In this document: one piece after another, positions 1 through 64,000 of the stretch
Layout: each line of letters opens with the position of its first letter
How positions within the stretch are numbered: the first letter of the stretch is position 1
Position numbers and translations under genes: made by a program
Notes under the pieces: model-generated
Told to the model about the DNA's origin: nothing
The model's database searches: none
What the model saw: only the letters and a program-made list of their open reading frames with translations
Source of the DNA: Actinotalea sp. Marseille-Q4924
GTDB lineage: Bacteria; Actinomycetota; Actinomycetes; Actinomycetales; Cellulomonadaceae
Assembly (NCBI RefSeq): GCF_916618755.1
Contig: NZ_CAKAKB010000001.1
Span: forward strand, 62,001 to 126,000
DNA: 64,000 nucleotides
Direction of reading: 5' to 3'

Positions 1-331
1 CGAGGATCCCCGCACCGACGAGCAGCGCCAGGGTGATGCCGTGGGGCCCGAGGAGCTGGTCGCCCAGCAGGCCGAGCGCACCGCCGAGCACGATCGCCGT
101 CAGGCCCCGCATCGCCTCCGCCGCGGAGCGGGACACCGCCGGGTGCATCGTGGCGACCGCACCGAACGGTGCGTAGAACGTGTAGTCCGCGGCGCCGGGG
201 ACCTGCAGGGCGACGAGCCACGCGACCAGGGCCGCGAGGGCGGTCTTCCCGGCCAGGGTCGTGCGCGGGTGACGGAGCAGGCGCAGCGCCCGGCGTCCGG
301 GGCGGAGCCCGGTGGGGCGGGGATGAGGCAT
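1..331 (-). CDS. FUSC/aromatic acid exporter-like membrane protein (partial)
   Basis: The first 110 residues of a protein that runs off the left edge. After a basic N-terminus (about residues 1-27) comes a hydrophobic helix (LAALVAWLVALQVPG), then a TFYAPFGAVATMHPAVSRS segment and a Gly/Leu-rich helix. This order is typical of the N-terminal membrane half of FUSC/ArAE exporters, which pump aromatic acids and similar compounds. The start is the ATG at 331-329, but its GGAGG lies only one base upstream, so the true start could differ. No other in-frame start seen upstream is better. The family call rests on pattern only, because the C-terminal half is missing. Confidence 0.6.
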   Translation of the reverse strand, partial: MPHPRPTGLRPGRRALRLLRHPRTTLAGKTALAALVAWLVALQVPGAADYTFYAPFGAVATMHPAVSRSAAEAMRGLTAIVLGGALGLLGDQLLGPHGITLALLVGAGIL

Positions 332-425
332 CCCTCCAGTGAAACAAGATCGGCAGCATCGGCAACCCCGGCCGAGGACCCGCAGGTCAGCGCGCCGCCG
401 CGACGTCCGGCTCGCGGACGGCCGC

Positions 426-1790
426 TCAGCCCCCGGTCACCATCCACGCCGTCCCCCGTGCCCGAAGACCGGTCGTGACGGCGCGCGCGAGCATGAAGAG
501 GCCGGCGAACGCCACCCAGGACCAGGCGAGACCGACGGCGCCGTCGTCGGCCCACGTGCGGACCGCGACCGCGGCCGGGGCGTACACGAGGAGCGTCGCC
601 AGGCCGACCAGGGCGAGGTAGCGGCCGTCACCCGCGCCGATGAGCACGCCGTCGAGGACGAAGACCCACCCGGCGACGGGCAGCGTCACCGCGACGATCC
701 ACAGGGCGAGGGCGACGGCGCGTCGGACGGCGTCGTCGTCGGTGAAGAGCGGCCCGAGCCACCAGGCCAGCGGGGCCAGGAGCAGGCCGATGGCCACGCC
801 CGCGCCCGTCCCCCACTGCAGGGTCCGGCGCAGCACCGCCCGCGTGCCGACGACGTCGCCTGCACCGAGACCGCGCCCGACGAGCGCCTGTGCGGCGATG
901 GCGAGCGCGTCGAGCGCGAAGGCGATGAGGCCCCACACCGCCATGACGACCTGGTGACCGGCGAGCGACACGGTCCCCAGCCCCGCGGCGACCCACGCGG
1001 CCAGGAGCAGCGCCGCCCGCAGGGAGAGCGTCCGCAGGAGCAGGGGGACGCCGGCGCGTGCCCCGTGCAGCACGCCTGCCCCGGACGGGCCCAGCCCGAT
1101 GCCCTCGCGTCGCGCCCCCCGCACGACGACGGCCCCCAGCACCGTGGCCATGAGCAGCTGCGTCACCGCCGTGCCCAGGCCCGAGCCCGCGACACCCATG
1201 CCGACGACGAGGACGAGCACCACCGAGAGCACCGCGTTGAGCACCGCCCCGCCGGCAGCGACCCACAGCGGCGTCCGCGTGTCGAGCATGCCGCGCAGGA
1301 CCCCGGTCGCCGCGAGGACGACGAGCATCCCCGGCAGCCCGGGCGCGGACCAGCGCAGGTAGGCGACCGCGTGCGGGAGGACCTCCGCGGGTGCGCCCAG
1401 CCCGGCCAGCAGCCACGGTGCCGTGGCGAGCAGCGCAGCGGCGAGGACGGCGCCCAGGCCCGCCGCGATCCACAGGCCGTCGACCCCGAGCCGCAGCGCC
1501 CGTGCGCGGTCCCCGGCGCCCAGGGAGCGTGCGACGCTCGCCGTGGTCGTGTACGCGAGGAAGACGCACAGCCCGACGGCGGTCGTCAGGACGGTCCCGG
1601 CGAGCGCGAGCCCCGCGAGCGGGGCGGTGCCCAGGCGCCCGACGACGACCGAGTCGACGAGGACGAAGAGCGGTTCGGCGACGAGGGCGCCGAGCGAGGG
1701 GAGCGCCAGGGCGAGGATCTGGCGGTCGACCGGGCGGAGCCGGGCCCGCCACGAGGTCGCGCGTCGCTCCTGCGCCTGCCGTCCGCCCAC
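426..1790 (-). CDS. MATE family efflux transporter
   Basis: An integral membrane antiporter of about 454 residues, the usual MATE length, with about 12 hydrophobic helices in two homologous halves. It opens with DRQILALALPSLGALVAEPLFVL-type sequence and carries VDSVVVGRLG in helix 1-2, both characteristic of MATE/DinF proteins that export drugs or metabolites using Na+ or H+ gradients. The frame stays open far upstream, antisense to the next gene. I place the start at the GTG at 1790, just before the conserved region, because a TACCGT box ends 8 bases upstream, as in other leaderless genes of this window. Substrate unknown. It is divergent from the sugar epimerase gene. Confidence 0.85.
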   Translation of the reverse strand: MGGRQAQERRATSWRARLRPVDRQILALALPSLGALVAEPLFVLVDSVVVGRLGTAPLAGLALAGTVLTTAVGLCVFLAYTTTASVARSLGAGDRARALRLGVDGLWIAAGLGAVLAAALLATAPWLLAGLGAPAEVLPHAVAYLRWSAPGLPGMLVVLAATGVLRGMLDTRTPLWVAAGGAVLNAVLSVVLVLVVGMGVAGSGLGTAVTQLLMATVLGAVVVRGARREGIGLGPSGAGVLHGARAGVPLLLRTLSLRAALLLAAWVAAGLGTVSLAGHQVVMAVWGLIAFALDALAIAAQALVGRGLGAGDVVGTRAVLRRTLQWGTGAGVAIGLLLAPLAWWLGPLFTDDDAVRRAVALALWIVAVTLPVAGWVFVLDGVLIGAGDGRYLALVGLATLLVYAPAAVAVRTWADDGAVGLAWSWVAFAGLFMLARAVTTGLRARGTAWMVTGG

Positions 1791-1928
1791 GGGGCACGAC
1801 GGTACGCCCGCGTGCCCGGCGGGCGCCTCGCGGGTCCGCGTGCGCCCCGCGAGGCAGCCGGGAAGCCCTACCGTGGCGACCGTCCCACCAACGCCCGGCG
1901 CACCTCCGTGCCGGCAGGAGGAGCCGAC

Positions 1929-3170
1929 ATGACCCGTCCCGGTGACACCGACCACCTCGCCGCCCAGCGCGCGGACCTGCTGCGGTTCGCGGCCGGCGCG
2001 GAGCACGCGGACGGGTTCGGCTACCTCGACGAGGGCGGCCGGATCGACCGCACGCGCCCGGTCGAGCTGTGGATCACGTGCCGCATGACGCACGTCTTCA
2101 GCCTGGGTGCGCTCGCGGACGAGCCCCCGGCCGACGGCGGCCCGTCGCGCCCGGAGCTGCTGCGGCTCGCCGCGCACGGGGTGTCGGCTCTTCGCGCCGC
2201 GCTGCACGACGACGAGCACGGCGGCTGGTTCGCGGCCGTGCACCCGGACGCCAGGGTCGACGACCGCAAGCAGGCCTACGGCCACGCCTTCGTGGTGCTC
2301 GCCGCGAGCTCGGCCGCGGCGGCCGGGGTCGACGGCGCGGAGAAGCTGCTGGCGGACGCCCTGGCGGTCCACGAGCAGCGGTTCTGGGACGACGCCGCGG
2401 GACTCGCGGTGGAGGAGTGGGACGCGGCGTGGACGACGCTCGACACGTACCGGGGCGTCAACGCCAACATGCACACGGTCGAGGCGTACCTCGCGGCCGG
2501 GGACGTCACCGGTGAGCAGCTGTGGCACCGCCGGGCGGCGCGGATCGGGGCGCACGTCGTCGGCTGGGCGCGGGAGAACGACTGGCGCATCCCCGAGCAC
2601 TTCGACGCGGACTGGACACCGCTGCTCGAGCACCACCGGGACCGGCCGGCGGATCCCTTCCGCCCGTACGGCGCGACGGTCGGCCACGGGCTGGAGTGGG
2701 CGCGGCTGCTCGTGGCCCTGGACCGTTCGCTGGGGGACGGCGCCCCCGAGGGGCTCGTGGAGGCCGCCGTGGCGCTGACCGAGCGCGCTGTCGCGGACGG
2801 CTGGTCGGTGGACGGTGCGGACGGCTTCGTCTACACGACCGACTGGTCCGGCCGGCCGGTGGTGCGGGCCCGGATGCACTGGGTCGCTGCCGAGGCCGTG
2901 AGCACGGCGTACGTCCTGCACCAGGTCACCGGTGACCAGCGCTGGGCCGACGACGCCGCGACCTGGTGGGCGTACGTCGACCGCTACCTCGTCGACCACG
3001 AGCGCGGGTCGTGGCACCACGAGCTCGACACCGACAACCGGGTGTCCGGCGAGGTGTGGCCGGGCAAGCCGGACGCGTACCACGCGTACCAGGCGGCGGT
3101 GCTCCCGCTGCTGCCGGTGGTGCCGTCCTTCGCGACGGCCCTGCGCGTGCGGCACGAGTGGGGCGCCTGA
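1929..3170 (+). CDS. AGE family sugar epimerase/isomerase
   Basis: A cytoplasmic (alpha/alpha)6-barrel enzyme of 413 residues, the normal length for the N-acylglucosamine 2-epimerase superfamily (acylglucosamine epimerase, cellobiose epimerase, mannose isomerase, YihS). Visible family signatures are the NANMH-E-like stretch near residue 178, an RMHWVAEA helix with a conserved His near 317, and a KPDAYHAYQA C-terminal signature. The start ATG is preceded by GGAGGAG. The sequence does not decide the substrate; mannose/fructose isomerase or a sulfoquinovose-isomerase-like role are both possible. It is followed by a hairpin (3204-3221) and then the dnaB control region, so it looks monocistronic. 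Confidence 0.82.
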   Translation: MTRPGDTDHLAAQRADLLRFAAGAEHADGFGYLDEGGRIDRTRPVELWITCRMTHVFSLGALADEPPADGGPSRPELLRLAAHGVSALRAALHDDEHGGWFAAVHPDARVDDRKQAYGHAFVVLAASSAAAAGVDGAEKLLADALAVHEQRFWDDAAGLAVEEWDAAWTTLDTYRGVNANMHTVEAYLAAGDVTGEQLWHRRAARIGAHVVGWARENDWRIPEHFDADWTPLLEHHRDRPADPFRPYGATVGHGLEWARLLVALDRSLGDGAPEGLVEAAVALTERAVADGWSVDGADGFVYTTDWSGRPVVRARMHWVAAEAVSTAYVLHQVTGDQRWADDAATWWAYVDRYLVDHERGSWHHELDTDNRVSGEVWPGKPDAYHAYQAAVLPLLPVVPSFATALRVRHEWGA

Positions 3171-3377
3171 CGTCCACACCGGGTGCGACTGCTGTCCACC
3201 TGGTGGTCGCCTGGCGGACCAGTTCCGGTCCACAGGCCGCCCGGGGCATCGGTGCAGGTCCGCGCCGTCTCCCACCGGTCGTCCCACGATGTCCACAGGT
3301 CTGTCCACCGCCTGTGCACAGACGAGTCGGACAGGGTCCACAGGCACCCGGGGCTTGTCCCCAGGCCGGTGCACAGG
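3171..3377 (+). promoter_or_regulatory. Cluster of DnaA-box-like sites upstream of dnaB
   Basis: Within about 205 bases there are six words of the form GTNCACA (near 3172, 3228, 3291, 3314, 3336, 3369), three relatives TGTCCACC or TGTCCCCA (3193, 3302, 3356), and all lie in the same orientation. Actinobacterial DnaA boxes resemble TTGTCCACA, and the general bacterial core is TTATNCACA, so this is a dense cluster of near-consensus DnaA sites. It lies just upstream of the likely dnaB promoter. Binding by DnaA is inference; the repeats themselves are plain in the sequence. Confidence 0.55.
3204..3221 (+). terminator. Hairpin after the AGE epimerase gene
   Basis: TGGTCGCC and GGCGGACCA pair around a single T with one bulged G, 33 bases after the stop codon of the epimerase gene. 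There is no T-run, as is common for actinobacterial terminators. It lies inside the DnaA-box-like cluster. Confidence 0.4.
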
Positions 3378-3393
3378 ACGGAGGTCCCACCAC

Positions 3394-3423
3394 TTGGAGG
3401 CGCGCCGGGACCGGGCCTAACGT
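3394..3423 (+). promoter_or_regulatory. Candidate dnaB promoter
   Basis: TTGGAG (3394-3399) and TAACGT (3418-3423) are separated by 18 bases and resemble an actinobacterial housekeeping -35/-10 pair. This would give dnaB a leader of roughly 160 bases. The rest of the spacer, 3424-3575, shows no further gene or clear hairpin. Confidence 0.35.
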
Positions 3424-3590
3424 CACGCGCGGCGACCGGTGACTGGTCCGGCGTGCCACCGAACGGCGTCGTCCTCGGACGCGGGCCGTGTCGGTGCTCC
3501 GCGGTAGGACGGGGACCAGGAACGGACGCACGACCGACGTCCGTCGCGACGGGCGGCGGTCGCCGGGGACGCAGTGGAGGTGGGCAGCGG

Positions 3591-4967
3591 TTGAGCATCG
3601 ACGAGCTCGAGACGAGTCTCGGGGCACCCCGGCGGGAGCACTACGACCGGACCCCGCCCCAGGACATCGTGGCCGAGCAGTCGGTGCTCGGCGGCATGAT
3701 GCTCTCCAAGGACGCGATCGCCGACGTCGTCGAAGAGGTCAAGGGCACGGACTTCTACCGTCCCTCCCACGAGATGGTCTACGACGCGATCCTCGACCTC
3801 TACGGCCGGGGTGAGCCGGCGGACGCCGTCACGGTGGCGGCGGAGCTGACCAAGCGCGGCGAGATCGGCCGCGTCGGCGGGGCCCCCTACCTCCACACGC
3901 TCATCTCGATGGTGCCCACCGCGGCCAATGCCGGCTACTACGCCCGCATCGTGCGGGAGCGGGCGGTGCTGCGTCGCCTGGTCGAGGCCGGCACGCGCAT
4001 CGTCCAGCTCGGCTACGCGGCCGACGGCGGGGACGTCGAGGAGCTCGTCAACAACGCCCAGGCGGAGATCTACGCCGTCTCGGAGAACCGCACGAGCGAG
4101 GACTACCTGCCGCTCTCCGAGATCATCAACGGGGCGATGGAGGAGATCGAGGCCGCGAGCAACCGCGGCGAGGGCATGGTCGGCGTGCCGACCGGCTTCT
4201 CGGACCTCGACCGCCTGACGAACGGCCTGCACCCCGGGCAGATGGTCGTCATCGCCGCACGACCGGCGATGGGCAAGTCGACGATGGGGCTGGACGTCCT
4301 CCGGTCCGCGGCCATCCGGCACAACATGGCGTCGGTGATCTTCTCCCTCGAGATGAGCCGCAACGAGATCACGATGCGTCTGCTCTCCGCCGAGGGCCGC
4401 GTACCCCTGCAGAACATGCGCAAGGGCACCATGCGCGACGAGGACTGGCAGCGCCTGGCCTCGACGATGGGCAAGGTCTCCCAGGCGCCGCTGTTCATCG
4501 ACGACTCGCCGAACATGTCGCTCATGGAGATCCGCGCGAAGTGCCGGCGGCTCAAGCAGCGGCACGACCTCAAGCTCGTCGTCATCGACTACCTGCAGCT
4601 CATGAGCTCCGGCAAGCGCGTCGAGTCCCGCCAGCAGGAGGTCTCGGAGTTCTCGCGTGCGCTGAAGCTCCTCGCCAAGGAGCTCGAGGTCCCGGTCATC
4701 GCGATCTCACAGCTGAACCGCGGCGCGGAGCAGCGCACGGACAAGCGGCCGCAGATGAGCGACCTGCGCGAGTCCGGCGCGATCGAGCAGGACGCGGACG
4801 TCATCATCCTGCTGCACCGCGAGGACGCCTACGAGAAGGAGTCGCCGCGCGCCGGCGAGGCCGACATCATCGTCGCCAAGCACCGCAACGGGCCGACGGA
4901 CAACATCGTCGTCGCGTTCCAGGGCCACTACGCCCGGTTCGTCGACATGGCGCCCGAAGGCATGTGA
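3591..4967 (+). CDS. dnaB: Replicative DNA helicase DnaB
   Basis: The hexameric 5'-3' helicase that unwinds the replication fork and recruits primase. It has 458 residues, a normal intein-free length. The N-terminal DnaB_N domain begins at PQDIVAEQSVLGGM. The RecA-like domain holds Walker A ARPAMGKST (Lys 229), Walker B VVIDYLQLM, and the SQLNRGAEQR and DLRESGAIEQDADV motifs. The start is TTG at 3591, with GGAGGTG upstream, giving MSIDEL; the open frame further upstream is not conserved-looking. In many bacteria dnaB follows the rpsF-ssb-rpsR-rplI ribosomal genes. Here it instead stands after a spacer with DnaA-box-like sites and is followed 14 bases later by a VOC gene. Confidence 0.97.
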   Translation: MSIDELETSLGAPRREHYDRTPPQDIVAEQSVLGGMMLSKDAIADVVEEVKGTDFYRPSHEMVYDAILDLYGRGEPADAVTVAAELTKRGEIGRVGGAPYLHTLISMVPTAANAGYYARIVRERAVLRRLVEAGTRIVQLGYAADGGDVEELVNNAQAEIYAVSENRTSEDYLPLSEIINGAMEEIEAASNRGEGMVGVPTGFSDLDRLTNGLHPGQMVVIAARPAMGKSTMGLDVLRSAAIRHNMASVIFSLEMSRNEITMRLLSAEGRVPLQNMRKGTMRDEDWQRLASTMGKVSQAPLFIDDSPNMSLMEIRAKCRRLKQRHDLKLVVIDYLQLMSSGKRVESRQQEVSEFSRALKLLAKELEVPVIAISQLNRGAEQRTDKRPQMSDLRESGAIEQDADVIILLHREDAYEKESPRAGEADIIVAKHRNGPTDNIVVAFQGHYARFVDMAPEGM

Positions 4968-4981
4968 CCCAAGGAGGAACG

Positions 4982-5368
4982 GTGCACCGCAGCCGGCTGT
5001 CCACGATCCTCATCGACGTGCCGTCGCCCGACGTCGACGCCGCCCGCGCGTTCTGGTCACGCGCCCTCGGCGTCGAGGCGAGGCCCGTCCCGGGGGAGGA
5101 GCAGTACACGACGCTCGTCGGCGCCCTGCCGGGCCTCGTCACCGCGGTCCAGGAGATCCACGACGACGCCCCACGGTTCCACGTCGACATCGAGACCGAC
5201 GACGTCGCCGCGGAGACCGCCCGGCTGACGGTCCTCGGGGCGGTCGAGATCGCCGCGTGGCTCGAGTGCCGCACGCTCCGGGCCCCGGGCGGTCACCTGC
5301 TCTGCGTCATCCCGCTCCACTCGCCGGAGGAGGAGTTCGCGGCGCGTGCGACCGTGTGGGAGGACTAG
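4982..5368 (+). CDS. VOC superfamily (glyoxalase-like) protein
   Basis: A small cytoplasmic protein of 128 residues with one or two beta-alpha-beta-beta-beta vicinal-oxygen-chelate modules. It starts with LSTILIDVPSPDVDAARAFW and ends with a GGHLLCVIPL strand, the typical layout of glyoxalase/bleomycin-resistance/dioxygenase-like proteins. Start GTG at 4982, preceded by a strong AAGGAGGAA. It lies 14 bases after dnaB and is probably cotranscribed. Substrate not predictable. Confidence 0.75.
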   Translation: MHRSRLSTILIDVPSPDVDAARAFWSRALGVEARPVPGEEQYTTLVGALPGLVTAVQEIHDDAPRFHVDIETDDVAAETARLTVLGAVEIAAWLECRTLRAPGGHLLCVIPLHSPEEEFAARATVWED

Positions 5369-5398
5369 GACGAGCGGCACGACGGCGCGTCGGGCGGG

Positions 5399-7117
5399 CT
5401 AGGGACGCGGGTCGCCGACGGCTGTCTCGACACCGGCGGATCGCCTCGTGTCCGCCACCCCGTGGACGGTGCGTGCCTCCCAGTCGACCTCGAGCGCCTG
5501 GACCGATCCGTAGCTCGCCCGGCTCCCGGGGGGCGTCACCCGGACCGCGTAGCCGCGGGCCTCGAGCTCCGCGCGGAGGCGGTCGGACTCCAGTCGCATC
5601 TGCCCACCGGTCAGCATGAACCGCTCGGCGGGCACGGCCTCCTCCAGGTCCTGCCCGTGCAGCGCCCAGAGCGACACGACCTGCGCCGTGGTGTTCGGGA
5701 TCTGACCGCCTCCCGGCGTGCCGATGACGAGCGCCGGACGGTCCTGCCCGTCGAGGAGCATCGACGGCGAGCTCCACGTGACCGACCGTCGCCCGGGCGC
5801 GGGGGTGTTCGCGTCGGTCGCGCCGATGTCGCTGAACCGTTCCAGCTGGTCGTTCATGAAGAAGCCCGCGACGTACTGCCCCGAGCCCCAGTAGTTGGTG
5901 ATCGTGTTGGTCATGGACACGGCCATCCCGTCGGCGTCGACCACCGAGATGTGTGTCGTGTTCGCGGCACCCTCGTAGGGCACGCCGGTGGCCGTCCGGG
6001 CCGCGTCGCCCAGTCCCGCGGCGATCGCGGCGTTCGCCTGCGGGTCGGTGAGCTGCTCGACGGGGACGTCCACGAACGCGGGGTCGCCGAACGACCGCTG
6101 CACCGACTCCTCCGCGACCTGCCACGCTCGCGACTGCAGCTCCACGAAGTCCGCAGACGCGGGGTCGACACCACCGATGCCTGAGGCCTCCGCGATCTGG
6201 AGCATCTGGATGATCGCGGCTCCCGGGAGCGCCGGAGCGCCCGAGAGCATCGTGTAGTCCCCGACCGGCCCCCGTGCCGGTGCCGACTCCTGGACGGCGT
6301 ACGCCGAGAGGGACTGCGGGTCGATGCCCTCGACCGCCGAGAGCGCGGGCACGAGCGACCCGGTGTAGAACGCGTCGGGTCCTTCCGTGGCGAGCGTCCG
6401 CATGGTCGAGGCGAGCTCCGCCTGCACGAGCGTGTCGCCCTCCCGCAGGGGGGACCCGTCGGGGCGGTTGAAGTGCGGCAGCCCGGATGTCACCGCCCGT
6501 CCCGGCTCACCGCCGATCGTCCCGGCCAGGTAGCCCGAGACGGGCCCGCCGGCCTCCGCGATCCGGATGGCAGGCTCCAGGAGGGCAGCCCACTCCAGCG
6601 TCCCGTGCTGCTCGTGCAGCCGTGCCATGCCGGCCACGAATCCCGGGATCCCGGTGCCGCTCGCCGGGACGGTGCCCGTGACGTCGACGACCTCCCGGTA
6701 GTCGTAGTTCAGGGCCTGGCCGTCGGCGACGACGATCGACGCCCCGCCACCGCCGATGCCCGACGACGCCGGCTGCATCACCGCGTCCGCGAAGGCCGCG
6801 GCGACGGCGGCGTCCACCGCGGTCCCGCCCTGCTCCAGGGCCTCCATCCCGGCGCGGGTCGCCAGCGGATGACCCGAGCTGACGCCGTAGGCACCGAGGG
6901 CGGCCGGCTCGGGAGTGGGGGTCGGCGTCGGCGTCGGCGCGTCCTCGACCGGTGACGGCGACGTGCCGACCGGCGGCTCCTCCGGGGCCCGCTCCGGCGT
7001 CGTGCAGCCGGCCACGAGCAGCAGCGCACCACCCGCGGCCCAGCGCCGCAGCGCGTCGCGCCTCGCCGGGCGCGTGCTCGTCGCGGACGCGGTGTGACGG
7101 CGTCGACCTCGGATCAT
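5399..7117 (-). CDS. ggt: Gamma-glutamyltransferase, lipoprotein
   Basis: A secreted, self-cleaving N-terminal nucleophile hydrolase that removes or transfers gamma-glutamyl groups. 572 residues from ATG 7117, preceded by GAGGAG. The N-terminus is a twin-Arg-bearing signal ending in LLLVAGC, a lipobox, followed by a Thr/Pro linker with (PT)n repeats, so it should be anchored to the outer face of the membrane. The family core starts at GVSSGHPLATRAGMEAL. The processing site is NTTH, with the predicted nucleophile at Thr 387, and the glycine loop is GTPGGGQ (GSPGG in many relatives). The actinobacterial substrate is uncertain: glutathione is usually absent, so other gamma-glutamyl compounds are more likely. 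Confidence 0.9.
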   Translation of the reverse strand: MIRGRRRHTASATSTRPARRDALRRWAAGGALLLVAGCTTPERAPEEPPVGTSPSPVEDAPTPTPTPTPEPAALGAYGVSSGHPLATRAGMEALEQGGTAVDAAVAAAFADAVMQPASSGIGGGGASIVVADGQALNYDYREVVDVTGTVPASGTGIPGFVAGMARLHEQHGTLEWAALLEPAIRIAEAGGPVSGYLAGTIGGEPGRAVTSGLPHFNRPDGSPLREGDTLVQAELASTMRTLATEGPDAFYTGSLVPALSAVEGIDPQSLSAYAVQESAPARGPVGDYTMLSGAPALPGAAIIQMLQIAEASGIGGVDPASADFVELQSRAWQVAEESVQRSFGDPAFVDVPVEQLTDPQANAAIAAGLGDAARTATGVPYEGAANTTHISVVDADGMAVSMTNTITNYWGSGQYVAGFFMNDQLERFSDIGATDANTPAPGRRSVTWSSPSMLLDGQDRPALVIGTPGGGQIPNTTAQVVSLWALHGQDLEEAVPAERFMLTGGQMRLESDRLRAELEARGYAVRVTPPGSRASYGSVQALEVDWEARTVHGVADTRRSAGVETAVGDPRP

Positions 7118-7169
7118 CGGCGAAGGGCTCCTCGAACAGGCTGCAGAGACGATGGCGGTGGACGGGCTC

Positions 7170-8297
7170 TCAGGCGGCGGTGCGCAGCCACGAGGCCCGC
7201 AGGACCCACTCGAGCGGCCCGACCTCGGTGACACGGCGCCACACCACGGCCAGCCCGAGGAAGGACGCGATCATGAGTGCGCTCACGGCCGCACCGCGGG
7301 CGAGGGTGAAGCCGTCGGCGGGCGTGAGCAGTGCCAGAACGAGGACGTGGAGCACGTAGAGGGTCAGGGCCAGTCGCCCCGCGGCCACGAGCGGACCCGC
7401 GACCCGGGCACCGCGGGCGCCGAGGAGCACGAGGCCGGCGACGACGGCGAGCGCACCACCGACGCTGCTGACGAGCCACAACGGCATCTGACCGTGGGCT
7501 GCCCCGGTGAGCAGCCGCGCGGCGCCGACGTCGCCGTCGCGATCCAGGATGCTCATGGACACGAGGCTGAGGCCGAAGGCCACGACCGCGGCCACCGTGC
7601 CCCACACCACCAGGCGCGCGAGCACCCCTCGGTCGCGCAGGTCGAGGCGGGAGAACCACAGACCGACCAGGAACGGGACGCACCACGTCACCAGCGGGTA
7701 GCGCCCCGAGAGGACGAGGCCGTGCAGCACCTCGGCGACCGGGTTGCCCAGCTCGAGCGGCGGACCCGAGTGGTGGTCGCGGCCCGCGGCCATGAGGTGC
7801 GAGACGTAGAGGACGGGTCCCACCACCGTCATCGCCAGCGCGAGACCGAGCAGCACGGCCCGGGGCGCCCGGTGGACCAGGAGCGCGAGGAGGAACAGCA
7901 CGCCGTACACCGGCAGGATCACCGACACGTCGTCGGTCAGTCGCTGGAGGGCGAGCCCGCCGAGGAGGAGGACGGCCGCACGCCACACCACCACGCGCCA
8001 CTGCCGCCCTGCGCCCGGTCGCGGTCGCAGCATCAGGCCCATCCCGATCCCGGCGATGACGACGAAGAGCACGGAGGCGCGCCCGTACGGCAGGAGGTAC
8101 AGGCGGTGCAGCAGGCCATCCGCCTCGACCGGCCCGACGTTGACGACGATCATGCCGATGAGCGCCAGACCCCGCGCCGCGTCGATGCCCGTCAGCCGCT
8201 GGGTCGGGGCCGTGGCGCCGGCCCGCCCGGGGACGTCGAGGGCCGGCACCGGCGCGCTCGCCCGCGCCGTGGTCGAGCTGTCGGTGGCCTCAGCCAT
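7170..8297 (-). CDS. DUF418/DUF1624-like multi-pass membrane protein
   Basis: 375 residues with about ten hydrophobic helices. The conserved opening RLTGIDAARGLALIGMIVVN, the long central loop and the LTLYVLHVLVL helix near the C-terminus resemble the acyltransferase-3/DUF418/heparan-acetyltransferase-like group. Members may transfer acyl groups across the membrane, but most are uncharacterised. Start ATG at 8297 with GGGAG upstream. Divergent from the arsR-type gene, with a 140-base shared upstream region. Confidence 0.7.
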   Translation of the reverse strand: MAEATDSSTTARASAPVPALDVPGRAGATAPTQRLTGIDAARGLALIGMIVVNVGPVEADGLLHRLYLLPYGRASVLFVVIAGIGMGLMLRPRPGAGRQWRVVVWRAAVLLLGGLALQRLTDDVSVILPVYGVLFLLALLVHRAPRAVLLGLALAMTVVGPVLYVSHLMAAGRDHHSGPPLELGNPVAEVLHGLVLSGRYPLVTWCVPFLVGLWFSRLDLRDRGVLARLVVWGTVAAVVAFGLSLVSMSILDRDGDVGAARLLTGAAHGQMPLWLVSSVGGALAVVAGLVLLGARGARVAGPLVAAGRLALTLYVLHVLVLALLTPADGFTLARGAAVSALMIASFLGLAVVWRRVTEVGPLEWVLRASWLRTAA

Positions 8298-8343
8298 GCG
8301 CTCTCTCCCGCTCCCGGTCGCCGCGGACCTTGATCGAGCGTAG

Positions 8344-8378
8344 GTGGGTGGCCGCCGTCCGGCTCGCCGACCACCCAC
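8344..8378. promoter_or_regulatory. Inverted repeat between the DUF418 and arsR-type genes
   Basis: GTGGGTGG (8344-8351) and CCACCCAC (8371-8378) form a perfect 8-base inverted repeat with a 19-base spacer in the divergent region. It could be an operator shared by both genes or a hairpin in either transcript. Confidence 0.35.
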
Positions 8379-8437
8379 ACCGGCGTGCGGACGTTCGTCC
8401 CAGGGCTGCGCCCCGCCGGGCACCTAACGTCTCAAGC

Positions 8438-8815
8438 ATGGCTGGATCATCGGTCGTTGAATCGACCGGGTCACCGGCCGGACCTGCGACCCGGTCGGCG
8501 TCCGACGACGACGCTCTCACGCTCCTCCAGGCGGTCGCCGACCCTGTCCGCTGGGCGGTCGTGACCGTCCTCACGGACGGCCCCCTGTGCGTGTGCGACA
8601 TCAAGGAGCGGGTGCCCGTCCCGGGGAACCTCCTCAGCTACCACCTCAAGGTCCTGCGCACGTCGGGCCTGGTGAGCGCGTCGCGCCGCGGCCGCTGGGT
8701 CGACTACGCCCTCGCCGACGACGCCCGCGCCCGCCTCGTCGCCGCGCTCCCGGTCCCCGGCGCGGCCGCCGCGAGCGGCGGATCCTCGAGCGGCGGATCC
8801 TCGAGCCGACCGTGA
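8438..8815 (+). CDS. ArsR/SmtB family metal-responsive repressor
   Basis: A winged-helix repressor of 125 residues. The DNA-binding domain runs from about residue 27 (LTLLQAVADPVRWAVV) to 105. The recognition region contains LCVCDI (Cys 51 and Cys 53), matching the ELCVCDL metal site of ArsR proteins that sense As(III), Sb(III) or related soft metals. The only in-frame start is ATG 8438; it has no ribosome binding site but a TAACGT box 7 bases upstream, suggesting a leaderless mRNA. The C-terminus is a Ser/Gly tail made by a perfect 15-base tandem repeat. It overlaps the permease gene by GTGA, so the pair is translationally coupled. Confidence 0.88.
   Translation: MAGSSVVESTGSPAGPATRSASDDDALTLLQAVADPVRWAVVTVLTDGPLCVCDIKERVPVPGNLLSYHLKVLRTSGLVSASRRGRWVDYALADDARARLVAALPVPGAAAASGGSSSGGSSSRP
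8451..8468. promoter_or_regulatory. 18-base inverted repeat in the arsR-type gene start
   Basis: CGGTCG and CGACCG flank TTGAAT in a perfect 6-6-6 inverted repeat. It lies within codons 5-11 of the arsR-type gene, which would be downstream of the predicted transcription start and well placed for autorepression. No binding evidence. Confidence 0.3.
8773..8802 (+). repeat. Perfect 15-base tandem duplication in the arsR-type 3' end
   Basis: The unit GAGCGGCGGATCCTC occurs twice in a row (8773-8787, 8788-8802). Its length keeps the frame, so copy-number change would only lengthen or shorten the SGGSS tail of the repressor. Confidence 0.9.
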
Positions 8816-9861
8816 CCGTCGCCGAGCACCTGCGCGCCCGCACGCCCACGCGGCGCTGGGTGAGCCTCGCCGCCGCGGCTGCGGTATGGCTCGCGCTGTA
8901 CCGGGTCAACCGCCCGCTGTGGGACTGGGTCGTCGGCGACGTCGTCGGGCTCGACCTGGGCAGCCGGCTCGGGTCCGGCGTGCACTTCTTCCTCTACGAC
9001 ACCGTGAAGATCGCGCTGCTGCTGGTGGGGATCATCTTCGTGGTCACGGTGCTGCGCTCGTTCATGAGCGTGGAGCGCACGCGCGCCCTGCTCGGCGGGA
9101 AGCGCGAGGGTGTCGGCAACGTCATGGCGGCCGGGCTCGGCGTCGTCACGCCGTTCTGCTCGTGCAGCGCCGTCCCGGCCTTCATCGGCTTCGTCGCCGC
9201 CGGCGTCCCCGTCGGGGTGACGCTCAGCTTCCTCATCGCCAGCCCGCTGGTGAACGAGGTGGCCGTCGTCCTCCTGCTCGGGCTCTTCGGCCCCGGCGCC
9301 GCCCTGCTCTACCTGGCCGCCGGCCTGACGATCGCCGTGGTCGCCGGCTTCCTGCTCGGACGGCTCCGGCCGGAGCGATGGGTGGAGCCCTTCGTGTTCG
9401 AGACCCGCCTCGGCGGTCGGCTCGTGGACTCCACGGCCGGGCTCGACTGGGACGACCGCATCCAGATGGGCGTCGAGGAGGTGCTGACGATCCTGCGGAA
9501 GATCTGGCCGTTCCTCCTCGTCGGCATCGGGATCGGCGCCGCCATCCACGGCTGGGCGCCGGAGGACTTCTTCGCCCGGTACGCGGGCGCGGACAACCCG
9601 CTCGCCGTCGTCCTCGCCGTCGCCATCGGCATCCCGCTGTACTCGAACGCCGCCGGCGTCATGCCGCTCGTGCAGGCCCTGTACGACAAGGGTCTGCCGA
9701 TGGGGACGCTGCTGGCCTTCATGATGGCGGTCGTCGCGCTGAGCCTCCCCGAGCTCGTCCTGCTGCGCCGCGTCCTCCGGCCGCAGCTCATCGCGGCGTT
9801 CGTCGCCGTCGTCGGGACCGGGATCGTCGCCGTCGGCTACCTCTTCAACGCCGTCCTGTGA
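8812..9861 (+). CDS. DUF318/ArsP-type permease
   Basis: An inner-membrane permease of 349 residues with about eight to ten helices, of the family that includes ArsP (efflux of trivalent organoarsenicals) and putative Cu/Zn exporters. Key signatures are TPFCSCSAVP (Cys 116, Cys 118) in the first half, SPLVNEVAV, and the matching IPLYSNAAGVMPL in the second half, reflecting an internal duplication. Start GTG 8812 overlaps the arsR-type stop by four bases. The upstream ArsR and the downstream CxxC protein make metal or metalloid efflux the likely role; the exact ion is not shown. Confidence 0.85.
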   Translation: MTVAEHLRARTPTRRWVSLAAAAAVWLALYRVNRPLWDWVVGDVVGLDLGSRLGSGVHFFLYDTVKIALLLVGIIFVVTVLRSFMSVERTRALLGGKREGVGNVMAAGLGVVTPFCSCSAVPAFIGFVAAGVPVGVTLSFLIASPLVNEVAVVLLLGLFGPGAALLYLAAGLTIAVVAGFLLGRLRPERWVEPFVFETRLGGRLVDSTAGLDWDDRIQMGVEEVLTILRKIWPFLLVGIGIGAAIHGWAPEDFFARYAGADNPLAVVLAVAIGIPLYSNAAGVMPLVQALYDKGLPMGTLLAFMMAVVALSLPELVLLRRVLRPQLIAAFVAVVGTGIVAVGYLFNAVL

Positions 9862-9916
9862 CGCGCGCCCCCCACCGGCCCGCCGCCCCCAGCACCCCCA
9901 CCGCGAGGAGAGCACC

Positions 9917-10159
9917 GTGAACATCAAGATCCTCGGCCCCGGCTGCGCCAACTGCGCGGCCCTGGAGCGCGTGACCCGCGAGGCCGTCGACTCCCTGGGC
10001 CTCGACGCGCGCATCGAGAAGGTGACGGACTACCCGACCATCGTCGGCTACGGCGTGATGCGGACGCCCGCGCTCGTCGTGGACGAGGAGGTCGTCGTCT
10101 CCGGCCGGGTACCGACGGCCGCCCGCGTGCGGGAGCTCATCGCCCCCCTCGTCGGCTGA
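9917..10159 (+). CDS. Small thioredoxin-fold CxxC protein
   Basis: 80 residues with CANC (Cys 10, Cys 13) after the first strand and a cis-Pro-containing MRTPALVVD, the pattern of the archaeal/bacterial mini-thioredoxin (TM0996/redox-active disulfide protein 2) family. These genes often follow DUF318 permeases. It may deliver electrons or thiol-bound metal to the permease. Start GTG 9917 with GAGGAGAG upstream, 55 bases after the permease gene; probably the same operon. Confidence 0.85.
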   Translation: MNIKILGPGCANCAALERVTREAVDSLGLDARIEKVTDYPTIVGYGVMRTPALVVDEEVVVSGRVPTAARVRELIAPLVG

Positions 10160-10274
10160 GCCGAACATCGTCTTCAGGTCTTCATGGGCGCCGTTGGGCA
10201 CCCAGGGTGCGGTCACGGGCTGATCTGCCTAGCGTCAAGAACGTCCACAGTGCAGGCCAGGAAGGAGCGGACCG

Positions 10275-10853
10275 GTGTCGACAGCGGAGCCCGAGGGCCG
10301 TCACGTCACGCACGACGGCCACATGGCGGGCATGTACCTGCGCTTCGCCGCCATGATCCTCACCGGCATGGTGGTCATGTACTTCGTGATGTTCGTCGGC
10401 TCGTGGGAGTGGAGCCACATCCGCTTCAGCCAGAGCCGCGTCTTCATGGCGATCACCATGGGCGGCGCCATGGGGCTGGTGATGCTCGCGTGGATGCTGA
10501 CCATGTACAAGAGCACGAAGGCGAACATCGCCGTCGTCGTCGCCAGCCTCGTGCTGCTCGGGGGCGGCGCGGCACTGGACCGGAGCCAGGCGACGGTCGG
10601 CGACTCCGCCTTCATGAGCGGGATGATCCCGCACCACTCCCTGGCCATCACCCGCTCGGAGCGCGCACAGATCGAGGACGTCCGCGTCTGCGAGCTGGCG
10701 GTCGCGATCAGCGAGGCGCAGCGGCGCGAGATCGACGAGATGGAGTGGCTCATCCAGGACATCGCCGAGAACGGGATCGCCTCCACGCCCGAGGAGGCGC
10801 AGGCGCGGCCGATCCCGGAGTTCCCCGCGTCGGCCCTGCGCGACTGCCCCTGA
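10275..10853 (+). CDS. DUF305 membrane-anchored protein
   Basis: 192 residues. Three N-terminal helices (about residues 19-40, 52-73 and 80-98) carry many Met residues (MVVMYFVMFV). The extracytoplasmic four-helix DUF305 domain contains the hallmark MIPHHSLAI. DUF305 proteins are ferritin-like and common near copper and other metal genes. Start GTG 10275, preceded by AGGAAGGAG. The 115-base gap after the CxxC gene has a small GCACCC-A-GGGTGC hairpin (10198-10210), so it may be its own unit. Its link to the arsR-permease set is by position only. Confidence 0.8.
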   Translation: MSTAEPEGRHVTHDGHMAGMYLRFAAMILTGMVVMYFVMFVGSWEWSHIRFSQSRVFMAITMGGAMGLVMLAWMLTMYKSTKANIAVVVASLVLLGGGAALDRSQATVGDSAFMSGMIPHHSLAITRSERAQIEDVRVCELAVAISEAQRREIDEMEWLIQDIAENGIASTPEEAQARPIPEFPASALRDCP

Positions 10854-10862
10854 TCCCGACGC

Positions 10863-12125
10863 TCACCCTCGCCGCAGGCGCTCCGCCCGCTCGACGACCC
10901 GCCCGACGCCCGCCGCGCCGTCCCAGGAGTACACCGACACCCCGTCGATGAAGACCTGCTCCGCCCGCGAGGCGACGTCCAGCGGGTCACCGGACCACAC
11001 GACGACGTCGGCGTCCAGGCCGGGCCGCAGCGCACCCACCCGGTCGCCGAGCCCCATCATCTGCGCCGGGTTCACCGTCAGCGCCTGGAGAGCGACCTCG
11101 GCGGGCAGGCCCTCCTTCACGGCCAGCGTGGCCTGGTGCACGAGGAAGTTGATGGGCACGACGGGATGGTCTGTCGTGATCGCGACGCGCACGCCGGCCT
11201 CGACCAGGCGCGCCAGGTGCGCGATGGCCCGGTCCCGCAGCTCCACCTTCGACCGGCTCGTGAACATCGGCCCGAACACCACGGGGATGTCCTTCTCGGC
11301 CAGGACGTCCGCGATCTTGTGACCCTCCGTGCCGTGGTTGACGACGAGCCGGCACCCGAACTCCTCGGCGAGGCGGATCGCGGTGGCGATGTCGTCGTGC
11401 CGGTGGCAGTGCTGGTCCCACAGCAGCTCCCCGTCGAGCACCCGGACGAGCGTCTCCAGGCCCAGGTCCCGCGCGAACGGCTCACCCTTGCGCTCGGCGG
11501 CCTCCCGCGCGGCGCGGTAGTGCTGCGCCTTGGTGAACGCCTCCCGGATCACGAGCGACACGCCCAGGCGGGTCGACGGCAGCTGCTTGCGGTCCCTGTA
11601 GACGCGCTTCGGGTTCTCTCCCAGCGCCGACTTCACGCTGACCGCGGCGCGGATGACCTGCTCGTCCACCGTGCGACCGCCCCAGCTCTTGATCGCGACG
11701 CTCTGCCCGCCGATGGGGTTGCCGGAGCCCGGCTTGACCACGATGGCCGTCACGCCGCCCGCGAGGGCGTCGCGGAACCCCTCGTCGTCGATGTTGATCC
11801 CGTCGATCGCGCGGACGGCGGCGCGGTCCGGGTCGGTCAGCTCGTTGACGTCGTCGCCGGCGACGCCCTCGCCCTCCTCCCAGATCCCGACGTGCCCGTG
11901 CGCCTCGACGAAGCCGGGGAGCACCCAGCGTCCGGTCGCGTCCACCCGGTGCGTGCCGTCCGGGACGGTGACATCGGCGCCGACGGCGACGATGCGGCCC
12001 CCCTCGACGAGGACCGTCCCGTTCTCGACGGGCGGCCCGCTCACCGGGACGACGTAGCCGCCGGTGATCGCGATGCGACGGGGTGTGGTGGCGGGCTCCG
12101 GGGCGCTGACGGTGACGTGGCTCAT
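10863..12125 (-). CDS. Amidohydrolase family protein
   Basis: 420 residues. The N-terminal strand domain is followed by the TIM barrel with metal motif LPGFVEAHGH, a conserved KPGSGNPIGG loop, VNHGTEGHKI, and TTDHPVVPI, ending in the usual PGLDADVVVWSGDPL strand. This is the imidazolonepropionase/hydantoinase-like superfamily; the reaction is not identifiable. Start ATG 12125 has TACGGT exactly six bases upstream and no Shine-Dalgarno, again a leaderless layout. It converges on the DUF305 gene and diverges from the GNAT gene. Confidence 0.85.
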   Translation of the reverse strand: MSHVTVSAPEPATTPRRIAITGGYVVPVSGPPVENGTVLVEGGRIVAVGADVTVPDGTHRVDATGRWVLPGFVEAHGHVGIWEEGEGVAGDDVNELTDPDRAAVRAIDGINIDDEGFRDALAGGVTAIVVKPGSGNPIGGQSVAIKSWGGRTVDEQVIRAAVSVKSALGENPKRVYRDRKQLPSTRLGVSLVIREAFTKAQHYRAAREAAERKGEPFARDLGLETLVRVLDGELLWDQHCHRHDDIATAIRLAEEFGCRLVVNHGTEGHKIADVLAEKDIPVVFGPMFTSRSKVELRDRAIAHLARLVEAGVRVAITTDHPVVPINFLVHQATLAVKEGLPAEVALQALTVNPAQMMGLGDRVGALRPGLDADVVVWSGDPLDVASRAEQVFIDGVSVYSWDGAAGVGRVVERAERLRRG

Positions 12126-12150
12126 GCCCTCACCGTAGGCACGGATGCCG

Positions 12151-12162
12151 CCGACCGGTCGG
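12151..12162. promoter_or_regulatory. 12-base palindrome before the amidohydrolase gene
   Basis: CCGACCGGTCGG is perfectly palindromic and lies about 14 bases upstream of the TACGGT -10 box of the amidohydrolase gene, where a repressor would cover the -35 region. Confidence 0.3.
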
Positions 12163-12280
12163 ATCGCGTGCCGTCGTCGGTTCCGACCGCCCGGCCGGGC
12201 TCGTGACGCGCCCGCCGTCGGGAGCCCGACGTCGCGGGAATCGGCTGGATCCTGGGCGCCCACCGGAGGAGCCTCGGAGG

Positions 12281-13503
12281 ATGCCGTCGTCGCCCACCGT
12301 TCCTGACGGGCTCGTCCTCCGGACCGCCCGCCCCGCCGACCTCGACCAGATCGGTGCGCTGCTGGCCGACCGCGGGGAGGACGTCGACGCCCTCGACCAC
12401 CGGCTGGCCGTGGAGGACCGGATCTCGGGTGGGACGCGTGCGCCGTGGTCGTCGACGGGGACCGGGTCGTCTCGACCGCCCTCCTGCTGGACGAGACGGT
12501 GCGCATCGGGGACGTCGTCGTGCCGGCCGGTCAGGTCGAGCTCGTCGCGACGGACCGCGCGTACGAGGGCCGGGGCCTGGTCCGGGCACTCATGGGGTGG
12601 GCGCACGAGCGCTCCGCCGCCCGCGGCCACCTGCTCCAGGTCATGATCGGGATCCCGTACTTCTACCGGCTCTTCGGCTACGAGTACGTCATCGACATCC
12701 CCCGGGCCCGCGCGCTCGCGGACCCCCCGACGGCTGCGGGGGCGCTCGCCCTGCGCGGTGCGACGCGCGCCGACCTGCCCGCGCTCGCGGCCCTCCAGGA
12801 CGCCGCGCAGTCGGCGTACGACGTCGCCGTGCCCCACCCGTCGGCCCGGCGTCGGTGGCTCCTCGAGCACGACGCGTCCACGACATGGGTGGTCGAGCGC
12901 GACGGCGTCGTCGTCGGCACGGTGCGCACCGGAGCCGCCGAGGAGGGCGCCGAGGACGTGCTCGTCGCGGAGCCGGCCGCGGCCGACCCGGCCGCCGCCC
13001 ACCTCCTGCTGCGCGCCGCCGTCGGCCGCTTCCCGGGTGCGACGCTGCACGTGGTGCACCGCCCGCTCGCCGTGACCGGCCGGGCGTGGGGGTCCCTGCT
13101 CGCGCCCCCGGGGGAGACGGCCGAGCAGTACTACGTCCGCCTCGACCACCCCGAGCGCCTCCTCGACGCGCTGCGCCCGCTGCTCGGCGCACGGCTGCGC
13201 GCGGCGGGCCTGCAGCGTCGCGAGGTGGTCCTGTCGACGTTCGGCCGGCACTACCGCATGACCGTCGCCGACGACGGCGCGCTGGGCCCGGTCGCCGTCG
13301 GCGGCCCGATGCAAGACCCCGGTGCGCACGGCGCCGCGGGGGTCGCCCCGACCCACCTCGCCGACCTGCTGCTGGGTCCGCTCGGGATGCACGGGCTCGC
13401 CCGTCGCCGCCCCGACGTCTACCCGGGACGCGACGTCGAGCTCTTCGAGGCGCTCTTCCCGCCCATGACGGCGGACCTGCTCACCTACTACCTGCCGTGG
13501 TGA
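12281..13503 (+). pseudogene. GNAT N-acetyltransferase (Eis-like), apparent single-base frameshift
   Basis: Two frames together make one protein of about 407 residues. The first, from ATG 12281 (GGAGGAG upstream), encodes LVLRTARPADLDQIGALL through LAVED. The rest, in another frame from about 12415, continues with PDLGWDACAVVVDGDRVVSTAL and all remaining GNAT motifs (EGRGLVRALM, FYRLFGYEY), then the second half and a C-terminal domain like that of Eis-type acetyltransferases. Insertion of one C in GACCGG near 12418 would restore a continuous reading. Either the gene is newly inactivated, the sequence has an error, or ribosomes shift frame. A shorter product starting at GTG 12445 would lack the first strand and helix of the fold. 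Confidence 0.75.
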
Positions 13504-13531
13504 CGTGCGGGTCCGCGACCGGCCACGCGGG

Positions 13532-14362
13532 TCAGTAGACGAAGATCGGGAAGAGGTGGGGGTTGTTCGCGTGCACGATCGCCATGAAGACGATCGCGTC
13601 GAACAGCAGGTGCACGACCAGCACGAGGGTCAGCGACCGCGTGCGCGTGAAGATGAGGCCCTGGAGGAGGGCGAACGGGATCGTCAGCAACGGCCCCCAC
13701 TCGCGGTAGCCGAGCTCCCACAGGAACGACACGAAGATCGCCGTCTGCAGCAGGTTGGCCTGCCAGGGGCGGAAGTGCCGCAGCAGCAGGGCGAAGCACA
13801 GGCAGATGAAGAACAGCTCGTCCCACGTGCCGACGGCGTTGACGCCGACGAAGAACCGGCCCAGCTCGCTCGGTGAGGTGATGTCCGGCCAGTTCCGGTA
13901 CGCGCCCGAGCTGATGAAGTAGAACGGCAGGATCGCCCAGCCGAGCAGCGGCACGGCGACGATGTAGGCCTTCTCGCTGCGCGGCCAGCGGTTGCCCGTG
14001 CGCCACGGGAACCGGATGGCGCGACGCCGGTAGACGAACCGGTCCACGAGGAACGGCACGAGCACGGCGAGCGTCAGCGCCGTGCCGATCGCGAAGAACC
14101 GCGGCCACGAGACGTCGGCCGCCATCGACGTCGTGCTGACGATCGCGACCCCGAGGCCGATGAGGACCAGGTCCTTCGCGAGCGGTCGGTCGACGAGCCA
14201 GGCCGCGGCGAGGCTGAGCACGAGGACGACGTACCCGAGCGGTCGCAGGTGCACCCCGAACAGCAGGACCGCGGACGCCGAGACACCGGCGGCCGGCGCG
14301 AGCTTCCACGAGAGCGCGGGCGGGGCCTCGGTGGCGGGGAGCGTCGTCGCGGGCACCGACAC
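13532..14362 (-). CDS. CPBP-family-like membrane protein with atypical active site
   Basis: 276 residues with about eight helices. The last part resembles CPBP intramembrane proteases (Abi family): GTWDELFFICL where the family usually has EExxxR, then FLWELGYREWG and HLLFDAIV, matching motifs 2 and 3. The first catalytic Glu of the EE pair is Asp here and the Arg is absent, so proteolysis is doubtful. Start GTG 14362. It follows the GH16 gene on the same strand, separated by a hairpin-rich spacer. Confidence 0.6.
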   Translation of the reverse strand: MSVPATTLPATEAPPALSWKLAPAAGVSASAVLLFGVHLRPLGYVVLVLSLAAAWLVDRPLAKDLVLIGLGVAIVSTTSMAADVSWPRFFAIGTALTLAVLVPFLVDRFVYRRRAIRFPWRTGNRWPRSEKAYIVAVPLLGWAILPFYFISSGAYRNWPDITSPSELGRFFVGVNAVGTWDELFFICLCFALLLRHFRPWQANLLQTAIFVSFLWELGYREWGPLLTIPFALLQGLIFTRTRSLTLVLVVHLLFDAIVFMAIVHANNPHLFPIFVY

Positions 14363-14480
14363 AGGATGCCCTGCGGGAGCGCGATCACGAACCGCTGGTC
14401 CGGGGTGCGCGGGGAGGTCGTGGTCCGGATGCCGGAGGCGGGGCTCCCCGCGACAGGGACCGTGACGGTCCCGGACGCAG

Positions 14481-14522
14481 CGGAGCCCCGCGCCGGACGC
14501 GAGGTCCGGACGCGGGGCTCCG
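14481..14522 (-). terminator. Strong hairpin downstream of the GH16 gene
   Basis: An 18-base left arm (14481-14498) and its right arm (14504-14522, with one bulged A at 14510) enclose the loop GCGAG. It is about 60 bases after the GH16 stop codon on the minus strand. Nearby are three more perfect inverted repeats: CGACGGCG/CGCCGTCG (14531-14546), GGGACCGT-G-ACGGTCCC (14456-14472) and GCGGGG-CT-CCCCGC (14438-14451). The rest of 14363-14580 holds no gene. Confidence 0.65.
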
Positions 14523-14580
14523 TGGGACGACGACGGCGCGCCGTCGGTCAGCTGTCCGTCAGCCGTCCGTCAGCAGGGCA

Positions 14581-17500
14581 TCAGCGCCTCAGCGGCGCCC
14601 CGCCCGTCGGACGTCCCGGCGTGGTGGCGCCGGTGTCGGTGCGCTCACCCGCCGTCGGCCCGCCCGGGCCGAACCGGCCGCCCGGACCGGCCGGCTCACC
14701 CGGCCCGCCCGGGCCGAAGGGACCGCCGGGCCCGAACGGCCCGCCCGGGCCGAAGATCCCACCCGGTCCCCACGGGGGACCGGACGGCTCCGGCTCCTCC
14801 GAGCCGCCGTCGACCACGCCCAGCGTGACCCGGTCGAGCAGCACCTCGTCGCCGGCCGCGACCGAGTCGCCGAGGTCCAGGCCGTAGCCGTGCACCGCCG
14901 TCAGGGTCAGGCCGTTGTCCGGCGCGCCCTCGGGCTGGTCCGCGGACCGCTCGAAGTCGGCGAACGGGATGCTGATCTGCTGCCAGCCGGCCTCGTCGTC
15001 GACGAAGGTCGCCTCGAAGCGCTCAGCGGTGTCCGGTGCCTGCTCCACCGAGATGTAGTCGATGAGGTAGGACGCGGGCAGCTGGAGGTCGTCGGCGATG
15101 GTGCCGCCGAAGTTGCCCCCGATCGCCAGGTTCGCGATGAGGAAGAACGGGTGCTCGAACACCCACTCCGACCCGGCGGGCAGGTCCGCCGGGGTCACCT
15201 GGTGGAACTGCTCGCCGTCCATGAACCAGGTGATCTTGTAGGGCTCCCACTCGACCGTGAAGGTGTGGAAGTCGTCCGCGAAGGACGTGCCCTCCGGCAG
15301 GTAGACCCGGCCGTCGATCGACTGGCCGCCGGAGTACCCGGGGCCGTGGATCGTGCCGAACGCCTCGTTCGGCATGCCGTTGTCGCCCTCGACGTGCTCC
15401 ATGATGTCGATCTCGCCGGTCTGCGGCCATCCCACGTCGAGGAAGTCGTTGCCGAGCGTCCAGAACGCCGGCCACAGGCCCTCGCCGCCCGGGACCTTGA
15501 CCCGGGCCTCGATCCGGCCGTGCAGGAACTCCTGCTTGTCCATGGTCGAGATGCGCGCCGACGTGTAGTCGCACGCCACGTTGCTCGAGGAGCACCACAG
15601 GGACTCGTCGGTGTTCTCGCGCAGCTGGATCTCGAGGTTGCCCTCGCCGTCCTGCCACACGTTCTCGTCACCCGGCGTGTAGAACTGCGACTCCTGGTTG
15701 CCCCAGCCCCAGCCGCCGGTCTCGTTCGACCACGACGTCGGGTCCACCGGCGTGCCGGCGGGGGCGTCGAAGTCGTCGAAGTAGACGCGCTCGGTCCAGC
15801 CCTCGGGGCCGGGGTCCGGGGCGTCGTCGTCGCGCAGGTCCACCGTGACCGGCTCCCCGCTGCCCGTGCCCCGGTACCAGAACGTCAGGCCGTCGCTGCC
15901 CGACCAGTCCTGCGGCTGGGCGAAGTCGCGGCGCACGGTCGCGCCCGGCTCCTCGACGGTGATGCGGGCGACGCCCTCGTCGGCCGCCTGGCCCGGGTAG
16001 GCCAGGGCGCCGTCGGCGGGCACGCGGATCGTGTCGAGGACCGAGCCCTCGGCGCGCCACAGGCCCGCCTCGTCCTCGAAGTCCTCGATCAGCGCGGGGT
16101 CGCGGACGTCGTCGTCCTCGATGGTGATGCTGGCGAACCGCGCGAACGGGCTGAGCTCGCCCGGGCCGGTCACGCCCGAGAGCGCCACCTGGACGGTCTT
16201 GTCGAGCTCGGCCTTGTCGTCGTCGGGCAGCTCGACCGAGAAGGTCTTCTCCGTCTCGCCGGGGGCGAACTCGAGGGTGCCGCTCGTGGCGACGTAGTCG
16301 CGGCCGAGCGCGGCCGGGACGTCCTCGGTCCGCGTGCGGTCCGTGCTGTCCAGCGTGGCGTAGTCGACCGTGACGGTCTCCTGCGCCGGGCGACCGAGCG
16401 TGACGGTGACCGTCTGGGGTGCGCCCTCCGCGGCCTGGTAGACACCGCGGTCGAAGCCGACGAGCAGCGGCACGTCGGCGAGGCTCGCGCCCCATCGGGC
16501 GACCCGGTCGACGAGGTACTGCTGCGAGCCGGTCGTCTGCGCGACGCCGATCGCGTAGCCGTGGACCTCGTCCAGCGTGAAGCCGTCGTTCGGGGCACCG
16601 TTGCCGATGTCCTTGCGCGAGAAGTCGGCCCACTCGAGCTCGACGAACCGCCAGCCGACGACGTCGTCCGTGACCGTCGCGCTGTAGCGCTCGGCGTCGT
16701 CGCGGGTCGAGCCCTCGCCGCGGTTCTCGATGACGTCGACGTAGACCTGGTCGCCCGTGCCCTGGCCGAGCAGCCAGAAGTTCAGGCCCTCCGAGTCGCT
16801 CCAGTCCTGGGGCGTCCAGACGCCGTCGGACGCGAACGCGTGGGACACGCCCGCCCAGCTGCCGGCGGGGACGTCGAGCGTGAGGCCGAGGGCGCTGTTG
16901 CCGTCCTCGGCGCCCGGCCGCGCGGCCGTGCGCTCGTCGGTGACGACCTCCGCGGTCACGGCGCCGCCGTTGCCGGAGTAGGTCTGGAAGCCCAGGCCGA
17001 GGCCGTTCGCGTCCGTGCCGGAGGGCAGGCCGCCCTCGTACTCGAACTCGTCGATGACCGTCTCGGGGACGGTGAGGGAGACGTCCTCGAGGTACCAGGT
17101 GGTCTCGTTCGGCACGGCGGTCGCGCCGATCGCCCAGCCGTGGACGGCCGTCAGGTTGAGGCCGTCGTTGGGTGCGCCGTTGCCGATCTCCTTGCGCGTG
17201 AAGGTGCTGAACGGGAGCTCGACGTACGTCCAGCCGACCGTGTCGTCGGTGAAGACGACGCTGTGCCGCTCGGCGTCATCGGTGGTGGAGCCCGGGTTGC
17301 GGTTGTCCAGCAGATCCACGAAGAGCGACCGGCCGCTGTTGGTGCCGTAGAACCAGAAGGACAGGCCGTCGTAGCGGCTCCAGTCCTGCGGGGTCCACGC
17401 GCCGCCCGGCTCGCCCAGCTTCTGGGTGACGCCCGCGAAGGACGGCGCCTGCATGGTCAGGCGCAGGGCCGTGTCCCCGGCGTCGCTGCCGGGGGCCGGC

Positions 17501-18618
17501 GACGGCGGGAGCTCCGCCGCGCCGGACACGGTCGCGGTCGGGTCGGCGAAGAACTCGTACCCGCCGGTGACGCCGTCGGGCGTCACGGGCAGCGGTCCCG
17601 CGGTGTCGAAGCCCTCGACGAGCCGGGTGTTGTCCCAGACCGGCTGGGCCTCGGCGGCGTCGTCGTCGCGGAGGGTCAGGGTGTGGGTCGCCGTGCCCAG
17701 AGTGGCGGACCCGCCCGACGGGTTCGACAGCGTGAGCGTGAGGCTCTCGTTGCCCTCGACGTCCGTGTCCTGGAGGGTCGCGACCTGCACTGACGCGGTC
17801 GTGGCGCCGGCAGGGACCGTCACGGTGCCCGCGGCGGCGGTGTAGTCCTGCCCGGCCGTCGCGGTGCCGTCCGCGGTCGTCCAGTCGACCGTGACGTCCT
17901 CGGTCGCGGCGACGCTGAGGCGCACCTCGACGGTCGCGGTGCCGCCCTCCGTCACGCCACTCGTCGCCGCCGCGAACCGGACCACGGGGGCGACGTCGGC
18001 ACCGGCGTACCAGGCGACGTCGTCGACCTTCCAGGTCACCGGGCCCGATGTCGAGACCACGGGGAAGATGAAGCCCGGCAGAGCGGTGGTGCTGAGCGTC
18101 CGGTCGGCGTCGGCCTCGTTGAAGTCCGTGGCGTAGGTGTACGCCGTGAACGGGATCTGGACCAGGCGCCACCCGGTCCAGTCGTCGGTCAGCTGGTGGT
18201 CGAAGCGCTCGCCGTCCGTGCCGTCGATCAGCTCGGACTGGAACACCGCGCCGCTGCCGGTGCCGTGCATCCACAGCTGGAGGCCGTCGAACGCGGAGGC
18301 GTCCTGCGGGGAGGCGAAGTTCTGCCCCCATCCGGCGAAGCCGGCCGGCACGTCGGCGCCGACGGACAGGACCGTCGTCGGCTCGGTCTGCCCGGGGCGC
18401 GCGAGCGCGTCCCCCGGCGCGACGGTCTCCACGCCGAAGCCGGCGCCACCACCGTTCCCGCCGTACGTGTAGAACCCGGCGCCGCCGAGCTGCTCGTTCG
18501 TGAGGCCCTCGAAGTCCGCGAGGACGGAGACCGTCGCCGCGGCGGCCGGTGCCGAGAGGGCCAGGGACAGTCCGGTGACGGGGACGAGTCCCGCTGCGAT
18601 CCACCTTCGTCGTGCCAC
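14581..18618 (-). CDS. Secreted multimodular GH16 endo-beta-glucanase
   Basis: 1345 residues. Signal peptide: MARRRWIAAGL ... SAPAAAA, cut near 28. Order seen: CBM11/CIA30-like module 1 (29-206), Calx-beta (207-320), module 2 (324-512), module 3 (513-707), Calx-beta (709-836), first half of module 4 (838-940), GH16 catalytic domain (941-1190), second half of module 4 (1191-1265), and a Gly/Pro tail with FGPGGP repeats (1270-1345). The catalytic motif is GEIDIMEHV (nucleophile Glu 1069, Asp 1071, acid/base Glu 1074), with the extra Met typical of laminarinase-type endo-1,3-beta-glucanases; WPAFWTLGN also fits. The start is GTG 18618 with GGTGGAG four bases upstream, not the further upstream ATG, because only this gives a clean signal peptide. 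Probably acts on beta-1,3 or mixed-link glucan outside the cell. Confidence 0.93.
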   Translation of the reverse strand: MARRRWIAAGLVPVTGLSLALSAPAAAATVSVLADFEGLTNEQLGGAGFYTYGGNGGGAGFGVETVAPGDALARPGQTEPTTVLSVGADVPAGFAGWGQNFASPQDASAFDGLQLWMHGTGSGAVFQSELIDGTDGERFDHQLTDDWTGWRLVQIPFTAYTYATDFNEADADRTLSTTALPGFIFPVVSTSGPVTWKVDDVAWYAGADVAPVVRFAAATSGVTEGGTATVEVRLSVAATEDVTVDWTTADGTATAGQDYTAAAGTVTVPAGATTASVQVATLQDTDVEGNESLTLTLSNPSGGSATLGTATHTLTLRDDDAAEAQPVWDNTRLVEGFDTAGPLPVTPDGVTGGYEFFADPTATVSGAAELPPSPAPGSDAGDTALRLTMQAPSFAGVTQKLGEPGGAWTPQDWSRYDGLSFWFYGTNSGRSLFVDLLDNRNPGSTTDDAERHSVVFTDDTVGWTYVELPFSTFTRKEIGNGAPNDGLNLTAVHGWAIGATAVPNETTWYLEDVSLTVPETVIDEFEYEGGLPSGTDANGLGLGFQTYSGNGGAVTAEVVTDERTAARPGAEDGNSALGLTLDVPAGSWAGVSHAFASDGVWTPQDWSDSEGLNFWLLGQGTGDQVYVDVIENRGEGSTRDDAERYSATVTDDVVGWRFVELEWADFSRKDIGNGAPNDGFTLDEVHGYAIGVAQTTGSQQYLVDRVARWGASLADVPLLVGFDRGVYQAAEGAPQTVTVTLGRPAQETVTVDYATLDSTDRTRTEDVPAALGRDYVATSGTLEFAPGETEKTFSVELPDDDKAELDKTVQVALSGVTGPGELSPFARFASITIEDDDVRDPALIEDFEDEAGLWRAEGSVLDTIRVPADGALAYPGQAADEGVARITVEEPGATVRRDFAQPQDWSGSDGLTFWYRGTGSGEPVTVDLRDDDAPDPGPEGWTERVYFDDFDAPAGTPVDPTSWSNETGGWGWGNQESQFYTPGDENVWQDGEGNLEIQLRENTDESLWCSSSNVACDYTSARISTMDKQEFLHGRIEARVKVPGGEGLWPAFWTLGNDFLDVGWPQTGEIDIMEHVEGDNGMPNEAFGTIHGPGYSGGQSIDGRVYLPEGTSFADDFHTFTVEWEPYKITWFMDGEQFHQVTPADLPAGSEWVFEHPFFLIANLAIGGNFGGTIADDLQLPASYLIDYISVEQAPDTAERFEATFVDDEAGWQQISIPFADFERSADQPEGAPDNGLTLTAVHGYGLDLGDSVAAGDEVLLDRVTLGVVDGGSEEPEPSGPPWGPGGIFGPGGPFGPGGPFGPGGPGEPAGPGGRFGPGGPTAGERTDTGATTPGRPTGGAPLRR

Positions 18619-18722
18619 GTTGCTCCACCTTTGGAGTCGCCTGCCGCGCGGCGTCGCGCGGGCCCGAGGGGGACGGGTCAACGCAGTATTGCGCCCCGTC
18701 GACGAAAATGGAACCGGTCTCA

Positions 18723-18755
18723 GAGAGCGGTCTCACGTGCTGAGAGAGCGTTCTC
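18723..18755 (-). promoter_or_regulatory. Pair of LacI-type operator-like sites upstream of GH16
   Basis: GAGAGCGGTCTC (18723-18734) and GAGAGCGTTCTC (18744-18755) share the pattern GAGAGCGKTCTC with a central CG. Their spacing of 21 bases puts them on the same face of the helix. Cellulolytic actinobacteria often control glycosidase genes with CebR/CelR repressors, whose sites have a similar central-CG layout (for example TGGGAGCGCTCCCA). The GH16 start lies about 105 bases downstream. Confidence 0.5.
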
Positions 18756-18760
18756 TCGGG

Positions 18761-21715
18761 TCAGTCCAGCCGGACGAGGGCCTCGAGCCCGGTCAGGCGC
18801 AGCATCCGCCGCAGCTGGGCCGGCGCGCCGAGCACGCGAGGCGGCTCCGGCGCGGCGATGGCGAGCTTGCTCAGGGCCGCCAGCCCGGTCGAGTCCACGA
18901 AGTCGAGGTCGTGGCAGCGCACGACGACGGGGCGCCCGGTCGCCAGGGTTGCGCTCACCCGGGCGAGGAGCTCGTCGCGGGAGTCCGCGTCCACGTGCCC
19001 CGCGAGCACGAGGACCGCGACGTCGTCCGGGACGTCGGCTCCCGCCGGCCCGTCCGGGTCGTCACCGGGATGCGCCCCGTCACCGAGCTGACGGTCCGGC
19101 TCGCCGGGGGCTGCCGCGGCGGGCGACGACACGGCGACGCCCGCGGCCGGTCCGCCGGGCAGCTCGACCTCGAACCACACCGCCTTGCCGCCGCCCGGCA
19201 TGAGCTCCACGCCCCACGCGCGGGCGAGCTCGGAGACCAGCCACACACCGCGACCGCCAGGGGTCCCCGCGTCGGGGTGGAGCACCTGCGGGAGCCCGTC
19301 GCCCTCGTCCGTCACCGTCACGCGCACGCCGCCGTCGACGACGGTCACGTCCAGCTCCGCGCCCCCCGCGCCGTGCCGCGTGGCGTTGGAGACGACCTCG
19401 CTGGTCAGCAAGGTGACGACGGTGAGCTGGTCCGGCGCTGCGCCCAGGGCCGCCGCGCGGTCGGCCGCCCACGTGCGCGCCTCGGCGAGCGGGGCGCCGG
19501 GGTCGACGGTGAGCCGGCGCGGGGCGTCCTCACGCATGGCTGCGCCCGCCCTCTCGCCTGTCGAGCCGGGTCGCCACCCCCCGAGTGTCGCAGCCGTCCC
19601 CCCGTCCGGCGCGGAGGGCGCGGTCGGTTCGGCACCGGAGGCGACGACCTGGAGGGCGAGGAGGGCGACGTCGTCGTGCGCCCGGTCGGGCACCATGCGC
19701 GCGAGCACCGCGTCGCAGAGGTCCTCCAGGTCGGGCTGGCCGAGGTCGACCAGCGTGGCCTGGAGGTCGAGCACGCCGTCCCGCGCGGGGCGGTCGCGGC
19801 GCTCGACGAGCCCGTCCGTGTAGAGCAGGACGGTCGTGCCGGGCTCGAGGTGGACCGACGAGTCGGTGCGGGCGGCCTCGACGGTCACCCCGACGAACAG
19901 GTCCCGCCGGTCGGCGACGAGGAGCGACGCGGCGCCGTCGGGCCCCAGCAGGATCGGCGGCGGGTGGCCGGCGTTCGACCAGTGGAGCAGCTGCCCGCCG
20001 TCGTCGGCCGGCTCCAGGCGGGCCACCACGAGGGAGGCCATCGTGTTGGCCTGGAGCAGCGCGATCGCCCGGTCGAGCCGCCGCAGGAGCTCCGCGGGCG
20101 TGGACGTCGCCGTGCCCGCGGAGACCGCGATGCCCCGCAGCAGCGAGCGCAGCTGACCCATCGCCGCCACGGCCTCGTTGTCGTGCACGACGACGTCCCC
20201 GATGACGACCAGGGTCGAGCCGTCGGCGTCGCGGAACGCGTCGTACCAGTCGCCGCCGACCTGCGCCGCCTCGGCCGACGGCACGTACCGGACGGCGATC
20301 CGCAGGTCCTCCGCGCCGACCGGCTCGGTGAGCAACGAGCGCTGCAGGCGTTCGGCGAGCCGCACCTGACGCTCCCGCAGCCGGGCGTTCTCCAGCGCCA
20401 GGCCGGCGCGCCCCGCGATCTCCTCCGCGAGCCGCAGCTCCTCGGTGTGCAGGGCGCGGCGCCCCTCGTGGCTGTACAGGGTGAGCAGGCCGAGCGTCCG
20501 CCCGCGCGCCCGCAGGGGCAGCAGCGCCCCGGTCTGCGGCGCGAGCGCGTCGAGGACGTCCCGCGCCTCACCGGGCCGCAGCAGCGTCCGGACCCGGGCC
20601 GTCGCGTCCGCGTCGACGTGCACCACCTCGCCGCTCGACAGGACCTGCTCCAGGAACGACCCGGACGCGAGCTGGTCGACGCGGGTCGCGGCGTAGCGCT
20701 CGGCGAGGGGCTGTCGCGCGGGGTCCACGTGCCGGGTCGCCACGTCCCGCAGCGTCGGGACGCGGCCGCTGTGGTCGTCGTGGACGAGGGTGACGATGGC
20801 CCAGTCGGCGAGCTCGGGGACCACGCGGTCCGCGAGCGCCCGTACGGCGTCCTCGGTGTCCGCGCTCCCCGCGAGCGCCGTGGTGATCTCGGCGAGCAGG
20901 GAGCCGCGCCGCGCCGCGTGCTGGAGCGCGTGCGACGCCCGACGCGCCGCGGTGGCGTCCAGCAGGTAGACGGCGAGCCCGTCGGGTCCCGGCCACGCGC
21001 GCACCTCGAGCCACCGCTCGGGCGGCCCCGGCTGGTGCACGTCGAAGACGACGGGCTGCCCGGTCGCCACCGCGTCCCGGTACCGGTCCTCCCAGAGGCT
21101 GCCGACCGCCTCGGGGTACAACGCCCACATCTCCTGGCCGAGCACCTCCTGCCGGGAACGGCCCAGGAGCCGCTCGGCCTCGGTGTTGACGAACTTGAAG
21201 CGCCACTGCGGGTCGAGCAGGAACAGCGCCGTCGGCATCGTCTCGAGCAGTCGGGTGGTGCGGGCCTCGCCCTGGCCGAGGCTCGTCGTGTCGATGGCCG
21301 AGCCGACGGCGCCCACCACCTCGCCCCCGCCGTCGCGGACGAGGCGGGCGTGGGTCAGCAGCCACCGGGCCTCGTCGGCGGAGTCCAGCGCGCGGTACTC
21401 GACGGTGACGTCGGCGGCGCCGTCGGAACCGCGGAGCGCCTGCGCGATCCGCGCGCGGTCGTGCGGATGGAGTCGGGCGGCGAGCTCCTCGACCGGGAGC
21501 AGCACGGCCTCGCCGTCGTCCGGTGCGACGTCGGGGAGGCCGAGGAGCGTCGCGAACGGGCGGTCGACCGCGACGGTGGCCGACGGGAGGTCCCACGCGA
21601 ACGTGCCCGTCCCGGCGGCGCGGACCGCGGGCGCACCGAGCAGGTGGGGGAGGCGACCCGGCGCGTCGGCGGTCCCGAGCACGTCCTCGGGGAGGAGGAC
21701 TCCGCGTTCGGGCAT
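18761..21715 (-). CDS. PAS-PAS-GAF-PP2C phosphatase fused to anti-sigma kinase and STAS domains
   Basis: A cytoplasmic regulator of 984 residues from ATG 21715. Order: PAS (about 50-150), PAS (165-275, with FKFVNTEAERLLGRSRQEVLG), GAF (290-440), SpoIIE/RsbU-type PP2C phosphatase (455-680, GGDWYDAF, NAGHPPP and DGLVERR), an RsbW-like HATPase (700-840, N-box SEVVSNATRHG around Asn 777), and a STAS anti-anti-sigma domain (880-984, FVDSTGLAAL, phosphorylatable Ser 942). Partner switching normally uses three separate proteins, RsbU, RsbW and RsbV; here all three activities are in one chain. Input is probably a small ligand, redox or light via PAS/GAF. It lies directly upstream of the GH16 gene on the same strand. 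Confidence 0.88.
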   Translation of the reverse strand: MPERGVLLPEDVLGTADAPGRLPHLLGAPAVRAAGTGTFAWDLPSATVAVDRPFATLLGLPDVAPDDGEAVLLPVEELAARLHPHDRARIAQALRGSDGAADVTVEYRALDSADEARWLLTHARLVRDGGGEVVGAVGSAIDTTSLGQGEARTTRLLETMPTALFLLDPQWRFKFVNTEAERLLGRSRQEVLGQEMWALYPEAVGSLWEDRYRDAVATGQPVVFDVHQPGPPERWLEVRAWPGPDGLAVYLLDATAARRASHALQHAARRGSLLAEITTALAGSADTEDAVRALADRVVPELADWAIVTLVHDDHSGRVPTLRDVATRHVDPARQPLAERYAATRVDQLASGSFLEQVLSSGEVVHVDADATARVRTLLRPGEARDVLDALAPQTGALLPLRARGRTLGLLTLYSHEGRRALHTEELRLAEEIAGRAGLALENARLRERQVRLAERLQRSLLTEPVGAEDLRIAVRYVPSAEAAQVGGDWYDAFRDADGSTLVVIGDVVVHDNEAVAAMGQLRSLLRGIAVSAGTATSTPAELLRRLDRAIALLQANTMASLVVARLEPADDGGQLLHWSNAGHPPPILLGPDGAASLLVADRRDLFVGVTVEAARTDSSVHLEPGTTVLLYTDGLVERRDRPARDGVLDLQATLVDLGQPDLEDLCDAVLARMVPDRAHDDVALLALQVVASGAEPTAPSAPDGGTAATLGGWRPGSTGERAGAAMREDAPRRLTVDPGAPLAEARTWAADRAAALGAAPDQLTVVTLLTSEVVSNATRHGAGGAELDVTVVDGGVRVTVTDEGDGLPQVLHPDAGTPGGRGVWLVSELARAWGVELMPGGGKAVWFEVELPGGPAAGVAVSSPAAAAPGEPDRQLGDGAHPGDDPDGPAGADVPDDVAVLVLAGHVDADSRDELLARVSATLATGRPVVVRCHDLDFVDSTGLAALSKLAIAAPEPPRVLGAPAQLRRMLRLTGLEALVRLD

Positions 21716-21827
21716 GAGCCCCCCTCGTCGTCGGTGCGGGAAGCGTAGTCGTCGCGGGCACCGCGGTGCTGATCGCGGTCCGGGGTGCGCGCGGTCCGGC
21801 ACGGACCCGGACGCCTACCCTCGGACG

Positions 21828-23027
21828 GTGACGACCCCCGCCGACCGTGACCCCGCCGTGCCTGCCGCTCCTGCCTTCTCCTTCGACGTGCTGCGCCGGG
21901 AGCCCGACGCCGAGGCACCGGACCTCGTCGCGGTGGACGCGACGGACCGGCTGCTCCTCGACGAGGCGGCCCAGGAGCTGGCAGCGGCGGGACCGGGCGG
22001 CGTCGTCGTCGTCGGGGACCGGTACGGGGCCCTGACCCTCGGGGCCGTCGCGCTCCACGGCGCCGTCGACGTGCGCGTCCACCAGGACGAGCTGACCGGG
22101 GAGCTCGCGCTCGCGGCGAACGCCGAGCGCACCGGTGTGCCGGCCACCTGGCGGTCGCTGCCGTTGACGCCCGACCTCGTCCGCGCGGCGCGGGTCGTCC
22201 TGCTCCAGCTGCCGCGCTCCCTCGAGGCGCTCGACGACGTCGCCTCGTTGGTGGCCGCGCACGCCGCGCCCGACGTCGTGGTGCTGGCGGGCGGGCGGGT
22301 CAAGCACATGTCGCACGGGATGAACGACGTCCTGGGGCGGCACTTCGGCGAGGTCCAGGCGCGGCTGGCGCGGCAGAAGTCGCGCGTGCTCGTGGCGCGC
22401 GGGCCCCGCCGTCCGGACGACGGCGCCGCGGCGCCGGCACCCGGCGAGCGGTGGGGCAGCCCCACGCGCGTCCACCACCGGGACCTGGACCTCACCGTGT
22501 GCGCGTACCCCGGTGCGTTCGCCGGTGCCCGGGTGGACCGCGGCACGCGGGCGCTGGTCCCGTTCCTCGCCGGGGCGGTGCCCGACGCGTCGTCGGCCGT
22601 CGACCTCGGGTGCGGGACGGGGGTCGTGGCCGCCGTGCTCGCCCGGACCCACCCCGACGCGCAGGTCCTGGCGACCGACGTCTCCGCCGTGGCCGTCGCG
22701 TCCGCCCGGGCGACCGCGGCGGCCAACGGGTTGGCCGACCGGGTGACCGTCCGGCAGGACCACGGGCTGTCCGCGCTCGCGGACGGCTCCGTCGACCTCG
22801 TCGTGCTCAACCCGCCCTTCCACACGGGCGCCGCCGTCCACACCGGCGTCGCGCAGCACCTGTTCGCGGAGGCCGGTCGCGTGCTGTGCCCCCGCGGGGA
22901 GCTGTGGGCCGTGTGGAACTCGCACCTGCGGTACCGGTCGGTGCTCGAGCGTCTCGTCGGCCCGACGCGGCAGATCCACCGCGACCCCACGTTCACCGTC
23001 ACGGCGTCCCGGTGCGGCGACGGCTGA
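21828..23027 (+). CDS. Class I SAM methyltransferase, RlmG/RsmC-like
   Basis: 399 residues. An N-terminal degenerate methyltransferase-like half is followed by a catalytic half with VDLGCGTGVVAAVLA (SAM motif I) and the base-modifying VVLNPPFH. This bipartite layout matches RsmC/RlmG enzymes that methylate N2 of guanine in rRNA. Start GTG 21828 has TACCCT six bases upstream and no ribosome binding site. Divergent from the PP2C regulator. The precise rRNA target is not shown. Confidence 0.85.
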   Translation: MTTPADRDPAVPAAPAFSFDVLRREPDAEAPDLVAVDATDRLLLDEAAQELAAAGPGGVVVVGDRYGALTLGAVALHGAVDVRVHQDELTGELALAANAERTGVPATWRSLPLTPDLVRAARVVLLQLPRSLEALDDVASLVAAHAAPDVVVLAGGRVKHMSHGMNDVLGRHFGEVQARLARQKSRVLVARGPRRPDDGAAAPAPGERWGSPTRVHHRDLDLTVCAYPGAFAGARVDRGTRALVPFLAGAVPDASSAVDLGCGTGVVAAVLARTHPDAQVLATDVSAVAVASARATAAANGLADRVTVRQDHGLSALADGSVDLVVLNPPFHTGAAVHTGVAQHLFAEAGRVLCPRGELWAVWNSHLRYRSVLERLVGPTRQIHRDPTFTVTASRCGDG

Positions 23028-23115
23028 GCCGGACGGCCTCCTCCGGGCACCACCGCGCTCGCCCGCCCGGGGAAAGAGGTGGGGGCGGCCTCCGGAGAGC
23101 GGGAGGATGGTGACC

Positions 23116-24762
23116 ATGTCAGCCACTGTCCAGGCCAAGGGTGTCGGTGCGGGCTTCGGTCAGCGGGCGCTGTTCACCGGTGTCGACCTCGTCGTCGCGC
23201 CCGGCGACGTCGTCGGGCTCGTCGGGCCCAACGGCGCCGGGAAGTCCACGCTCCTGCACATCCTCGCCGGCCTGCGGGCCCCCGACGACGGCGCCGTCTC
23301 CGTCTCGCCGCCGCACGCCCGTCTCGGCCTGCTCGCGCAGGAGGTCGAACGCGTGCCGGGCGAGACGGTGCGCGACCACCTCGCGCGCCGGACCGGCGTC
23401 GCGCCGGCGCAGGAGGCGATGGACGCGGCCGCCGACGGGCTCGCGAGCGGTGCACCCGGCGCCGACGACGCCTACGCGGACGCGCTGGAGGCGTGGCTGG
23501 CCCTCGGCGGGGCGGACCTGGACGCCCGTCTCGGCACCGTCGCCGACGACCTGGGGCTCACGGTGGACCTCGACCTGCCCATGACGGCGCTGTCGGGTGG
23601 TGAGGCGGCACGCGTCGGGCTGGCCGCGCTGCTGCTGTCGCGCTTCGACCTGTACCTGCTGGACGAGCCGACCAACGACCTCGACGCCCACGGCCTGGAC
23701 CTCCTCGAGCGGTTCGTCCACGACGCGGAGGCGCCGGTCGTCGTCGTGAGCCACGACCGGGAGTTCCTCAGCCGCACGGTCACGACCGTGGTGGAGATCG
23801 ACCGCAGCCTGCAGCGCGTCGTCGTCTACGGCGGCTCCTACGACGCCTACCTCGAGGAGCGCTCGGTCACCCGGCGGCGGGCGCGGGAGGCGTACGAGGA
23901 GTACGAGGCGCGCCGGGACACGCTCCAGGCACGGGCCCGCATGCAGCGCGCGTGGATGGCGAAGGGCGTGCGCAACGCGCGCCGCAAGGCGACCGACAAC
24001 GACAAGTTCATCAAGCACTTCCGCGGGCAGACGTCGGAGAAGCAGGCCGCCAAGGCGCGGCAGAGCGAGCGGGCGCTCGAGCGGCTCGAGACCGTGGACG
24101 AGCCGCGCAAGGAGTGGCAGCTGCAGATGTCCATCGCCGCCGCGCCCCGGTCCGGGTCCGTCGTGGCGGTGTCGCGCGGCGCCGTCGTCGAACGGGGTGG
24201 GTTCCGGCTCGGACCGGTCGACCTGCAGCTGGACTGGCAGGACCGGGTCGCGGTGACCGGGCCGAACGGCGCGGGCAAGTCGACGCTGCTCGCGCTGCTG
24301 CTCGGCCGGGTGGCGCCCACGGCCGGCGCGGCGGAGCGCGGGTCGGGCGTGCTCGTCGGCGAGGTCGACCAGGCGCGGGCGGCGTTCGAGGGCGACGCGT
24401 CGCTGGGCCGGGCCTTCGCCGACGAGGTGCCGGACTGGCCGACGGCGGACGTCCGGACCCTCCTGGCGAAGTTCGGCCTCGGGGTGCACCACGTCGACCG
24501 GCCGGCGGGCTCGCTGTCGCCGGGCGAGCGGACGCGCGCGGCCCTGGCCCTGCTCCAGGCGCGCGGCGTCAACCTGCTCGTGCTCGACGAGCCGACGAAC
24601 CACCTCGACCTGCCGGCGATCGAGCAGCTCGAGCAGGCGCTGGAGTCCTTCGACGGGACCATCCTGCTCGTGACGCACGACCGCCGGATGCTCGAGACGG
24701 TGCGGCTGACGCGGCGCTGGCACGTCGAGGAGGGCCTGGTCACCGAGGTCCCTGCCGACTGA
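23116..24762 (+). CDS. ABC-F family ATPase
   Basis: 548 residues, two ABC domains on one chain and no membrane segments. Domain 1 has GPNGAGKST, LSGGEAARVGLA and LLDEPTNDLDAHG. A long charged interdomain linker (about 240-320, arm-like helices rich in Arg/Glu) follows. Domain 2 has a second GPNGAGKST, LSPGERTRAALA and LLVLDEPTNHLDLPA. ABC-F proteins act on the ribosome, either as translation factors or antibiotic protection proteins. The start is ambiguous among ATG 23107, GTG 23110 and ATG 23116; GGGAGG at 23101-23106 best fits 23116. Confidence 0.88.
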   Translation: MSATVQAKGVGAGFGQRALFTGVDLVVAPGDVVGLVGPNGAGKSTLLHILAGLRAPDDGAVSVSPPHARLGLLAQEVERVPGETVRDHLARRTGVAPAQEAMDAAADGLASGAPGADDAYADALEAWLALGGADLDARLGTVADDLGLTVDLDLPMTALSGGEAARVGLAALLLSRFDLYLLDEPTNDLDAHGLDLLERFVHDAEAPVVVVSHDREFLSRTVTTVVEIDRSLQRVVVYGGSYDAYLEERSVTRRRAREAYEEYEARRDTLQARARMQRAWMAKGVRNARRKATDNDKFIKHFRGQTSEKQAAKARQSERALERLETVDEPRKEWQLQMSIAAAPRSGSVVAVSRGAVVERGGFRLGPVDLQLDWQDRVAVTGPNGAGKSTLLALLLGRVAPTAGAAERGSGVLVGEVDQARAAFEGDASLGRAFADEVPDWPTADVRTLLAKFGLGVHHVDRPAGSLSPGERTRAALALLQARGVNLLVLDEPTNHLDLPAIEQLEQALESFDGTILLVTHDRRMLETVRLTRRWHVEEGLVTEVPAD

Positions 24763-24815
24763 CGAGCCACCGGGAGCCCGCCGGGCCCGCCCGACGCGGA
24801 CTGCGTGGCGAGTCT

Positions 24816-24832
24816 CCCGCGCCCGACGCGGG
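24816..24832 (+). terminator. Hairpin after the ABC-F gene
   Basis: CCCGCG and CGCGGG pair around CCCGA, 54 bases after the ABC-F stop codon and before the SDR promoter region. No T-run. Confidence 0.35.
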
Positions 24833-24907
24833 TACGTCTCCGCGGTGCCACCGGCTCACCGTCCGGGTCCGCCGGAGCGCGGGTGCGCCGGCTGCCAGAC
24901 TTGCCGC

Positions 24908-25693
24908 ATGACCGTCGAGCAGCCCGCCCCCTCCTCCGGCACGGCGCCCGTCGCGCTCGTCACCGGTGCCAGCGCCGGGTTCGGCGCCGCGATCACCCGC
25001 CGGCTCGTGGCCGACGGGTACCGGGTCGTGGCGGCGGCACGCCGCGTCGAGCGCCTCGACGCCCTGCGGGCCGAGCTCGGTGACGCCGTGCACCCCGTCG
25101 AGCTCGACGTCCGGGACGCCCGCGCGGTGCACGCCGTCGTCGACGGGCTGCCGGAGGACCTGGCCGAGCTCGACGTCGTCGTCGGCAACGCCGGACTGGC
25201 GCTCGGCATGGGCCCCGCGCAGGAGGCCTCGTGGGCGGACTGGGAGCAGATGATCGACACCAACGTGCGCGGGCTCGCGGCCACCGTGCACGCCGTGCTG
25301 CCGGGGATGGTGGCGCGCGGGCGGGGGCACGTCGTCGTCATCGGGTCGGTCGCCGGCACGTACCCCTACCCGGGCGGGCACGTCTACGGCGGCTCGAAGG
25401 CCTTCGCGCACCAGCTCGCCCTGGCGCTGCGGTCCGACCTGCACGGCACCGGCGTGCGCGTGACCACGATCGAGGCCGGGATGGTCGCCGGGACGGAGTT
25501 CTCCAGCATCCGGTTCGGCGGCGACGCGTCACGCGTCGAGGCGACCTACCGCGACATGCAGCCGCTGACGGCCGAGGACATCGCGGAGACGGTCGCGTGG
25601 GTGACGGCGCAGCCGGCGCACGTCAACGTCAACGTGGTCGAGGTCATGCCGACGACGCAGAGCTTCGCCCCGTTCCAGGTCCACCGCGGGTGA
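24908..25693 (+). CDS. Short-chain dehydrogenase (YdfG/serine dehydrogenase-like)
   Basis: 261 residues. NAD(P) motif TGASAGFGAAI, NAG motif VVGNAGLALG, catalytic Ser of VVIGSVAGTYPYPGG, and YGGSKAF (Tyr-x3-Lys, Tyr-Gly-Gly-Ser-Lys). The C-terminal HVNVNVVEVMPTTQSFAPF resembles the 3-hydroxy acid/serine dehydrogenase branch (YdfG). Start ATG 24908 with CAGACT six bases upstream and no ribosome binding site. The last 50 bases overlap tail to tail with a small minus-strand gene. Confidence 0.88.
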   Translation: MTVEQPAPSSGTAPVALVTGASAGFGAAITRRLVADGYRVVAAARRVERLDALRAELGDAVHPVELDVRDARAVHAVVDGLPEDLAELDVVVGNAGLALGMGPAQEASWADWEQMIDTNVRGLAATVHAVLPGMVARGRGHVVVIGSVAGTYPYPGGHVYGGSKAFAHQLALALRSDLHGTGVRVTTIEAGMVAGTEFSSIRFGGDASRVEATYRDMQPLTAEDIAETVAWVTAQPAHVNVNVVEVMPTTQSFAPFQVHRG

Positions 25694-25862
25694 CCCACAC
25701 CTCGTGCAGGTGCTCCAGCACCAGCACGCCGGCGACGGCCGTCCACGCCACGTCCCGCACGCCGAGGTCGCGCAGCGGCCGGCGCTCGCGGCGGGGCTGC
25801 GCCTGCCGGCCGAGGACGAAGAACGTCGTGGTCAGCAGCGTGAGGAGGAGGACCGTACCCAC
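25644..25862 (-). CDS. Small hypothetical membrane protein
   Basis: 72 residues from GTG 25862. A hydrophobic N-terminal helix (VLLLTLLTTTFFVLG), a basic loop rich in Arg, and a second helix (VAWTAVAGVLVL). Third codon positions are almost all G or C up to the point where it enters the end of the SDR gene, which is what supports it being coding; beyond that the codon pattern decays. No family recognised. No clear ribosome binding site. It could also be chance. Confidence 0.4.
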   Translation of the reverse strand: MGTVLLLTLLTTTFFVLGRQAQPRRERRPLRDLGVRDVAWTAVAGVLVLEHLHEVWVTRGGPGTGRSSASSA

Positions 25863-25993
25863 CTGGCCAGGATCGGCCGACGACGACGTCCCCGCACGGG
25901 ACCAAGGGCCGGTGCCGGGCGGGCCGTGCGGACCGACGCCGGCTGCGGCGTAGCGTGTGCCGGTCGGGACGATCGGCTCACGGTGGGTGCGGG

Positions 25994-26758
25994 ATGGTGC
26001 GAGACGTAGGGGCGGACGACGGCGGCGCGGGCCGTCCGGTGGGTCGACGCCACGGTGCGGCACGCGACGGCCGCGCGGCCGACGGCCGTGACCGCCATGA
26101 CGACGTCCCCCCTGTCCCCCGTGACCGCGACGACGTCCGCTCGGCCCGCTGGGCGTGGTTCGTCCTCGGCGGGACGGTGGTCGTCGTGGCGCTCGTGGCG
26201 ACGCAGATGGTCTCCGCCTGGCGCGACGACAGCGCCGCGCGGGCGCTCATGGCCGACCTGTCGCAGACCGAGCGGCGGGTCCTCGCGGACCGCGTCGTGG
26301 ACGCCGAGGAGATGGACGAGGCGCTCGAGGCGTGGGTGCGGTGCCAGGAGGGCGCGGGCTTCCGGGTCGTCCCGGCCGGCGAGACCTACGGGAGGAGCGA
26401 CTTCGCTCGCGAGATCTCCGGGTCGCGAACCGCCCTGCGTGCCGCCGAGGACGCGGCCACCGGGTGCGACCGCGAGAACGACGCGGTCGAGGGGGTGTGG
26501 TTCCTCCAGCACGACGTCGGCCGCGGCGAGCTGGGCGCCGCCCGCCAGCGCCTCGCCGCGTGCGCGTCCGAGGTGCTGGGGAAGGAGGTGGACCTCGGGG
26601 CCGCGCTGTCCTGGTACGCCGGGACGGTGACGGGTCCGGAGCAGTGGGACGACCGGACGGACGTCCGGGCCTGCTCGGGGGAGGTGACGGCGGCGACGTC
26701 GACGGGCTTCGCTCCGCCCGGCCTCGCGCGCGTGCTGGAGGAGGCGGACCTGGGGTGA
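25994..26758 (+). CDS. Hypothetical single-pass membrane protein
   Basis: 254 residues from ATG 25994. A long charged, Asp/Arg-rich cytoplasmic N-terminus (1-50), one transmembrane helix (WFVLGGTVVVVALVATQMV, about 53-72), then an outside domain with several Cys residues (CQEGAG, CDREND, CASEV, CSGEV) likely to pair as disulfides. No family recognised. It ends with TGA overlapping the GTG of the next gene by four bases, so the two are coupled. The start may be further downstream, since the N-terminus is low in complexity. Confidence 0.6.
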   Translation: MVRDVGADDGGAGRPVGRRHGAARDGRAADGRDRHDDVPPVPRDRDDVRSARWAWFVLGGTVVVVALVATQMVSAWRDDSAARALMADLSQTERRVLADRVVDAEEMDEALEAWVRCQEGAGFRVVPAGETYGRSDFAREISGSRTALRAAEDAATGCDRENDAVEGVWFLQHDVGRGELGAARQRLAACASEVLGKEVDLGAALSWYAGTVTGPEQWDDRTDVRACSGEVTAATSTGFAPPGLARVLEEADLG

Positions 26759-27627
26759 GCGGTGCTGTGCGGGAGCTCGCGTCCGACTGCACGCGGTGCG
26801 TCGCGCTCTGCTGCGTCGCCCTGCCCTTCCGGCGCTCCGCGGACTTCCCCGTCGACAAGGCAGCCGGCGACCCGTGCCGCAACCTGCTGGCCGACCACTC
26901 CTGCGGCATCCACGACCGCCTGCGTGACGAGGGCTGGGTCGGCTGCACGGTGTACGAGTGCTTCGGCGCCGGCCAGGCCGTCACCGCCGCGTTCGCCGGG
27001 GGCCGGCGCGATGCCCCGACGACGACGGCCGCGATGTTCGCGGTGTTCCCGGTCGTCCAGCAGGCGCACGAGGTCCTGCGACATCTCGCCGAGGCCGCGG
27101 CCCGTACCGACGACGATGCCCTCCGCACCAGGGCCGACGACCTCACGACCGCGCTCGGGTCCGAGGTCGACGCGGCGCTGGCGGCGGCCGCTGGTGCGGC
27201 CGGCGTCGCCGGGACGGCCGACACCCGGGCGGCCGCCGGCACGGGCATCGACATCGGGGTGTGGCGGGCCCGGGTCGGGCCGCTGCTCGGCGAGGTGAGC
27301 GCGGCCGTGCGGGCGGGCGCGGTCCCCTCGCGCCGACGGCGCGCTGGGCGTGCCGGTCAGCACGCCGACCTCGTCGGTGCGCGGCTTCGCGGTGCCGACC
27401 TGCGCGCCGCGGACCTGCGGGGCGCCCTCCTGCTGGGTGCCGACCTGCGTGGGGCCGACCTGCGCACGGCGGACCTCCTCGGTACGGACCTGCGCGGTGC
27501 TGACCTCTCCGGCGCCGACCTCACGGGCGCGCTCTTCCTCACCCAGCCGCAGGTGGACGGCGCCCGCGGGGACCGCGGGACGGCACTCGGCGTCGGCCTG
27601 CGGCGGCCCCGGCACTACGCACGCTGA
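26755..27627 (+). CDS. Cys-rich (YkgJ-like) protein with C-terminal pentapeptide repeats
   Basis: 290 residues from GTG 26755. The N-terminal 80 residues hold about nine Cys: DCTRCVALCC, DPCRNL, SCGIH and CTVYECF, a layout like YkgJ-type zinc or iron-sulfur binding domains. An Ala/Arg-rich middle follows. The C-terminal part (about 205-265) is a run of A(D/N)LxG pentapeptide repeats (ADLRGADLRTADL), forming a right-handed beta-helix. The function of this combination is unknown. Coupled to the preceding membrane protein and followed at once by a strong terminator. Confidence 0.75.
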   Translation: MSGAVRELASDCTRCVALCCVALPFRRSADFPVDKAAGDPCRNLLADHSCGIHDRLRDEGWVGCTVYECFGAGQAVTAAFAGGRRDAPTTTAAMFAVFPVVQQAHEVLRHLAEAAARTDDDALRTRADDLTTALGSEVDAALAAAAGAAGVAGTADTRAAAGTGIDIGVWRARVGPLLGEVSAAVRAGAVPSRRRRAGRAGQHADLVGARLRGADLRAADLRGALLLGADLRGADLRTADLLGTDLRGADLSGADLTGALFLTQPQVDGARGDRGTALGVGLRRPRHYAR

Positions 27628-27660
27628 GGCGCCGTCGGCGGGCGGCTCGCCGACGGCGCC
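27628..27660. terminator. Bidirectional terminator hairpin
   Basis: A perfect 13-base stem (GGCGCCGTCGGCG with CGCCGACGGCGCC) and a 7-base loop begin immediately after the pentapeptide gene stop. It lies between two convergent genes, so it can serve both. Confidence 0.8.
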
Positions 27661-27667
27661 CTGCGGC

Positions 27668-28450
27668 TCAGGCGGACGCGCCCGCCGGCTCGGTGGCCGT
27701 GACCTCCTGCGCGACGAGCACGTGGTCGCCGACGTAGTCCTCGTAGAGCCGGTCCTCCAGGTCGACGCCGTACTTCTCCTCGAGCTCGGCGATGTCGAGC
27801 TCCTCCACGACGCCCGTCACCTCGACGTACTGACCCTCCTCGACGTCGGCCAGAGCGGCGTCCAGGACGACGACGTTCCAGCCGGCGATGCTGAGCCGGA
27901 ACCCGGCGGCGCCCTCGAACACGTTCGCAACCGTGCCGCCCAGCGTGAGCGGGTCATCCGTGAACGTCTCGACGTCCTCCGCGACGAGGACGGTCTGACC
28001 CTCGTACTCCTCGAGGTCGGCCTCGTCCCACTCCACCCCCAGGTCCTCGCTCAGGTCGGGGATCTGCAGGACGTGCACGGTGCCGTGCACCCGCAGGATG
28101 GTCTCGGACTCGACGATCTGGTCGTCGACGGACACGGACGTGTCGAAGAGGCCGTCCCCGGCGAGGACGAGGACGTCATCGGGGGCCAGCTCGGTGCCCT
28201 CCAGGAGGAGCGCCCCGTCCCCGAGCACGTCCGCCGCGCGGCCGCTGACCGTGATGTCCCGCCCGAGGAGGCGGGGCGGCCCCGCGGGCCCTGCCTCCGC
28301 GACCTCCTCGGCGGTCGAGCCCTCCTCGGGGTTCGGGGTCTCTTCGGCGTCCGCGCAGGCCGTCAGGCCCAGGGCGCCGGCCAGGGCCAGCGGCGCGCCG
28401 ATGGCGACGCGGCGGGTGCTGCTGCTGGTGGTCGTGCGGTGGTGTCGCAT
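27668..28450 (-). CDS. Lipoprotein with duplicated domain, copy 1
   Basis: 260 residues. Signal peptide with lipobox LGLTAC, then a Glu/Ala-rich linker. Two related acidic units follow, each a strand-rich stretch ending in V-GTV/V-GVV, an ELEEKYGV-D-like helix and a VLVAxxV strand (about residues 70-165 and 175-255). The fold looks like a small beta-barrel but no named family is recognised. It is a close tandem paralogue of the next gene upstream. Very acidic; probably surface exposed. Confidence 0.7.
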   Translation of the reverse strand: MRHHRTTTSSSTRRVAIGAPLALAGALGLTACADAEETPNPEEGSTAEEVAEAGPAGPPRLLGRDITVSGRAADVLGDGALLLEGTELAPDDVLVLAGDGLFDTSVSVDDQIVESETILRVHGTVHVLQIPDLSEDLGVEWDEADLEEYEGQTVLVAEDVETFTDDPLTLGGTVANVFEGAAGFRLSIAGWNVVVLDAALADVEEGQYVEVTGVVEELDIAELEEKYGVDLEDRLYEDYVGDHVLVAQEVTATEPAGASA

Positions 28451-28494
28451 GGTGTGCTCCCTCGGGTCGTGCGGTGACGTGCTGCTGGGCGCGC

Positions 28495-29259
28495 TCAGGC
28501 GCCCGCGGGCGGGCCGGCGGGCTCGGTCACGGTGACGGTGTCCGCCACGAGGACGAGGTCGCCGACGTACGGCTCGTAGACGGCCTCCTCCAGCTCCGCG
28601 CCGTACTCGGCCTCGACCGCGCTCAGCTCGAACCGCCGCACCGTGCCGCTGACCTGCACGTAGTCACCGACCTCGACCTGGGCCTGCTCGGCGTCCAGGA
28701 CCACCACGTCCCACCCGCTGCCGGCGACGCGGAACGCCGTGGTGCCGAGCAGCTCGGTGACGTCGCCGGCGAAGGTGAGGGACTCACCGGCCAGCGTGTC
28801 CAGGCGGTCCGCGACGAGGACGGCCTCGCCCTCCCAGTCCGCGATCTCCTCGTCGTCCCAGTCGAGCCCGAGCTCCTCCTCCAGGGCCGCGACGTCGAGC
28901 CGGCGGACCGTGCCCTGGACCTGGAGCACGCGCTCCTCGTCGACGACGTCCTCGGCCGACTCGAGCGCCTCGAACGTCCCGTCGGCCGCCAGGACGAGCA
29001 GCTCGTCCGTCGCGTCGCCGGCGTCGAGCACGACGGCACCCTCTCCGATCACCTCGTCGGCCGCGGCGCTGATCGTGACGTCGCGGCCGAGCAGGACGCC
29101 GCCGCCGGCGTCCGGCTCCGCGTCCGCCACGTCCTCGGCGGTGGTCCCCTCCTCCGGCCCGGCGCTGTCCGCGCACCCCGTGAGGGTGAGGGCACCCGCG
29201 AGGGCGATCGGGAGGCCGGCGCCCCGTCGAATCTGCGTGGAGGTGCGATGTCGTCGCAT
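28495..29259 (-). CDS. Lipoprotein with duplicated domain, copy 2
   Basis: 254 residues. Same plan as its neighbour: basic N-terminus, lipobox LTLTGC, acidic linker with TTAEDVADAE, then two units sharing VLQVQGTVRRLDVAALEEELG and YVQVSGTVRRFELSAVEAEYG, each ending in VLVAD. The near-identity of the two halves shows an internal duplication as well as the gene duplication. It is upstream of copy 1 with a 44-base gap, so they form an operon, possibly read from the SigR-type promoter at 29379-29404. Confidence 0.7.
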   Translation of the reverse strand: MRRHRTSTQIRRGAGLPIALAGALTLTGCADSAGPEEGTTAEDVADAEPDAGGGVLLGRDVTISAAADEVIGEGAVVLDAGDATDELLVLAADGTFEALESAEDVVDEERVLQVQGTVRRLDVAALEEELGLDWDDEEIADWEGEAVLVADRLDTLAGESLTFAGDVTELLGTTAFRVAGSGWDVVVLDAEQAQVEVGDYVQVSGTVRRFELSAVEAEYGAELEEAVYEPYVGDLVLVADTVTVTEPAGPPAGA

Positions 29260-29378
29260 GATGGGGTTCTCCTCATGTCGGGGGGCGGTCCCGTCCGGGA
29301 CCGGGTCCCTCGGATCTGGACGTCCCCACCGTGTGCAGAGGCCGGAGAGGGAGGCGACCGCTCGGGCCCGCCTCGACC

Positions 29379-29404
29379 AACCCTTGACGCTTTCGTGACG
29401 TTCC
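29379..29404 (-). promoter_or_regulatory. Candidate SigR/SigH-type ECF promoter
   Basis: On the minus strand, GGAAC (29404-29400) is followed after exactly 18 bases by GTT (29381-29379). This matches the actinobacterial thiol-stress sigma consensus GGAAT-N18-GTT except for one base. It would give the lipoprotein operon a leader of about 115 bases; the remaining leader 29260-29378 shows no other clear element. Confidence 0.35.
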
Positions 29405-29410
29405 CGTGAC

Positions 29411-30046
29411 CTAGACCGGCTGTCCGACCCTCACGTCTTCGATGACGGCGCGCACGGCTCTGCGCCGACGGCGCCATCGCACCACGCGCTCCACCACCAC
29501 ACCGACGAGTGCCCCGAGGGCGACGCCGAGGGCGGCGGCGACGAGCGGGTCCGCCCCCAGCAGCCGGGCGGCGCCCAGGCCGAGGCCCACCGAGTACGCC
29601 GACCACAGGACGGCCGCGAGGCCGGCGAGCGCGCTGAACCGCCCCCGCGGGAGGCCCACCGCGCCGGCCGTCATGTTGACCGCGACGCGGCCGCCCGGGA
29701 CGAACCGCGCGACGAGGACGACGGCGACGTCGCGGTCCACGACGGCGCGCTCCGCACGCTCCAGGGCATGCAGCGCCCGGGGTCGCCCCGCGAGGCGTCG
29801 GCGACGTGAGGTCAGCACACGCCGGCCGAGCGAGTAGGCGGCCTGGTCCCCGGTGTAGGCGCCGGCCGCCGCCAGGAGCCAGAGGAGGGCGATGCGGGCT
29901 CCGTCGCCGGGACCGGCGAGCGCGGCGACCGCGATGACGGCCGACTCGCTGGGCACCGGGGGGAAGAACCCGTCGACGGCGGTGAAGGCGTACACGAGCA
30001 GGAGTGCCCACGGCGAGGAGGCGGCGGCCTCCGCCGCCTCCGTCAC
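29411..30046 (-). CDS. DedA family (SNARE-associated) membrane protein
   Basis: 211 residues from GTG 30046. Carries FFPPVPSESAVIAVAALAG, the GD-A-YSLGRR-loop, and ARFVPGGRVAVNMTAGAVGLPRGRFSAL-type sequence, the R-F-x-P-x-x-R signature of DedA proteins, which flip or recycle lipid carriers such as undecaprenyl phosphate. Its GTG overlaps the stop of the XRE gene (GTGA), making it the last gene of a three-gene operon. Confidence 0.88.
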   Translation of the reverse strand: MTEAAEAAASSPWALLLVYAFTAVDGFFPPVPSESAVIAVAALAGPGDGARIALLWLLAAAGAYTGDQAAYSLGRRVLTSRRRRLAGRPRALHALERAERAVVDRDVAVVLVARFVPGGRVAVNMTAGAVGLPRGRFSALAGLAAVLWSAYSVGLGLGAARLLGADPLVAAALGVALGALVGVVVERVVRWRRRRRAVRAVIEDVRVGQPV

Positions 30047-30258
30047 GACGGCTCCTCGTCGACCCACTCCAGGAGGTCGCCCGGCTGGCAGTCCAGGACG
30101 CGGCACATCGCGTCGAGGGTGCTGAAGCGCACGGCCTTGGCGCGCCCGTTCTTGAGGACGGCCACGTTCGCGGGGGTCAGCCCGACCCGTTCGGCGAACT
30201 CCCCGACGCTCATCTTGCGGCGGGCCAGCTCGACGTCGATCCGCACGACGATGGCCAT
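30043..30258 (-). CDS. XRE family helix-turn-helix regulator (YozG-like)
   Basis: 71 residues, a single Cro/CI-type DNA-binding domain: VDVELARRKMSVGEFAERVGLTPANVAVL followed by KNGRAKAVRFSTLDAMCRVLDCQPGDLL. This small type is usually paired with DUF2975 membrane proteins (Bacillus YoaS/YozG). It overlaps the DUF2975 stop by one base (TGATG). It is the obvious candidate to bind the direct repeats in the operon promoter. Confidence 0.88.
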   Translation of the reverse strand: MAIVVRIDVELARRKMSVGEFAERVGLTPANVAVLKNGRAKAVRFSTLDAMCRVLDCQPGDLLEWVDEEPS

Positions 30259-30758
30259 CAGATCACCGCGTCCATGTCATCACGGAGGGCGGTCGCACTC
30301 CGGAGCAGCGCCCGCATGACCACCATGAGCAGGACGACCACGGTGGCGACGAGCACCATCCCGCCGAGCATCATCGGGATGCCCGGGTCCCGGATCTCGG
30401 GCGTGACGTAGATCGTGAGGACGAGGGCGCCCGCTCCGGCGGCGAGGAGCAGCCACGCCACGGCCAGCGCCCACAGGATCGCGTCCACCCAGGCGAACGC
30501 GTCGCGGCTGAAGATGCGGTCGGTCCGGACCATGCCCAGCAGCCGCCACGTGCACACGATGACGACCTGGACGCAGACCATCCCCACGACGGCCGCGACG
30601 GTGAGCGGCCAGCGCAGGCGCGCGATCGCGGGCGCGTCGGCCTGGGCCAGCGAGGAGAGCTCGCCCGGTATCGAGAGGGTCTGGCCGACGACGGTGGCGA
30701 GGAACAGCAGCACGAGGAGCACTCGGAGGAGCCCGACGGCCCCGCGGGTCAGCATCAT
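30258..30758 (-). CDS. DUF2975 membrane protein
   Basis: 166 residues with four helices, typical of DUF2975. Two possible starts: ATG 30779 or the MM pair at 30758/30755. I prefer 30758 because TTGACA and GACACT (17-base spacing) place the transcription start exactly there, and the upstream ATG lies inside that promoter. The family is of unknown function and nearly always sits with a small XRE regulator, as here. Confidence 0.72.
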   Translation of the reverse strand: MMLTRGAVGLLRVLLVLLFLATVVGQTLSIPGELSSLAQADAPAIARLRWPLTVAAVVGMVCVQVVIVCTWRLLGMVRTDRIFSRDAFAWVDAILWALAVAWLLLAAGAGALVLTIYVTPEIRDPGIPMMLGGMVLVATVVVLLMVVMRALLRSATALRDDMDAVI

Positions 30759-30760
30759 GG

Positions 30761-30796
30761 ATCGAGTGTCGACAGCCATCTATCGAATGTCAATAG
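30761..30796 (-). promoter_or_regulatory. Promoter with overlapping direct repeats, DUF2975-XRE-DedA operon
   Basis: On the minus strand a perfect -35 TTGACA (30793-30788), 17 bases, and GACACT (30770-30765). Two direct repeats seen on the plus strand, ATCGAGTGTCGACAG (30761-30775) and ATCGAATGTCAATAG (30782-30796), match at 12 of 15 positions, are 21 bases apart and cover both promoter boxes. This fits autorepression. Confidence 0.5.
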
Positions 30797-30869
30797 GTAG
30801 AGCCTGAACGTCAGCCGGGCGCACCGCCCTCGCCCGCGCGTCGTCATGCGCAGGTGCGCGGCTTGGGCG

Positions 30870-31898
30870 TCACCACCCGCACGCGGCGGCGATGTGGTCG
30901 TAGATCTGCCCGCGCAACGGGTCCGGAGCCGTGAGGTGGACGACCGGTTGCGGCTCGCCGTCGAGCGTGACGTGGACCGGCACGAAGGTGCCGCGCTTGT
31001 CCTCCGCCACGGCGTGCGGGTCGCAGCGACCGGGCAGGAACTCCAGGACGACCGTCGTGGGCGCGGTGCAAAGGGTGGTGAGCGCCGTCGGCGACCAGGC
31101 GGTCGCGTCGAGCGGCGAGAGGAGCACCGTCCCGTCCACGCGCGTGATCGACACCTCGGCCTGCGCGTCCGTGACGGTCGCCGTGATGGTCAGCGCGCCG
31201 ACCAGGCGGCCGTCGCGCTCCTCGGCGGTGACGTCGGGTCCCAGCTCGAGCCGGACGGCGTCGCGGACCTGCCGCTCCGCGCAGTCCTCGCGGTTGATCC
31301 GGGCCAGGTGCCCCTGCGGGTCCTCGGGCGACAGCGCCACCTCCTGCCCGTCGGCCGTGCGCACCACCACCGACGACGACGGCGCCTCGCCGGCCGGGCA
31401 CACCGGCGCACCGAGGTTCACCGGGAAGTCGCGGTAGCGGCCGGGTGGCACGGGCCGGCCTCGTGTGGGGTCCGACGTCACGCGCCCTGCGGCGATGGAG
31501 GTCGTCAGGGCGGCCGTTGCGACGTCGACGGGCGCGTCCGTCTTGTTGCGGAGCCGGACCTGAACGCGCCGTACGCCCCAGTCGGACCGGCTCTGCCGGA
31601 TCTCCGCCGTGAGGGCGTCAGGCTCGAGAGGGCCGGCGAGGGCGGACCCCGTCGCGGCGCCGGACGGCGCAGACGCGACGGCGGAGGGCTCCGGCGCGGC
31701 GGACCTGCTCGGCGCCTGTGACCCGGCCACCTGGTCGCGCGCCTCCGCGGTCGACGCCGGCTCGCCGGTGGCGCCGCACCCCGCGAGGGTGAGCACCGTG
31801 AGCAGCCCGAGGGTGACTGCCCGACCCGCACGACCGCGCAGCGCGCGAGGGGCCCCGCCCCGCCCGCGCCGGCACCCCGGGATCCCGCGCCGATGCAC
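30870..31898 (-). CDS. Hypothetical lipoprotein
   Basis: 342 residues from GTG 31898, which has TACGCT exactly six bases upstream (leaderless layout). Arg-rich N-region, hydrophobic core and lipobox LTLAGC, then a Ser/Ala/Pro linker, then a conserved-looking extracellular domain of strands (RVQVRLRNKTDAPVDV, GRYRDFPVNLGAPVC) with four Cys likely to form disulfides. No family recognised with confidence. Confidence 0.65.
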   Translation of the reverse strand: MHRRGIPGCRRGRGGAPRALRGRAGRAVTLGLLTVLTLAGCGATGEPASTAEARDQVAGSQAPSRSAAPEPSAVASAPSGAATGSALAGPLEPDALTAEIRQSRSDWGVRRVQVRLRNKTDAPVDVATAALTTSIAAGRVTSDPTRGRPVPPGRYRDFPVNLGAPVCPAGEAPSSSVVVRTADGQEVALSPEDPQGHLARINREDCAERQVRDAVRLELGPDVTAEERDGRLVGALTITATVTDAQAEVSITRVDGTVLLSPLDATAWSPTALTTLCTAPTTVVLEFLPGRCDPHAVAEDKRGTFVPVHVTLDGEPQPVVHLTAPDPLRGQIYDHIAAACGW

Positions 31899-31932
31899 GC
31901 GGTCAGCGTAGGTCGGGACGGTCGCGGCGTCC

Positions 31933-33504
31933 TCAGTGCCCCGTCGTCACCGGCACCGCAGTCGCCCGTGGTGCGCGGAACGCCAGCGCGGCGGGGATCG
32001 CGAGCGTCGCGATCACGGCTCCCACGAGGAACGCCGTGTGGATCCCCCCGGCGGTCGCCGCGACGACCGCCGCCCCGCCGTCGGCGAGACGCACCGACTG
32101 CAGCGTCATGACGGTGACGAAGAGTGCGATCCCCGCGGCGCCGGCGACCTGCTGCACCGTGCCGATGACCGCGCTGCCGTGCGGGTAGAGGCGCGGGCTG
32201 AGGGAGCCGAGCGCCGACGTGAACAGCGGCGTGAAGATCAGGGCGAGCCCACCGCTCATGACGACGTGGCACACCAGGAGCAGCCACGGTGCGCTGTCGG
32301 CGCTCAGGGTCGCGAGGCCCCAGGTCGCCGTGGCCACCAGGGCGGTGCCGGGGACGAGGAGCGGCCGCGGCCCCACGCGGTCGAACGCCCGGCCCACGAA
32401 GGGTGCGGCGACGCCCATGAGGAGGCCGCCGGGCAGGACGAGCAGCCCGGCCTGGAGGGGCTCGAGGCCCAGGACGTCCTGGGCGTACAGGGGCAGCAGG
32501 ATGATCGTGCCGAACAGCGCCATCATGCTCACGCCCATGAGCGCGACGGCCACGCGGAACGTCGGGGCCGTGAACGTGCGCAGGTCCAGCAGCGCGCTGT
32601 CCGTCGCCTGGAGCCGCAGCTGGCGTGCGATGAAGAAGCTGAGCGATCCCAGGCCGACGACGATCGACCCCCAGGCCACGACCGCGGTGCCCTCGCCGGC
32701 GGACTCGCCGAGCTGGCTCAGGCCGTACACCAGCCCTCCGAAGGCGAACACCGAGACGACGACCGACAGCAGGTCGACGCGCGCGGCGCGGGGCTCGGTG
32801 AGGTTGGGCAGCCGCAGGGCGCCGAGCGTGAGCGCTCCGAGGGCGATCGGCAGCATGAGCCAGAACAGGCCCCGCCACGGCAGGACCGCGAGCACGGCGC
32901 CGCTCAACGTGGGCCCGAGGGCGGGTGCCACGGAGATGACGACGGAGATGTTGCCCATCGTGCGGCCCCGCCGCGCCGGGGGCGTGACACTCATGACGGT
33001 CGTCATGAGCAGCGGCATCATCAGCGCGGTGCCGGTCGCCTGGACGACGCGGCCGGCGATGAGCACGGCGAAGACCGGTGCGAGCGCCGAGAGGAGCGTG
33101 CCGGCGCTGAAGAGGCCCATGGCGGTGAGGAAGACCGCGCGGGTGCTGATCCGCTGCAGGACGAAGCCGGTCATGGGGATGACGACGGCCATGGTCAGCA
33201 GGAAGGCGGTCGTCACCCACTGCGCCGTCCCGGCACTGATCCCGAGGTCCGCCATGAGCGGCGGCAGGGCGACGCTCATCGTCGTCTCGTTGAGGATGAC
33301 GACGAACGCGGAGAAGAGCAGGAGGACGACGGCGAGGCGCTCCCGTGGCGTCATCTCGGCGGTGCGGGGCTCCGTGCCGTCAGGTCGGTCCAGGCCCTCG
33401 GCTCGCCCCCCGGTGCCGTCGGTGCCGTCGGCGCCGACGGGGCGCGCGGCCTCGACGGGCAGCGCGCCGTCGACGGGCGCGGGGTTCTGGGCGATCTCGG
33501 TCAC
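31933..33504 (-). CDS. MFS transporter, DHA2 (14-TMS) family
   Basis: 523 residues with 14 helices. LNETTMSVALPPLMADLGIS followed by AQWVTTAFLLTMAVVIP, the motif-A-like loop QRISTRAVFL, and motif C in helix 5 (ISVAPALGPTLSGAVL) identify the drug:H+ antiporter-2 group (EmrB/LfrA type). A Gly/Asp-rich 50-residue N-terminal tail precedes helix 1. Start GTG 33504 with GGAGACCT upstream. Divergent from the glycolipid-binding-type gene across a 230-base region holding the direct repeat GTCAGCAGTC (33523, 33562) but nothing else clear. Confidence 0.9.
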   Translation of the reverse strand: MTEIAQNPAPVDGALPVEAARPVGADGTDGTGGRAEGLDRPDGTEPRTAEMTPRERLAVVLLLFSAFVVILNETTMSVALPPLMADLGISAGTAQWVTTAFLLTMAVVIPMTGFVLQRISTRAVFLTAMGLFSAGTLLSALAPVFAVLIAGRVVQATGTALMMPLLMTTVMSVTPPARRGRTMGNISVVISVAPALGPTLSGAVLAVLPWRGLFWLMLPIALGALTLGALRLPNLTEPRAARVDLLSVVVSVFAFGGLVYGLSQLGESAGEGTAVVAWGSIVVGLGSLSFFIARQLRLQATDSALLDLRTFTAPTFRVAVALMGVSMMALFGTIILLPLYAQDVLGLEPLQAGLLVLPGGLLMGVAAPFVGRAFDRVGPRPLLVPGTALVATATWGLATLSADSAPWLLLVCHVVMSGGLALIFTPLFTSALGSLSPRLYPHGSAVIGTVQQVAGAAGIALFVTVMTLQSVRLADGGAAVVAATAGGIHTAFLVGAVIATLAIPAALAFRAPRATAVPVTTGH

Positions 33505-33735
33505 AGGTCTCCGTTCACAGCGGTCAGCAGTCGGCACGTCCCAGGCATCCACGCCGACGCCGTCAGCAGTCTGCCCCCGGCCACCGACACGACGAGAACG
33601 CTTTTCCCCGGCGCCCGCTTCCCGTCCGCTCGGCCGGCGCCTGTGCCGCGCGTCACGTCGGCAGGCGGGTGAACTGCGGTGCGCCACCCGTCCGGCAGCG
33701 GCGGCGTGTCGGCTGCTCGTGGCAGCGTGGGACCC

Positions 33736-34377
33736 GTGACGAGCAGGGGCGAGCCCGAGGACGGGCACCGGGGCAGACGACGACTGGTGACGTGGCGCGG
33801 TTCGGAGCCGCACCGGGTCGACGTCGCGGTGGTGACGCTGCACGCGGACCGGCTCACCGCGCACGGCACCAGCACCGGGGACGCGCACCTGCTGCGCTAC
33901 AGGCTGGCGACCGACCACGACTGGCAGACGACGCGCCTCGAGGTGGTCGTCGAGGCGTCCGGCACCCGGCGCGAGCTCGACCTGCGCCGGGACGCCTCCG
34001 GGCGCTGGAGCGCCCGGCGCACCGTGTACGAGCCCGGCGACTGGTGGTTCGAGGACCTGGAGCTCGACGAGCTCGACGGCGCCGCGGACGTCGGGCTGGC
34101 GCTCTGCCCCCTCACCAGCACGATGCCGGTGCTCCGCGGCGGCTTCCTCGACGCGTCGCGCCGCGGCCACGAGCTCGAGCGGACGCTCACCGCGGCGTGG
34201 GTCGACGTCCCGCACCTGACGGTGGAGCCCTCGACGCAGGTCCTCCGCTCCCTGACGGCCACCGAGGACGGTGCGGCGCGCGTCCTGCACCTCGGCGACG
34301 GCTTCGAGGCGCAGCTGGTGCTCGACGACGACGGCCTCGTTGTCGGGCACCCGGACGCCGTCCGCATCGACGGCTGA
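33736..34377 (+). CDS. Putative glycolipid-binding domain protein (DUF1089-like)
   Basis: 213 residues. Recognisable features are LLRYRLATDHDWQTTRLEV, a W-F-D-L core (DWWFEDLELDELDGAADVGLA), LTSTMPVLR and AAWVDVPHLTVEPSTQ, the profile of the YP_-type putative glycolipid-binding family. Start GTG 33736 with CAGCGT seven bases upstream; a later GTG at 33787 is possible. Function unknown. Confidence 0.7.
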   Translation: MTSRGEPEDGHRGRRRLVTWRGSEPHRVDVAVVTLHADRLTAHGTSTGDAHLLRYRLATDHDWQTTRLEVVVEASGTRRELDLRRDASGRWSARRTVYEPGDWWFEDLELDELDGAADVGLALCPLTSTMPVLRGGFLDASRRGHELERTLTAAWVDVPHLTVEPSTQVLRSLTATEDGAARVLHLGDGFEAQLVLDDDGLVVGHPDAVRIDG

Positions 34378-34433
34378 GGGCCCTCGCCGCCGGAGCGCTC
34401 GACGTCGGGCCTTCCCCGACCTAGCGTCGCGGG

Positions 34434-34628
34434 ATGAGAGAAGGCCAGCAGGTCCGGTGGAACACGTCGCAGGGGGAGACCCACGGCCGGACGGTCGAGC
34501 GGCGCACCGAGGAGTTCACGTTCGAGGGCCAGACGTTCAAGGCCTCCGCCGACGAGCCGTACTGGATCATGGAGTCGGACAAGACCGGTGCCCGCGCCGC
34601 CCACAAGGAGTCCACGCTCCGGGCCTGA
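34434..34628 (+). CDS. DUF2945 (hypervirulence-associated TUDOR) protein
   Basis: 64 residues: REGQQVRWNTSQGETHGRTV, then FTFEGQTFKASADEPYW and a HKESTLR C-terminus. This matches DUF2945 proteins, small SH3/Tudor-like barrels. Start ATG 34434 has TAGCGT six bases upstream, with TCGACG 17 bases before that as a possible -35; leaderless. Confidence 0.85.
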   Translation: MREGQQVRWNTSQGETHGRTVERRTEEFTFEGQTFKASADEPYWIMESDKTGARAAHKESTLRA

Positions 34629-34706
34629 CGGGGCCCAGGCCCGCGGGAGTCCGACCGGGTAGCTGTCGCGCGGTCGCCGCGTCCGGACGTCCGAGCCCGA
34701 CGGAGG

Positions 34707-35627
34707 TCAGGGCGCCGTCGTCGGGTGCGCCCGGACGAGCAGGACGACGGCGACGAGGATGAGCGTCCCCCCGAGCACCTGCAGACCGGTGAAGGCCTCG
34801 GCCAGCACGAGCGAGGCGAGGACGACCGTGACGACGGGCTCGAGGGTCGACAGCGTCGCGGCGCTGCTCGGCCCCAGCCGCGCGAGCCCGGCGAAGAACG
34901 CGATGATCGCGAGCACGGTGCTGACGACCGCGATGCCGACGACGGCGAGCCAGCCGCTCGTCGTCGTCGGCAGCGCGGCGCCGGTCGCGAGCGTCGGGAC
35001 GGTGAGCACGAGAGCCGCCGCCAGGACCACCACGGTCGTGGAGGGCAGGGCGCCGGCGCGGGACGTCGGGACCTCGCTGAGCAGGATGTAGCCGGAGTAG
35101 ATGACCGCGGCCAGCACCGCCAGGCCCATGCCCACGGCGGTGCGCGGGTCCCAGGCGACGGCGGTCGGGCCGATCGTCAGCGCCGTGCCGACCGTGGCGA
35201 GTCCCAGGGCCGCCACGCGGCCCCGGGTCCACCGGTCCCGGCCGGTGGCGGTCGCCAGCACCGTGACGAACACCGGGTACAGGTACAGCAGCAGCGCGAC
35301 GACGCCCGCGGGGGCGAAGGTCAGCGCCGTGAAGTAGCTCATCGACTGCCCGACGTACCCCAGGCCCCCGAGCGCCGCGAGGGCGAGCAGCGTCCGGCCC
35401 CGCGGCAGGCGGAGGCGCCGCACCCGGAGCACGACGAGCAGCACGACCGCGGCCAGGACGAACCGCAGCCACACGACGGCCAGCACCTCGCCGCCGCCGT
35501 CGTACGCCGCGCGCGCGAAGATCGCCATGGCGCCGAAGCCGACGGCCGAGGCCAGGACGAGCAGGGCACCGAGACGCACGTCGGCGGGGGCGCGGACGGG
35601 CGCCGTCGTCGGCCGGGCGGTGGCCAC
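34707..35627 (-). CDS. EamA/DMT family transporter
   Basis: 306 residues with ten helices in two EamA repeats (about 18-145 and 160-300), the drug/metabolite transporter layout (RhaT/YdcZ type). [15 protein letters not shown] in the first helix and [19 protein letters not shown] in the second repeat are characteristic. Start GTG 35627 with a very good GAGGAGG. Substrate unknown. Divergent from the HAD gene. Confidence 0.88.
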
Positions 35628-35753
35628 GTGACCTCCTCGGAGGGCTCGCGCGCCCCCCGCGCGCTCGAGCGCAGTGTGCCCCGGCCCCTGCCGGGACGGC
35701 ACCGCCCTTCCGACTGGTGGAGCGCGCACGCCCGACGGTGGCACGCTTCGACC

Positions 35754-36536
35754 ATGACCACCGTGGAGCAACCGATCGAGTGCTGGCTGACCGACATGGA
35801 CGGGGTGCTCGTGCACGAAGGGCACGCCCTGCCCGGGGCGGCGGACTTCATCGCCGCCCTCAAGCGCTCGGAGCGCCCGTTCCTCGTGCTGACGAACAAC
35901 TCGATCTTCACGGCACGCGACCTGCGGGCCCGGCTCGCGGCGTCCGGCATCGACGTGCCGGAGGAGGCGATCTGGACGTCGGCGCTCGCGACGGCCCAGT
36001 TCCTCCAGCAGCAGGTCCCCGGCGGCCGCGCGTACGCGATCGGGGAGGCGGGCCTGACGACGGCGCTGCACGACGTCGGCTACACGATGACCGACAGCGA
36101 CCCCGACTACGTCGTGCTCGGCGAGACCCGGACCTACTCGTTCGAGGCGATCACCCGCGCCATCCGGCTCATCGAGGGCGGCGCCCGGTTCATCGCGACG
36201 AACCCCGACCCGACCGGCCCGAGCGTCGACGGCCCGCTGCCCGCGACCGGCGCCGTGGCAGCGCTCATCACGCGCGCCACGGGACGCGAGCCCTACTTCG
36301 TCGGGAAGCCGAACCCGATGATGTTCCGGTCGGCGCTCAACCGGATCGAGGCGCACTCCGAGACCACGGCGATGGTCGGCGACCGCATGGACACCGACGT
36401 CGTGGCGGGCATCGAGGCGGGCCTGCGGACCTTCCTCGTGCTCACCGGGTCCACCCGCGCGGAGGACGTGGACCGCTTCCCGTTCCGCCCGAGCCAGGTC
36501 GTCCCGTCCATCGCCGACCTGGTCAGCCTCGTCTGA
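35754..36536 (+). CDS. HAD-IIA family phosphatase (NagD-like)
   Basis: 260 residues. HAD motif [12 protein letters not shown] (second Asp present), motif II LTNNS, motif III Lys in YFVGKPNP, motif [12 protein letters not shown]; the C2 cap between motifs II and III is the NagD/PGP type. Hydrolyses small phosphorylated metabolites. Start ATG 35754 with CACGCT six bases upstream and no ribosome binding site. Confidence 0.93.
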
Positions 36537-36616
36537 CGCGGCTCGCCCCTGGTGTCGCCGAGCCGGCCCGTGCTCGGTGCGGAATGAGCCGCGGGTGAGG
36601 TCCGTTGCCGCTGACG

Positions 36617-37660
36617 ATGACCACCACCCCGCCCCGGCCCGACGTCACCCTCCCGCTCGCCGTCCTCGACTTCGTCGGCATCGAGCACGGCGAGTCCGCG
36701 CACCAGGCCCTGGAGGGCGCCGTCCGCGTCGCGCAGGCCGTCGAGGCCGCCGGGTACGGCCGCTACTGGGTCTCGGAGCACCACAACATGCGCTCGCTGG
36801 CGTGCAGCGCGCCGGAGATCCTCCTCGCGGCGCTGGGCGCGCGGACGACGACGATCCGCGTCGGCGCGGCCGGGATCATGCTGCCCAACCACGCGCCGTT
36901 CAAGGTCGCGGAGACCTTCCGGACCCTGCTCGGCCTCTACCCGGGCCGCGTCGACCTGGGTCTCGGACGCGCGCCGGGCACGGACCCGCTCACCGCGCAC
37001 GTCCTACGGCGGGGCCAGCAGGTCGACGTCGGTCAGGACTTCCCCGGGCAGGTCGCCGAGCTCCTGGCGTTCCTGGGTGACGGCGGCTTCCCCGGCGGGC
37101 ACCCGTACGGCGAGCTCGTGGCCGCACCGGTCGTCGACGAGCGGCCCGAGGTGTTCGTGCTCGGCTCCAGCCCGTACGGTCCCCGGTTCGCGGCGGTCAA
37201 CGGCCTGCGCGCGGTGTTCGCGCACCACATGAGCCCGGAGATCGCGACGCAGGTGCTGCGGGAGTACCGGCGCACCTTCGAGGCCGGGCCCGACGGCGGC
37301 TCGCCGTGGTCGGCGGTCTCCGTCCTCGCCTTCGCGTCCGACGACGACGCCGCCGTCCTGGAGTTCGAGGCCGGCTGGGCGCTGACCATGCAGAACCTCG
37401 CCCGCGGGATCCGCGAGCCCTTGCGCCCGGAGGAGGTGCGCGCGTACGCCGAGTCCGAGACGTTCCGCCGCTCCCGGGAGGTGCTGCGCGCCCAGGGCGA
37501 CGACCGCATGGTCACCGGTGCCCCGGAGGAGGTCGTCGCGAGGCTGCGTGCGCTCCAGGCCGACGCCGAGGCCGACGAGGTCGTCGTCGTCACCCCCGGC
37601 CTGGACCGCGACCGCCGCATCGCCAGCTACGCGGCCATCGCTGCCGCCTGGCCCCGCTGA
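36617..37660 (+). CDS. LLM class flavin-dependent oxidoreductase
   Basis: 347 residues, luciferase-like TIM barrel. LAVLDFVGIEHGES, YWVSEHHNMRSLACSAPEI and GIMLPNHAPFKVAETFRTL are hallmarks of the bacterial group with MsnO8/YhbW; the C-terminal VTGAPEEVVARLRAL also fits. Uses reduced FMN; substrate unknown. Start ATG 36617 chosen over TTG 36605; the GAGG at 36597-36600 is better spaced for the TTG, so four more residues are possible. Confidence 0.9.
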   Translation: MTTTPPRPDVTLPLAVLDFVGIEHGESAHQALEGAVRVAQAVEAAGYGRYWVSEHHNMRSLACSAPEILLAALGARTTTIRVGAAGIMLPNHAPFKVAETFRTLLGLYPGRVDLGLGRAPGTDPLTAHVLRRGQQVDVGQDFPGQVAELLAFLGDGGFPGGHPYGELVAAPVVDERPEVFVLGSSPYGPRFAAVNGLRAVFAHHMSPEIATQVLREYRRTFEAGPDGGSPWSAVSVLAFASDDDAAVLEFEAGWALTMQNLARGIREPLRPEEVRAYAESETFRRSREVLRAQGDDRMVTGAPEEVVARLRALQADAEADEVVVVTPGLDRDRRIASYAAIAAAWPR

Positions 37661-37680
37661 GACCCCCACTGCCGTTCATC

Positions 37681-37738
37681 CCGCCACCCTCCGTCTGATC
37701 CGCCACTCGCACCGTGCGGATCGGACGCAGGGTGGCGG
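37681..37738. terminator. Large bidirectional hairpin between LLM and AAA+ genes
   Basis: Two 23-base arms (37681-37703 and 37716-37738) match at 21 positions around a 12-base loop. It lies between convergent genes. It contains GTGCGGATCGGACG, whose exact reverse complement is found at the other end of the AAA+ gene. Confidence 0.75.
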
Positions 37739-37757
37739 ATCGGACGGCGGGGTGCGG

Positions 37758-39266
37758 TCAGGGCTGGTCGGGGTCAGCGGCGTCGCCGTCGGGGTGGGGC
37801 GTGCCGCCGAGCAGCACCCTGGTCATCGCGTTGCGCGTGTCGAGGAGCTCCTCGAGGGCCTCGTCGACGTCCGACCGACTCACCCGCGGCAGCCGGTCGC
37901 CGGCGACGAGCGCCGCCCGACGCAGCAGCTCCTTGAGGAACGACGCGGTGACGCCCTCGCTGCGCGCGACGGCGTCGTCGGCGGCTCCGGGCTCCACCTC
38001 GAGGCCACCGCGGTACAGCTCGAAGAGCGCCCGACGGCCGTGCTCGTCCGGCAGGTCGAGCGCGATGGCCTGGTCCACCCGCCCGGGCCGCGCCGCCAGC
38101 GCGGGCTCCAGGAGGTCGGCGCGGTTGGTGGTGAGGACGAAGATGACGTCGGCGTCCTCCGCGAGACCGTCCATCTCGTTGAGCAGCTGGAAGAGGAGCG
38201 GGTGGTGGCCGGGGTGCATGCCACGGTCCTCGGCGATGAGGTCCACGTCCTCGACGACGACCATCGACGGCTGGAGGGCGCGCGCGACCGAGCACGCCTC
38301 GCCGATGAGGTGGAGTGCGTTGCCCGTGAGCTGGATGACGGTCGTGCCGGTGAGGCTCGCGGTGAGGTAGCGGACCGTGTGCGTCTTGCCGACGCCCGGC
38401 GGGCCGTAGAGGAGGAGGCCCCGCTTGAGGTGCTGCCGGGCGGCGAGCAGCCGCTCCTTGTGCGCCGCGACGCCGACGACCTGTCGCTCGACGGCGGCGA
38501 GGGTCGTGCTCGGGAGGACGAGCTGGTCGGCCGCCAGCTCCGGCCGGCGGTGGAACGCGAGCACCGTGCGGCCGCGGCCGAACATCTCCCCGCCGAAGCT
38601 GAGCACCTGTCCGCGGAAGACGTTCTCGCGCAGCGCCGCCTCGCGGACCTGCGCCGCCGTGTGGGCCGCGAGGCCGTCGCCCGTGCTGACGACCTGGACC
38701 GTCACCTGGTCGATGCCGGTCTCCGGCTCGGCGCCGCGCAGCAGCACGACGCTGCGGCTCGTGCCGTCGTCGAGGAGGTAGAGCCCGCACCGGACGCAGG
38801 CGCGGACGGCGCCGTCGGGCCCGCTGGGCAGGTTGGTGCGGGCCACGTTGCCCGGCCGGGGTCCGAACGGGTCGTGACCGTGGACGCCGGTGAGCAGGTC
38901 GCCCAGCCCGAACGGCCGGTGCTGGAAGCCGACGATCCCCACGACCTCGACCTGAGCGCCCGACGCGGCCAACCAGGCGTCGAGCCCCGCCTGGACGTTG
39001 ACGTGCTCGTACCCGGCCCACGCCTCCTCGACCACGTCGAGCGCGTCCACGCCGGGGCCGAGGTGCTCGAGCAGGATCGACGTGAGGGTGGGCACCTCGC
39101 CGGCCCGCGCCACCCCGACGACGCCGCGGACGCCCCGGCGCAGCAGGCGCCCGACGTCCGCGAGCTCGGGCCGGAGGTCGCCGTCGGGGGTGCGCCCGTC
39201 GCCCGCGACGCCCGCAGCGGCGACACCGCTGCGGGGCGCGTACGCGAACCAGCCGCCCGAACCCAT
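37758..39266 (-). CDS. AAA+ ATPase (CDC48/FtsH-like AAA core)
   Basis: 502 residues from ATG 39266 (AGGGGG upstream). The N-terminal 210 residues are unlike known adaptors and carry CVRCG. The AAA module (about 285-430) has Walker A GPPGVGKT, Walker B VVVEDVDLIAED, sensor 1 TTNR, and the arginine finger region ALAARPGRVDQAI, as in classic AAA unfoldases. No protease or membrane domain is attached, so it may remodel protein complexes. Flanked by two inverted copies of a 14-base word. Confidence 0.85.
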   Translation of the reverse strand: MGSGGWFAYAPRSGVAAAGVAGDGRTPDGDLRPELADVGRLLRRGVRGVVGVARAGEVPTLTSILLEHLGPGVDALDVVEEAWAGYEHVNVQAGLDAWLAASGAQVEVVGIVGFQHRPFGLGDLLTGVHGHDPFGPRPGNVARTNLPSGPDGAVRACVRCGLYLLDDGTSRSVVLLRGAEPETGIDQVTVQVVSTGDGLAAHTAAQVREAALRENVFRGQVLSFGGEMFGRGRTVLAFHRRPELAADQLVLPSTTLAAVERQVVGVAAHKERLLAARQHLKRGLLLYGPPGVGKTHTVRYLTASLTGTTVIQLTGNALHLIGEACSVARALQPSMVVVEDVDLIAEDRGMHPGHHPLLFQLLNEMDGLAEDADVIFVLTTNRADLLEPALAARPGRVDQAIALDLPDEHGRRALFELYRGGLEVEPGAADDAVARSEGVTASFLKELLRRAALVAGDRLPRVSRSDVDEALEELLDTRNAMTRVLLGGTPHPDGDAADPDQP

Positions 39267-39384
39267 GGTGCCCCCTGATGATCGTGGTGCCCGGCACGCT
39301 ACCGACCCCGGCCGCCCCCGGAAAGGCCTCCCGCTCCAACCCTCCGCCCGCCCTCTCCGCCGCCGCCCCCTTCGCCCCAGCGCC

Positions 39385-39452
39385 CGTCCGATCCGCACGT
39401 CTGCGTCCGGATCGCATGGCGCAGCATGCGGACAGGACGCGATGTGGCGGTC
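39385..39452. repeat. GC-rich imperfect palindromic element upstream of AAA+ gene
   Basis: Contains CGTCCGATCCGCAC (39385-39398), exact reverse complement of 37714-37727, then CGCATG and CATGCG arms around GCGCAG (near 39413-39430) and GCGTCC/GGACGC. It sits after the photolyase stop and could terminate that transcript. Confidence 0.45.
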
Positions 39453-39468
39453 TGGACGGGAGTGGGGG

Positions 39469-40851
39469 TCAGGCCCGGGCGGCCTCGTAGCGGCGGAGGG
39501 CTTCCTCGCGCTCGACGCGGTGGTCGACGACCCGCTCCGGGTAGCCATGCGCGAGGCCGTCGAGGACCGTCCACGGCTCGTGCACCGCGGCCCCGGGGAC
39601 GTGCGCCAGCTCCGGCACGTAGCGGCGCACGTAGTCCCCGTTCGGGTCGAACCGCATCCCCTGCGCGACGGGGTTGAAGACCCGGAAGTACGGCGCCGCA
39701 TCGGTCCCCGTGCCGGCCACCCACTGCCAGCCGTGGCTGTTGGACGCGATGTCGCCGTCGCGCAGGTGCGCCATGAAGTACCGCGCGCCGTGCGGCCACC
39801 AGACGTGCAGGTCCTTGACGAGGAAGCTCGCCACGACCATCCGCACCCGGTTGTGGATCCACCCCTCGCGGTGCAGCTGCCGCATCCCGGCGTCGACGAA
39901 CGGGAAGCCGGTCCGCCCCTCGCACCACGCGGCGAAGCGCTCCGCCGCGGCGCCGTCGGGGTCCTCGTAGGCGATGCGGCTCAGCCCGGGGCGGAGGTCC
40001 GCCCACGCGGAGCCGGGGTGGTGCCACAGCACGTCGGCGTAGAACTCCCGCCACGCGAGCTCGGAGACGAAGTGCTGCGCGCCCTTGGACCGCGCCGCGG
40101 GGTGCGCGGCGACGTCCGCAAGCAACGTGCGGGGGTGGACGGTGCCGTACTTGAGGTGCACGGACAGCTCCGACGTCGCGCGCAGGTCGGGGCGGTTGCG
40201 GTCCTCGGCGTAGCGCTCGAGGTCCCCGTCGAGGAAGTCGTGCCAGCGCTCGCGAGCCGCTGCCTCCGTCACGTCCGGCAGGTCCATGTGCCCGACGGCG
40301 GCCGCGGCGCCCGCTCCGGGCACCGCCTCGCTGTCCACGCCGGTCAGCCACCGCAGGTCGCGCGGGATGTCCGCCGGGCGGCGCCAGCCGTGCTCCTTCC
40401 AGGCCTTGGAGAACGGGGTGAACACCTTGTACGGCTCGCCGTCGTCCTTGAGCACGCGGCCGGGGGTGACGGCGTAGGGGCTGCCGGTCTCGTCGAGCAC
40501 GACGCCGTCGTCGTCGAGCGCCGCGAGCGCCCGGGCGACGCGCGCGTCCCGCCGTCGGCCGTAGGGGGTCGGCTCCGCCGTGACGTGGACGCTCGTCGCC
40601 CCGACCTCGCGGACGACGGCGGGCACGACCTCCTCGGGCCGCCCGTAGCGGACGACGAGGGCGTCGTCGTAGGTGGGTCGCAGCGCGGTGAGCGCGTCGT
40701 GGAGCGCGGCGAGCCGTGGGGCGCCCGACGACGCCAGGAGGGTCGGGTCCGCGACGAAGAGCGGGAGGACGGGGCCGGCGGCGGCGGCCTCGGCGAGCGC
40801 GGGGTGGTCGTGGAGGCGCAGGTCCCGCCGCAGCCACAGCACGGACGTCAT
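39469..40851 (-). CDS. phr: Deoxyribodipyrimidine photo-lyase
   Basis: 460 residues. N-terminal antenna-binding Rossmann domain (SVLWLRRDLRLHDHPAL) and C-terminal helical FAD domain with FVSELAWREFY, GMRQLHREGWIHNRVRM, and GDIASNSHGWQW. The Asn that contacts FAD N5 in class I CPD photolyases is kept, as are the likely electron-transfer Trp residues. Repairs UV pyrimidine dimers with blue light. Start ATG 40851 has TACGCT six bases upstream. The usual NNGGW is NSHGW here. Confidence 0.93.
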   Translation of the reverse strand: MTSVLWLRRDLRLHDHPALAEAAAAGPVLPLFVADPTLLASSGAPRLAALHDALTALRPTYDDALVVRYGRPEEVVPAVVREVGATSVHVTAEPTPYGRRRDARVARALAALDDDGVVLDETGSPYAVTPGRVLKDDGEPYKVFTPFSKAWKEHGWRRPADIPRDLRWLTGVDSEAVPGAGAAAAVGHMDLPDVTEAAARERWHDFLDGDLERYAEDRNRPDLRATSELSVHLKYGTVHPRTLLADVAAHPAARSKGAQHFVSELAWREFYADVLWHHPGSAWADLRPGLSRIAYEDPDGAAAERFAAWCEGRTGFPFVDAGMRQLHREGWIHNRVRMVVASFLVKDLHVWWPHGARYFMAHLRDGDIASNSHGWQWVAGTGTDAAPYFRVFNPVAQGMRFDPNGDYVRRYVPELAHVPGAAVHEPWTVLDGLAHGYPERVVDHRVEREEALRRYEAARA

Positions 40852-41014
40852 GGCGTGAGCGTAGGCGCGGGTGCGCACCCCCGCGCAGGCCGACGTCAGG
40901 CCGCGCTCAGGGGTGCACGGCCCCCGGAGTGCCCCTCCACGTCGAGACGGCGCCTCCGGAGGGACCTCCTCGACGGGGAGCGGCTGTCCCGGGGGACGGC
41001 GCCGGCGTGAGGGT

Positions 41015-41029
41015 CGGCACTGAGTGCCG
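41015..41029 (-). terminator. Hairpin after SDR gene
   Basis: CGGCACT-G-AGTGCCG, a perfect 7-base stem, starts 12 bases after the stop codon of the minus-strand SDR. The rest of 40852-41014 shows no gene. Confidence 0.4.
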
Positions 41030-41040
41030 GGGCGCGTCGG

Positions 41041-41805
41041 TCACTGGGCGGTCCAGCCGCCGTCGACCGTCAGGGTGGTGCCCGTGACGAGGCCGGCGGC
41101 CGGCGAGGCGAGGTAGAGGACGGCGCCGGCCACGTCCGTCGTCGTGCCGAAACGACCGACGGGGATGCGGGCGAGGACGTCGGCCGCGAACTCCGGGTGG
41201 TCGAGGCGCTCGGCGGTGCCGGGGGTGCGCACGAAGGTGGGGGCGACGGTGTTGACGGTGACGCCGTGCGGCGCCCACTCGAGCGCCAGCACCTTGGTGA
41301 GCATCTGCACCCCGCCCTTGCTCGCCGAGTAGACGGCGTGCCGCCGGATGCCGACGAGGCCGGCCTGGCTGCCGAGGTTGACGACCCGGCCGTAACCCCG
41401 GGCGACCATGACGCGGCCGGCGGCCTGCGTGACGAAGAACAGGCCCTTGAGGTTGACGTCCATCATGGCGTCCCAGTCGGCCTCGGTGACGTCCAGCGCG
41501 TCGTGGTTGGCGCCGAGGCCCGCGTTGTTGACGAGGACGTCGAGCCGGCCGTGCTCCCGCACGAGCTGCTGCACCGCGGGCTCGACCGACGGCAGGTCCG
41601 TGACGTCGAGCGGCACGGCGAAGGCGCGCCCACCGGCGGCGGCGACGTCGTCGAGGAGGCCGGCGACGTGCTCCGGCGACCTGGCCGCGGCGCCGACGGT
41701 GGCACCGGCGGCGGCGAGCGCGAGGACGAGGTCGTGGCCGATGCCACGCGACGCGCCGGTCACGAGGGCGACCTGGCCGGCGAGCGAGAAGTCGGGCTGC
41801 TCCAT
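41041..41805 (-). CDS. Short-chain dehydrogenase (FabG/gluconate 5-dehydrogenase-like)
   Basis: 254 residues. TGASRGIG cofactor motif, NNAGLG, catalytic Ser of NLGSQAGLVG, YSASK, and C-terminal TGTTLTVDGGW, a classical SDR of the FabG type. Substrate unknown. Start ATG 41805 with TAGCGT seven bases upstream and no ribosome binding site. A repeat array (41833-41900) lies directly upstream, so this gene is probably under specific control. Confidence 0.92.
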   Translation of the reverse strand: MEQPDFSLAGQVALVTGASRGIGHDLVLALAAAGATVGAAARSPEHVAGLLDDVAAAGGRAFAVPLDVTDLPSVEPAVQQLVREHGRLDVLVNNAGLGANHDALDVTEADWDAMMDVNLKGLFFVTQAAGRVMVARGYGRVVNLGSQAGLVGIRRHAVYSASKGGVQMLTKVLALEWAPHGVTVNTVAPTFVRTPGTAERLDHPEFAADVLARIPVGRFGTTTDVAGAVLYLASPAAGLVTGTTLTVDGGWTAQ

Positions 41806-41832
41806 GCCGTCGACGCTAGACCCGGTGCGCGC

Positions 41833-41900
41833 CGAGATCGCGGGTCCCACGCGAGATCGAGGGTCCCGCCCCGCGATCTCGCGGCGGACCCGCGAACTCG
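41833..41900 (-). promoter_or_regulatory. Four-copy repeat array upstream of SDR gene
   Basis: The word CGAGATCGCGGGTCC occurs at 41833 (plus), at 41852 (plus, one mismatch), as CGAGATCGCGGG at 41881-41870 (minus) and as CGAGTTCGCGGGTCC at 41900-41886 (minus, one mismatch). Two direct and two inverted copies in 68 bases, ending 28 bases before the start codon. Looks like a multi-site operator. Confidence 0.55.
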
Positions 41901-41941
41901 AGGAACGGAGGGGGCGCGTGGGTGGGGGAGGTGCGGGGCAA

Positions 41942-41980
41942 CGGAGGGGCGGGGGTGCAGGGATGCCCACCGCCCCTCCG
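41942..41980 (-). terminator. Hairpin with perfect 11-base stem
   Basis: CGGAGGGGCGG and CCGCCCCTCCG with a 17-base loop. A second, GGCCGGCCCG-T-CGGGCCGGCC (42013-42033), lies close by. Both follow the stop at 42046 of the small minus-strand frame and suggest a transcript ends here. Confidence 0.5.
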
Positions 41981-42045
41981 TGCCGGCCCAGCGGCCGGGC
42001 CCTGCCGACGGTGGCCGGCCCGTCGGGCCGGCCGGTCGGGCCGGG

Positions 42046-42177
42046 TCAGGCCAGCCGGAGCGTGTCGCCGTCCCGGACCACCGGAAGGGGATCGGTGCTC
42101 TCGCCGACGACCACACCCTGTTCGACGTCCCGGAACCCGATGAGGTTCCAGGAGCCGGACCGGTCTGCCTCGTGCAA
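42046..42177 (-). CDS. Possible very small gene or gene remnant
   Basis: A 43-codon minus-strand frame from TTG 42177 whose third positions are mostly G/C and whose product reads like a protein domain end (GSWNLIGFRDVEQGVVV then VVRDGDTLRLA). The same pattern continues 30 bases upstream to an in-frame TGA. No ribosome binding site. It may be the remnant of a longer gene. Two hairpins follow its stop. Between it and the next gene (42178-42364) lies a somewhat less GC-rich stretch with a GGTCCCG/CGGGACC hairpin (42270-42289). Confidence 0.25.
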   Translation of the reverse strand: MHEADRSGSWNLIGFRDVEQGVVVGESTDPLPVVRDGDTLRLA

Positions 42178-42364
42178 GCCGGGCGCACGGACGCCGAACC
42201 GCCGTCACGGCTCGCGGCGCACGGCTCGACGCGCCGGTGACCAGTGGTTTCACCCGGTGGATCACCCGCGGTCCCGCTTTGTCGGGACCTCCTGTCCCAA
42301 GGATCATGGTCGTAGGCGATCGTGCGTGGGTGACGCAGGGGCCGCCGGTCCGGAGGGGGACATC

Positions 42365-42766
42365 GTGGGGAGCGCCAGGACCGCCGACGGCGGCGCGGCC
42401 GTCGGGCAGGGCGGCACGTCGGGCTCGCCCCACCTCCTCCCGGACGCCGAGACCAGGCGTGACGGACCGGCCCGGTTCCTGGGCCAGCCCTCCGAGCCGC
42501 TCGCCGCGGGCCGTCCCGCGCGCACCGGCCCGGTGGCGCTGTCCATGGTCGCCGTCCTCCTGCTGCTGACGACGGGCGGCTACCTCGGCGTCACCTGGGC
42601 CCGCGCCCAGGAGGTCTGCGCGGAGGAGGTGGCTGTCCACCGCGACCAGGAGGACGCGCCGTCGACGGTCGACGTCGACTGGTCGTGGCACCCCGTCGGC
42701 ATCCGCTGCACGTGGGGCGACGACGGCTCGTGGACGTCGCTGTGGTGGGGCGGCCACCGGCCCTGA
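42365..42766 (+). CDS. Hypothetical small membrane protein
   Basis: 133 residues from GTG 42365, preceded by GGAGGGGG. A 55-residue flexible N-terminus, one helix (VALSMVAVLLLLTTGGYLGV), then a short outside domain with two Cys and several Trp (VDVDWSWHPVGIRCTWGD). No family recognised. The GC3 pattern and start signal support it as coding. Confidence 0.6.
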   Translation: MGSARTADGGAAVGQGGTSGSPHLLPDAETRRDGPARFLGQPSEPLAAGRPARTGPVALSMVAVLLLLTTGGYLGVTWARAQEVCAEEVAVHRDQEDAPSTVDVDWSWHPVGIRCTWGDDGSWTSLWWGGHRP

Positions 42767-42801
42767 CGACGCCGACGACGCCGCGGTGGCACGGTAGGGG
42801 C

Positions 42802-43200
42802 ATGGCTCACGAGCCGTTCCGCCCGGCCGGCGACCCGGCGCGCTGGTCGGTGGAGGCCGCGCTGTCGGGCGGGCGCCGGGGGACCGCCGTGCACGAGGCG
42901 GTCCTCGCGGCGCTGCGGGAGCTGGGGCCCGTCGAGGTCCACCCCACCCGGACGCAGGTCGCGTACCGCCGTCGGCGGGCGTTCGCGTGGCTGTGGTGCC
43001 CCGGCCGCTGGTTGCGGCATCCCGCGGCCGACGTCGTCCTGTCGGTCTCCCTCGGGCGCGAGGACCCGTCCGCGCGGTGGAAGGAGGTCGTGCGCACGAC
43101 CCGGCTGCACTGGGTCCACCACCTGCAGGTCTCCGGCCCGGAGGACGTCGACGCCCAGGTCAGGGCATGGCTGCGCGAGGCGTACGAGCGCGCCGGCTGA
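42802..43200 (+). CDS. DUF5655 domain protein
   Basis: 132 residues with the profile of DUF5655: an amphipathic first helix (AVHEAVLAALRELGPVEV), RTQVAYRRRRAFAWLW, then VVLSVSLGRE and a terminal H-x-V-x-x-x-x-DVD motif. Function unknown. Start ATG 42802 has CACGGT six bases upstream. Converges on the flippase-like gene. Confidence 0.7.
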   Translation: MAHEPFRPAGDPARWSVEAALSGGRRGTAVHEAVLAALRELGPVEVHPTRTQVAYRRRRAFAWLWCPGRWLRHPAADVVLSVSLGREDPSARWKEVVRTTRLHWVHHLQVSGPEDVDAQVRAWLREAYERAG

Positions 43201-43239
43201 CAGCGCGGTCGGCCGGCGGCTGCGGTCCGACGGCCCGCG

Positions 43240-45762
43240 TCAGAGGTCGCCGCGCCGCTGCAGGACCCGCATCGCGACCCAGCCCAGCGGGATCCGGCCC
43301 CAGAACGTCAGGGCGCGGAAGAGGAAGACGACGGACGCCGCGACGCCGGGGGAGATGTTGCCGACACCGGTCAGCGCAGCGGTGAGCGCCAGCTCGACGG
43401 TGCCGAGCCCGCCCGGTGACGGGACGACCGCACCGGCCGCGTTCGCGACGAGGTAGATGAGCGCGAGGTCGATGAGCGACAGGCTCTGGCCGAACGCCGC
43501 CAGGCTGGCCCAGAACGCGCCGAGGTAGCTGATCGTCATGAGGAGGTTGCCGCCGACGGCGACGGCGAAGCGCCGGGGCTGCCCGAGCATCTGCACCAGG
43601 CGCGGCCACGTCTGCCGCCACACCGGCGCGAGCCGGCGCGCCGCCCAGAGCCGGACCTGGGGCACGACGAGCGCGGCCGCGAGCGTGCCGACGACGATGA
43701 GGAGCGCGAGGAGGACCGTCGTCGGCGGCAGCTGCTGCAGGGCGCTGCCCTGGCCGCTGACCAGCGAGAGGACGAGGAGCAGCACGATGGTCGTGACGAA
43801 CTGCGACAGCTGCACGAGCCCGACGGAGGCGACCGCGAGCGGGTAGGAGACGCCGCGCCGGGCGAGGAAGCGCAGGTTGAGCGCCGCCGGGCCGATGCCC
43901 GCGGGGGCGAGCAGGGACACGAACGCCGCCGCGGTCTGGACGAGGGTCGTCCGCCACACCGGCAGCCGCACCGGGGCGAACGCGACGAGCGCGAGCGCCG
44001 CGCCGACGAAGGAGAGCAGGCCCAGCGCGAACGCCACCCCCGCCCACCACGGCTCCGCACGCTGGAACGCGGCGGTGATCTCCTCGATCTGGATCGTGGT
44101 GAGGACGATGATCGCCGCGGCGATCGACAGCGAGATGGTGAGAACGGTCCGGGCGCCGAACCGCACGAGCCGCTCCGGCTCGACGTCGGCCTCGGGCAGC
44201 CGCGCGAGCAGCGCCTCGCGGACCTCCTGGAGCAGCCCGCGGTGCAGCCGCGCCTCCACGCGCGTCGTGGGGGGCAGGGCGATCGTCTGAAGGAGCGGCC
44301 CGATGGTGGCGAGCTCGGCGTCCGGGAGGACGCGTGCCGCGGACTCCACGGCACGCTCCGCACCCACCCGGACCGCGAGCAGGGCGAGCACCTGGCTGAC
44401 GTCGATCCGGCGCGCGAGGTCCGAGCAGGCCACGTCGCCGGACTCCCAGCCCGTGAGCAGCGCCACGGGATGCGACTCGTGCAGGTGCTGGTGGCGCCGC
44501 GGGCAGGCCTGCCCGGTGACGTCGACGAGGACGACGTCGGCCGTGAGCGAGCGGTGTGCGACGCCGGCGGCGTGGGCGATGCGCAGCTGCTCCCAGACGG
44601 CATCCAGCACGTCGTCGCTGAGGGCCTCCACCGGCAGCCCGGACAGCGGCACGGCGTTGCGGGCGTGGTCCTGCACGAGCAGCATCGAGTCGTCGGACTC
44701 CGCGATCCCGAGCAGCTGGGGCGTGCACACCCCGGCCGCGTAGGCGGCGTGCGACACCAGGGCGGTCCGCTCGGCCGCCTGGCGGAGCGAGACGACGCCG
44801 CGGCCCTCGAGCCCGCGCAGCCGCAGCGACCGCCACAGACGGGTGAGCAGGCCGACGACCTGCCGGTCGCCGTCGAGGACGACGACGTCCAGGCGGGTCC
44901 CCTCGGCCGTCGTCATGGCGTAGACCCGGTTGTCGCTGGTGCGGGTCAGCGCGACGGTGGCGGCCAGGTCCTGGGTGACGGAGTCCTGCTGGGGCAGGTC
45001 GGACGCGACGTCCCGGACGCGCACGAGCCGCGCCGGCTGGAACCCCGCGCGCTGCACCCCGGCGACGAGCGCGGGGCCGTACGCCCGCTCCGACTGCACG
45101 CCGGACAGGAACCGGATCCCGAGGCCCGTGAACCGGCCGAGGAGCACGGTGAGCAGCGCCCCGGGGAGGGTGACGAGACCCGTCACGAGCGCCACCCCGA
45201 GGCCGATCCAGAGCAGGTTCCAGGAGGCCGGCAGCGTGCGGCGCCGGGAGCGCGCCCCCGCGGCGGTGAGCAGCGCCGTCGTGCCGGCGAGGAGGGCGGG
45301 GATCGTCACGACGCGCTCCCCGCGCGAGACGACGCTCAGCGCGAACCGCAGCTCGCCGGACCCGAGGGTGGTGACGAGCCAGGCGGTCAGCAGGGCGAGC
45401 AGCGTCCCGACGACGGCGGCGCCGATCGCCTCGAACGCCTGGCGCGGGAGCCGGCGCAGCGCGAGCTCCGTGAGGACCGCGACGGGGGCGACCAGGGTGA
45501 TGAGGCCCTCGAGGACCGCGACCGGCAGGAAGAGGATGCGGCGCAGGACCGTGTCGAAGCCCTGCACGTCCTCCTGGAGGCCCTCCGTGGTGCCCTGCGC
45601 GTACACCGCGAGGAGCAGGACGGCGGCGACGCCGAGCGCGGACAGGATCAGGCCGACGAGGTCCGCGGGGTGGTGGACGCGCGCGGTCGGGGTGTCGACG
45701 ATGTCGACGTTCGGCTCCACCCGGGGGCGACCGAGTCGCCCACGAAGCGTGGAGGTGGCCAT
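43240..45762 (-). CDS. Kinase-like domain fused to UPF0104/MprF-type flippase domain
   Basis: 840 residues. N-terminal membrane region with about six helices (35-240), a cytoplasmic domain related to lipopolysaccharide/antibiotic kinases (about 250-500), then eight or so helices (520-830) with RLPVWRTTLVQTAAAFVSLLAPAGIGPAALNLRFL and VPSPGGLGTVELALT, signatures of the UPF0104/lysylphosphatidylglycerol synthase membrane domain. In the kinase part the catalytic HRD reads HRS (His 403, Ser 405) and the DFG position reads TGW, so it is probably inactive and may only bind a ligand. Start ATG 45762 with TAGACT seven bases upstream. Confidence 0.8.
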   Translation of the reverse strand: MATSTLRGRLGRPRVEPNVDIVDTPTARVHHPADLVGLILSALGVAAVLLLAVYAQGTTEGLQEDVQGFDTVLRRILFLPVAVLEGLITLVAPVAVLTELALRRLPRQAFEAIGAAVVGTLLALLTAWLVTTLGSGELRFALSVVSRGERVVTIPALLAGTTALLTAAGARSRRRTLPASWNLLWIGLGVALVTGLVTLPGALLTVLLGRFTGLGIRFLSGVQSERAYGPALVAGVQRAGFQPARLVRVRDVASDLPQQDSVTQDLAATVALTRTSDNRVYAMTTAEGTRLDVVVLDGDRQVVGLLTRLWRSLRLRGLEGRGVVSLRQAAERTALVSHAAYAAGVCTPQLLGIAESDDSMLLVQDHARNAVPLSGLPVEALSDDVLDAVWEQLRIAHAAGVAHRSLTADVVLVDVTGQACPRRHQHLHESHPVALLTGWESGDVACSDLARRIDVSQVLALLAVRVGAERAVESAARVLPDAELATIGPLLQTIALPPTTRVEARLHRGLLQEVREALLARLPEADVEPERLVRFGARTVLTISLSIAAAIIVLTTIQIEEITAAFQRAEPWWAGVAFALGLLSFVGAALALVAFAPVRLPVWRTTLVQTAAAFVSLLAPAGIGPAALNLRFLARRGVSYPLAVASVGLVQLSQFVTTIVLLLVLSLVSGQGSALQQLPPTTVLLALLIVVGTLAAALVVPQVRLWAARRLAPVWRQTWPRLVQMLGQPRRFAVAVGGNLLMTISYLGAFWASLAAFGQSLSLIDLALIYLVANAAGAVVPSPGGLGTVELALTAALTGVGNISPGVAASVVFLFRALTFWGRIPLGWVAMRVLQRRGDL

Positions 45763-45832
45763 GCTCGCGAGTCTAGGGTCGGGGTCTGCGCGCTCCGGGG
45801 AACCCCGACCACGCCGCGCGCGGCTCGCCCGA

Positions 45833-46741
45833 TCAGCCGATGCGCAGGGCGGTGAGCACGTCCTCCGGCAGGGCCGCATAGCCGACGAACGCGACGACGT
45901 CGAGCGCGGTGTGCGCGACGACGAGCGGCATGACCCGGCGCCGTCGGACGTAGTACCAGCCGAAGAGCACGCCCATGACGACGTTCCCCGCGGCCATCCC
46001 CGGCCCCTGGTAGAGGTGGTACGCGCCGCGCAGCAGCGCGCTCGCGGCGATGACCGCGGGCACGCCCCAGCGGAGCTCCTCCAGCCGTTCGACGAGGTAG
46101 CCGACGGCGACGACCTCCTCCAGCAGCGAGTTCTGCAGGGCGGAGAGGACGAGCACCGGCACGGTCCACCAGTACGCCTCCAGGCCCGCCGCCTGGATCT
46201 CGACCGTGACCCCGAGCGCGCGCCCGGCCACGTAGACGCCCAGCCCGGGGATGCCGACGACGGCGGCCAGGCCGAGCCCGACGGGGAAGTCCCGTCCCGG
46301 ACGCGCGGCGTCGAGGCCGATGCGCCGGAGCGCGGAGCGCCCGTGCGACGACAGGAGGTACAGCGCGAGGACCACGGGGACCAGCGCGAAGCCGATCGCC
46401 ATGAGCTGGTAGGTGAGGTCGAGGTACGGCCGGGGTGACCGCGTGGGGTTGAGCGTCGCGGACTGCTGCGCCAGCGGCACCTCGGCGGTGTACCGCGCGT
46501 AGAGCCGGACGACCGCGTACAGCGCGGACTGCCCGAGCGACAGCCCCAGGACGATCCACACCTCGGCGGCCAGGCGGCGGCGGGAGCGGCCCACCGTGGG
46601 CCCAGGGAGCCCGGTGGGCGCACTGGGCGCAGTGGGGGCCGAGGCGGTGGCGGACGCAGCGGCCGGCGCAGCGGTCGTCGTGGACGCCGGTACGGCCGTG
46701 GCGTCGTCGTCGACCGTGCCGACCTCGGAGCGCGAGCTCAT
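45833..46741 (-). CDS. CPBP family intramembrane glutamic endopeptidase
   Basis: 302 residues from ATG 46741. A 50-residue Ala/Thr-rich cytoplasmic tail and about eight helices. Motif 1 NSLLEEVVAVGYLVERL has the catalytic Glu-Glu, motif 2 is RGAYHLYQG and motif 3 HTALDVVAFVG, all as expected for active CPBP (Rce1/Abi-like) proteases. Lies 70 bases upstream of the flippase-like gene. Confidence 0.88.
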   Translation of the reverse strand: MSSRSEVGTVDDDATAVPASTTTAAPAAASATASAPTAPSAPTGLPGPTVGRSRRRLAAEVWIVLGLSLGQSALYAVVRLYARYTAEVPLAQQSATLNPTRSPRPYLDLTYQLMAIGFALVPVVLALYLLSSHGRSALRRIGLDAARPGRDFPVGLGLAAVVGIPGLGVYVAGRALGVTVEIQAAGLEAYWWTVPVLVLSALQNSLLEEVVAVGYLVERLEELRWGVPAVIAASALLRGAYHLYQGPGMAAGNVVMGVLFGWYYVRRRRVMPLVVAHTALDVVAFVGYAALPEDVLTALRIG

Positions 46742-46856
46742 GCAGGGTCCTCCGGGGGTGTCGTCGGGAGATCCACGGTAGACGCGGTGTCTGAGCGCCG
46801 GCTGGACGTCGGCAGGGCGTTGACGGGGAGCGCCCTGACCGACGTCCGGCGGCACC

Positions 46857-46895
46857 GGGGAAGGCCCGTTGCGGAGGGTGCAACGGGCCTTCCCC
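46857..46895 (-). terminator. Perfect 16-base stem terminator of the copper operon
   Basis: Arms 46857-46872 and 46880-46895 (GGGGAAGGCCCGTTGC and its complement) with a 7-base loop, 52 bases after the copA stop. The remaining gap 46742-46856 holds the upstream region of the CPBP gene and no other gene. Confidence 0.88.
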
Positions 46896-46947
46896 ACCGA
46901 CGGTGCCTGGGTCGACGCCGGCCGACGGCGGGTTCGGTGCGGCGGCC

Positions 46948-49443
46948 TCAGCCGGCGCGGCGCAGGCGGAGGCTGTTGCCCACGACCATGACCGAGCTGG
47001 CGGCCATCGCCGCGCCGGCGATCATCGGGTTGAGCAGGCCCAGCGCCGCGAGCGGGATCGCCGCGACGTTGTAGCCGAACGCCCATACGAGGTTCTGCTT
47101 GATGATCCGCAGGGTGCGGCGCGACAGCCGGATGGCCTGCGCCGACGCGAGCAGGTCGCCGCGGACGAGGGTGATGTCCGCCGCCTGCATCGCGACGTCC
47201 GTGCCGGTGCCCATGGCCAGGCCCAGGTCGGCCTGCGCCAGCGCCGCGGCGTCGTTGACGCCGTCGCCGACCATCGCGACGACCCGGCCCTCGGACTGCA
47301 GCCGGGCGACGACGTCGACCTTGTCCGCCGGCAGCACCTCGGCGATGACCTCGTCGATGCCGACCTGACCGGCCACGACCCGCGCAGCGCCGGCGTTGTC
47401 GCCGGTGAGGAGCACGGGACGCAAACCGAGCCCGCGCAGCTCGGCGACGGCCTGCACCGACGTGGGCTTGACCGGGTCGCGGAGCACGAGCACGCCGCGC
47501 GCCGCCCCGTTCCAGGCGGCCATGACCGCCGTCGCGCCGTCGGACTCCGCGGCCGTGAACGCGGGGTCGAGCGCGGACGTGTCGACGCCCTGCTCGCGCA
47601 GCCACGAGGGCCGCCCGACGAGCACGCGCCGCGCGAGGCCGATGCCGCTGTGCGCGGTGCGCACGACCCCGGCGACGCCGCGGCCCGGCTCGTTGGCGAA
47701 CTCGGTCACCTGGTCCTCACCGATCGCGACGCCGTCGGCGCCCACCTCGACGGTGCCCGGTGCTCCCACCGGCGCCAGGGAGGAGCGCGCCCCGGCCGCG
47801 ATGGCGCGGGCGATCGGGTGCTCGCTGCGGCCCTCCACCGCCCCGGCGAACCGGAGCACCTCGCCGACCTCGACACCCGGGGCGGGCAGCGTCTCGACGA
47901 GCTCCATGCGGCCCTGCGTGACCGTGCCGGTCTTGTCGAGCACCACGGTGTCGACGCGCCGCGTCGACTCCAGGATCTCCGGGCCCTTGATGAGGATGCC
48001 GAGCTGGGCGCCCCGGCCGGTGCCCACGAGGAGCGCCGTCGGCGTCGCCAGGCCGAGCGCGCACGGGCACGCGATGATCAGCACGGCGACCGCGGCGGTG
48101 AACGCGGCCTGGGCGCCGCCGCCGGCGAGCAGCCAGACGACGAGCGTGGCGAGCGCGATCACCATGACGACCGGCACGAACACCGCGCTGATCCGGTCGG
48201 CGAGGCGCTGCACGGGGGCCTTGCCCGTCTGCGCCTGCGTCACGAGCCGCCCGATCTGGGCCAGCATCGTCTCCTCGCCGACGCGGGTCGCCCGCACGAC
48301 GAGGTAGCCCGACGTGTTGATCGTCGCGCCGGTCACCTGGGAGCCGGGCTCCACGTCGACCGGCACGGGCTCGCCCGTCAGCAGCGACGTGTCCACCGCG
48401 CTGGTGCCCTCGAGGACGACGCCGTCCGTGGCGACCTTCTCGCCCGGACGCACGGCGAACAGGTCGCCGACGGCGAGCCGGTCCACCGGCACGAGCCGCT
48501 CGGTGCGGCGCCCGTTCGCGTCGTCCTCCAGGAGCGCCGCCTCGGTCGCGCCCATGGACAGCAGGGAGCGCAGCGCGTCCCCGGCCTGCCGACGCGACTT
48601 GTGCTCCCAGTACCGCCCCAGCAGGAGGAACGTCGCGACGACCGCGGCCACCTCGAAGTAGAGCTCCGGCATGTGCATCTCGCCGATCGCCATGCGGGGG
48701 ACGAGCGTGGGCTCCATCCGCATGCCGATCTCGCCGGCGCCACCGAGCGTCACGGCCCAGATCGACCACGCGCTGGCGGCGATGATGCCGCTGGAGACCA
48801 GGGTGTCCATCGTCGAGGAGCCGTAGCGCGCCGCCCGGGCCGCGGCCCGGTGGAACGGCCACGACGCCCACGTCACGACGGGCAGGGCGAGCGCGGTGAC
48901 GACCCACTGCCACCCGGGGAACTGCAGCGGCGGGACCATCGACAGCAGCGTGATCGGCACGGTGAGGACGGCCGCGACGAGCAGGCGCTTGCGCAGGTAG
49001 GCGCCGCGGTCCTCGGTCGGCGCGGACGTGTCCTCGTCCGGGCTCATGTCCTGGCCCTCGGGCATGGCGTGGCCGCTGAGGGCGTGGTCGTGCACGTCGT
49101 GGGCCGCAGCGGCGCGCCGCGCCGCGTCCCGCTCGGCCGTGCGGCTGTCCTTGAGGACCGTCGCGGTGTAGCCGGCGGCCTCGACGGCCTTGACGACGGC
49201 GCCGGTGTCGACGTCGTCGGTCAGCTCCACGCGCGCCGTCTCCGTCGCGAGGTTGACGACCGCCTCCGCACCCGGGATCTTGCCGATCTTCTTCTCCACG
49301 CGGGCCACGCAGGAGGCGCACGTCATGCCGCCGACGGCGAGGTCGAGCACGGCGACGGGTCCGCCGGCCGCCTGCTCGAGCGGGCCGGGCGTGCCGGTGC
49401 TGCCGGCGCCGGTGGGCGGGGTGCGGGTGGTGTCCTGCGTCAT
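46948..49443 (-). CDS. copA: Copper-exporting P1B-type ATPase
   Basis: 831 residues. Heavy-metal-binding domain with GMTCASC (about 38-105), a His-rich linker (HDVHDHALSGH), then the P-type core: TGEP in the actuator domain, the intramembrane CPC near residue 457, DKTGT with the phosphorylated Asp 503, SEHPIA, and GDGVNDAAAL. The CPC plus HP of the SEHP loop identify the Cu(I) subclass. Pumps Cu(I) out of the cytoplasm. Last gene of csoR-copZ-copA; gaps of 58 and 81 bases. Confidence 0.97.
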   Translation of the reverse strand: MTQDTTRTPPTGAGSTGTPGPLEQAAGGPVAVLDLAVGGMTCASCVARVEKKIGKIPGAEAVVNLATETARVELTDDVDTGAVVKAVEAAGYTATVLKDSRTAERDAARRAAAAHDVHDHALSGHAMPEGQDMSPDEDTSAPTEDRGAYLRKRLLVAAVLTVPITLLSMVPPLQFPGWQWVVTALALPVVTWASWPFHRAAARAARYGSSTMDTLVSSGIIAASAWSIWAVTLGGAGEIGMRMEPTLVPRMAIGEMHMPELYFEVAAVVATFLLLGRYWEHKSRRQAGDALRSLLSMGATEAALLEDDANGRRTERLVPVDRLAVGDLFAVRPGEKVATDGVVLEGTSAVDTSLLTGEPVPVDVEPGSQVTGATINTSGYLVVRATRVGEETMLAQIGRLVTQAQTGKAPVQRLADRISAVFVPVVMVIALATLVVWLLAGGGAQAAFTAAVAVLIIACPCALGLATPTALLVGTGRGAQLGILIKGPEILESTRRVDTVVLDKTGTVTQGRMELVETLPAPGVEVGEVLRFAGAVEGRSEHPIARAIAAGARSSLAPVGAPGTVEVGADGVAIGEDQVTEFANEPGRGVAGVVRTAHSGIGLARRVLVGRPSWLREQGVDTSALDPAFTAAESDGATAVMAAWNGAARGVLVLRDPVKPTSVQAVAELRGLGLRPVLLTGDNAGAARVVAGQVGIDEVIAEVLPADKVDVVARLQSEGRVVAMVGDGVNDAAALAQADLGLAMGTGTDVAMQAADITLVRGDLLASAQAIRLSRRTLRIIKQNLVWAFGYNVAAIPLAALGLLNPMIAGAAMAASSVMVVGNSLRLRRAG

Positions 49444-49524
49444 GACCTCACGTCCTGTCGTGCGGGGGACGGCGGCGCCCGGCCGCCCCGTGCGGGTGGC
49501 CGGCGCCGCCGTCGGTGGGGGTGC

Positions 49525-49761
49525 TCAGAGCAGCGAGCGCGGCGGGGCGACGGAGTAGCCCGCCTCCTTGACGGCCTCCTCGAGCGCCTCGGTGGAGACC
49601 GGCTCGGTCGAGGTGACCTTCACGGTGGAGGTGCCGCCCGAGACGAGCTCGACCTCGACGTCGGTGACGCCGGGGATCTCGCGGATCTCCTCCTGGACGG
49701 AGCGGACGCAGTGCCCGCAGGTCATGCCCTGGACGTTGACGTCGACGGTCTGGGTGCTCAT
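49525..49761 (-). CDS. copZ: Copper chaperone CopZ
   Basis: 78 residues, one HMA ferredoxin-like domain with GMTCGHC binding Cu(I). Hands copper to the N-terminal domain of CopA. It lies between csoR and copA. Confidence 0.95.
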   Translation of the reverse strand: MSTQTVDVNVQGMTCGHCVRSVQEEIREIPGVTDVEVELVSGGTSTVKVTSTEPVSTEALEEAVKEAGYSVAPPRSLL

Positions 49762-49819
49762 GGTGCGTCCCTTCGTGTGGGTGGTCCGGCGGTTCCGCCG
49801 GGTGGTGGGGTGGTGCTGG

Positions 49820-50101
49820 TCAGCTGCGGACGAGCCGGGCGATGGCGTCGGACGCCTCGCGGACCTTCGCGGCGCCGGCCTCGTCGGACTCCTTCGCCGC
49901 CTCGACGACGCAGTGGGCGAGGTGGTCCTCGAGCAGCCCGAGGCTCACGGCCTCCAGTGCCTTCGTCACCGCGGAGACCTGCGTGAGGATGTCGATGCAG
50001 TAGGCGTCCTCGTCCACCATGCGCGCGATCCCGCGGACCTGCCCCTCGACCCGGCGCAGGCGCTTGAGGTAGTCGTCCTTCGTCCCGGTGTAGCCCGGCA
50101 T
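49820..50101 (-). CDS. csoR: Copper-sensing repressor CsoR
   Basis: 93 residues, all-helical DUF156/CsoR fold. The copper site Cys-His-Cys is present: Cys 35 (AYCIDIL), His 60 and Cys 64 (DHLAHCV). Apo-CsoR represses the operon and Cu(I) releases it. Start ATG 50101 with GAGGAG upstream. The likely operator is at 50161-50177. Confidence 0.96.
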   Translation of the reverse strand: MPGYTGTKDDYLKRLRRVEGQVRGIARMVDEDAYCIDILTQVSAVTKALEAVSLGLLEDHLAHCVVEAAKESDEAGAAKVREASDAIARLVRS

Positions 50102-50160
50102 GGTGGCTCCTCGTCGTGCGTGCGGGCCCGCGGCCCGGTGCTCTCGTCCGTGGGAACACC

Positions 50161-50177
50161 ATACCCCCCTACGGTAT
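50161..50177. promoter_or_regulatory. Probable CsoR operator
   Basis: ATACCCCCCTACGGTAT: perfect ATACC/GGTAT arms around a C-rich centre, as in known CsoR sites with G/C runs flanked by TAT/ATA. It lies 60 bases upstream of csoR, in the spacer shared with the divergent GH13 gene. Confidence 0.65.
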
Positions 50178-50305
50178 TCCGGGGCACCGACCGGCCAGCG
50201 CCCGCCGCGCCCGGCGTCGCCGTCGTCGTTACGGTGGCTGATCGAGGTACGAGCGGCCTTCCCGGGCACGCCGCACCGGCCAGACAGCCGACGAGGGGAC
50301 ATGAC

Positions 50306-51646
50306 GTGCCGGACTGGGTCGAGCACGCGATGTGGTGGCACGTGTACCCGCTGGGCTTCACCGGCGCGGAGAAGCACGCGCTGGCCGACGACGTCGCGCC
50401 GGTCCACCGCTTCGAGCACCTCACCCGGTGGCTGGACTACGTCGTGGAGCTCGGCCTCAACGGCATCGCGCTGGGCCCGGTGTTCGCGTCTGCGACCCAC
50501 GGCTACGACACCGTCGACCACCTGCGCGTCGACCCGCGGCTGGGCACGGAGGAGGAGCTCGTCGCCTTCGTCGACGCGGCGCACGCACGCGGCCTGCGCG
50601 TCACGCTCGACGGGGTGTTCAACCACGTCGGCCGGGGGTTCGCCCGGTTCCAGCAGGTGCTGTGGCAGGGGCCGGGCGCCGACACCGAGTCGTGGTTCCG
50701 GCTGCGCTGGCCGGCCGAGCCCGGCCCCGGCTCCGAGCCGGAGTACGACGACTTCGAGGGCCACCACGCGCTCGTGGCGCTCAACCACGACGAGCCCGAG
50801 GTGGCCCGGTACGTCGCGGAGGTCATGACCTACTGGCTCGACCGCGGTGTCGACGGCTGGCGGCTCGACGCTGCGTACGCCGTCCCGCCGTCGTTCTGGG
50901 GGCGCGTCCTGCCGGAGGTGCGGGCCGCCCACCCGGACGCGTTCGTCTTCGGTGAGGTGCTCCACGGGGACTACGCCGCGTTCGTCGGGGAGTCCGGCGT
51001 CGACGCCGTGACGCAGTACGAGCTGTGGAAGTCGATCTGGTCCTCGCTAAACGACGGGAACTTCTTCGAGCTGACGTGGACCCTGTCGCGCCACGACGAG
51101 CTCCTCGACACGTTCGTGCCCGTCACCTTCGTCGGCAACCACGACGTCACACGGATCGCCAGCCGCCTGAGCGACACCCGCCACCTGGCGCACGCGCTCG
51201 CAGTGCTCCTGACGGTCGGCGGCTCACCGACGATCTACGCGGGCGACGAGCAAGGGCTCACGGGCGTCAAGGAGGAGCGGGAGGGCGGCGACGACGCCGT
51301 CCGCCCCGCCTTCCCGCCGGAGCCGGGGGAGCTCGTCCCCGGCGGCTGGGACGTCTACCGGCTGCACCAGGACCTCGTCGGCGTGCGGCGGCGGAACCCG
51401 TGGCTGCACCGGGCCCGGGTCGAGGTGCTCACGTGCACCAACACGCGACTCGTCTACCGCGCGCACGCGGCCGACGGCGTCGTGCTGGTCGCCCTGAGCC
51501 TCGAGGACGCCCCCGTGACGCTCGAGTCGCCGGGTGCGACGGAGGTGCTCGCCGGGTCAGCCGACCTGCACGAGCCGGGCAGCGGCGCCGTCGTCGGCCT
51601 CGCGCCGCACGGCTGGGCGGTGCTGGGCGCGCCCTCCCCGGCGTGA
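50306..51646 (+). CDS. GH13 family alpha-glycosidase/amylase
   Basis: 446 residues, intracellular (no signal peptide). Barrel motifs: DGVFNHVG (region I), GWRLDAAYA with nucleophile Asp 188 (II), FGEVLHG with acid/base Glu 217 (III), FVGNHDVT with Asp 280 (IV), then a C-terminal beta domain. Acts on alpha-1,4 or 1,6 glucosides; exact specificity unclear. Start GTG 50306 with GAGGGG upstream. A glucan-degrading role fits the nearby AGE and GH16 enzymes only loosely. Confidence 0.9.
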   Translation: MPDWVEHAMWWHVYPLGFTGAEKHALADDVAPVHRFEHLTRWLDYVVELGLNGIALGPVFASATHGYDTVDHLRVDPRLGTEEELVAFVDAAHARGLRVTLDGVFNHVGRGFARFQQVLWQGPGADTESWFRLRWPAEPGPGSEPEYDDFEGHHALVALNHDEPEVARYVAEVMTYWLDRGVDGWRLDAAYAVPPSFWGRVLPEVRAAHPDAFVFGEVLHGDYAAFVGESGVDAVTQYELWKSIWSSLNDGNFFELTWTLSRHDELLDTFVPVTFVGNHDVTRIASRLSDTRHLAHALAVLLTVGGSPTIYAGDEQGLTGVKEEREGGDDAVRPAFPPEPGELVPGGWDVYRLHQDLVGVRRRNPWLHRARVEVLTCTNTRLVYRAHAADGVVLVALSLEDAPVTLESPGATEVLAGSADLHEPGSGAVVGLAPHGWAVLGAPSPA

Positions 51647-51680
51647 CGCGAGAGGGCGTGAGGCGGCCGGCGCCGTCCCG

Positions 51681-52148
51681 TCAGCGGCGGCGCACGCCGC
51701 GGGAGGCCAGGACGAGCGCGCCGAGCGCGGCCAGGGCGACGAGGGCCAGGGCGGTGCGGTCGGCCACGACGGCCCCCAGGGCGACCGGCAGGAAGGTCGC
51801 CGCGGCGACCCGGAGGTCGATGCCTCGCCGACCCCGGCGCAGCAGCCCCAGGCCGGTGAGGACCGAGCCGACCGCGAGCAGCGCGAGCAGCACGGCGAGC
51901 ACGACGGTCGTCAGCGTGGGCCCGAGCGCGGCGATCCACGACGACGGGTCGAGCGCGTCGGCGTCGACCGCCTCCGCGCGCGTGGCGACCCAGACGAGCG
52001 CCGTGAGCGGACCGCCGAGCACGAGCGCCCAGCCGGCGAGGGCCTCGGTGGGCCCGGAGGTCCACGGTGTGGTGGTCTCGAGCGTCACCCGCTCGTACCC
52101 GGTTCGGACGTGCCGCGACGGCACCTGGACATCCCCCTGCTGAGTCAT
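51681..52148 (-). CDS. Hypothetical membrane protein
   Basis: 155 residues: a hydrophilic N-terminus with YERVTLETTTPWTSGP, then four helices, the last near the C-terminus followed by RRR. No family recognised. Start ATG 52148 with TAGAAT exactly seven bases upstream, the best -10 box in the window, so the mRNA should be leaderless. Confidence 0.7.
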   Translation of the reverse strand: MTQQGDVQVPSRHVRTGYERVTLETTTPWTSGPTEALAGWALVLGGPLTALVWVATRAEAVDADALDPSSWIAALGPTLTTVVLAVLLALLAVGSVLTGLGLLRRGRRGIDLRVAAATFLPVALGAVVADRTALALVALAALGALVLASRGVRRR

Positions 52149-52244
52149 GGGAGGAATTCTACCGCAGGGCCCCGGCGCGCCACCGGGTCGTCCGCTCCGG
52201 TTCACCGGGTGGCCGTCCCGGGCGACCGCCGCGATCATGGCGCG

Positions 52245-52598
52245 ATGGACGACGACGCCCTCGCCACGGTCCGCTCCGCGCTCGCCGAGCGTCGCGTCGC
52301 GGCGGCCCAGCGGCTCGCCGCCCTGACCGGGCGGTTCGACGAGGTCGTGGCCGCGTCGGCCGGCTCGAACCTCGACGACGAGCACGACCCCGAGGGCGCC
52401 ACCATCGCGTTCGAGCGCTCCCAGATCGACGCACTCGCGCGGCAGGCGGCGGCGGAGCTCGCCGAGGTCGACGCCGCCGAGGCCCGCCTGGCGGACGGCA
52501 CCTACGGCACGTGCGAGCGGTGCGGGGAGGCGATCCCGGCGGGCCGGCTCGAGGCGCGCCCCACGGCGCGGACCTGCGTCACCTGCGCCGCGCGCTGA
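52245..52598 (+). CDS. DksA/TraR C4-type zinc finger protein
   Basis: 117 residues: a helical hairpin coiled-coil-like region (to about 85) and a zinc finger CERCG...CVTC near the C-terminus, as in TraR/DksA/RbpA-like secondary-channel proteins. The acidic tip (LDDEHDPEG) is in the expected place. Start ATG 52245 with GATCAT six bases upstream. May tune RNA polymerase at ribosomal or stress promoters. Confidence 0.88.
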   Translation: MDDDALATVRSALAERRVAAAQRLAALTGRFDEVVAASAGSNLDDEHDPEGATIAFERSQIDALARQAAAELAEVDAAEARLADGTYGTCERCGEAIPAGRLEARPTARTCVTCAAR

Positions 52599-52602
52599 GG
52601 CC

Positions 52603-53982
52603 TCAGGCCGGCGCCGCCGCCGCAGCCGCACGCGCTGCCGCGGGCAGCGCCTCCACGACCCGGCCGAGCGCGGTGTCGTCGTGGGCGGCGGAGAGGAACC
52701 ACGCCTCGTACACGCTGGGTGGCGCGTGGACGCCCTGGTCCAGCAGCGCGTGGAAGAGCGCCGGGTAGCGCCAGGTGTCCTGGGCCTGCGCTCGCGCGTA
52801 GTCCGTGACGGGGCCGTCGGCGGGGTCGACGAACGCCGGGCTGAACAGCGTCCCCGCCCACTGGATCGAGTGCGCCACCCCCTCGGCGGTCAGCGCCGCG
52901 GCCAGCGCGTCCGCGACGACGTGCGCGGCGTGCGTGATCTGCGCGTACACGGCGTCGTCGGCGGCCTGGAGCGTGGCGAGGCCCGCGGCGGTCGCGACCG
53001 GGTTCCCGCTCAGCGTGCCCGCCTGGTAGACGGGCCCGAGCGGCGCGAGGTGCTCCATGACGTCCTGGCGGCCCCCGACCGCCGCGACGGGCAGCCCGCC
53101 GCCGACGACCTTGCCGAACAGCAGCAGGTCCGGGTCCCAGCCCTCGACCGCGCTCTCCAGGCCCCACCACCCCGACGACGACGCCCGGAAGCCCGTGAGC
53201 ACCTCGTCCAGCACGAGCATCGCGCCGTGCTCGCGGGTGACCCGCCGCAGCGCCGCGTTGAACCCCGGCAGCGGCGGCACGACGCCCATGTTCGCCGGCG
53301 CCGCCTCGGTGACGACGGCGGCGATCCGGTCGCCGTGGGAGGCGAACGCGGACTCGACCGCGGCGACGTCGTTGTAGGGCAGGACCAGCGTCTCCGCGGC
53401 GGTGGCCTCGGTCACGCCCGCGGACCCCGGGAGCGCGAGCGTCGCGACGCCCGATCCGGCCTGCGCGAGCAGCGCGTCGAGGTGGCCGTGGTAGCAGCCC
53501 GCGAACTTGACGACGAGCGGGCGTCCCGTGACCCCGCGCGCGAGGCGGAGCGCCGTCATCGCGGCCTCGGTGCCCGTCGAGACGAAGCGCAGGCGCTCCA
53601 CCGCGGGCACGCGACGCTGGATCTCCAGCGCCAGCTGCGTCTCCCGCTCGGTCGGGGCACCGAAGCTCAGCCCCTGCGACGCGGCCTGCTGCACGGCCCA
53701 GACGACGGCGGGGTGGGCGTGCCCGAGGACCATCGGCCCCCAGGAGCCGACGAGGTCGACGTACTCGTTGCCGTCGACGTCGTAGGTGTACGCTCCGCGC
53801 GCCGAGGCCATGAACCGGGGCGTGCCGCCGACCGAGCGGAAGGCGCGGACCGGCGAGCTGACGCCGCCCGGCATGACCGACTGCGCGGCGAGGAACGCCT
53901 CGGCGGACCGGGCGGTGCTCCCGCGGCCGGTGGACCGCAGCGTGATCGGCGTGCCCTGCCCGTCCTGCGTGCTCGTCCCCAT
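52603..53982 (-). CDS. hemL: Glutamate-1-semialdehyde 2,1-aminomutase
   Basis: 459 residues, class III PLP enzyme that makes 5-aminolevulinate from glutamate-1-semialdehyde. The PLP Lys is Lys 291 in [12 protein letters not shown]; also present are [15 protein letters not shown] and [14 protein letters not shown] 53982 overlaps the hemB stop by one base (TGATG). Last gene of the heme run; ends in an Ala-rich tail. Confidence 0.96.
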
Positions 53983-54980
53983 CAGATCTCCTCCCGCAGC
54001 CAGCCGGCGAGCTCGAGGGCCCAGTAGGTCAGGATCGCGTCGGCCCCGGCCCGGCGGATCGCCAGCACCGACTCGGCGACGGTCCGTCGCCGGTCCAGCC
54101 ATCCCTGCGCGGCGGCGGCCTCGATCATCGCGTACTCGCCCGACACCTGGTACGCCCACACCGGCACCTCGCTCGTCGCCGCGACGTCGGCGAGCACGTC
54201 GAGGTAGGAGCCGGCGGGCTTCACCATGACGACGTCGGCGCCCTCCTCGACGTCGAGCACCGCCTCGCGCAGGCCCTCGCGACGGTTGGCCGGGTCGAGC
54301 TGGTAGGCGCGCCGGTCGCCGGTGAGCTGGGAGTCGACGGCCTCGCGGAAGGGTCCGTAGAAGGCCGAGGCGTACTTCGCCGCGTACGCGAGCAGCGCGA
54401 CGTGGTCGTGACCGGCGGCGTCGAGCGCGTCACGCACGGCCGCCGTCTGCCCGTCCATCATCCCGCTGAGGCCGAGCAGGTGGGCGCCCGCCTCGGCCTG
54501 CGCGACGGCCATGGCGCGGTAGTGCTCGAGCGTCGCGTCGTTGTCCACCTCGCCCGTCCGTCCGGGCCGGTCGTCGAGGACGCCGCAGTGGCCGTGGTCG
54601 GTGAACTCGTCCAGGCACAGGTCGCCCATGACGACGAGCGCGTCACCCGCCTCGGCGACCGCGTCCGCGAGGGCGACGTTGAGGATCCCCTCGGGCCGGC
54701 ACGCCGTCGAGCCGGTCGCGTCCCGCTCGGCGGGGACGCCGAAGAGCATGACGCCCCCGATCCCCGCGGCGGCCGCGTCGGACACCGCCCGGCGCAGGCT
54801 GTCGCGGCTGTGCTGGACCTGGCCCGGCATGGACCCGATCGGCACCGGCTCGGCCGCGCCCTCCTTGACGAACAGCGGCAGCACGAGCTGCGCGGGCACG
54901 AGGTGCGTCTCGGCGACGAGCCGGCGCAGCGCGGGCGTTCGCCGCAGCCGACGCGGCCGGACGGCGGGGAAGCGGCTCAC
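53982..54980 (-). CDS. hemB: Porphobilinogen synthase
   Basis: 332 residues. Joins two 5-aminolevulinates. Schiff-base lysines Lys 202 (YAAKYAS) and Lys 254 (MVKPAG). The metal site reads [13 protein letters not shown]: one of the three Zn-binding Cys of the animal/E. coli type is Asp, a form common in actinobacteria that may use a mixed metal site. Start GTG 54980 with GGAG upstream overlaps hemD (GTGA). Confidence 0.96.
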
Positions 54981-55810
54981 AGGGGGCTCCGGTCCAGGGA
55001 AGGGGCGGGACGGTCGGCGTGGGCGGCGAGCGCGTCGACGAGCTCCTCCGCCGACGCGGCACGGGGCACGACGTCGACGCGCAGGCCGAGGGCGCGGGCG
55101 GCCGCCGTCGTCCGCGACCCGATGCAGCAGACCACCACCGACGACGGCGGCGGGCCCAGCAGGTCGACGAGGTTGCGGGCGGTGCTCGCGGAGCTGAGGA
55201 GGACGGCGTCGACCGCGCCCGACCGCCACGCCGTCCGGACGTCGTCGTCGGGGGGCGGTCCGGGCGCCGTGCGGTACGCGACGACGTCGTCGACCGCCCA
55301 CCCGGCCGCCCGCAGCCCCTCGACGACGGTCGGCTCGGCCAGGTCGGACCGCGGCACGAGGACGTGCCGTGCGCCGTCGTCGGGCAGGGCGGTCATCGCC
55401 GCGACGAGGCCGGCGGCGGAGCGCTCGCCGGTCGGCAGGAGGTCCGGCACGACGCCGTGGTCGGCGAGCACCCGCGCCGTCCCCGGGCCGACCGCGGCGA
55501 CGCGCGTGTCGCCGAGGCCGTCGGCGAGGCGCGCCTGCGGCCCGTGCAGCGCGCGGACGCGCTCCGCCAGCGCGGTGACGGTCGTCCCCGACGTGACGGT
55601 CGTCCAGTCGTAGCCGCCGCCGGCCAGGCGCTCGACGGCCGAATCCAGCGCCCCGACGTCCTCCGGCGGGGCGAACACGATGAGGGGCACGACGACGGCC
55701 TCCGCGCCCTCCGCGGCCAGCAGCGCGCCGACGCGGTCGCCCCAGTCGCCGCCGTGCGGGACGAGCACGCGCCACCCCGGCAGGCGACCGGCAGCCGCGG
55801 CTGGGGTCAC
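54977..55810 (-). CDS. hemD: Uroporphyrinogen-III synthase
   Basis: 277 residues, weakly conserved as usual for the family. Two Rossmann-like lobes; recognisable [26 protein letters not shown], and SSASTARNL plus [13 protein letters not shown] in the second lobe. Closes hydroxymethylbilane with ring D inversion. GTG 55810 overlaps the hemC stop. As in many actinobacteria hemD is a separate gene, not fused to a methyltransferase. Confidence 0.9.
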
Positions 55811-56916
55811 CGGCGGCCGTCCGGCCCGAGCGGGGCGAGGTCCGCGGCGCCGTCGGCGAGCATCTGCTCCGCGACGGAGCGGCCGAGGCGACGGGCCGCT
55901 GCGACGAGCTCGTCGGCGGTGGGCGGCGGGGTGTCGTCGTGCGGGGGCCGGAAGACGGTCACCGGGTGCGCCGGGATCCCCAGGGCGGGGGTGTCGGGCA
56001 GCCGGACGGAGGCCGACGCCCGCAGCGTCCCGGTTCCGTCGACGCTCGTGACCACGGCGTCCAGGGTCAGGTGACCGTCCGGGTCGACGTGCCCGAGCGC
56101 GCCGATCGGTGCGGCGCAGCCGGCCTCCAGCGCGCTGAGCAGCTCACGCTCGGCGGTGACCGCGACGCGGGTCGGCAGGTGGTCGAGGGCGGCGAGTGCG
56201 GCGGCGAGCTCGGGGTCGGCGCCGGGACCGTCACCGAGGACCTCGGCGCGGCACTCGACGGCCAGGGCACCCTGGCCCGGCGCCGGCGCCATGACCTCGC
56301 CCTCGAAGAGCTCGGTGGCCGCGTCGAGGCGCCCCAGCCGGGCGAGCCCCGCGGCGGCGAGGACGACGGCGTCGAGGTCGCCGGGGGCGTCGGCACGCTC
56401 GCCCAGCCCCGGCACGCGGCCGAGCCGCGTGTCGACGTTGCCGCGGATGTCCACGACGTCCAGGTCCGGTCGGGCGGCCCGGAGCTGCGCGGCGCGCCGC
56501 GGCGAGCCCGTGCCGACGCGCGCACCGCGCGGCAGCGTCTCGAGGGTCAGGCCGTCGCGGGCGCAGAGCGCGTCGCGGTGGTTCGCGCGGATCGGGACGG
56601 CGGCGACGACGAGGCCCTCCGCGGGCGCCGTCGGCAGGTCCTTGAGCGAGTGGACGGCCACGTCGCAGGTGCCCGCCAGCAGGGCGTCGCGCAGCGCGGC
56701 GACGAAGACGCCCGTGCCGCCGAGGGTCGCGAGCGAGGCGCGGGTGACGTCGCCCTCGGTCCGGACGCGGGTGAGCTCGACCGGCCTGACCCCGAGCACG
56801 CCGGTCCCCACGAGCGCGTCCGCGACGTGCCCGGTCTGCGTGAGCGCCAGGGCGCTCCCGCGCGTGCCGATCCGCACGGTGCCGCCCGCGCGGGACGGGT
56901 CCGGCGTGCTGGTCAT
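55807..56916 (-). CDS. hemC: Porphobilinogen deaminase
   Basis: 369 residues. Builds hydroxymethylbilane. Characteristic [31 protein letters not shown] and the dipyrromethane cofactor Cys 267 in [11 protein letters not shown]. Start ATG 56916, 32 bases after hemH; GGGAGAG upstream. Confidence 0.96.
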
Positions 56917-56948
56917 CGCGTCAGCTCTCCCGTCGTCGTCGGTGCTCC

Positions 56949-58211
56949 TCAGGGAGCCAATCCTGCGACGGCGGGCTTGACCGCGCGCGGGTTGGCGCAG
57001 CAGCCCGGGCGGCAGACGTCGTACCAGGGACCGAGCGGCGTCAGCGCCGGCCGCGAGCACGGCGTGCCGCCCTCAGGGTTCGACGGGGACGCGAGCCGCT
57101 CCTGCACGAGGTCGACGAGCCCGCGCACGAACTCCGGGTGCACCCCGGGCGTCGGGACGCGCTCGGCGTGCATGCCGTGCTGCCGGGCGGTCTCCATGGC
57201 CTCCTCGTCCAGGTCCCACATGACCTCCATGTGGTCGGACACGAAGCCGATGGGGACGATGACGACAGCCTTCGTGCCCTGCCCCGCGAGCGCCTCGATG
57301 GCGTCGTTGATGTCGGGCTCGAGCCAGGGCGTCGTCGGCGCCCCGGAGCGGGACTGGTAGACGAGGCTCCACGGCACGGCGGCGAACTGGGCCGCCGCGC
57401 CGCCCGTGCCCACGTCGCTCATCGCGCCGGCGCTCGCCATGATCACGTCGGCGACGGCGCGGTGCTGGGCCCCGTAGGCGCCCTCCTCGCCCAGCTCGGC
57501 GTCCGGCGGGCCGGAGGTGACCGCGGTCGACGTCGGGATGGAGTGCGTGACGAAGAGGACGTGCGCGTCGCGCGTGATGTCCCCGTCGGGCCCGAGCTGC
57601 TCGTGCGTGCGCTGCAGCGCCTCGCGGACGCCCTCGACGAAGGGCGTGACGAAGCCCGGGTGGTCGAAGTAGTTGCGCACCTTGTCGATCTGCAGCTCGC
57701 CGGCCAGGCCGGTCTCCTCGAGCGCGCCGGCGAGGTCCTCGCGGTACTGGCGGCAGCCGGAGTACGAGGAGTACGCGGACGTGACGACGGCCAGGATCCT
57801 CCGGTGGCCCGCGGCGTGCGCGTCCCGGAGGGCGTCGGCGAGGTACGGGTCCCAGTTGCGGTTGCCCCACAGCACCGGCAGGTCGACGCCACGCGAGCGC
57901 AGCTCGTCCTGCAGGGCGGCCTGGAGCGCGCGGTTCTGGTCGTTGATCGGGCTCACGCCGCCGAAGTGGCGGTAGTGGTGCGCGACCTCCTCGAGGCGCT
58001 CGTCCGGGATGCCCCGGCCGCGGGTGACGTTGCGCAGGAACGGCAGGACGTCGTCCTGGCCCTCCGGCCCGCCGAAGGAGACGAGCAGGACCGCGTCGTA
58101 GGCCACCGGCGACTGCGGGTCACGCTCGGGCAGGGTCTCCGGGTGCGCGCCGGGCACGGCGCCGGTGCCGGCGGCCGGACCCGGCCCGGCGGTCTCGTTC
58201 GTCGTCGTCAC
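56949..58211 (-). CDS. hemH: Coproporphyrin/proto ferrochelatase, [2Fe-2S] type
   Basis: 420 residues, also called cpfC. Inserts iron. SFGGPEGQDDVLPFL at the start, His in VTHSIPTSTA, and Glu in MEVMWDLDEEA. Cys residues at SGCRQY and in the C-terminal CSRPALTP ... VCRPGCCANP match the [2Fe-2S] ligands of actinobacterial ferrochelatases. The preceding gene is hemQ, so the substrate is probably coproporphyrin III. GTG 58211 overlaps hemQ (GTGA). Confidence 0.95.
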   Translation of the reverse strand: MTTTNETAGPGPAAGTGAVPGAHPETLPERDPQSPVAYDAVLLVSFGGPEGQDDVLPFLRNVTRGRGIPDERLEEVAHHYRHFGGVSPINDQNRALQAALQDELRSRGVDLPVLWGNRNWDPYLADALRDAHAAGHRRILAVVTSAYSSYSGCRQYREDLAGALEETGLAGELQIDKVRNYFDHPGFVTPFVEGVREALQRTHEQLGPDGDITRDAHVLFVTHSIPTSTAVTSGPPDAELGEEGAYGAQHRAVADVIMASAGAMSDVGTGGAAAQFAAVPWSLVYQSRSGAPTTPWLEPDINDAIEALAGQGTKAVVIVPIGFVSDHMEVMWDLDEEAMETARQHGMHAERVPTPGVHPEFVRGLVDLVQERLASPSNPEGGTPCSRPALTPLGPWYDVCRPGCCANPRAVKPAVAGLAP

Positions 58212-58927
58212 AGCAGGACCTCCGCAACCTCGTCGGCCTCGATGCGCCGGCCCGTGAAGAACGGGATCTCCTCACGCACGTGGCGGCGGGCCTCGGTGTC
58301 CCGCAGCCGGCGCATGAGGTCGACCAGCTCCACGAGCTCGTCCGCCTCGAGGGCCAGGATCCACTCGTAGTCGCCCAGGGAGAAGGAGGCGACGGTGTTC
58401 GACAGCACCTCGGGGAACTCCCGGCCCTTGCGACCGTGCTCCCCGAGCATCGCGCGTCGCTCGTCGGCGGGCAGCAGGTACCACTCGTACGAGCGCACGA
58501 ACGGGTAGACGGTCAGCCACGGCAGGGGAGCCTTGTCGCGCATGTAGGCGGGCTCGTGGTCGCGGCTGAACTCGGCGGGCCGGTGGACGCCCATCGCGGC
58601 CCAGGCGGGCACCAGCGGGCTGAGCTCGGCGGTGCGGCGCAGTCGCCGCTGCTCGGCCTGGAGTGCCTCCGCGCTGTCGCCGTGGATCCAGACCATGACG
58701 TCGGCGTCGGCCCGGAGGCCGGAGACGTCGTAGAAGCCCCGGACGACGACGCCCTCGCCCGGCTCCGCCACGGCGGTCGCCAGCGAGGGTCCCGGCCCGG
58801 GTGTCGCGGGCGTCGCGGGCCGGCGCAGGACCGTCCAGAGGGTCCAGGGGCCGGAGGCCGTCGGCGGGCCGGCGTGCTGGTCGGCGGCAGGGTCGGGCGC
58901 GGTCCCGTGGGGCTCACCGGTGGTCAT
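58208..58927 (-). CDS. hemQ: Coproheme decarboxylase HemQ/ChdC
   Basis: 239 residues, chlorite dismutase-like fold. Converts coproheme to heme b. WTLWTVLRR, YPFVRSYEWYLLP with the catalytic Tyr region, and EVLSNTVASFSLGDYEW are visible. Actinobacterial heme synthesis ends with this step. ATG 58927 is preceded by CAGACT eight bases upstream and no ribosome binding site, hinting at its own leaderless promoter. Confidence 0.94.
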   Translation of the reverse strand: MTTGEPHGTAPDPAADQHAGPPTASGPWTLWTVLRRPATPATPGPGPSLATAVAEPGEGVVVRGFYDVSGLRADADVMVWIHGDSAEALQAEQRRLRRTAELSPLVPAWAAMGVHRPAEFSRDHEPAYMRDKAPLPWLTVYPFVRSYEWYLLPADERRAMLGEHGRKGREFPEVLSNTVASFSLGDYEWILALEADELVELVDLMRRLRDTEARRHVREEIPFFTGRRIEADEVAEVLL

Positions 58928-59198
58928 GAGGGCCAAGTCTGCGCCGTGCGGTGCCGATGCGGAAATCCGCTGCTGAGAAATCGCTGGCCGGCGGGCGTGC
59001 GATTCCGATGTGACATGTCGTCATGTCGTGGCGCGCATTCCTGTGGCGCGGATCACTCCCTTTCCGAGAATGTTCTGACAGCTCGTCACGACCGGGCCTC
59101 GGGAATCCCTGTCGACGCCCCGTGACGTCCGCCGCCGCCTGCGCGGAGAGATCACCGCGTCGGGCGCGGGGAGCTCTCCACGATCTGCGGCCGTGCCG
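58928..59198 (-). promoter_or_regulatory. Spacer in the heme cluster with hemQ promoter signals
   Basis: 270 bases without a gene, slightly less GC-rich than the surroundings. It holds CAGACT (58941-58936) for hemQ, GCGGA-AA-TCCGC (58959-58970), a tandem CATGTCGT pair (59014-59029) including the palindrome GACATGTC, and AGAA-TG-TTCT. This divides the heme genes into two units. Confidence 0.4.
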
Positions 59199-60719
59199 TC
59201 AGAGACGGGCGGCGAGGGCGCGGGCGTCGGCGACGACGGCGACCAGACCCGTCCCCGCGAGCCACGCGCCGCAGGCGGCGAGCCCCGGACGCTCGTCGAG
59301 CGCCCGGCGCACGGCCGCCACCCGGTCGCGGTGACCGGGCCGCACCTGCGGCAGCCCGGCCGGCCACGGGGTCCGCGTCCAGCCCACGAGCTGGTCCGCC
59401 CCGAGCCGCACGCCGAGCAGCGCCGACGCGTCGGTGAGCGCCGTCGCGAGGGGGGCGTCCTCGTCGAGCGACCCCGAACGCCGGGCGCCCCCGTAGGACA
59501 GCCGGACGACGTGCCGCCCCGCACCGGCGGCCTCCGCGAGCCACGCCCACTTGGCGGTCGCGTGCGTGAGCGCCTTCGCGCGGACGCCGGTCGCGTCCGG
59601 TGCGACGAGCACGCCCGTGCCGCGCGGTGCGGCGTCGAGGGCGGGAGCGTCGAGCACCAGCGTGACGAGCTCGACCCCCGTGTCCGCAGCGACACCCGGT
59701 CCGGCCACGTCGGCCGCCTCGGGCACCAGGTCGCCGAGGAGCCGCAGTGCCACGGGCCCCGGGACGGCCAGCACGACCTGGGGCGCGAGGAGGTCGGGGC
59801 CGTCCGCGGCGGTGATAGAAGCCTCAACGCCAGGAGTCGGATCCGGTCCCGCGGCCCGGTCGGTGGCCTCGCGGACAGAGAGCCGCCATTCTGCGTCGTC
59901 CCAGGTCAGGGCCGTGACCTCGACCCCCGTCCGGAGCTCGACGCCGCGTCCGACGACGTCAGCGACGAGGGCCTCGACGAGGCGGTGCATCCCGCCGCGC
60001 AGGCCCGCGACGGCCGAGCCGGCCGGTGCCGCGGCGCGCATCGCCGTCACCGCCGCGCCGAGGGACCCGTGCCGGGCCAGGCGCTCCCGCAGCCCGGGCA
60101 GGACGACGTCGAGGTCGGCGTCGTCGGGGTGGGTGGCGTGCACGCCCGCGACGACCGGCGTGACGAGCCGGTCCAGCACCCGCCGACCCTGACGCGCCCG
60201 CACCAGGCGCCCGAGGCTCGTCGTCGGCCCGTCGACGGCCGCGTCGCCGTCGGTCGCCGAGGGACCGAGGCCGGCGCCCGCCGGCAGCAGGCGGTCCAGC
60301 GACGCCCGCAGCGCACCGACGACACCCACGACCGCCCGGACGTCCGCGGCCCACGGCGACCCCGGGATGCCGAGCATGCCGACGCGCGGCAGGGGAACCG
60401 CCCGGTCGGGCAGCTGCAGCCACGCCCCGGCGGACGACGGCGCGACGACGTCGCCGGCGAGGCCCACCTCGGCGAGGAGGTCGGGCACGACGCTCGACCG
60501 CGTCGCGAACGACTCCGCTCCCACGTCCACGGTCAGGCCCGCGACCTGGGCGGACGCCACGCACCCCCCGGGCTGCGGCGACCGCTCGAGCAGGACGACG
60601 CGCCGTCCCCGGGCAGCGAGGTCCCGCGCGACGACGAGCCCGGCCACGCCCGCACCGACGACGACGACGTCCGGCGCACCGTCCTGCGCGGGCGTCTCCG
60701 GCGAGCCGTCCGCGGTCAC
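59199..60719 (-). CDS. hemY: Coproporphyrinogen III oxidase HemY (protoporphyrinogen oxidase family)
   Basis: 506 residues, flavoprotein. FAD motif [42 protein letters not shown], and the C-terminal [16 protein letters not shown]. In HemQ-containing bacteria this enzyme oxidises coproporphyrinogen III (CgoX). GTG 60719 overlaps the hemE stop (GTGA). Confidence 0.94.
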
Positions 60720-61768
60720 GCGGCGACGTCCTCCCCGTGCGCCACCCGCACGATCCGCGTCAGCACGTCGGGGTCGGTGCCCGGCGGGACGCCGTGGCCC
60801 AGGTTGAGCACGTGCGCCGGGGCCTCGCCGCCGCGGCGGACGACGTCGCGCACGTGGGCCTCCAGCACCGGCCACGGCGCGCCGAGGTAGGCCGGGTCGA
60901 TGTTGCCCTGCAGCGGCGTCCGGCCGCCGAGGCGACGGTTCGCCCCGTCCAGCGGGACCCGGTGGTCGACGCCGACGACGTCGGCCCCCACGTCGCGCAT
61001 CGCCGTGAGCAGCTCCCCGGTGCCCGTCCCGAAGTGCACGACCGGGACGTCGAGGTCGGCCACGTGCGACAGGGCGCGCCGCGACGCCGGGGCGACCCGG
61101 GCCTCGTAGTCGGCGAGCGACAGCGCCCCCGCCCACGAGTCGAAGAGCTGGACCGCGCTCGTGCCCGCGAGCACCTGGGCGCGCAGGAACGCACCGGTCA
61201 CGTCGGCGCACCAGTCCATGAGCGCCTGCCATGTGGCCGGCTCGGCGTGCATGAGCGTGCGGGCTCGGAGCTGGTCCTTGGACGGCCCGCCCTCGACCAG
61301 GTAGGTCGCCAGGGTGAACGGCGCCCCGGCGAACCCGAGCAGGGGGGTGGCCCCCAGCTGGGCGACCGTCAGCGCGACGCCCTCCGTGACCGGCGCGAGC
61401 GCCGCCGGGTCCAGCGGGGGGAGGCGGGCGACGTCGTCGGCGGTCCGCACCGGGTGCTCGAACACCGGTCCGGTGCCGGGGACGATGTCGACGCCGACCC
61501 CTGCCAGCAGCAGGGGGACGACGATGTCGCTGAAGAAGATCCCCGCGTCGACGCCGTGCCGGCGGACCGGCTGGAGCGTGATCTCGCTCGCCAGCCCGGG
61601 GTCCAGGCACGCGTCGAGCATGGCGACCCCGGCGCGCGTCGCGCGGTACTCCGGCAGCGACCGGCCGGCCTGCCGCATGAACCACACCGGGCGGGTGGCA
61701 GGGTCCTCGGGGCGCTGCCCGGAAAAGGCCCGGACGACGGCGGAATGCGACGTCCGACCGTCGACCAT
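60716..61768 (-). CDS. hemE: Uroporphyrinogen decarboxylase
   Basis: 350 residues, TIM barrel. [17 protein letters not shown] at the start, [26 protein letters not shown], and GNIDPAYL. Decarboxylates uroporphyrinogen III to coproporphyrinogen III. ATG 61768 with AGGAAG upstream. First gene of the minus-strand heme run; divergent from hemA. Confidence 0.97.
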
Positions 61769-61840
61769 GGGATGACTTCCTGGCAGATTCACCCTGCGAT
61801 TGTGCCAACCATTCGGGGGGCTGGTTGAATCGAGGGCGTT
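61769..61840. promoter_or_regulatory. Divergent hemE/hemA control region
   Basis: 72 bases with nested inverted repeats: GATTCA (61786-61791) with TGAATC (61826-61831), and CAACC (61806-61810) with GGTTG (61823-61827). TTGAAT at 61825-61830 may be a -10 box of hemA. A shared regulator, for example heme- or redox-responsive, is possible. Confidence 0.4.
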
Positions 61841-63415
61841 GTGGTCCTCCTGAGCCTCTCGGCGAGTCATCGCGACCTCGATCTCGACGTCCTGGAGCAG
61901 CTGAGCTCCGGCGCGCACTCCGTCGGGACCAGCGTCGTGGCGGACAGCCCCGCGATCACCGGTTGCGTCGTCCTGGCGACCTGCAACCGGTTCGAGCTGT
62001 ACCTCGACACGGACATCCCCCGCCCCGCCGACGACGGCGCCCCGGTCACCCTGCGCGCAGTCGAGCCCCTCACCGCCGGACGGCCCGGCGACCCGGCCGC
62101 CGAGCCGGCAGCCGACGGCACCGGGCCCTCCGCGGTCATCCCGGCCCCGCCGGCGGTCGGCGCGGCTCGACCCGCGCCGGAGGCGGAGTCGCTCGCCGAC
62201 CGCGCCCACCGGGCCGCGATCGCCGACGCCGCCCGGGACGTCATGACCGTCGTCGCCCGCACGTCCGGGCTGGACCCCGACGCGGTGGCCGAGTCGCTCC
62301 AGCTCGCCGTCGGCCCGGCGGTGAGCCGTCACCTCTTCGCGGTCGCCTCGGGTCTGGACTCCATGGTCGTCGGGGAACGCGAGGTGGCCGGGCAGGTGCG
62401 CCGCGCGCTGCAGACCGCGCGCGCCCTCGGCACGACGTCCTCCACGCTCGAGCGCCTGTTCCAGTCCGCCTCGCGCACGTCGAGGGCCGTCGGCTCGCGT
62501 ACCGGGCTGGGCGGGACGGGCCGGTCGGTGGTCGGCGTCGCGCTCGACCTCGTCGCGCAGGACGTGGACCTGCGTCGGTCGTCCGTGCTGCTCATCGGGA
62601 CCGGCTCCTACGCGGGCGCGAGCCTCACGGCCCTGCGCACCCGCGGGGTCCACGACGTCGCCGTGTACTCCCCGTCGGGGCGCGCCCACGGCTTCGCGAC
62701 CGACCGCGGCGCCCGGGCTGTCGAGGTCGGCGGCCTCCCCGCGGCCCTCGCGGAGGCGGACGTCGTCGTCTCCTGCTCGGGGGCGCTCGGCCCGGTCGTC
62801 GACGTCCCCCTCGTCAAGGCGGCGCGCGAGGCGCACGTGCGTGAGGGGACGAGCGGTGCCCAGCCGCGCGAGGGCGGTGCCCACGCGGCCGAGGCACCGG
62901 CCCGCCCGCGGGTCCTCGTCGACCTCGCGCTCGCCCACGACGTCGACCCCGCGGTCGCCACGGTGCCCGGCGTGCGGCTGGTCGACCTCGCCACGATCCA
63001 GGCGAACGCGCCCGCCGCCGTCTCCCGGGAGGTCGTGCGCGGGCGGCGGATCGTCGACGAGCACGCCGCCGAGTTCGAGGCGACGCTCGCCGAGCAGACG
63101 CTCGTGCCGGCGGTCGTCGCCCTGCGACGCCACGTCGAGCAGGCGATGGCGGCGGAGCTGCACCGCGTCCGTGCCGGGGACCCCGAGACGGCGGCCGCGG
63201 TCGAGCGCTCCCTGCGCCGGTTCGCGGCGTCGGTGCTGCACGTCCCGGCCGTGCGGGCGCGCGAGCACGCGCGACTCGGTCGCCACGAGGAGTACCGGGA
63301 CGGGCTCGAGGCGCTCTTCGGCCTCCAGGTGGCCGGGGGTGTCGGTCCGCGGGCGTCCGACGGCGCCGCGGACGTCGCCGAGTCCCCTGCCGGGGACGAG
63401 CCCGCCGCCTCCTAG
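61841..63415 (+). CDS. hemA: Glutamyl-tRNA reductase
   Basis: 524 residues, first committed enzyme of C5-pathway tetrapyrrole synthesis. Catalytic Cys 48 in [35 protein letters not shown] domain with [13 protein letters not shown]; dimerisation helix at the end. It is longer than usual: an Ala/Pro-rich insert of about 50 residues (60-110) and a second low-complexity insert (about 327-350). Start GTG 61841. Its last four bases overlap the next minus-strand gene tail to tail. Confidence 0.95.
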
Positions 63416-64000
63416 CCCGCGTCCGGGTCGCCCGGGCCGTCGCCGGCCGGTGACCCGTCCCACCAGGACCGCCACCGCTGCTCGGCTGCCGCGCGCCGCT
63501 CCTCGTCGGTGGCCGTCTCGCCGAACAGGCTGAGCAGGAAGGTCACCGTCCCGTGCGGCGGTGCGCTCGCCGGCGGCGTGCGGGAGACGACCAGCAGCGC
63601 GTCGTCCTCCTCCTCGACGGTGAGCCCGATCTGCAGGTCCGTCTGGAAGAACACCTCGCCGGTGATCGTGGAGCCGTCGGGCCGGGTGACGGAGTAGCGG
63701 GAGCCGACGGCGTCGTCGCCGAGCGACCGCAGGCCGAGCCGGTCCAGCAGGGCGTCGTCGTCGGCCCCGAGGTCGAGGCCGGCGGCCAGCACCGTCCGGC
63801 GCTCGTCGTCCCGGTGCCGCTCGAGGAGGAAGCGGAGCTGCTGGGTGAAGGTGATCCAGCCCTCGTCGATGACGTCGTGCACGCCGTCCCACGCCCCATG
63901 CCCCCGGCGGACCAGGCGCAGCCGGCTCTGCCCCGGCGCCTCCTCCTGCACGGTGATCCGGTCGCCGTCGGACCACGTGAGGGTGCGGGCGTCGTCGTCG
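63412..64000 (-). CDS. SRPBCC (AHSA1-like) protein, partial
   Basis: The C-terminal 195 residues or so of a protein cut by the right edge. The opening [24 protein letters not shown] and [21 protein letters not shown] are typical of the end of an SRPBCC/AHSA1 hot-dog-like domain that binds hydrophobic ligands; a second acidic domain follows. The true start lies outside the window. Confidence 0.7.

Follow-up and report, generated by a model that had tools for sequence, protein, structure and literature searches.

The GH16 catalytic domain of a multimodular protein encoded in the window (the whole stretch of 64,000 nucleotides analyzed here) appears to be nested within a CBM11-type jelly roll, with the split module as a chassis and a second loop of that module as an additional port, a reading to which we assign a probability of roughly 0.7. 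The nesting of the GH16 domain within a CBM11-type module is in itself well supported by sequence comparison.

The gene spans 14581..18681 on the minus strand and encodes 1366 aa when counted from a TTG codon. An alternative GTG at 18618, residue 22 of the TTG-based count, lies directly downstream of GGTGGAG and is likelier to be the true start; the protein would then measure 1345 aa, and this start reconciles the residue numbers of an earlier note on this DNA, which run 21 below the TTG-based numbering. Residue numbers given throughout refer to the TTG-based, 1366-aa protein. By eye, the N-terminal sequence resembles a signal peptide, consistent with secretion. The domain order, all on the minus strand, is CBM11 (M1, 17995..18537, aa 49-229), Calx-beta (17632..17994, aa 230-350), CBM11 (M2, 17062..17631, aa 351-540), CBM11 (M3, 16477..17061, aa 541-735), Calx-beta (16102..16476, aa 736-860), a CBM11 module interrupted by GH16, and a Gly/Pro-rich C-terminal tail (14584..14817) read from the sequence. 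The CBM11 assignments of M1 to M3 rest on Pfam CBM_11 and on the module alignment, and the Calx-beta domains on Pfam; over the whole protein, Pfam CBM_11 matches five stretches (2.3e-51; 174.8 bits, curated cut-off 27) and Calx-beta two (7.5e-31). A 967-codon open frame runs antisense to the gene (14890-17793 of the window, plus strand) and is taken for a by-product of high G+C content.

The earlier note had described three intact modules sharing the run VDLLDN..STxDDAER. The three modules are borne out, and the run is present in M2 and, as the variant VDVIEN, in M3; the CBM11 of M1 diverges more and reads ELIDGTDGERFD in the motif region. The Pfam score of the protein supports all three as CBM11, and a profile of 42 intact modules identifies the solved CBM11 chains 1v0a/2lro in the PDB at E about 2e-8 over one uninterrupted aligned stretch, while M3 alone as query had no PDB match at E 5. 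To examine the flanks of the GH16 domain, we used a profile (A3) built from these 42 intact modules, with split modules left out. The flanks match complementary positions of this profile, in agreement with the proposal that a fourth CBM11 copy is split around the enzyme: the first half, M4a (15802..16101, minus strand, aa 861-960; seven model strands), matches positions 37-114 of 191 with 48.2 bits, and the second half, M4b (14818..15039, minus strand, aa 1215-1288; four model strands), matches positions 118-186 of 191 with 68.5 bits. Among 500 shuffles per flank, the maximum was 4.7 bits for M4a (459 scored) and 5.5 bits for M4b (454 scored). The GH16 part itself scored -4.3 bits against the same profile, and one GH16 shuffle reached 12.4 bits, the highest value of the entire control. 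Each half thus matches CBM11 by sequence; M4b also matches PF03425 positions 109-167 above cut-off, and M4a gave no separate PF03425 row at E 1e-6 in the Pfam CBM_11 search.

The guest domain (15040..15801, minus strand, aa 961-1214) is of the laminarinase type. Pfam Glyco_hydro_16 matches residues 1007-1168 (6.8e-21, 74.9 bits against a cut-off of 22), the fold corresponds to that of GH16, and the nearest solved relatives of this part are endo-beta-1,3-glucanases. The motif E-I-D-I-M-E (15397..15414, minus strand; Glu1090, Asp1092 and Glu1095) conforms to ExDxxE, which we take to be the GH16 catalytic motif, and its catalytic Glu residues and Asp are invariant across the nine rows of alignment A1. 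Because this motif is present and the nearest solved relatives are endo-beta-1,3-glucanases, a secreted beta-1,3-glucanase activity is likely, with both activity and substrate deduced from family membership and motif.

Analysis of the junctions in 19 aligned rows places the insertion at one defined loop. The first-half match ends at model positions 114-118 in 17 of the 19 rows, and the second-half match begins at positions 109-119 in 18 of them, with a larger overlap in L039 and L133; counted along the alignment, the GH16 insertion falls approximately between positions 96 and 99 of the Clostridium thermocellum CBM11 (CtCBM11, 1v0a) chain. Most rows read D-x-x-A-P-D-P-G-P-x-G-W at the N junction and APDTAERF at the C junction. 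The N-side linker (15793..15828, minus strand, aa 952-963) and the C-side linker, APDTA (15025..15039, minus strand, aa 1215-1219), are nearly constant in length, with a single one-residue difference among the 19 rows. Their mean majority fractions over these rows are 0.71 and 0.93, respectively, the latter being the highest of the five segments compared; to our knowledge, conservation of such degree is absent from ordinary flexible linkers. The GH16 domain scores 0.71, and both module halves lie below it, with 0.60 for M4b and 0.58 for M4a, a lower bound given that the rows of L042, L108 and L110 include a guest and that of L111 has guest residues replacing the first half. Estimates of dN/dS in six pairs range from 0.14 to 0.45 for M4a, from 0.05 to 0.54 for M4b and from 0.14 to 0.32 for GH16, remaining below 0.6 in every comparison; for L108 and L110, M4a is limited in these comparisons to the part that follows the guest, and the labels M1-M3 in L107-L110 denote best matches, not true positions. 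These sequence comparisons show that purifying selection acts on both M4a and M4b.

To determine how widely the arrangement is distributed, we searched genome contigs with the whole protein, with the M4-GH16 region and with profile A1. The whole protein identified two Actinotalea loci: L004, from Actinotalea ferrariae, covers residues 2-1360 with 92% identity in its best segment, and L003, from an Actinotalea MAG, covers residues 5-1299 with 80%. The M4-GH16 query gave a match at E 1e-3 in 106 of 221 genomes of the window's family, the ten best of which, including the window's own, carry GH16 between both flanks. Both flanks were spanned with profile A1 in 2 of 396 genomes of the order (the window's own and G376), 6 of 396 genomes of the phylum (its own and five of family f32), 5 of 35 genomes of f32 and 4 of 199 genomes of family f19, the last alongside a broken ORF in G1113, in genome sets that overlap and with only part of each genome's candidates scored. 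In all, 19 genomes from three actinobacterial families (ten from the window's own, four from f19 and five from f32) show the nesting, each time at this loop; a search for homologs with a common insertion point had been proposed as a check in the earlier note.

That note had also held that homologs with either segment alone would speak against nesting. Of 45 stretches retrieved for a GH16 or M4b match, 43 yielded an ORF with GH16 at E 1e-10 (L053 and L055 had none), making 44 GH16 proteins with the window's own. Nineteen carry both halves, one is a broken ORF and 24 carry neither, a call made at domain E 1e-3 for 31 proteins, including that of the window, and at 1e-2 for the other 13. No unbroken ORF among the 44 bears a single half beside GH16; the broken member, L135 of G1113 (ORF 5844-7025, plus strand), begins inside GH16 and retains M4b. 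L043 (G091), whose M4b is cut off by the contig end, is counted among the 19; the same genome has an extra M4b match in a frame of 165 aa that lies at a contig end and is probably the remainder of the L043 gene.

To investigate the evolutionary history of the split module, we examined a tree built from 42 intact and 19 split modules (61 in all), in which the L111 row has guest residues replacing the first half of M4. The split modules fall on one side of a single branch with 100/100 support, on a long stem of 0.6 changes per column, and the tree tool warned that long branches meet at that branch. A single origin of the split module would be the simplest reading of this topology, not proof of it, because long branches meet at the split. 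Within the split clade, L042, which belongs to the window's genus, clusters with two f32 rows (97/92), and L106, from f19, clusters with three rows from the same family as the window (95/92); these cross-family groupings suggest horizontal transfer of split modules.

The comparison also revealed a second site of insertion, with M4a itself interrupted in four relatives (L042, L108, L110 and L111). The piece preceding the guest matches M4a in L042 (E 8e-5), L108 (1.5e-4) and L110 (2.7e-5), and was recognized by eye in L111. The loop concerned connects model strands 42-49 and 54-64, approximately at CtCBM11 positions 48-56, and corresponds in the window protein to 15943..15954 (minus strand, about aa 910-913), where it is empty. 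A guest of about 95-125 aa is shared by L042 (aa 520-615), L108 (aa 689-792) and L111 (aa about 746-870), with the pattern VTIDVKG..GNGVVPV..DVNGDG and no Pfam or NCBIfam match at E 0.1. The guest of L110 (G915) consists of three SLH repeats (aa 335-517 of ORF 946-4761, minus strand; Pfam SLH 4.6e-30), after which the reading frame continues into M4a. In the tree, L108 is the sister of L110 (100/100), and therefore the guest at the same site differs between near relatives. L110 may yet reflect a mis-assembly, because its sequence is a lone contig of 4.8 kb from a genome that is 84% complete. Further C-terminal features were found in relatives: seven of the 19 C-termini (L037, L038, L039, L040, L041, L106 and L133) show, by eye, an LAxTG/LGATG-like motif with a hydrophobic stretch and Arg residues after it, where the window protein has its Gly/Pro tail in place of such a sortase-type signal, and L108 has a choice-of-anchor Q domain at its C-terminus. 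Taken as sequence features, the SLH form, the sorting-like signals and the anchor domain point to recurrent attachment to the cell surface.

Structure prediction gave a divided answer on the folding of the two halves. In an AlphaFold model of M4a-GH16-M4b with mean pLDDT 80, both halves are folded and most of the 11 strands have high pLDDT, in a non-blind prediction whose alignment set the intact modules contiguous across GH16 and whose rows were chosen by trial. That alignment (A9) contains three complete split modules, from which 18 overlapping fragments were cut as anchors, together with nine intact modules and four viral GH16 domains. MAFFT tended to align CBM modules onto GH16, or viral GH16 rows onto the CBM part, and the row sets A6, A7 and A8 were discarded, A8 being correct for the CBM rows and wrong for the viral ones. 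A model from three orthologs (A2: window, L004 and L003) reached a mean pLDDT of only 33.9 and was likewise set aside. In fold searches, whose rows cover model residues 98-357, GH16 fills both lists and no CBM11 chain occurs among the 50 best rows of either, an outcome that bears hardly at all on the CBM part; a profile of the nested region against the PDB returned GH16 chains only among the 60 matches listed. We infer that, in the real protein, M4a and M4b would form a single jelly roll.

Together, these observations are consistent with a scheme in which one loop of a CBM11-type jelly roll received a GH16 domain, probably in a single event, with M4a providing strands one to seven and M4b the final four. 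The conserved linkers of 12 and 5 residues would join the enzyme to the split module, so that GH16, with a short conserved linker on each side, would be held by two close connections and not by one tether. The split module would then hold the enzyme rigidly and act mainly as a structural chassis that positions the active site; its second loop would provide an extra port, filled in some relatives by other domains, SLH repeats included. Polysaccharide targeting would be expected mostly from the intact M1-M3, because the split module lacks the stretch equivalent to Tyr22 of CtCBM11. More tentatively, and with somewhat less than even confidence, we propose a chassis with two ports, one always occupied by GH16 and the other by exchangeable guests, which would bring catalysis and surface attachment together on one fold.

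This scheme has to be weighed against a split module that still binds sugar, with the glucan chain passing from its cleft into the adjacent GH16 active site. In work of 2004 by Carvalho et al., Tyr22, Tyr53, Asp99 and Tyr129 reportedly line the ligand cleft of CtCBM11, and the two ports, at about positions 96-99 and 48-56, map at or beside two of these residues, Asp99 and Tyr53; it is because of this coincidence that a working cleft keeps some standing. The Tyr22-equivalent stretch, however, is gapped in M4 of the window, L003 and L004, no Tyr occupies the Tyr129 position of M4 in either alignment, and whole domains seated in the port loops may equally block the cleft, which leaves a functional cleft rather unlikely. 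Apart from the Tyr22 stretch, the aromatic cleft positions fall in poorly aligned loops.

Two further explanations deny the split module an intact fold. If the CBM11 module that received GH16 had lost its ability to fold, the flanks would persist as vestigial spacers, and both the lower conservation of the halves relative to GH16 and the long stem of the split clade would be in keeping with such decay. This is nevertheless very improbable in view of the dN/dS values below 0.6 throughout, the CBM11 signature on each side of GH16 in 19 of 19 rows, the conserved linkers of near-fixed length and the confident, though non-blind, model. Least credible of all is that the flanks are independent partial domains merely resembling CBM11 halves, for which the failed three-row model leaves some room; in 19 rows, however, the halves join at nearly the same point of the profile and score far higher than shuffles, and none of the unbroken ORFs examined has GH16 with just one of them. 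We therefore retain the nested arrangement, with the split module as chassis, as the preferred reading.

Glycosidases are usually pictured with their catalytic and binding modules strung like beads on flexible linkers. The GH16 laminarinases of Cellulosimicrobium cellulans (3atg) and Nocardiopsis (2hyk) were solved as free catalytic domains, whereas here the GH16 domain is a loop insert. Similarly, the only solved relative found for the intact modules, the CBM11 of C. thermocellum Lic26A-Cel5E (1v0a, 2lro), is uninterrupted, unlike the window's M4, which is split and lacks the Tyr22-equivalent stretch; the enzyme is named in PMC2954218. Nested glycosidases are already known: CBM4s are inserted in the TIM barrel of the GH10 xylanases Xyn10C and Pm25 (PMC7848910), and the GH148 enzyme EngU carries an inserted CBM4, with other GH148 members having different inserts at the same place (PMC5725463). 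The protein described here resembles these enzymes in combining catalytic and binding modules by nesting within one glycosidase, but in reverse: in the GH10 and GH148 cases the enzyme hosts the binding module, whereas here a binding-type module hosts the enzyme. What appears to be new is the location of GH16 inside a binding-type module, together with the second guest loop. A search of the open PMC literature, judged by titles and abstract starts, found no GH16 nested in a CBM, an absence that carries little weight given this scope. The split module provides two natural insertion sites within a small jelly roll, and it raises the question of whether holding an enzyme at two points alters its attack on polysaccharide relative to holding it at one. 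Domain-by-domain annotation, moreover, can easily show partial CBM11 matches in such proteins and overlook the nesting.

In the window's own genome, one further GH16 match was identified, in a CBM96 protein with no CBM11 match at E 1e-5. The five neighbors scanned encode an amidohydrolase, a GNAT acetyltransferase, an Rce1-like membrane protein, a PAS-GAF-SpoIIE protein and an ABC ATPase, none of which indicates a glucan-utilization cluster. A Pfam CBM_11 search at E 1e-6 matched 10 of 198 genomes of the order, from which nine stretches were taken. A Pfam scan of these other CBM11 proteins, from which L184, L187, L189, L190 and L191 were left out, placed CBM11 pairs ahead of GH3 in L185, L186 and L188 and CBM11 behind GH26 in L183, and detected no nested domain in these four. 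Scans of viral sequences for GH16 returned one locus with A1 and 43 with A4, and scans with CBM11 returned zero loci. In a plasmid collection, 285 records match the protein, none over 80% of its length; among the best 20 of these 285, the match of 19 is confined to the GH16 part, whereas the remaining one, a Nonomuraea gerenzanensis record, matches residues 117-1270 in four pieces within 807 bases.
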